IMG/VR virus record: IMGVR_UViG_3300005613_000484
Span: 1 to 20,948 of that record
Reading direction: 5' to 3' (one strand)
DNA: 20,948 bases
Origin: a virus
Part shown: piece after piece, positions 1 to 20,948 of the stretch
How the letters are laid out: every line of letters starts with the position of its first letter
Numbering within the stretch: the stretch's first letter is position 1
The notes under the pieces: model-generated
What the model saw: only the letters and a program-made list of their open reading frames with translations
Told to the model about the DNA's origin: nothing
Database searches by the model: none
Position numbers and translations under genes: made by a program

Positions 1-800
1 CCGCCTGCAGCCCCGCCTCCGCCCCCGCCCCCCGTTATCCCAGCGCCCCCGCCACCACCGCCACCGCCGCCGCCGCCTGAGCCAACATAAAGGGTCTGAG
101 ACTTTGATTCTAAAACATTGCCGCCAGTTCCTATTTGATCGGATGCGTCGTTGTTGTATCCGCCTCCATCTCCGCGAGACCCGCCATCACCGTGCTTTAA
201 TGATGCCGACAAAGGCTCCGTGCCTCCGTCTCCGCCAGAACCTTTATTCCCGCCGTATGGGCCTTGACCGTTGCCGCCATCTCCGCCATTACCGCCGTAT
301 CTCACGTCAACAAATCTATCATCTTCGCCGCCCTGCTGTCCGTTGCTTCCGTTAACGTCTCCGCCCGATCCTCCAGAGCCGGGGCTTCCGCTTTCCTCAC
401 TTGACCAGTTTGATCCTCCTCCTCCGCCGCCGCCGCCGCCTGAATGACCGTAGGCTTTTACTGTGGCTGTTTCGGTTATGCTGATCGTGTTCGCGTAGAA
501 TTTGACGCTATTTTCTACCAGTACATAGGTATCTGTTATAGTGAGGGTTCCGATATTGGTGTGAATTCCTCCATATACTTCAAGAAGATCATCCCCATCG
601 ATCGTCCAATTGTTTCCGCAATGGTCGCCGCCGCCTAATGCGGTCCAGTCCTCTACGCATCCACCGCCGTAGTCGAGTCTGTATGCGTTTCCGGCGATGC
701 TTGTCGCGGATATCACGCCGTTGTTGACGGTAAGAACGCGCAATTCTGCTAATGCAAATGTTGCGGTCATACAGATTAAGGCTATGAGATACTTTTTCAT
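1..800 (-). CDS. Glycine-rich secreted/adhesin-like protein (3' part outside window)
   Basis: Open frame of 266 codons from an ATG at 800 that runs off the left edge without a stop. Residues 1-18 (MKKYLIALICMTATFALA, then ELRV) form a clear Sec signal peptide: two Lys, a hydrophobic core and an ALA cleavage site. Residues 20-120 look beta-rich and include a Cys pair. From about residue 125 the protein is dominated by Gly runs (GGGGGGG, GGNGGDGGNG, GGGGG) broken by short Asn/Asp/Ser/Tyr segments. Such Gly-rich motifs are known from T-even gp38-type receptor-binding adhesins, where they pack as polyglycine II helices; applying this here is inference. It starts 2 nt after the stop of the fibre-like gene and lacks a strong Shine-Dalgarno, so it is probably translationally coupled. 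The Gly codons explain the CCGCC-rich plus strand. Start and signal peptide are well supported; function is not. Confidence 0.8.
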   Translation of the reverse strand, partial: MKKYLIALICMTATFALAELRVLTVNNGVISATSIAGNAYRLDYGGGCVEDWTALGGGDHCGNNWTIDGDDLLEVYGGIHTNIGTLTITDTYVLVENSVKFYANTISITETATVKAYGHSGGGGGGGGGSNWSSEESGSPGSGGSGGDVNGSNGQQGGEDDRFVDVRYGGNGGDGGNGQGPYGGNKGSGGDGGTEPLSASLKHGDGGSRGDGGGYNNDASDQIGTGGNVLESKSQTLYVGSGGGGGGGGGGGAGITGGGGGGGAAG

Positions 801-802
801 AA

Positions 803-3800
803 TCATTCTGGGAAGATATAGGTGTTGGTGCCGATGTTGAATTGCATGTTCGTGGTCCCGAGTCCCTGAATGCCAGGATGATTCGTTGTGTTTCCAAAGT
901 GAAGTACGCTATTCGTTACGTCCCAGTGTAAATTCGTGAGAGCAATCCATTCTGTGCCGTCGTGATATGCGAGATTGCCTACGGCGCCTTCTGTGTTGGC
1001 AAGGTCTTGGTCTCCCCATATTCCCGTGGCTGAACCCGTGCTTCTGAACACCTGGCCTGTGGTTCCGCCTACTGCCGTGAACTGGGTAAGGTCTCCTGCC
1101 TTCAGTGGCTGAAGTAGGTCTGCGGCCTGATAATTGGCCGTGACAATAGCATCTGCAAGAATGAAAGCGTCAGTCACATTATCGTTCACAACAACGTCTG
1201 CCGCTATGAATGCTGCCGTCACCCCGTTTGAGACTATGGTATCGTCTGCCTGCCAGTCTGCCTCTGCGTCTGAGTTGGTCCAGCCGGTTCCGTCGTATGA
1301 CAGATATTCCCCGGATGATACGCCGGTTGTATCAACGTCTGAAAGGTCGCTTAATGCGCTCGCGCTGATCGTATCCCAGAAGCCTGCCCCTGTTCCTGTG
1401 GCCTTAAATACCTGCCCTGTAGTTCCACCAAGCGCGGTAAACTGCGTGAAGTCACCAGCCTTTAGAACGCGCAATAAATCTGCCGTGTTCAAGGTGTTGG
1501 ATAATGAAGAATCTGCAGAGACAAAAGCATTTGAGACAACTGTATCTGCCGCAACAAAGGCGTTAGAGACTATAGTGTCGTCTGCTCTCCAATCTGTCTG
1601 GGCGTCGTAATCTTCCCATTGTGTTCCGTTGTATCTGAGATAATCGTTTGAAGCTACCCCTGTCGTATCTACGTTGTTAAGGTCGCCGATGTTGCTTGAC
1701 CCGGTTAAGAAGCTCGTACCCTCAAGACCGTCTACGGTATCACAGTCTGTTCCGGTCCCCGATGCTCCGCCAAGCGCGGTCATTACGGCGTTCCATATGG
1801 CTATCAGGCTCCCATTGGTCCATGCCGATGCGCCTCCAGTAGAATACACAATGTCGTTCGATGTAGCCGTGTCTACGATGTTGGCAAGGTATTGGTTGGT
1901 CGTTTCTCCAATTCCGAGTACCGCAATCGTGTTGGAAAGCGTTGACGTGTTCCAATTCGTTCCATCCGATGACAGAATGAACGCATTAGTTGATGGCGGG
2001 ACGTTGGTAATCGCGCCTATGTCTATGTTCGTGGCTTCCGTTGTCGGTACCTGCCAGTCCGGGGCGGTTCCCATGCCAAGACTCTTGAGAAATGTTCCCG
2101 CGGTTCCAAGTGCGAGTTCCTGCCAGTCAGAGTTGCCGTCTGAATATGCTATCTTCCAAGCTCCGCTGAAGTTCGCGTTGGCGATATTTGTAAGACCTGA
2201 ACCATCTCCGGTATGGGTGCCTGCGAATGTCCCCGCCCAGTCTCCCGTTGTGGTTCCTGTTGGGTGCATCCAGCCATAGTAATGTGCATTTGTCAGAACA
2301 TTGGTGTTAAAATTCCATGTCCCTTCTGTATCTGTGTACCATAGAATATCGCCAAACAATTTGCTTTGAGATCCTACGAAATATCCCTTTTCTGGTATGC
2401 CTAATGTGAACGAGTTTTCATATCCGATTGGCGCGAATGGTCCTCCTGGAAAATAGACCGTATCGAGAAAACTTGTTACAGAGCTATTGTCCTTTCCAAT
2501 CATTCCAAAGGCACTTTCTGCGGTTCCTCCTATCCATATCGTTGAATTGGTCGGCGTTTGCCTCTTGATGAACTGGGTTGTTCCAGAAAAGACAAGATCG
2601 TTGCTATTCGTGTTTCCGCGGTCCATGATCGTTTGCCATGTTTCATTTGCTGCAATCGCGTATTGATTACTGACGGCCGTGAACACTGGGTCTACTTCTG
2701 TGAATACGGCATTCTTCCATTGCAAGATATCTGTTCGATCAAAAGAGAAAGCGCCTCCAATGGCTCCAAAGGATATTTCATCATGCGATATCGTGACCCT
2801 TGGCGTATCTCCCCATGACGGGTCTGGTTCGCCAACTATAATTGTTCCATTTGTTGCACGTACAGTATCCGACAATGATGTCATGGTGATATTATCTACT
2901 GTGACAATTGTTGTTCCGCCGTTTACTGGCCATGCATAGAACTTTAAGTAAGGCGTTGATGGTCCGCCACATTCAATCGTCGTGGTCTTTGTGCCGCTTG
3001 TGTAATAGTCTCCCCCGCCTCCGCCATCGTCTCCGGTCTTAGACCCCGCATAAACTAGCACGGCTGCTCCGCCAACGTCGTTGACGATAGTAATGTCAAA
3101 CGTCAATTCATACTGTTTTTGCGTCGTAAACTCTGTGTCATAGACAAATTTATGAAAGTCAGTATTTGTTGTACTCGAATATCGGAAAACTCCATTCGTC
3201 ACTGACCATAGAGGGTCTGGGAATATCCAATTATTCGTGCTGTCTGCGGTCCCGTTAACGATTACGTTTGTTCCAAATATAGACAATGTGGAGTTGGTTG
3301 CCTGTAGTGCATCAAGATATTGCGTCGTTCCTCCCAAATAGGTGTTATCTGTTGTAGTGTAAACATCTCCGGTGTAGGACTCAACGTACAGGGGTGTCCC
3401 TGTCGCAAAGTTATCTGATACCCAGTTGGTTGTAGCATATAGATTGCTCGCCGCGGTCCATACGGGGTCTACTTCTGTTACTCCTGCGCCTGATACATAG
3501 TTGGTTATGTCGCCCCAGTTTGGTATCTGGCTATCTGTGTTCGTCCCCTGGTCATAGTCAATGATGGTCCCATAACTACCTGAAACCACTGTTCGAACCC
3601 TGTCGTCTGAGTATCCGTTCGCGGCCATTGCGCTATCTGGGGCTGATATCCATTCTACTGGCCATGCGTTCGTGACGATCGATCCCGAGATATCATAGAC
3701 AGTAAAATAGAATCCCGTGGAGACAACATCGTGCGCGAGTGGTGACGCCAGTACCGTGAAATTAGTTGTCATGTGACAAAATACGTGTGGTGCTCCCCCG

Positions 3801-4528
3801 GTGTATGCTGTCGGAAAGTCTACCCATGTGTTCGTCCCGGTGATCGTGTTGGTTCCGGACTGAATGCCGTCCCCGGATGTGACAAAGTTGCCTTCGTTCA
3901 GGTCCGATTCGACAAAGAAGCCCGTATTAGTGTCGTATTTCAGATACGAGTTGTGCGTGAATCCGTTGGTTGAATAGTCAGCGACTGGCAACATGCCTTG
4001 CGGAACATTATTACTCTCTCCGATGGCCCACCATACGTCATTCGACCATACGAATTTGACAAATTCAGTCCCCGCGGGACTCACTCCGGGCATACCGTCC
4101 ACATACGGGTTGTTCTGTATATCAATGTCGTAGTTGATCAAGAGCCAGTTGTTTTGAGTGTCCCATAGTCCAAGGTTGAATGTGCGGACAGTCTGGGGCC
4201 CGAGTCCTTCAAAATAAGCCACAAGTTCCGATGTATTCAGATTCAGGTTGCCGGTTGCCTTGGTGGAGTCACCTACCACAAGATTGAACACGTCAAGTAT
4301 CGCGTACAGGGTTGATGCGTCCTGCGGAGTGGATCCCGTTATCCGCATAACAAGGTAATCAGGGTCAGATGTGCCGATATTGATCAGAGTAACCGGCACT
4401 GTGGTCCGTATTGCAACGGTATCCGTAATCTTGACCTTCTTCTTCTGAAGATCGATGGTCATGTCAACGGCAAACGCATTGAGCGCCACCGTGCAAAGCA
4501 TTGCTATTCCCAGGATTCGCTTAAACAT
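803..4528 (-). CDS. Large fibre-like structural protein with signal peptide (1241 aa)
   Basis: Likely a receptor-facing fibre or appendage protein. The ATG at 4528 is chosen because GGAG lies 7 nt upstream and it opens a clean signal peptide (MFKRILGIAMLCTVALNAFA, then VDMT); an in-frame TTG at 4555 is less likely. The chain is Asn/Thr/Gly/Ser-rich with few Cys. A region coded around 3240-2870 resembles a carbohydrate-binding jelly roll (WSVTNGVFRY start, DNITMTSL end). TEVDPVW and TEVDPVF recur, and HTGDGSGLTNI occurs in the C-terminal half. Two related repeats are coded near 1650-1370 and 1320-1020 (DVDTTGV, DWRADDTIVSN/DWQADDTIVSN, GGTTGQVF). It follows the two adaptor-like genes and precedes the Gly-rich gene, a normal place for host-recognition genes. 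The signal peptide is unusual for a virion protein. No chaperone or enzyme motif was seen. Confidence 0.85.
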   Translation of the reverse strand: MFKRILGIAMLCTVALNAFAVDMTIDLQKKKVKITDTVAIRTTVPVTLINIGTSDPDYLVMRITGSTPQDASTLYAILDVFNLVVGDSTKATGNLNLNTSELVAYFEGLGPQTVRTFNLGLWDTQNNWLLINYDIDIQNNPYVDGMPGVSPAGTEFVKFVWSNDVWWAIGESNNVPQGMLPVADYSTNGFTHNSYLKYDTNTGFFVESDLNEGNFVTSGDGIQSGTNTITGTNTWVDFPTAYTGGAPHVFCHMTTNFTVLASPLAHDVVSTGFYFTVYDISGSIVTNAWPVEWISAPDSAMAANGYSDDRVRTVVSGSYGTIIDYDQGTNTDSQIPNWGDITNYVSGAGVTEVDPVWTAASNLYATTNWVSDNFATGTPLYVESYTGDVYTTTDNTYLGGTTQYLDALQATNSTLSIFGTNVIVNGTADSTNNWIFPDPLWSVTNGVFRYSSTTNTDFHKFVYDTEFTTQKQYELTFDITIVNDVGGAAVLVYAGSKTGDDGGGGGDYYTSGTKTTTIECGGPSTPYLKFYAWPVNGGTTIVTVDNITMTSLSDTVRATNGTIIVGEPDPSWGDTPRVTISHDEISFGAIGGAFSFDRTDILQWKNAVFTEVDPVFTAVSNQYAIAANETWQTIMDRGNTNSNDLVFSGTTQFIKRQTPTNSTIWIGGTAESAFGMIGKDNSSVTSFLDTVYFPGGPFAPIGYENSFTLGIPEKGYFVGSQSKLFGDILWYTDTEGTWNFNTNVLTNAHYYGWMHPTGTTTGDWAGTFAGTHTGDGSGLTNIANANFSGAWKIAYSDGNSDWQELALGTAGTFLKSLGMGTAPDWQVPTTEATNIDIGAITNVPPSTNAFILSSDGTNWNTSTLSNTIAVLGIGETTNQYLANIVDTATSNDIVYSTGGASAWTNGSLIAIWNAVMTALGGASGTGTDCDTVDGLEGTSFLTGSSNIGDLNNVDTTGVASNDYLRYNGTQWEDYDAQTDWRADDTIVSNAFVAADTVVSNAFVSADSSLSNTLNTADLLRVLKAGDFTQFTALGGTTGQVFKATGTGAGFWDTISASALSDLSDVDTTGVSSGEYLSYDGTGWTNSDAEADWQADDTIVSNGVTAAFIAADVVVNDNVTDAFILADAIVTANYQAADLLQPLKAGDLTQFTAVGGTTGQVFRSTGSATGIWGDQDLANTEGAVGNLAYHDGTEWIALTNLHWDVTNSVLHFGNTTNHPGIQGLGTTNMQFNIGTNTYIFPE

Positions 4529-4547
4529 GTGGTGCTCCGTTCTCCCT

Positions 4548-4877
4548 TTATCCAAGGGCTGCTATATGAATCTGCAATTGTTCGTTTGCCTTTGCTGTGT
4601 CAGTCTGAAGTAATAGCTGATAGGCAACATGGTGACTTACCGCCGCCTGGTATTGGTCTACCATCTCAAGGTCTTCATCTGTGTCCGTGAGTGCTATGTC
4701 CTCCGGGAACTCTACAACAACGCCATTGTCCTCCGTCCAGAATGCTTCTGGCCTATCCAAAAAGATTCGCCGGCGCGCGATATTCACCTTCTGCATAATT
4801 GCAGCATCGCTCCACTTGGACCCAGTAAGGTCTCCGGTTATGGGTCGAACGTCTTTAATTATGTCGCTGCCGGTCAT
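4548..4877 (-). CDS. Head-tail adaptor candidate, DUF6682-like (109 aa)
   Basis: The frame is open further upstream, but the first credible start is the ATG at 4877 (MTGSDIIKDVRPITGDL), 1 nt after the stop of the preceding gene; the upstream extension is shadow sequence of that gene. The protein is helical: a short N-terminal region, a WSDAAIMQKVNIARRRI segment, a middle DRPEAFW motif, and a C-terminal helix (YQAAVSHHVAYQLLLQTDTAKANEQL). Small phage proteins with an N-terminal L..lNea helix, an RP.A motif and a C-terminal Y..A....A..LL..DT helix are often head-completion adaptors; I recall DUF6682 as such a family but could not check it. Position directly after another adaptor-like gene supports this. 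Function is inferred. Confidence 0.7.
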   Translation of the reverse strand: MTGSDIIKDVRPITGDLTGSKWSDAAIMQKVNIARRRIFLDRPEAFWTEDNGVVVEFPEDIALTDTDEDLEMVDQYQAAVSHHVAYQLLLQTDTAKANEQLQIHIAALG

Positions 4878-4878
4878 A

Positions 4879-5514
4879 TCAGTAGTCCTCCAGTGCCGTT
4901 GGTACCCTGTTTTTGTATCCGGCAAGTAGATCGCGCCTTGCATTCGATATGCCGCGGTTATACGTCCTGATGTGCTGTGCGGCTCTCGTCGTGCTGCTCC
5001 AGTTGCGTTGCGGCATAGACATGAGTTCTGCCATTGCCTTTGCGGCCAATGCCTCACCATAGCGATTCATGAGCCACTGCGGTAGCTGATGGCGTCCCGG
5101 GGCGTCCGCTTTGCCCATGTGTGGTACATACACCACGTCAACCTCAAGACCGTCTGTGACGCTATTCTGAGGGGCAACGTCGAGTGTAAGCGTGCCGCCT
5201 GACTCGTTTGGTTCAAAGGTGTAGTCTTTCGGAAGGATTTCAGCTCCATCTATTCCAGCGTCTACTCCCGCCTCTGTGTTCTGGCGGACCTGCGCGATTT
5301 TCTCTATCCGCGCTTCCCATGGAACTCTCAAGGCATATTCAGTCTGATCTTCAACCAGATTGATAGCGTCCATGGTCTCTTTCCAGACCTGGCTCCTTAG
5401 ACAAAACTCTCTTGATGCGGAAAACAGTGCTTGCCGCATTAGCACGACAGGGCACTGTCCGCCTACTTCGGGTACGATATACCCAAATAGATCATCAAAC
5501 TTGTTCGCCAACAT
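4879..5514 (-). CDS. Putative head-tail adaptor/connector protein (211 aa)
   Basis: ATG at 5514 with a strong AGGAGG about 9 nt upstream. The N-terminus (FDDLFGYIVPEVGGQCP, then VVLMRQALFSASREFCLRS) matches the style of short-tailed-phage head-completion proteins, which begin with a helix bearing a P.V..CP....~~AL..A..EFC..S pattern followed by a beta domain. Here the beta part covers roughly residues 50-130 (EYALRVPWEARI, LPKDYTF, LTLDV, VDVVYVP) and the C-terminal third is helical (LMNRYGEALAAKAMAELM). The neighbours fit: capsid and post-capsid genes upstream, a second small adaptor candidate and the fibre gene downstream. Assignment rests on pattern recall and synteny and would need a profile search. 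Confidence 0.75.
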   Translation of the reverse strand: MLANKFDDLFGYIVPEVGGQCPVVLMRQALFSASREFCLRSQVWKETMDAINLVEDQTEYALRVPWEARIEKIAQVRQNTEAGVDAGIDGAEILPKDYTFEPNESGGTLTLDVAPQNSVTDGLEVDVVYVPHMGKADAPGRHQLPQWLMNRYGEALAAKAMAELMSMPQRNWSSTTRAAQHIRTYNRGISNARRDLLAGYKNRVPTALEDY

Positions 5515-5554
5515 ATTGGCGCCCTCCTGCGCTAATCATACGGCAAGAAAAGAC

Positions 5555-6106
5555 TTACTGCTTATTCTTCGCCGACTCAACAGCCTTCCAGGTGATCGCG
5601 TTACCCTTTTCGAGCATCTTGTCAAAATCAGCCTGTGAAGACTTCTTGACCTTCTCGTATGGGTATCTCTTGATCGTTCCTGCGGCTACAACTGCCTGCG
5701 TCGGGTCCGGAGAATCCTGCCAGTCTGTCTGGCATGCTGAATCAATGACGTCCAGGTAGTTCTGCGGAAGCACAACTTCGATTCCGCGCGAAACGTACAG
5801 GATCTTTCCATTGACGCCAACGGGTACTTTATTTAGGTCGTTCTGATGTCCCTTTGCAGAGAACTTGATAACCCAGTATTCCATTGGCTCTTCGGATGAT
5901 GCCTGTGCGTTCTTCTCGGCCTCGCGCTGTGCTCGCTGTCGTTTGGCGATTTCCTTAAAGGTCATTACCCCAAACCCGCCGTCTGATGGGTAAATTCCCC
6001 ACGTGTCGTCAGACATATTGTTATCAGCGATAAACTTCGCTGCAATCTCTTCGGACTTGAATGGTTTTCCGTCTTTTCCATACCTCACTTGGTCTGCTTC
6101 GCTCAT
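5555..6106 (-). CDS. Conserved phage structural-region protein of unknown function (183 aa)
   Basis: ATG at 6106. Residues 1-70 are charged and helical (KSEEIAAKFIADNN, FKEIAKRQRAQREAEKNAQ). A compact domain follows, EYWVIKFSAKGHQNDLNKV, VGVNGKILYVSRG and VEVVLP-like IEVVLPQNYLDVIDSA, then a basic tail ending in KNKQ. The pattern of a strand-rich first half, a VNG turn and a RG.EV.LP.~~L segment recurs, as I recall, in proteins encoded just after capsid genes in short-tailed phages; the role is not established. Position between the post-capsid protein and adaptor genes suggests a minor head or internal protein. A 94-base gap with two hairpins separates it from the upstream gene. Confidence 0.75.
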   Translation of the reverse strand: MSEADQVRYGKDGKPFKSEEIAAKFIADNNMSDDTWGIYPSDGGFGVMTFKEIAKRQRAQREAEKNAQASSEEPMEYWVIKFSAKGHQNDLNKVPVGVNGKILYVSRGIEVVLPQNYLDVIDSACQTDWQDSPDPTQAVVAAGTIKRYPYEKVKKSSQADFDKMLEKGNAITWKAVESAKNKQ

Positions 6107-6142
6107 TGGCTTCTTTGCTCCCGTGTGGTGCGTTATGGGTTA

Positions 6143-6170
6143 GGCGGGATCGGCTTGCGCCTTTCCCGCC
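6143..6170 (-). promoter_or_regulatory. Intergenic hairpin with GCAA tetraloop
   Basis: Minus strand GGCGGGA pairs with TCCCGCC (7 bp), an AA/GA internal loop, then GGC-GCAA-GCC. The inner loop is a GNRA tetraloop. No U-run follows. It lies between the post-capsid and 183-aa genes. Confidence 0.6.
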
Positions 6171-6186
6171 CATTGCCCGATTAAAT

Positions 6187-6213
6187 CCAGACCCTCTTTC
6201 TTAGAGGTTCTGG
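6187..6213 (-). terminator. Hairpin over the stop of the post-capsid gene, weak terminator candidate
   Basis: Minus strand CCAGA-A-CCTCT, loop AAGAA, AGAGG-G-TCTGG, 10 pairs with one mismatch, followed by ATTTAAT. The stop codon lies within the stem/loop. The U-run is short, so partial termination or mRNA 3'-end protection is more likely than full stop. Confidence 0.5.
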
Positions 6214-6887
6214 TCGAACTGAATAGCCTCAATAAGGCACGGCTGACCGCTGACATTCACGTAAGTGACGTCATTGATCTTAATCCCGGCAGGGATTGAC
6301 GAGCCTGCAGGGGCAGTCACAAAGTCCGACTTGTAACCGATAAACGTGATCTCGCCCGTGGGCAAGGCACGGCTCAAAGTGACTTCGTTGTCACTCTCGC
6401 CCGTATCGGTGATAGCCGTAATGAACGCCTTCTGCTTCAACTGGCGTGACTGGCGCACAACAACTTCACTGCCAACGCCAACATATGTGGCGTTAATGGC
6501 CGCGTTGAACTTACCCTTGTAAGTCGCTGCGGTCTGCAGAGTCCACTTGTTCACGTCTGCGGCGCCCTTCTGCTTCATGTCGCCCTGATACAGCGGCTGC
6601 GTGTCGGCCAAGACCAACTTGTTGGCGTCTGCGGCCCCCAAGAGTCCTTCTCCCTCATACGGCTCAACGCCTTGACCAAGCGTAAGCAGAGTCACGTCAC
6701 CAGCCACGACTGTCCGGATAATGCCTTCAGCACCATCTGCTTGGCGCGACTGGTGGATATTCCACCTCAGCTCTTCGGCTTCAGCCTCGCCAATGTTGAG
6801 GATACGAACTTCGTCCGGGATAAATCCCAGTCCGATGTAGAGCGGCAATGTGCCAACTCCTGTGTATATTCCAGAAACCTTTTTCAT
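6201..6887 (-). CDS. Post-capsid virion protein, possible head decoration (228 aa)
   Basis: ATG at 6887 with GGAAGGAGAAACCAA upstream, a strong Shine-Dalgarno that suggests high expression. It is the first gene after the major capsid gene. The sequence is predominantly beta (KKVSGIYTGVGTLPLYIGLG, VRILNIG, VVVRQSRQLKQKAFITAIT, EVTLSRALPTGEITFIGY, IKINDVTYVNVSG) with one Trp-containing segment (LRWNIHQSRQ). A near-repeat AADANKLVLADTQPLYQGD / AADVNKWTLQTAATYKGK lies around residues 85-125. No family was recognised with confidence. Decoration or minor capsid protein is inferred only from position, beta content and RBS strength. Confidence 0.8.
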   Translation of the reverse strand: MKKVSGIYTGVGTLPLYIGLGFIPDEVRILNIGEAEAEELRWNIHQSRQADGAEGIIRTVVAGDVTLLTLGQGVEPYEGEGLLGAADANKLVLADTQPLYQGDMKQKGAADVNKWTLQTAATYKGKFNAAINATYVGVGSEVVVRQSRQLKQKAFITAITDTGESDNEVTLSRALPTGEITFIGYKSDFVTAPAGSSIPAGIKINDVTYVNVSGQPCLIEAIQFDQNL

Positions 6888-6931
6888 TTGGTTTCTCCTT
6901 CCATGCTTTCTTTATTCTCGTTAATGAAGTT

Positions 6932-6951
6932 CCCGCCCGTTATTGGGCGGG
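6932..6951 (-). promoter_or_regulatory. GC-rich hairpin between capsid and post-capsid genes
   Basis: CCCGCCC (6932-6938), loop of six, GGGCGGG (6945-6951): a perfect 7-bp GC stem. The minus-strand tail AACTTC is not a U-run. Possible transcript-stabilising or weak termination signal between two highly expressed genes. Confidence 0.55.
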
Positions 6952-6973
6952 TTCCTCAATGATTCCCGCACTC

Positions 6974-7993
6974 TTACGTAGGATTGGCTGTTGCCAGACA
7001 TTCCAGACGTGCAATCCACTGCTCAGAGAGAATTGCCGATGCATACCAGGTGATCCAGCCAACGTAACCCTTCTGACCCAAAGGCTGACTGTGAGACGGT
7101 TTCGGCTGCACCACTTTGATGCCTACCGATTTCATCCCCTGCAGGCGCACGGTGCCATAAGCATCACGCGCAACACAGATGATCGGATACACGTCTGCTG
7201 ACCCGGTGCCAGGGGCTCCATTGGTCAAGAACGTGGTCTGTCCCGGTGTGCCGGTTGCGCCAGCAAACCATGGCGTGAACATTCGCGTCATCACGAAACG
7301 GAAACGGTCGACCTGACCGCGCTCGCCCGGGATACGTGAATTCGGATCGCCGTACTCGGTCACAGCAATGTAACCGGTGATACCCTTGATATCCGCGTAC
7401 AGGTCCGTGTGACACATGGCGAAGAATGCCGGCAGAGTTCCGCGCGTGCCAATCTTGGCTGTCGGGCTGATCATGCGGCTGATCTCTTTACCATCGTCGC
7501 GGTCGAACTGACGACCGATGCGAAGGAAATCTCCGCGCCTGGGTGCCGATGCCAGCGCGGCACGGCTTGCAGCACCGTTCGCGTAGTAGACATTCGTTCC
7601 GGATTTCAGAACATCGATCGTGACGGATTCAATGGTTTGAGCCATCTGTTCGCCCGAGCGGGTTACAAGAACAGAAAGAATGCTGTCCTCGTGCAGATCC
7701 CGAACCTTGTCGGTCAACTCTGCTACTGCGCCATACTGCTTCAGAATGGCGGTATAATCCGTCTTCTCAAGCGGCTGACTGGCCGGGGGAATACCCTCTG
7801 CCAAAGGTGCAGTACTTACTGTGAAGGAATGGTAACGGCGCCATTTGATCGTGTCGCCAGCATTACGCTTGGCGTCGTCGATCTGCGCAAAGCGCTGTGT
7901 TACCAGAAGCGGCTGCCCGACCTTCAGGAGCCGTGCAACGGCTTGAATACCCACTCTTGGGGCTATCTCACCGTATGTGATGGTGTCATTCAT
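6974..7993 (-). CDS. Major capsid protein, N4-gp56 family (339 aa)
   Basis: Forms the icosahedral shell. Residues 48-63 (DTIKWRRYHSFTVSTA) followed by PLAEGIPPASQPL and LKQYGAVAELTDKVRDLHED (83-102) match the signature of the N4-gp56 major capsid family: an FRRY-like strand, PLTEG, then QYG..~.itDK...~HED. These are HK97-fold coats. Length 339 is normal for the family. The later sequence contains an expected FFAMCHTDLYADIKG segment and a beta-rich C-terminal half ending in WITWYASAILSEQWIARLE. Start is ATG at 7993 with GGAGG 7 nt upstream; that GGAGG lies inside a long stem-loop (8001-8060). Upstream are scaffold and a zinc-ribbon gene, downstream the post-capsid protein. Confidence 0.93.
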   Translation of the reverse strand: MNDTITYGEIAPRVGIQAVARLLKVGQPLLVTQRFAQIDDAKRNAGDTIKWRRYHSFTVSTAPLAEGIPPASQPLEKTDYTAILKQYGAVAELTDKVRDLHEDSILSVLVTRSGEQMAQTIESVTIDVLKSGTNVYYANGAASRAALASAPRRGDFLRIGRQFDRDDGKEISRMISPTAKIGTRGTLPAFFAMCHTDLYADIKGITGYIAVTEYGDPNSRIPGERGQVDRFRFVMTRMFTPWFAGATGTPGQTTFLTNGAPGTGSADVYPIICVARDAYGTVRLQGMKSVGIKVVQPKPSHSQPLGQKGYVGWITWYASAILSEQWIARLECLATANPT

Positions 7994-8000
7994 GTGACGA

Positions 8001-8060
8001 CCTCCGAGTTTTCGCGGAAAACCACTTCCCGCATTATTGTTTTGCCGCCAAACTCAGAGG
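8001..8060 (-). promoter_or_regulatory. Stem-loop sequestering the capsid gene Shine-Dalgarno
   Basis: In the minus-strand RNA, CCUCUGAGUUU (8060-8050) pairs with AAACUCGGAGG (8011-8001), 11 pairs including one G-U. The stem continues inward after a small internal loop: GCGG (8048-8045) with CCGC (8017-8014), and AAAAC (8043-8039) with GUUUU (8022-8018). This leaves a loop of about 16 nt. The total is about 20 pairs. The 3' strand holds the whole GGAGG Shine-Dalgarno (8005-8001) of the capsid gene, whose AUG at 7993 lies just outside. No U-run follows, so it is not a terminator. Pairing is seen directly; the control role is inferred. Confidence 0.8.
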
Positions 8061-8088
8061 TTTCTTTACGGCGTTAGTGCTCTACTTG

Positions 8089-8370
8089 CTAAAGAATGAT
8101 CGTATCTGTCCTTTTTTTGCAACTCACCCTTGAGCATCTTGTTTCTATCACTGTGCCTGGGCCCATGATGCCAGAGGCAAAGGGCATTCTACAGTGTTCA
8201 CAGCGATAAATAGTAAAATCCTTTTCACAGACGCAACAGTGTGCTTCTACTGCCGTGCCGTTGTTGTCGCGCATTCCATCAAAACAAGTCTTGCAGAAAG
8301 GACACCGTGTGTGCGAGTTCTCAACGATGTTCTCTTTTCTAAGCTGCAAGACTTTTTGACTCAAACTCAT
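8089..8370 (-). CDS. Double zinc-ribbon protein with Com-like C-terminal half (93 aa)
   Basis: ATG at 8370 overlaps the scaffold stop (ATGA). Four Cys pairs are visible: C23-C26, C45-C48, C57-C60 and C79-C84, giving two successive zinc ribbons. The C-terminal ribbon, YRCEHCRMPF then TVIETRCSRVSCKK, resembles Mu-type Com (RC..C....F....~.EIRCPRCK, from memory); its last knuckle is CxxxxC rather than CxxC. In phage Mu, Com binds mom mRNA and opens a stem that hides the mom start site. Here the gene lies between scaffold and capsid genes, and 28 nt after its stop begins a stem that hides the capsid Shine-Dalgarno. An RNA-binding translational regulator is therefore a reasonable inference; a DNA-binding or structural zinc protein is the alternative. 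Confidence 0.85.
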   Translation of the reverse strand: MSLSQKVLQLRKENIVENSHTRCPFCKTCFDGMRDNNGTAVEAHCCVCEKDFTIYRCEHCRMPFASGIMGPGTVIETRCSRVSCKKRTDTIIL

Positions 8371-9344
8371 ACGTCGTCGTCTTCCTTGCGGTTCGACTCT
8401 TCTTCAAATGCGGCCTGGGCTTCCTCTTCGCTCAATTCTGCGCCGGGGTCGACCGTGGCCTTTGGCGTGCCGGTGCGGGACGAATGCTTGTGGATATCGT
8501 CCTTCTTGGCCTGCTTCTTCTGCGCCTTCTCAACTGCTGCCGCTTCAGCCTCTTTTTGCTCTGCGGTCTTTGCGTCCAGAGTAGATATGTTGTTGGCCGT
8601 CTTATAGATGCTTAGTCCAGATGCGACTGTGGCTGGATCGAACGACTCAAAGAGCGCCTGAATCTCTTCGCTCTGCTTGTCGGCCCATTCGTTGAACTCG
8701 TCTGACGCATAGATATCTTTTGCATCAGTATGACCAAGATCCGCAAGGGATTTATACGTCTTCTCTGCGGCCTTTGAGAATGCCTGGTCTGCGATGTATC
8801 CCGATATCGGCTTCAATGCCGGAACTATTGATCCAGTTGCCTTCTGGGCAATCTTGCCCGAAATCAACTTGAGAACCTGAGATATGCCGGGATACTTCTC
8901 GTTCCACTCTTCCAGGCTTATCTCCGTGTCGTTGCCCTCTTCGTCAACGTCTGCGATTTTGACGTCCTTTAGCTCTTCGAAAACTGAATCAGCGATCCCC
9001 GTAATAGCCTCGTCATCGATTCCTGAAAACTCCTGAACCTGTACCGCTTTTGTTTCAGCCTTTTTCTCTTCGGTTTTCTTCTCGGCTGCGGCTGCGTCGG
9101 CGGCTTCCTGTTCCGCCTTGGCTTCGGTCTCTGCGGCTGCGTCTTTCTCTGCCTGAGCTGCGGCTGCGGCGTCGTTCTCAACCTTTTCCACTGCTGAATC
9201 TGCTGCGGATGTATCGTCGGAGATGCTAGAGTCGCTTTCGGCGTCAAATATATCGGTCGCCTCGGCGTCTGGCACGGTTTGTTCCGAATGCTCTTCGGCT
9301 GCCTCTGCGGGCCGCTCTGTGGCTTCTGTGCTTTCTTCAACCAT
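8367..9344 (-). CDS. Capsid scaffold protein (325 aa)
   Basis: ATG at 9344 chosen because AGGAGAAG lies just upstream; an ATG at 9374 would overlap the preceding gene and lacks a ribosome-binding site. The protein is highly acidic. Residues 1-105 are low-complexity Ala/Glu (AAAAAQAEKDAAAETEAKAE and similar), likely disordered or coiled coil. Residues 110-230 form a more ordered helical region (ISLEEWNEKYPGISQVLKLI), and the C-terminal 70 residues return to charged helix (EKAQKKQAKKDDIHKHSSR, ending in EDDDV). Acidic, helical, Ala/Glu-rich composition with a basic patch near the C-terminus, encoded just upstream of the coat gene, is typical of scaffolds of HK97-fold phages. It would direct shell assembly and be lost on maturation. 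Confidence 0.85.
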   Translation of the reverse strand: MVEESTEATERPAEAAEEHSEQTVPDAEATDIFDAESDSSISDDTSAADSAVEKVENDAAAAAQAEKDAAAETEAKAEQEAADAAAAEKKTEEKKAETKAVQVQEFSGIDDEAITGIADSVFEELKDVKIADVDEEGNDTEISLEEWNEKYPGISQVLKLISGKIAQKATGSIVPALKPISGYIADQAFSKAAEKTYKSLADLGHTDAKDIYASDEFNEWADKQSEEIQALFESFDPATVASGLSIYKTANNISTLDAKTAEQKEAEAAAVEKAQKKQAKKDDIHKHSSRTGTPKATVDPGAELSEEEAQAAFEEESNRKEDDDV

Positions 9345-9363
9345 TTTAACTTCTCCTGTTACG

Positions 9364-9840
9364 TTACTGCCCATCGGGCTTGCGGTTTTCCCATATTAAA
9401 GTGACGTTTATTACCTTCCCGGTCGCGTTCCAGTCAGTGACAACTATCTTGATATGATCATCAGTCAGATAGTGAAGTCCGGGCTCGTCTGATGTCAGTG
9501 CGGCTCCCGCTGTGTCGGTCCTGTCAAATACAGGATAAAGAGTTGTGTCTGCGGTAACATCATCCGCGCTGTAGACGGTCTTCTCGGTCATGGTGGGGAC
9601 ATTGCCGTCCATGATGGTAATATCAATGTCAACGTCCGCGCCGGCAACCTGCTCGTCAATGTTCACCTGGAGCAATGGCCCCGTGCAATTCATGACAATG
9701 CCGGTTACGGATAGAGCCGTATTCGTGTCCGTTCCGTTCGAAAAGGACAGAACAGGGGCTAGGATCGAATGCAGCGGCTCGGCTGGGCATATCGCGGCCA
9801 CCAGCATGACTATCAAGAATGTGAATGTCTTTCTCAACAT
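9364..9840 (-). CDS. Signal-peptide protein with beta domain, unknown function (158 aa)
   Basis: ATG at 9840. Residues 1-20 (MLRKTFTFLIVMLVAAICPA, then EPLHS) are a typical Sec signal peptide with Arg-Lys, hydrophobic core and a plausible P-A cleavage site; no lipobox is evident. The rest is beta-rich (TALSVTGIVMNCTG, LLQVNIDEQ, VDIDITIMDG, HIKIVVTDW, KVINVTLIWE). The ending with a short strand and W-E resembles small phage beta-sandwich structural proteins, but I do not recognise the family. It lies between another signal-peptide gene and the scaffold, inside the capsid cluster. Export to the periplasm or membrane insertion is implied by the N-terminus; why a capsid-cluster protein would need it is unknown. 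Confidence 0.8.
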   Translation of the reverse strand: MLRKTFTFLIVMLVAAICPAEPLHSILAPVLSFSNGTDTNTALSVTGIVMNCTGPLLQVNIDEQVAGADVDIDITIMDGNVPTMTEKTVYSADDVTADTTLYPVFDRTDTAGAALTSDEPGLHYLTDDHIKIVVTDWNATGKVINVTLIWENRKPDGQ

Positions 9841-9865
9841 GGATCCCGCCTTTCGTTACGCAATG

Positions 9866-10426
9866 CTAATTATCCGATGCAGACTTTTCAACCCACAGTG
9901 AAGTTGTCGCCGCATACAGCGTAACCACATCATTGGCGTCAAGAAGTATGGCTGAAGATGCAGCCACATTTCCGCTATCGGCAATGGTGATTAAATTCGT
10001 TGTAGCAGCGGCCATCACGATAGTTACTTCCATTCCAGCGGTAGTCGGATTGGCAAGCACGATTGTATTCGTAGTGTCGTTGGCTCCACCAGTACCGCTT
10101 ACAAGATATACTGCGGCAGAAAGGGTGTTGGTTGAACCGTCCGTCCAGGACGCGGCAGTAGGGACAAATACAGGTGCGGCAGTTTGCGTGACGGCTCCGG
10201 TTACGTCAAGCGTACCGCTAATGGTGGAAGAGCCGGTCCTGGTCTCGTCTCCGGTTACCGCGCTATCTCCGGTCTCTGTAGTGCCGCCATTGATAACAAG
10301 CGGTCCAGAGAATACGGTTGTTCCCGCGTACTCAATGTCCTGCGAGTACCGTAAGCCAGCGTAGGCCGTGAGGGTGAATGCCGCGATTACTGCGATTGCC
10401 AATAGGATGTTACCGAGTTTCTTCAT
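9866..10426 (-). CDS. Signal-peptide protein, fibre/decoration-like beta domain (186 aa)
   Basis: ATG at 10426 with CAGGAG upstream. Residues 1-23 (MKKLGNILLAIAVIAAFTLT, then AYA) are a strong signal peptide. Residues 35-85 are a Thr/Gly/Ser-rich repeat-like stretch (TTVFSGPLVINGGTTETGDS, TGDETRTGSSTISGTLDVTG) that looks like stacked short strands. Residues 105-186 (TIVLANPTTAGMEVTIVMAA, TNLITIADSG, TLYAATTSLWVEKSASDN) match a widespread phage/virion beta-sandwich pattern with LPNP..G..v.I, ATN.I.Iad and a terminal T..WvE.S.SDN. This suggests a virion surface or fibre protein. Presence of a signal peptide is unusual. Confidence 0.8.
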   Translation of the reverse strand: MKKLGNILLAIAVIAAFTLTAYAGLRYSQDIEYAGTTVFSGPLVINGGTTETGDSAVTGDETRTGSSTISGTLDVTGAVTQTAAPVFVPTAASWTDGSTNTLSAAVYLVSGTGGANDTTNTIVLANPTTAGMEVTIVMAAATTNLITIADSGNVAASSAILLDANDVVTLYAATTSLWVEKSASDN

Positions 10427-10481
10427 GTCTTTTTCTCCTGCGGCCTCTCGGCCAATACTACGTTACTTCGACTTGATACAC

Positions 10482-10784
10482 TTACACAACAATCTGAGGG
10501 CCTGCCGGGGAGTTCTGAATCGTCGCTCCGGGGATGAAGCACATTCCGTGTCCTTCCAGTGCGGCCAGAACGCCACCATTCCCGAGTTCCCATGCCTTGA
10601 TATGGTCCTGTCCTCCGCATTCAACGATGGTCGGGGGTACGCCCTTGGACTTCACAATGTCGGGCTCAATGGTTTCCGAGACTTTCTCTGCCTCTGTAGC
10701 CTCATCAACTTTGGCCTCATCAACTTTGGCCTGGTCTTCTGCGGATGATGCGACGGTCTCTTCAACTGGTTTGTCTTTGGCCAT
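10482..10784 (-). CDS. Small protein with acidic N-terminus and conserved-looking C-terminus (100 aa)
   Basis: ATG at 10784 (MAKDKPVEE) chosen for AGAGGT about 8 nt upstream; the frame extends to a weaker start at 10811. Residues 1-45 are acidic and low complexity and include a perfect tandem AKVDE/AKVDE caused by a 15-bp DNA repeat. Residues 46-100 are compact (GVPPTIVECGGQDHIKAWEL, GNGGVLAALEGHGMCF, IPGATIQNSP), with two Cys and many Gly. The two-part build suggests a flexible arm and a small globular domain, as in some minor head proteins. Family not recognised. It is the second gene after a leader with promoter and terminator. Confidence 0.75.
   Translation of the reverse strand: MAKDKPVEETVASSAEDQAKVDEAKVDEATEAEKVSETIEPDIVKSKGVPPTIVECGGQDHIKAWELGNGGVLAALEGHGMCFIPGATIQNSPAGPQIVV
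10701..10730. repeat. 15-bp perfect tandem repeat
   Basis: CTCATCAACTTTGGC occurs twice without a gap, at 10701-10715 and 10716-10730. It encodes a duplicated five-residue unit (AKVDE) in the acidic linker and keeps the frame, so it probably arose by slippage. Confidence 0.95.
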
Positions 10785-10807
10785 GGTATTACCTCTTTCT
10801 TGCGTTC

Positions 10808-11062
10808 TCAACTAACTGATTTCTTTGCCTCTTCTATGAGCCACGATAAAAACTCTAATCCTTCGACCTCGCCAATCTTGTACCGGATGTCATGTTTCAT
10901 CTTCTCGGTGTTGATCTTCGGGTTCGCTTTGTATTCAGTTTCTCTCTCTTTGGCTCTAACCTGAAATGCGTGGACTAAAATCTTTCCAAGTTCAACTTCT
11001 TCTGCGCGGGCCAGGTCGCTTACGCTGCGTCCTACCGGGATGTATTTGTCTATCGCGCTCAT
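10808..11062 (-). CDS. Small helical protein of unknown function (84 aa)
   Basis: ATG at 11062 (MSAIDKYIPVGRSVSDLARA) preferred over a TTG at 11098, because the TTG lies within a terminator hairpin and its extension (RFFYCPPSLF) is not protein-like. No strong Shine-Dalgarno is visible (only GCCUUUUUGCU). The protein is charged and helical (EEVELGKILVHAFQVRAKER, then a Lys-rich segment, then LEFLSWLIEEAKKSVS). No family recognised. It is the first gene after the promoter, leader and terminator at 11281-11086, so its expression, and that of the capsid genes behind it, probably depends on read-through of that terminator. Confidence 0.7.
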   Translation of the reverse strand: MSAIDKYIPVGRSVSDLARAEEVELGKILVHAFQVRAKERETEYKANPKINTEKMKHDIRYKIGEVEGLEFLSWLIEEAKKSVS

Positions 11063-11085
11063 AGCAAAAAGGCTTGGTGGGCAAT

Positions 11086-11128
11086 AAAAAAACCGCAACT
11101 CGCTCTGTTCGAACAGCGACTTACGGTT
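11086..11128 (-). terminator. Rho-independent terminator in the leader of the capsid operon
   Basis: Minus strand: AACCG-TAA (11128-11121) pairs with TTG-CGGTT (11098-11091), a G/G mismatch follows, then TCGCT (11119-11115) pairs with AGCGA (11104-11100). The loop is GTTCGAACAG. Seven T residues (11092-11086) follow. A strong intrinsic terminator lying between a promoter candidate and the first gene, hence possibly an attenuator. Confidence 0.85.
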
Positions 11129-11151
11129 TTATACGTGCCTTACGGTCAGCG

Positions 11152-11168
11152 GCAGGGAGCTACCCTGC
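11152..11168 (-). promoter_or_regulatory. Leader hairpin GCAGGG-TAGCT-CCCTGC
   Basis: Perfect 6-bp stem with a 5-base loop in the leader between the promoter candidate and the terminator. No U-run follows. Probably part of a structured leader RNA. An 8-base direct repeat ACCGTAAG (minus strand, 11146-11139 and 11127-11120) lies next to it, the second copy forming the terminator's 5' arm. Confidence 0.6.
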
Positions 11169-11213
11169 TACTGCCCACACTTGCCTGAAATTCCTAATGC
11201 ATGTTACATCCTC

Positions 11214-11226
11214 GTCTAAATTAGAC
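11214..11226. promoter_or_regulatory. Short perfect inverted repeat in leader
   Basis: GTCTAA-A-TTAGAC, six bases each side of a single central base. Because the loop is too short for a good hairpin, a protein-binding half-site pair is more likely than RNA structure. It lies just downstream of the predicted transcription start. Confidence 0.45.
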
Positions 11227-11251
11227 TTCCAATTCAATCTTTATGGGTAAA

Positions 11252-11281
11252 GCCATACTACATATTGTGTAGTTATGTCAA
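11252..11281 (-). promoter_or_regulatory. Promoter candidate with operator-like palindrome (capsid operon)
   Basis: Perfect -35 TTGACA (11281-11276, minus strand). Possible -10 boxes are TAGTAT with 15-bp spacing (11260-11255) or TATGGC with 18 bp (11257-11252); neither is ideal. Between the elements lies the inverted repeat ACTACA-tattg-TGTAGT (11257-11273), well placed for a repressor or activator. It lies in the gap after the stop of the coiled-coil gene (11294). Confidence 0.55.
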
Positions 11282-11293
11282 GCCGAAACACAA

Positions 11294-11875
11294 TTAGTCC
11301 TCAATTTCGTCGTCCGCGGGTGCATCTTTGATCATGAATCCTGCGGCCTCTTTGTACGCTGCGTCAATATTGAGGGGGACTGTATCATGTGCGCGGGCAA
11401 AGATAAGCACTTCGACTTCTGAGTCCATGTGTTCTTTGCAGTACTCGTCGATGCGTTCTTGTGCGGCTTTCTCGGCTGCAACTACGTCGGCCATCTCTGC
11501 ATGGAGATCATCGAACAACTTCTGAACCTTTTTCTCGCCAACCTTGGAGAATGTGGGGTTGCCGGCTTCGTTCATGACCGGGGATCCGCCGTGGGTCTTG
11601 TCGCAGTTCTCGTCGACAATTGCCTTCTCTGCTATGGCAAGTTCGTCGAGCGCCTTCGGGTCAATGTCCGCGCGGGTATTCTCCGCGAACTCTTCCAGCT
11701 TCTTCTGTGCGTTATTGAGAATCTGAGCAAATCGGATCTTGTTGCGCTCTGCGCAATATTTCCATTTGTCGTAGGCTGCGCGGTCGTCTTCCGGATGCTT
11801 CGATACGCATCCAACGTCCTGGAGAATCGGGATCCATTCGGCAAGTTTCTTTAGCGTGACTTTACGGGTTATCAT
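11294..11875 (-). CDS. Coiled-coil phage protein, possibly DUF1617-like (193 aa)
   Basis: ATG at 11875 overlaps the portal stop (ATGA), so translation is coupled to the portal. It starts MITRKVTLKKLAEWIPILQD and is mostly helical: a long segment from residues 45-90 (RFAQILNNAQKKLEEFAENT), a middle turn with NEAGNPTFSKVGEKKV, and a second helix (ADVVAAEKAAQERIDEYCKE), then a short beta tail. The layout of two helices around a D..G.P..d..G turn and a C-terminal EVE~.. AI segment resembles DUF1617, a phage protein of unknown role; this is from memory. Located between portal and capsid operon, it could assist portal or head assembly. Confidence 0.75.
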   Translation of the reverse strand: MITRKVTLKKLAEWIPILQDVGCVSKHPEDDRAAYDKWKYCAERNKIRFAQILNNAQKKLEEFAENTRADIDPKALDELAIAEKAIVDENCDKTHGGSPVMNEAGNPTFSKVGEKKVQKLFDDLHAEMADVVAAEKAAQERIDEYCKEHMDSEVEVLIFARAHDTVPLNIDAAYKEAAGFMIKDAPADDEIED

Positions 11876-13872
11876 TTCGGGGTGCCTTTCTGACCCTGTT
11901 GGGCCTGCTTTCCTCTGTTTATTACCTTGTCCTCTATGTCTACAACGGTTGAGGCAGTATCGTTCTTGGTCTTCTGCTCGTCAAGTGGGATATTCGCCTC
12001 TTCGCGTTGTGCGCTGGCATTGTCCTTGTTGGCTCTTGCGCGCTTGGATTCAACTTCGGCTTCAAGCATGGCGATCTGCAACTGGCGTTCTTCGCTCTCT
12101 GCCTCTGCCTGTGACTCCTGCGCCTGCTGCTCCTTGGATTTAACAGCCTGGTCTGGCTCAATGTCCATGGCCTTTGCAATCTCAGAGAGAATCCAGTCTA
12201 TATTGGCCTTTTTGCGTAATTCCGGGTCTGCGGATATGAGCCCGAGATACTGAATCATCTTGCTCAGTTTGATTACGCGGTTCTCAAATGATCCAAATCC
12301 TGTTGCTTTTACAAGGAAATCTCCCTTGCCCTCGGTGATCTCCGGGTTCTCCATGTTGTACTCGTAGAACTCGTTGATCATCCATTCAATGCCGTTGTCT
12401 ATCTGCTTGATTCCACCGGCTATGTATTTCGAAGAGCGTTCCAGGCGCTGCTGAAGTTCGAATGCGGTCTGTGGGTTGGATGATTGCTGCCCCTGGTCGG
12501 CGCGCGGTATGTTACTCGTGAGGTCCGCGAACTCCATGAATGTTGATATAGCACTGGCCAGCGGTCCCGTGGTGTCCCTGAAATTGATCTGCTGTACTGC
12601 CGCCCTTGCTCCGCCCTCGGCGTTCGGGTCAATCGTGATAACCCCGCCCTCGCGTCCCATTACGTCCTCAATGTTCTCCTGTGCGTTCTCCCGGGATACG
12701 GCGACAAGGAAAGATGATGTGAGTTTGAGATTGTCTTCCATTGAGCGAATCATACCGTTCAATACCTTTTGAACGCATTCGCAGTTGTCGGGGATTCCGC
12801 GGCCTACTCCGTCATCAGTGCCCGTTTCCCATGTATCAGTGAAGTATGGACGCGCGCCCGGATCTCTTACATAGGCTATGACATATCCGTTTGAGGTCAC
12901 TGCGTAGACTTCAACCATGTGCTTCAGGTCGTCTTCTGTGGTTCCCGCGGTAGGCGTGGGTACGTTTTCGGCTCCACCTGTCTTGAGAATATACTGGGCT
13001 TCAAATTCTGCGGCTATGCGCTCGGGTACCTTTGCCCAGAATGTCACGTATTCTACCGTCTGCCTTCGGTTTGGCAGCTCGCGTAGGGCATAATTGGTCT
13101 CCGTATCGTCCTTCGCCTTGCTGGCTCCGTCGATATTCCCTGTGTCTTGCTGAAGAGAATTGGCTATCTGCGCGGGCAAGAAGTTGGGTGCGGTTGATTT
13201 TGCTTGCACGAATGCGGGGCTCTTGTCCTGTACTCTGATGACATATTCCCCGCCTATGGGGTTGTGTACCTGCTCCATATCCCAATAGAATTCTCTGATA
13301 GGTACATGCTCCACGCCCTTGCTTGATATGGATGTGACACTACGCTCGTACACGTTTGGGGCGGTTTCAATGTATCGCTTGTCAACCATGTCCAGGGTGT
13401 AGGTGTGTAAGACATATCTGCCATAGGTGATTGCGCTGTCTACTGCTAAGAGTAAGTGCTTTTCCGCGTCGCAGTTGTCCAATTGACGGTCAATAAGCGC
13501 GGTACTCCACTCGATATTGTTGTCAATCTGCTCGGATGTTACCGGATCTTTCTCTTCTAATTCGGTCTTCTGGCCCTCGTCGCGCACTTTGAGCCTGTAG
13601 GGAATACCTGTCTTCAGTACTTGGTCGCGCACCATGGATTGAGCGGCAATGCATTTCTGCTTTGTTATGTCGAACATGGTGTCCGACTTCCATTTGTGGA
13701 CATTCTCGTCCTTTTTCCATGTGCCCTTTGGATCAAGATTCGGGTCTGCCTCTCGGGCTGCGCGGTTACGGTCCCACTTCTCTTCCGCGGGTCTACGGTT
13801 TTCCTTGGCCTGTCGCAGCAGGGTTCCGTGCAGGTAACTCGACAATGTGCTTTGATGTGTGCCGTTAGACAA
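11872..13872 (-). CDS. Portal protein (666 aa)
   Basis: Forms the dodecameric ring at the capsid vertex through which DNA enters and leaves. Start is TTG at 13872 (SNGTHQSTLSSYL follows), with AAAGGGA upstream and immediately after the previous stop. Residues 60-120 show the helical N-terminal region (WKSDTMFDITKQKCIAAQSM, VRDQVLKTG). Mid-protein WETGTDDGVGRGIPDNCECV, then NGMIRSMEDNLKLTSS is the classical portal segment: a G.G.P......Q...N.....~~dN pattern. DLTSNIPRADQGQQSSNPQT, then AFELQQRLERSS follows, also typical. The last 80 residues form a charged coiled coil (QAQESQAEAESEERQLQIAM), as in podovirus-type portals. Length fits large portals. Confidence 0.9.
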   Translation of the reverse strand: MSNGTHQSTLSSYLHGTLLRQAKENRRPAEEKWDRNRAAREADPNLDPKGTWKKDENVHKWKSDTMFDITKQKCIAAQSMVRDQVLKTGIPYRLKVRDEGQKTELEEKDPVTSEQIDNNIEWSTALIDRQLDNCDAEKHLLLAVDSAITYGRYVLHTYTLDMVDKRYIETAPNVYERSVTSISSKGVEHVPIREFYWDMEQVHNPIGGEYVIRVQDKSPAFVQAKSTAPNFLPAQIANSLQQDTGNIDGASKAKDDTETNYALRELPNRRQTVEYVTFWAKVPERIAAEFEAQYILKTGGAENVPTPTAGTTEDDLKHMVEVYAVTSNGYVIAYVRDPGARPYFTDTWETGTDDGVGRGIPDNCECVQKVLNGMIRSMEDNLKLTSSFLVAVSRENAQENIEDVMGREGGVITIDPNAEGGARAAVQQINFRDTTGPLASAISTFMEFADLTSNIPRADQGQQSSNPQTAFELQQRLERSSKYIAGGIKQIDNGIEWMINEFYEYNMENPEITEGKGDFLVKATGFGSFENRVIKLSKMIQYLGLISADPELRKKANIDWILSEIAKAMDIEPDQAVKSKEQQAQESQAEAESEERQLQIAMLEAEVESKRARANKDNASAQREEANIPLDEQKTKNDTASTVVDIEDKVINRGKQAQQGQKGTPK

Positions 13873-13874
13873 TT

Positions 13875-14213
13875 TTAGTCCCTTTCGGCTTCGGAATTGA
13901 ATGCGCGCTGATCACTTGCATTATTCTCAAAGGCAATGCCTTCCGGCTGTAATGTGACAGTGCGCTTCTTGCCATTGTCGGTATCGATCGATTCAACGCG
14001 GGTGATCTTGGCCTTCACATATAGGCTCACCATGTCGCCGGCTTGTGCGTCCTGGAGTTCTGGAAAACGCTTAACTATCTGCTCTTCGAACCGCATGTCC
14101 GTGCCCCACGGGTAAATCTCACCATCTTCAGTAGTCGGGCAACAACCGTCCTTTGACTTCTCGCGGTCCTTCTTGGTTAGCTTTAGGCTGGTAAGTTTCA
14201 TATCGTCTGGCAT
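13875..14213 (-). CDS. Small head-associated protein candidate, capsid-staple-like (112 aa)
   Basis: ATG at 14213 (MPDDMKLTSLKLTKKDREKS) chosen because GGAG lies 8 nt upstream; an ATG at 14240 lies inside a terminator. The sequence has a basic N-terminal helix with LTKKDREKS, then YPWGTDMRFEEQIVKRFPEL, then AGDMVSLYVKAKITRVESID and KKRTVTLQPEGIAFE, a small beta-barrel pattern. Phage proteins of the form MK..~KM.K.E.K......YPYGL.L.L....~~kLg....G..v.~.akA.V..~s are common next to portals and have been annotated as capsid staple or stabiliser; I recall this but could not check. It lies directly upstream of the portal, behind a leader with an attenuator-like structure. Confidence 0.75.
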   Translation of the reverse strand: MPDDMKLTSLKLTKKDREKSKDGCCPTTEDGEIYPWGTDMRFEEQIVKRFPELQDAQAGDMVSLYVKAKITRVESIDTDNGKKRTVTLQPEGIAFENNASDQRAFNSEAERD

Positions 14214-14226
14214 GGCTATTCTCCAT

Positions 14227-14288
14227 AAAAAAAGGCGCATACCTATCCTTTCGAACAGATATGCGCCAAGTGTTTTGGGCGCTAGCCC
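14227..14288 (-). terminator. Attenuator-like leader terminator upstream of the portal cluster
   Basis: Minus strand, in order: segment 1 GGGC (14288-14285), segment 2 GCGCCC (14282-14277), segment 3 GGCGCATA (14267-14260), segment 4 TATGCGCC (14241-14234), then seven T (14233-14227). 3:4 forms an 8-bp terminator; 2:3 (GCGCC with GGCGC) forms a competing antiterminator; 1:2 (GGGC with GCCC) would free segment 3. The 3:4 loop contains CTGTTCGAA, as in the terminator at 11086-11128. Confidence 0.75.
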
Positions 14289-14306
14289 TAACGCAATGAG
14301 AATACA

Positions 14307-14335
14307 TGCTTAGCAAAAGCTGGTAAGAATGTCAA
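14307..14335 (-). promoter_or_regulatory. Promoter candidate for the portal cluster
   Basis: TTGACA at 14335-14330, 17-bp spacer, then TAAGCA (14312-14307) preceded by TGC (an extended -10). The -10 alone is poor, but TTGACATTCT, ten variable bases, and TGCTAAGCAT closely match the site upstream of the terminase small subunit gene. Located in the gap after the stop at 14355 and before the attenuator. Confidence 0.55.
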
Positions 14336-14354
14336 GCGTTGGGATTTAGACCGC

Positions 14355-15011
14355 TCATATCCTCAACACGTCATCTCTCCTCATCTTAGGTTCTGTCCAT
14401 GGGTGCATGTTCAAGCCGACAAGCGCGCATACAATCGAATGCGTAGGCGGATGTAGCTTCGCTTCCATGGATTCAGGCTTCTTCAACTCGGCTATAAGGC
14501 CAGCATCCGCGACAAACTGTTTCGTCATTGCCATGGTGATCCATAGCGCGCGTACAGAATCGTAGTCTTGCCACTTGGCTTCGGGGAATGATGGCTTTGG
14601 TTCGCACATCTTTGATCGGCTTACCGTTATCCTGTAGGCCCTGCTCGTTGTACTCATATCGTGCCAGTAGTATTTCCTGCAGTACCATTTTGACCAACAA
14701 TTATTGAACCATTCGGATACCCCGGAGTGGATGACAACCTGTGTTTTCTGGTCAATCATTGGATCGATGGTCTTGAAATCTATGTGGTCCAGCACATAGA
14801 CGGTGCCGGTGTTCACGTCCTGTCCGCATAATACCGCATAACCCTGTAGTTGTGTCCGGACTCCAGCGTATTCTGAATAGGGCCAGCATATTCCTCCGCG
14901 CATATAGAACTCATGGGGTGGTCGTCCGTCTGAATACCAGGCACGCGTTGTCTTTCGCCTATCGTTGTAGACGGTCTTCTCCGGGGTTGCGGTTGTGGGT
15001 TTGTCGGTCAT
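14355..15011 (-). CDS. Phage protein of unknown function (218 aa)
   Basis: ATG at 15011 overlaps the preceding stop (ATGA). After a Pro/Thr-rich start (TDKPTTATPEKTVYNDRRKT) the protein has an aromatic, Cys-containing middle (RAWYSDGRPPHEFYMRGGIC, GYAVLCGQDVNTGTVYVLDH) followed by a Trp/Tyr-rich block (EWFNNCWSKWYCRKYYWHDM) and a helical C-terminus. Basic residues are frequent. I recognise no family. It is the last gene of the block between terminase and portal genes, followed by a promoter and attenuator. A head or packaging accessory role is possible from position only. Confidence 0.75.
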   Translation of the reverse strand: MTDKPTTATPEKTVYNDRRKTTRAWYSDGRPPHEFYMRGGICWPYSEYAGVRTQLQGYAVLCGQDVNTGTVYVLDHIDFKTIDPMIDQKTQVVIHSGVSEWFNNCWSKWYCRKYYWHDMSTTSRAYRITVSRSKMCEPKPSFPEAKWQDYDSVRALWITMAMTKQFVADAGLIAELKKPESMEAKLHPPTHSIVCALVGLNMHPWTEPKMRRDDVLRI

Positions 15012-15349
15012 GGTGTGATCTCTACCGTGTCCTCGTACTCAAGTTTCTGAGTGAAGATTGCGGGCGCATCTCCCTCGGCCATTGGCTTTAGCGAAGGCGT
15101 GAACGACTTGTATCGGCGCCAGCGAATCGGTTTCTTTATGTTGGTGATAGGCTTGTATCCGGCATAGACAATACCCGGTATATCTGGTGTCTCTATCTTT
15201 CTGTTGTCCCTTACTCTTTTGGCCATACGAGCCACCACAACCGGGTTGTATCTCCTTCGCGGTCTTGGCGTAAAAAACGATCGGTACCTGACCGCATCCA
15301 GAAAAGCCAGCATGAATCTCAACTTTAACGGTATGAGTGGTCTAATCAT
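15008..15349 (-). CDS. 113-aa protein with C-terminal similarity to the capsid N-arm
   Basis: ATG at 15349 overlaps the upstream stop; the stop overlaps the next start (ATGA). Residues 1-55 are very basic (RYRSFFTPRPRRRYNPVVVA, RMAKRVRDNRK). Residues 75-105 (PIRWRRYKSFTPSLKPMAEG, DAPA) resemble residues 48-80 of the capsid protein in this same window (TIKWRRYHSFTVSTAPLAEG, IPPA): about half of the aligned positions are identical. It ends shortly after that motif. It may be a coat-gene duplication remnant that has stayed open, or a functional capsid-interacting or regulatory protein. Tight coupling to both neighbours argues that it is expressed. Confidence 0.75.
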   Translation of the reverse strand: MIRPLIPLKLRFMLAFLDAVRYRSFFTPRPRRRYNPVVVARMAKRVRDNRKIETPDIPGIVYAGYKPITNIKKPIRWRRYKSFTPSLKPMAEGDAPAIFTQKLEYEDTVEITP

Positions 15350-15893
15350 GGAATGATGGTGGCATGTCTATTGGTTCTGAATCACTCTCCGCGCCAAAAA
15401 GAATCCTGCATCTGGCTTCGTCAACTGCTTCCGAATTGGCCAACTGCAGTTCATCGATCGTGTTCAAGAGGATCTGAGTCAACTGCTCGCCTATTCCGAA
15501 TCTCTCCCGGTTGTGTTCAATGCTCTTGAGGATACAACCATTTGCATGCCTCTCGCCCGCGGCCTTCCAGTCAAGCAGTGCTTCCAGAATATCCATGATA
15601 GACATGTCGACAATGCCGTTCTCGTAGTGTTCCGGATGATGCCGGTTGTTCGCGTAGTGGTGTTCCAGCGCGGGCCCCATGTTCTTCAGCGAGTCCTTGT
15701 ACTCCTGTGAACCGTAGGTCAGACCCTTTAGTTTCATCGTAACCTCGTCGAATACAGACTTCTCGGGCTCCTGGAGCTTGGAGTCGTCGTGTACCCTCCC
15801 GCGCTCTATCAGGTTGTCTACGGCTTTTCTGATAAGCTCTCGCACGCGTCCGCGGTGGTTGTTGGTGTCTTTGGCTGAGTCGTAGGGCTTCAC
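15342..15893 (-). CDS. DUF5662-like, His-rich HD-type phage protein (183 aa)
   Basis: GTG start at 15893, GTGA overlap with the upstream stop and a GGGGGGAGAA Shine-Dalgarno. Residues 33-40 hold RVHDDSKL; residues 75-95 ALEHHYANNRHHPEHYENGI; then DMSIMDILEALLDWKAAGER. HDDSKL, HH..N.HHPEHY and MSIMD~LE~L.DWKAA are the signature, as I recall, of DUF5662, a family common in phages that looks like a metal-binding HD-type helical fold. Whether it is an enzyme is unknown. In the C-terminal part it becomes acidic. It lies in the terminase-portal interval. Confidence 0.8.
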   Translation of the reverse strand: MKPYDSAKDTNNHRGRVRELIRKAVDNLIERGRVHDDSKLQEPEKSVFDEVTMKLKGLTYGSQEYKDSLKNMGPALEHHYANNRHHPEHYENGIVDMSIMDILEALLDWKAAGERHANGCILKSIEHNRERFGIGEQLTQILLNTIDELQLANSEAVDEARCRILFGAESDSEPIDMPPSFHD

Positions 15894-16795
15894 TTCTCCC
15901 CCCTTTCAACCCAAAAGCGTACAGCCTCGGGAGTCGCTGGCCGGCACTCCTGATCTTTTGCGCAAACCGCTCGGGGTCCATTTTCGTCGCCTGAGCCTAT
16001 TGTTGACCCCAAATCGTAATGCCATACCTTTGGATTCTCCGCATACCGGATACCGCCAAATCCCTTGTAGCCCATGGCCTTGTATAGAGACAGACGCGGG
16101 GTTCGCAGGTGAGGGATGTTGTCGCATTCAACCATCCATGCGTTAGAGTTGCCAAGGGTTACCGCGCATTCTACCCATCCTGATTTGGGCTTGGGTTCGG
16201 GGACGCGTTCGAGTATCCAACGTAAGCCTTGGGCAACTCCTTGGTTTGGAGTCACTCCTTGGGATATCCAATCAAAGCATCCGCTGGACATAGGAATGTC
16301 TAGTGTGCTTGTGGCGTATAGTTCGTCTTTGGCTGGTTTCCGCGGCTTATCCCCTACAATCCGCATACCCAACTCTTTCAACTGCTCTTCTGTCGGCTTT
16401 GGCGGCCAGTCTTTCTTGTCAACCCAGTCCGGGTCCTGGCGATAGGTGCCTTTGTTCCAAGATATTCTTACGATACCATACATGGCACGCCATTCGGCGG
16501 CTTGCCGAGAAAAAATCTGTATGGCCTCATCTGGCAATGCCATTAGTCTCTGCGCCGTGTTCCGGTCCAACTCATAGAATGGAACATCGATCTTCGTTAG
16601 GTCCGCGAAGTGGTGGAGTTTGGGTTGATTCTCTTGGGTGCTGAGTTCATCGCTGAGTTCATCAATGAGAATCATGTCGTCCAGAACTAGGCGAAACGAA
16701 CCCTTGCCGTAGATTTGCGTCCCGCTGTCCATGACGATCTGGACCGCGTTTTTATCAATGAAGTCCATGCGCTCTTTGTCTGTTCTCTCGGTCAT
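15890..16795 (-). CDS. Phage protein of unknown function (301 aa)
   Basis: ATG at 16795; the upstream small ORF ends in an ATGA overlap. Residues 1-50 (TDKERMDFIDKNAVQIVMDS) resemble short phage proteins of the type D.ER~DfL, as I recall, so it may be a fusion. Then comes FADLTKIDVPFYELDRNTAQ, a Trp/Lys/Pro-rich middle (NKGTYRQDPDWVDKKDWPPK), and a C-terminal region with GWVECAVTLGNSNAWMVECD and GYKGFGGIRYAENPKVWHYD. The Cys and Trp content is high for the region. No catalytic motif was identified. A role in packaging accessory functions is suggested only by position next to the terminase. Confidence 0.75.
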   Translation of the reverse strand: MTERTDKERMDFIDKNAVQIVMDSGTQIYGKGSFRLVLDDMILIDELSDELSTQENQPKLHHFADLTKIDVPFYELDRNTAQRLMALPDEAIQIFSRQAAEWRAMYGIVRISWNKGTYRQDPDWVDKKDWPPKPTEEQLKELGMRIVGDKPRKPAKDELYATSTLDIPMSSGCFDWISQGVTPNQGVAQGLRWILERVPEPKPKSGWVECAVTLGNSNAWMVECDNIPHLRTPRLSLYKAMGYKGFGGIRYAENPKVWHYDLGSTIGSGDENGPRAVCAKDQECRPATPEAVRFWVERGEK

Positions 16796-16875
16796 TGCGC
16801 TTCCTCCAGGTCCTGCTTGATGTAGTACGTGCGGGGGATGAATGGTGCTGTGATGCGCTGTAAGAAATGATTCAT
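16792..16875 (-). CDS. Possible 27-aa ORF between terminase and the 301-aa gene
   Basis: ATG at 16875, sequence MNHFLQRITAPFIPRTYYIK then QDLEEAQ, stop overlapping the next start (ATGA). AGAGA lies about 8 nt upstream. It fills most of the 117-base gap after the terminase stop and keeps the coupled-start pattern of the cluster, which is why it is listed. It may serve mainly to couple translation. Confidence 0.4.
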   Translation of the reverse strand: MNHFLQRITAPFIPRTYYIKQDLEEAQ

Positions 16876-16911
16876 TGCGGTGTCTCTTTCATGGCGTTGG
16901 GAAATATCCTA

Positions 16912-18249
16912 TCAGGTCATGACACAGTTTTCAAGTATAGATTGTATGTTATCCTCGTTGGCGTCCATGCCCGCGAGTTTTGAACATGCCCATACATACG
17001 CGTCAAGCCGATTCGGGCTGTCGTCTCCGGGGTCGCCGGTGTACTGGGTCTGCTCGTCTTCAAGATATTTGAATGTGCCTACGTGGTGGATCATTCCGCG
17101 TTTGGCATAGGCTGCTACTGGCTCTGCTCTGGCAATCTTACCCCTTGATGCGCGCACCTCTTCGTAGGATACCAGGTCTCCGCCCTTTGCGCTCCTGATA
17201 TTGAGTTCAACAAGGTCTCCACCGTTATTGACTTCGCCGATTACCGCGTCTGCTGAATATTCTTTGTATAGGTCTACCGCCGCCTTTCCCCATGTGCTCG
17301 GGTGGGCCTTCATTGTTCGGTCATCCATGATATAGATATGGCCGTCGTGATACTTGCCGGCAACAATGATTCCGGTCTCGTCGCTGTTCTCATTGGATGT
17401 AACCGCGGGATCCACCGAAACAACAATGCGCGACATATCCCCGGGAACTTCTGAAACCCGGTCGTCGTCAATCATATCCTGAGTCCATAGCGCGTTCTCT
17501 GTGTCGTCGGTGTACTCGCCTTCCAGAAAGCGTAGGCGCTGCTTCTCGGGCATACCCTCAAGTATTGTGGCGATATACTCTGGAGCTATGTTCTCTTGGT
17601 TTTGAGTCGGATTCATCTGGACGCTGGCGTATTGCTTCTCGTGGTCCAGAATCTTCTCGCCCCTGCTGCTTGGCTTGATTCCCATCTCAAATTCACGGTA
17701 TGTCCAGTGGCTTTTACGCGGTGGGTTCTGGTCATAAAGCGCCTTCAGCCTGAGTCCGGACTTCTGCGCGAGCCTTGAGCGAAGTGTTACGATGGGCGCA
17801 AACTTCTGGAACTCAGAGCATTCGTTCACAAATATGGTTGAATACTCGCGCCCGAGCACCTTGTCAGCTCTATCCTTGTCGTCTAGACCGCCAAACCATA
17901 TCGTCGACTCGTGTTTGACGGTCTTTATGGTCCCGTCTGGTTGCTCTACCTGTGATTCCGCGAAGATGGTTGCATACCAGTCCGTCTGATTCATCTTGTA
18001 GTCGATCATCGGGAATGCTTTGCGCATCACGTCGGGGAATGTGTCCATTGCGATGGCTTGCCGACAGTCTTTGAAGTGGCGCCGTACTATCAGATGGGTG
18101 CTTGGCTCCAATAGGGCGCGCATGACAATGCAGTACACCCATCCAAATGTCTTTGCTGATCTGGATCCACCGTAGGCCATACAGTGAACTGTGCTGCCGG
18201 ATAGCATTTGGAATTGCTTTACCTGCCCGGATGTAGGGGTAAAGTTCAA
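16912..18249 (-). CDS. terL: Terminase large subunit (445 aa)
   Basis: The ATPase-nuclease motor that packages DNA. Start is TTG at 18249, overlapping the small-subunit stop (TTGA); the first ATG would be residue 15, still before the Walker A. Walker A GGSRSAKT is at residues 27-34. Walker B is IFVNECSEF at 139-147, with Asn142 in the usual Asp place and Glu143 as the catalytic carboxylate. The C-terminal RNase H-type nuclease shows Asp280 (VVSVDPAVT), Glu339 (VIGEVNNGGDLV) and Asp416 (SPNRLDAYVWA), the three metal-binding acids. An intervening coupling-type segment QNPPRKSHW is also present. Complete at typical length. Confidence 0.96.
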   Translation of the reverse strand: MNFTPTSGQVKQFQMLSGSTVHCMAYGGSRSAKTFGWVYCIVMRALLEPSTHLIVRRHFKDCRQAIAMDTFPDVMRKAFPMIDYKMNQTDWYATIFAESQVEQPDGTIKTVKHESTIWFGGLDDKDRADKVLGREYSTIFVNECSEFQKFAPIVTLRSRLAQKSGLRLKALYDQNPPRKSHWTYREFEMGIKPSSRGEKILDHEKQYASVQMNPTQNQENIAPEYIATILEGMPEKQRLRFLEGEYTDDTENALWTQDMIDDDRVSEVPGDMSRIVVSVDPAVTSNENSDETGIIVAGKYHDGHIYIMDDRTMKAHPSTWGKAAVDLYKEYSADAVIGEVNNGGDLVELNIRSAKGGDLVSYEEVRASRGKIARAEPVAAYAKRGMIHHVGTFKYLEDEQTQYTGDPGDDSPNRLDAYVWACSKLAGMDANEDNIQSILENCVMT

Positions 18250-18962
18250 CCGAGCGCCTTCGCAATCTCTTTTGGGATGGCCAGTATCATTTTGGCTTCG
18301 ATCGGCTTGCCGTCTTTCCCTGTGTGCTCCATCTTGGTAGGCTTGTTGTAACCCATGAGTTCAGACAACGCCTTACCGGCTGCTACCTTTGACTCTAGCT
18401 CAACCTCGTCAAACTGGCGCTCTATGATTGCGGTTCCTGAATCCTTATCCGTTACGATTCTGGTTTTCACCTTTTTGAGTGCGACCTGGTTAAGCGTTTC
18501 TTCGCCTATGTCATGAAACCAAACCCCGTCCGCGGAATGAGTTAAGAAGTCTGTGTGCCTGGTTCTGCATATGTCAGAATACATTTCCGCAATCTCGATC
18601 TTGGTCATAATTCGGTCACTTGCGACCTGAGATTGGAGCCATTCGATCCTTGGTCTTACCTTGGCGTGAAGGTGGGATGCGTTTTCATGGATGGATTTAT
18701 CCTTCATCCGGCTTGTAGAATAGTTGTTTCGGTATGCGTCGCTGGCGTTCATTCCGCTGAAGATATCTGACGCAAAACATTCATGCCTGCGGTTCTTCAG
18801 GGGCTTTGACGGGTTTATTGGTTTGGCCTTTTTGCGCGTTGGCTTCCTTTTTGCCTTCGCTTTGACCGTCTTCTTCTTTGCACCCTTGGCCTTGGCCGCC
18901 GTGCTTTTAGACGGCTTCTTGGTCGTGGTGCGCTTTTTGGCTTTCCGTTTTACGGCGCTCAT
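18246..18962 (-). CDS. terS: Terminase small subunit with basic histone-like N-tail (238 aa)
   Basis: Recognises phage DNA and activates the large subunit. ATG at 18962 has AGGTGA 8 nt upstream; the ORF extends to a weaker start at 18995. Residues 1-50 contain 23 Lys/Arg and no Asp/Glu (KRKAKKRTTTKKPSKSTAAK and similar), an unusual H1-like tail. Residues 58-110 match the terminase_2 type: RRHECFASDIFSGMNASDAY, a helix-turn-helix with FA....~G.NAS.AY. The rest is helical oligomerisation (ASHLHAKVRPRIEWLQSQVA) and a beta/helix C-terminus. Adjacent to and coupled with the large subunit. Confidence 0.9.
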   Translation of the reverse strand: MSAVKRKAKKRTTTKKPSKSTAAKAKGAKKKTVKAKAKRKPTRKKAKPINPSKPLKNRRHECFASDIFSGMNASDAYRNNYSTSRMKDKSIHENASHLHAKVRPRIEWLQSQVASDRIMTKIEIAEMYSDICRTRHTDFLTHSADGVWFHDIGEETLNQVALKKVKTRIVTDKDSGTAIIERQFDEVELESKVAAGKALSELMGYNKPTKMEHTGKDGKPIEAKMILAIPKEIAKALG

Positions 18963-18985
18963 AGTGCTTTCACCTTTCGCGGGTA

Positions 18986-19014
18986 TGGCTAGCATATGAG
19001 CGCGAGAATGTCAA
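18986..19014 (-). promoter_or_regulatory. Promoter candidate for the terminase cluster
   Basis: TTGACA (19014-19009), 17-bp spacer, TAGCCA (18991-18986) preceded by TGC. Same extended element as upstream of the portal cluster: TTGACATTCT, ten bases, TGCTAGCCAT. It sits in the gap before the terminase small-subunit gene. Confidence 0.55.
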
Positions 19015-19070
19015 GAGCGGTCTGTTGTGTTCATGCTGTCGCCTCGCTTTCGTTTCTGTTTTTACGACTA

Positions 19071-19340
19071 TTACGTGTTGGCCTTGAATACGACACTGCA
19101 TCCGTCTTGTCGGCGAACACGTTTACCGGCTGGCGTGACAACCGTATAAGACATGCAGCGGTGACCGGGCCGCGTGTGGTCAGTGTCAGATTGCTGGCAG
19201 GTCGGACGCCAGTCGCACGCCCGGCAAATGTTTTGAAAGCCGCCCGTTAGTGACGGCAACTTTGCTTCGCTTTTCAGGACAGCGTGATAGCCGTCGGGAG
19301 CTTCATTCGGGTTTAGCCGCGGAATCAATAGGTCTTGCAT
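19071..19340 (-). CDS. Cys-rich conserved phage protein of unknown function (89 aa)
   Basis: ATG at 19340 (MQDLLIPRLNPNEAPDGYHA) has GGAAAGGGAAACC just upstream; upstream in-frame extension to 19376 is Arg/Ala-rich and poor. Distinct signature: NICRACDWRPTCQQ (Cys-x2-Cys and Cys), then HRCMSYTVV and RRQDGCSVVFK. Proteins of the form NICRACDWR..C...........HRCMSY.V.......R.DGCSVVFK are found in phage genomes as small hypothetical proteins, as I recall; they may bind zinc. No role is established. It lies between the small-gene cluster and the terminase genes. Confidence 0.8.
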   Translation of the reverse strand: MQDLLIPRLNPNEAPDGYHAVLKSEAKLPSLTGGFQNICRACDWRPTCQQSDTDHTRPGHRCMSYTVVTPAGKRVRRQDGCSVVFKANT

Positions 19341-19398
19341 GGTTTCCCTTTCCGCCCGGCCAGCCCCGAGGGCCAACCAGGCGATGGAGACGGACGGG

Positions 19399-19566
19399 CT
19401 ACCGCCCGCCGCTCATCTTATCGTTGTGCCCATCAGCCTTGCGCCGTTTCCGAGCGGCCTGCATACGTGCCTGCTGCTCCGGCGTGATCGTGCGCCGAGA
19501 GGCGCGCCCACCTCGGGCGCGCCCCTCGTCCTTGAACTCGTGGCCGCAGTGTGGGCAACGGGTCAC
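19399..19566 (-). CDS. Small single-CxxC basic protein (55 aa)
   Basis: Start GTG at 19566 overlaps the upstream stop (GTGA); GGAGATGAGG lies before it. Sequence starts VTRCPHCGHEFKDEG, a zinc knuckle half (one CxxC), followed by an Arg/Lys-rich helical part (RASRRTITPEQQARMQAARK) and ends HNDKMSGGR. The NDKMxGG end recurs in the 91-aa zinc-finger gene at 20550-20825. The composition suggests a nucleic-acid-binding or dimer-forming small protein. Not recognised as a family; the good coupling supports it being real. Confidence 0.7.
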   Translation of the reverse strand: MTRCPHCGHEFKDEGRARGGRASRRTITPEQQARMQAARKRRKADGHNDKMSGGR

Positions 19567-19754
19567 GCCTCATCTCCGCGCCGGACGATAACGGCCTGGT
19601 CGCCGTTGCTGTCCCACTGGTTGCCGTCTTGGTCAACCACGATCCAGCCATCACCCTCGCGCTTGCGCGCAGCCTTGATTGCCGCTGCCGGCGTCCGGTG
19701 GTTGCTCTCGCCGCTGATCCCATAGACGTTGGTGACTGTGTACTTGCTGCTCAT
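19563..19754 (-). CDS. Small protein of unknown function (63 aa)
   Basis: ATG at 19754 (MSSKYTVTNVYGISGESNHR) has AGGAGG 7 nt upstream, decisive over an upstream start at 19793. It has a short beta N-terminus, a helix (TPAAAIKAARKREGDGW), and a beta ending (WIVVDQDGNQWDSNGDQAVI). It lies about 40 nt downstream of the strong promoter near 19.8 kb, as the first gene of that transcript, and is coupled to the next gene. Function unknown. Confidence 0.8.
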   Translation of the reverse strand: MSSKYTVTNVYGISGESNHRTPAAAIKAARKREGDGWIVVDQDGNQWDSNGDQAVIVRRGDEA

Positions 19755-19799
19755 CTTGGTGCCTCCTGTTGTTGTGTTTCCTAACCTCATCATGGCACC

Positions 19800-19827
19800 A
19801 CTATATCATAGCTAGTTACGTTGTCAA
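19800..19827 (-). promoter_or_regulatory. Strong sigma70-type promoter with UP-like A-tracts
   Basis: TTGACA (19827-19822), 16-bp spacer, TATAGT (19805-19800), and TG at the extended -10 position. Upstream of the -35, two A-tracts (A7 and A6) about 10 bp apart (19858-19842) resemble an UP element or bent DNA. It drives the 63-aa gene and its followers. Confidence 0.8.
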
Positions 19828-19846
19828 CCCCTTGGGACAACTTTTT

Positions 19847-20224
19847 TCAACTTTTTTTCGGGGCCTGATCGTGCTCCGAATCGGGCACAACCAAGCGCTC
19901 CACGGGACGCGCAATAGCGCGCCCGTGAGCTTGGACGTTGGGTTTACGAATGCAGTTTCCGCGTGGCGAGTGATTGCTCAAGTATTCTTTAATCCAAGAC
20001 GCATGATGCGGCGCAAGCGGTTCAAATCTATTATCGTAGATTGACTGCAAAAGCGGTCTCCTGAAATCTTCATCGCGCACACGTTTGTAAAGCCGCTCCA
20101 ATACGGCAAGCGTAGTTGACGGGGCGCCCGCATTGGTTAATGCTTCACCAATGTGTTTGTATTGTCCCAGTGGATTATCAAGATCAACCGATTCTCCCGT
20201 GCTCATTTGCACTAATTCGCTCAT
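19847..20224 (-). CDS. Small protein of unknown function (125 aa)
   Basis: ATG at 20224 (MSELVQMSTGESVDLDNPLG) with GGAAGGAAATACT upstream, preferred to an upstream start at 20266. Residues 25-95 are helical (GEALTNAGAPSTTLAVLERL, YKRVRDEDFRRPLLQSIYDN). The last third is Arg/His/Pro-rich and probably disordered (HGRAIARPVERLVVPD, ending in QAPKKS). No family recognised. Its end abuts the A-tracts of the promoter near 19.8 kb. Confidence 0.7.
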   Translation of the reverse strand: MSELVQMSTGESVDLDNPLGQYKHIGEALTNAGAPSTTLAVLERLYKRVRDEDFRRPLLQSIYDNRFEPLAPHHASWIKEYLSNHSPRGNCIRKPNVQAHGRAIARPVERLVVPDSEHDQAPKKS

Positions 20225-20268
20225 AGTATTTCCTTCCCGTCTTGCCGGAGAAACCCAACAAGACAAAT

Positions 20269-20511
20269 TCAGTCTACCTTCGCTCCGCTCGGAGCCTGAT
20301 TTGCAGAGTTAGCCTCAAACGGTTCCAACGCCTTTTCGAGGCCGTCCATAGCTTTGTTCCAGTCTTCGGTGTCTCTGACCAGAGGCGGTCCGTTCTGGAT
20401 GTCTTTCAAATCACGCGCCCAAAAAGCAAGAGCATCAACCTGATCCGCCGTAACTTCCAACGGAAAGCATTTGCGCCCCACTTTTCCGTATAGCTTGCCT
20501 TTGTATTGCAT
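20269..20511 (-). CDS. Small protein of unknown function (80 aa)
   Basis: ATG at 20511 with GGGAGGTTGAT upstream, a strong Shine-Dalgarno. The sequence MQYKGKLYGKVGRKCFPLEV, then TADQVDALAFWARDLKDIQN, then KAMDGLEKALEPFE suggests a short strand pair then helices. No family recognised. It lies within the compact group of small genes at the right of the window. Confidence 0.75.
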   Translation of the reverse strand: MQYKGKLYGKVGRKCFPLEVTADQVDALAFWARDLKDIQNGPPLVRDTEDWNKAMDGLEKALEPFEANSANQAPSGAKVD

Positions 20512-20549
20512 ATCAACCTCCCGGCTAACAAGCCGATTGAGAGGGACGG

Positions 20550-20825
20550 CTACTCGCCGCCCCTCATCTTGTCGTTCTGTTGCTCCCTAAGATAACGAAG
20601 TAAAATTGCTTTATCCCCACCAATCCCGCCGCAACGCGGACACTTGAATAGCTTGTCGTGGTTTGGAAGCATCACGACTGTTGCGATTGTGTGGCCGCAG
20701 TTGCATAACTTTGGGGTAGGCAACAGAACAAATGAGTCCACCGTACAGGCGGAAGGCGGCTTTTCTCTTGGCTCGAAGCATCTGCACGACCAATAGCCGC
20801 ACCTTGGACAACCCGTGTACTGCAT
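20550..20825 (-). CDS. Cys-rich zinc-finger-like protein (91 aa)
   Basis: Most likely start ATG at 20825 (MQYTGCPRCGYWSCRC), 1 nt after the stop of the partial upstream gene; alternatives at 20837 and 20858 are possible. Cys clusters: CPRCGYWSCRC near the N-terminus, CNCGH in the middle, CPRCGG near the C-terminus, enough for at least one zinc ribbon. The end NDKMRGGE resembles the 55-aa protein at 19399-19566. DNA- or RNA-binding is plausible. No family named. Confidence 0.75.
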   Translation of the reverse strand: MQYTGCPRCGYWSCRCFEPREKPPSACTVDSFVLLPTPKLCNCGHTIATVVMLPNHDKLFKCPRCGGIGGDKAILLRYLREQQNDKMRGGE

Positions 20826-20826
20826 G

Positions 20827-20948
20827 TCAGCCTTCATCCTGCCGGTGACTCCCGGCATTGAGGCTTATCTCGTATTCTGCCCTAGCATGCCTCATGCCAG
20901 CACGGGCTATGTAGGACTGCCAGTTGTTCCGCCCGTTTGACACGCACA
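20827..20948 (-). CDS. C-terminal part of an unknown gene (5' end outside window)
   Basis: Open from the right edge for 39 codons to a TGA at 20829-20827. Readable residues include SNGRNNWQSYIARAGMRHAR, then AEYEISLNAGSHRQDEG. The other two minus frames are closed by stops, and the stop sits 1 nt before the next start, as is normal for this cluster. No function can be given. Confidence 0.45.
   Translation of the reverse strand, partial: CVSNGRNNWQSYIARAGMRHARAEYEISLNAGSHRQDEG

Follow-up and report, generated by a model that had tools for sequence, protein, structure and literature searches.

Gene order and the Com-like protein

The window analyzed here, a whole IMG/VR virus record of 20,948 bases with its gene set on the minus strand, raises the question of whether a small cysteine-rich gene, placed just before the major capsid gene, encodes an activator of capsid translation. 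The gene order on the minus strand is terminase, portal, scaffold-like gene, a 93-aa Cys-rich ORF and the N4-gp56 capsid gene. The scaffold-like gene (8367–9344, minus strand) encodes 325 aa from an ATG at 9344, with an AGGAG Shine–Dalgarno (SD) sequence, and contains no Cys; Pfam and PHROGs scans returned no family match of its own, and relatives carry a Cys-free gene of the same type in the same slot. The start ATG of the com-like gene (8089–8370, minus strand) overlaps the scaffold stop (ATGA). The proposed target, the gene for an N4-gp56 family major capsid protein (6974–7993, minus strand; TIGR04387, E 1.3e-74; phrog_1357, E 3e-47), lies 95 nt from the com-like ORF.

As judged from sequence comparison, the 93-aa ORF is a tandem Com-like zinc ribbon. 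It contains 10 Cys, and the Cys pairs described in an earlier note on this DNA are present as CPFC, HCCVC and CEHC, plus a wider CSRVSC (C79/C84). The Cys4 ribbon pattern C-x2-C ... G ... IE.(K/R)C-x2-C occurs twice, the last pair being CxxxxC. This wide last pair is common to two other loci, L028 (CTRREC) and L029 (CTRRSC), and the related loci L009 and L106 also score more than one ribbon. A profile of the capsid clade, built without the window and without phage Mu, matched the window ORF at E 6.6e-10 and phage Mu Com at E 5.7e-10, with the next unrelated ORF among 18,503 ORFs at E 0.95. The same profile matched the N-terminal half of the window protein at 2e-4 and the C-terminal half at 9e-8, so that similarity to Com was found in a profile search, the C-terminal half included. 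The second ribbon is indeed Com-like, as had been proposed, but the likeness is not confined to it: both ribbons resemble Com.

Taken alone, the window protein gave no Com match in a plain single-sequence Pfam scan, in which the PF10122 cut-off was not reached, and nothing significant in single-sequence searches of Pfam, PHROGs, NCBIfam, PDB sequences, viral contigs and phage records. The family link therefore runs through its relatives. Their typical sequence, RCPxCNxLLxKGxLxxGTxIEIKCxRCK, aligns with phage Mu Com, and several members of the clade exceed the curated Pfam cut-off for PF10122 (Zn_ribbon_Com; 22.9 bits), with scores of 38.7 (L036), 26.8 (L012), 26.7 (L024) and 25.8 bits (L031), compared with 36.8 bits for Mu Com. 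Clade members also match the PHROGs named translational regulator and gpCom. The AlphaFold model of the window protein is of moderate quality (pLDDT 71.6, six strands), and a fold search with it returned only noise. When 289 and 85 genomes around two host genomes were searched with the Pfam Com model, the only matches were weak zinc-ribbon ones in longer frames, one of them barely above the cut-off.

Two further zinc-ribbon ORFs were observed. A 102-aa ORF in the window (20550–20858, minus strand) is zinc-ribbon-like, with weak family matches (Com E 0.023, below the cut-off), and was unmatched by the clade Com profile. In L036 (5053–5400), a second Com-like ribbon is fused to an apparent HNH-type endonuclease domain in a 115-aa ORF downstream of the head genes.

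A predicted leader helix masks the capsid ribosome-binding site

The earlier note had also placed a stem 28 nt past the zinc-ribbon gene, hiding the capsid ribosome-binding site (RBS), and folding bore this out. The 5' arm ACCTCTGAGTTT (8061–8050) pairs with AAACTCGGAGGT (8011–8000) over 12 bp, with one G-U. The 5' arm (8050–8061, minus strand; ACCUCUGAGUUU) overlaps the operator described below, while the 3' arm (8000–8011, minus strand; AAACUCGGAGGU) contains the capsid SD GGAGG (8005–8001), which stands 7 nt before the capsid ATG (7993). The masking helix is formed in the minimum free energy fold (z −2.35; 4 of 200 shuffles as good). Within the 132-nt leader its probability is 0.89, and all six bases of CGGAGG (8006–8001) are paired with P = 1.0. 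Without Com, the capsid start region is hidden by RNA structure, as inferred from folding and comparison only. No Rfam family matched any of the 15 loci searched.

A putative Com operator lies within the masking helix

SELEX and probing established that Com binds a hairpin loop of the form 5'-CC(N)2-3GAG-3' (Nowacka et al. 2019, PMC6483171). The published site has an invariant closing C-G pair on a variable stem of 3–4 bp, and the bipartite preference is NGAGNNCC(N)2-3GAGNNCCNN, with RNA I being CGAGAACCAGAGAGUUCCGG (PMC6483171). In the window, a putative Com operator hairpin (8050–8063, minus strand) comprises the stem AAAC (8063–8060)/GUUU (8053–8050) and the loop CUCUGA. It lies inside the 5' arm of the RBS stem. 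Its core, CC-UCU-GAG, fits the published site, and the C-G-closed 4-bp stem is intact; the usual GA before the stem and C after it are absent. Leader hairpins elsewhere in the clade are exemplified by CGAGAACCAUAAAGAGUUCC (L022), AGAGAACCGUUUUGAGUUCC (L036) and GAAGUCCUAGAGACUC (L015). The bare motif is not rare, occurring three times on the minus strand of the window and not at all on the plus strand, compared with two per strand in shuffles, and hence only placement, covariation and RBS complementarity count as evidence.

When the stem was required to have 4 bp or more and the loop to be N2-5, 30 of 53 leaders of loci with a Com-like gene (Com+) contained the Com site; dinucleotide shuffles gave 1.09 (maximum 5), and the Com-less capsid leaders 3 of 91 (Fisher 2e-13). 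The strict form, with flanking GA and C and the general loop, was found in 29/53 Com+ leaders, compared with 0.14 in shuffles and 2/91 Com-less leaders; one of these two belongs to L130, a locus with a Com remnant. The site is absent or present only as a variant in 16 of the 53. Stem positions covary, with 18 cells changed on both sides compared with 5.2 in shuffles; none of 500 shuffles reached this value, and slid controls gave no more than 5. The loop GA, which masking does not need, is conserved. As a positive control, four of the known com-modification junctions that were examined, those of B3, Phipami28, GEC_PNG14 and Mcat3, carry the same strict hairpin, three of the four twice.

The Com hairpin and the RBS-masking helix use the same bases and are mutually exclusive folds. 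In most loci, the operator is complementary to its own RBS, with duplexes at −17.4 kcal/mol, compared with −11.1 kcal/mol for the RBS of other loci (permutation p 5e-5). Measured against letter-shuffled operators, this complementarity has a mean z of −3.74, with p < 0.05 in 31 of 36 loci, whereas the equivalent segment of Com-less leaders gives a z of −0.21; control segments from the same locus rarely pair as well with the RBS. The window operator pairs with its own RBS at −21.3 kcal/mol, ranking first among 36 RBS regions (p = 0.007 against letter-shuffled operators). Since the hairpin excludes the masking helix, Com binding should free the RBS and turn capsid translation on. In an equilibrium folding model, imposing the operator fold on the complete window leader carries a penalty of 11.5 kcal/mol, so that Com probably acts during RNA synthesis. 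The modeled probability of the bare hairpin in nascent RNA is at most 0.19; given this value and the cost of the fold, the protein and timing must do work.

Conservation among capsid relatives

A small Cys-rich ORF occupies this slot in nearly all of the closest capsid relatives; counting unique leaders, 55 contain a Com-like ORF no more than 400 nt from the capsid gene. In a capsid tree of 154 rows, every Com+ locus falls in one group of 61 with a support of 97, of which 56 are Com+, and the Com-like gene in this clade is nearly always located between scaffold and capsid. The end of the scaffold gene and com overlap in 35 of 47 loci (median −4 nt). The median distance from com to capsid is 79 nt, compared with 22 nt from scaffold to capsid where relatives lack Com. 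The synteny, operator sites and RBS complementarity uphold the earlier expectation that gene and stem are conserved together. The bacterial contigs with the Com+ arrangement were assigned to Lentisphaerota, Kiritimatiellota, Myxococcota and Thermodesulfobacteriota.

Five rows of the clade are not Com+. L021 is cut off before the slot, L130 retains a ribbon remnant and an intact site, and no Com was seen in L002, L052 and L085. Within 330 nt upstream of its capsid gene, L130 contains the Com remnant MANNEGIKIKCPRCGNVVSFSGL, the intact operator GAGAUCCAAGAGAUCC and a masked RBS. In L002 (996–1495), the com slot is occupied by a peptidase M15 gene, and the whole 39.6-kb contig yielded no Com; in its capsid leader the SD is still strongly paired and a CC-TTC-GAG element is present. 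Outside these rows, Stenotrophomonas phage StenR_269 (L005, 3480–3990) has a LAGLIDADG endonuclease gene between scaffold and capsid. A duplicated capsid start, ATGTCTTTTAGTGGTATGCA, precedes this gene and reaches a stop after eight codons, and a GGAGAA/TTCTCC stem covers the old RBS. A com-like ORF that is merely a mobile passenger, comparable to the LAGLIDADG gene in this slot, was ruled out because the ORF is clade-wide and syntenic.

Natural rearrangements and terminator-overlapping sites

In L024, com (1893–2348) lies upstream of the scaffold gene (ATG at 2450), and the capsid ATG is at 3423. The scaffold and capsid leaders each contain an operator (GAAGGUCGUUGAACCUCC and GAAGGUCAAGAACCUCC, respectively) complementary to its own RBS. 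Three other loci (L011, L097 and L101) carry an extra Com-type hairpin, GAGGCUCA(N)AGAAGCCC, between com and capsid, and the 3' strand of this hairpin is shared with an intrinsic terminator, for which it provides the 5' arm and which has a U7–U9 run. This arrangement suggests Com-dependent antitermination beside RBS release, with Com binding inferred from the form of the hairpin. Binding at these sites would also turn expression on, and the sign of control would be the same.

Alternative explanations

The direction of the Com effect is unmeasured, and many phage RNA-binding proteins are repressors; Com could bind the leader and keep the capsid RBS closed, or feed back on late mRNA. Folding, however, predicts that the capsid RBS is closed even without the protein, and the Com hairpin excludes the helix that closes it, just as it would exclude the terminator at the overlapping sites. 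These exclusions favor activation, as for Mu mom (PMC6483171), and we consider repression very unlikely. It is likewise highly improbable, in our assessment, that the stem is an insulator, an RNA processing site or a coupling device opened by ribosomes translating com, with the zinc protein otherwise employed. SD-pairing stems precede many phage genes, and com and capsid are adjacent; yet enrichment of the Com site is confined to loci with com, its loop GA is kept although masking does not need it, and known com targets bear the same hairpin. Translational coupling from com to capsid was ruled out because 28 nt separate the com stop from the 5' arm, beyond the approximately 15 nt covered by a terminating ribosome.

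The activating switch could also be real in the clade and degenerate in the window phage, whose site has flanks that deviate from the clade consensus and whose near relatives L008, L095 and L009 also have atypical sites. We regard this as unlikely, since the CC-N3-GAG core and the C-G-closed 4-bp stem are intact, the RBS complementarity is among the strongest (−21.3 kcal/mol), the metal-ligand Cys are retained and the ORF is open.

A proposed Com-type switch for capsid translation

We consider it highly likely, on comparative grounds, that at this locus, in a group of uncultured phages, a translational activation switch of the Com type has been redirected to the major capsid gene, although binding and activation remain unmeasured. 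The proposal that a Com-type activator acts on coat synthesis has gained support from profile, synteny, site and complementarity; all of this evidence is comparative, with no binding or expression data. In the proposed mechanism, the late mRNA would present scaffold, com and capsid in this order, and ribosomes that finish the scaffold gene probably go on to translate com, as inferred from the overlap of its start with the scaffold stop. In the default state, the 5' segment of the leader (ACCUCUGAGUUU) would pair with the capsid RBS and shut it, which is backed by folding and by the locus-specific complementarity seen among relatives. These bases could alternatively fold into the small hairpin presenting the recognition loop CC(N)GAG. 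By binding this hairpin, probably during transcription, Com would stabilize the local fold and keep the RBS accessible, as inferred from homology and the published site. The capsid may consequently be made only after scaffold and Com; this timing of coat relative to scaffold is an inference from gene order and overlap.

A broader reading, for which we see an even chance, is that the switch is an RNA checkpoint on assembly order and that Com is a general, retargetable activator acting by RBS release and antitermination. Scaffold translation would feed com translation and Com would open capsid translation, so that no shell protein would appear before scaffold; in some phages, Com may also block formation of the terminator between com and capsid.

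The arrangement resembles com/mom of phage Mu (PF10122; PMC6483171) in that a small Cys4 zinc ribbon is encoded just upstream of its target, a hairpin with a CC(N)2-3GAG loop stands beside a start-hiding structure, and activation, here as a proposal, goes through the opening of that structure. Unlike in Mu, the proposed target is the major capsid protein rather than a DNA-modification gene, com is placed after scaffold and before capsid and overlaps scaffold rather than its target, and the operator is itself part of the RBS-masking helix; the window phage has tandem ribbons, and some relatives have extra sites overlapping a terminator. Because the gene after com encodes the N4-gp56 capsid, the system would work like com/mom without being com/mom. 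A Com homologue followed by its target gene is also found in transposable and other phages (B3, Phipami28, Chuche and Mcat3), and in B3, Phipami28 and Mcat3 the target is preceded by the strict hairpin seen in the capsid clade; in contrast to that clade, the target in all four is a Dam/D12-type methyltransferase. Each Com relative whose neighborhood was examined in a phage collection precedes a Mom or DNA methyltransferase gene. The scaffolding protein of phage P22 lowers its own synthesis, and P22 regulation likewise balances scaffold and coat production at the RNA level; we know of no zinc-ribbon activator or RNA switch on the P22 coat gene.

In the literature searched, Com is tied to mom or used as an RNA-binding tool, and our search, whose coverage excluded subscription papers, turned up no published case of a capsid gene under Com control. 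The Com family itself is known; what would be new here is a Com-type switch with a capsid target, its competing-fold design and, possibly, antitermination. Dozens of natural operators that covary also give a sharper definition of the Com recognition code than could be had from one natural site alone; this is of practical use, as gene-editing delivery employs Com and its hairpin as an RNA tether. The locus would represent a protein-operated RNA switch with mutually exclusive folds and offers a direct test of the timing of coat relative to scaffold in phages. If the proposal is true, Com controls the structural protein most abundant in these phages, a clade whose hosts extend to Lentisphaerota, Kiritimatiellota, Myxococcota and Desulfobacterota.
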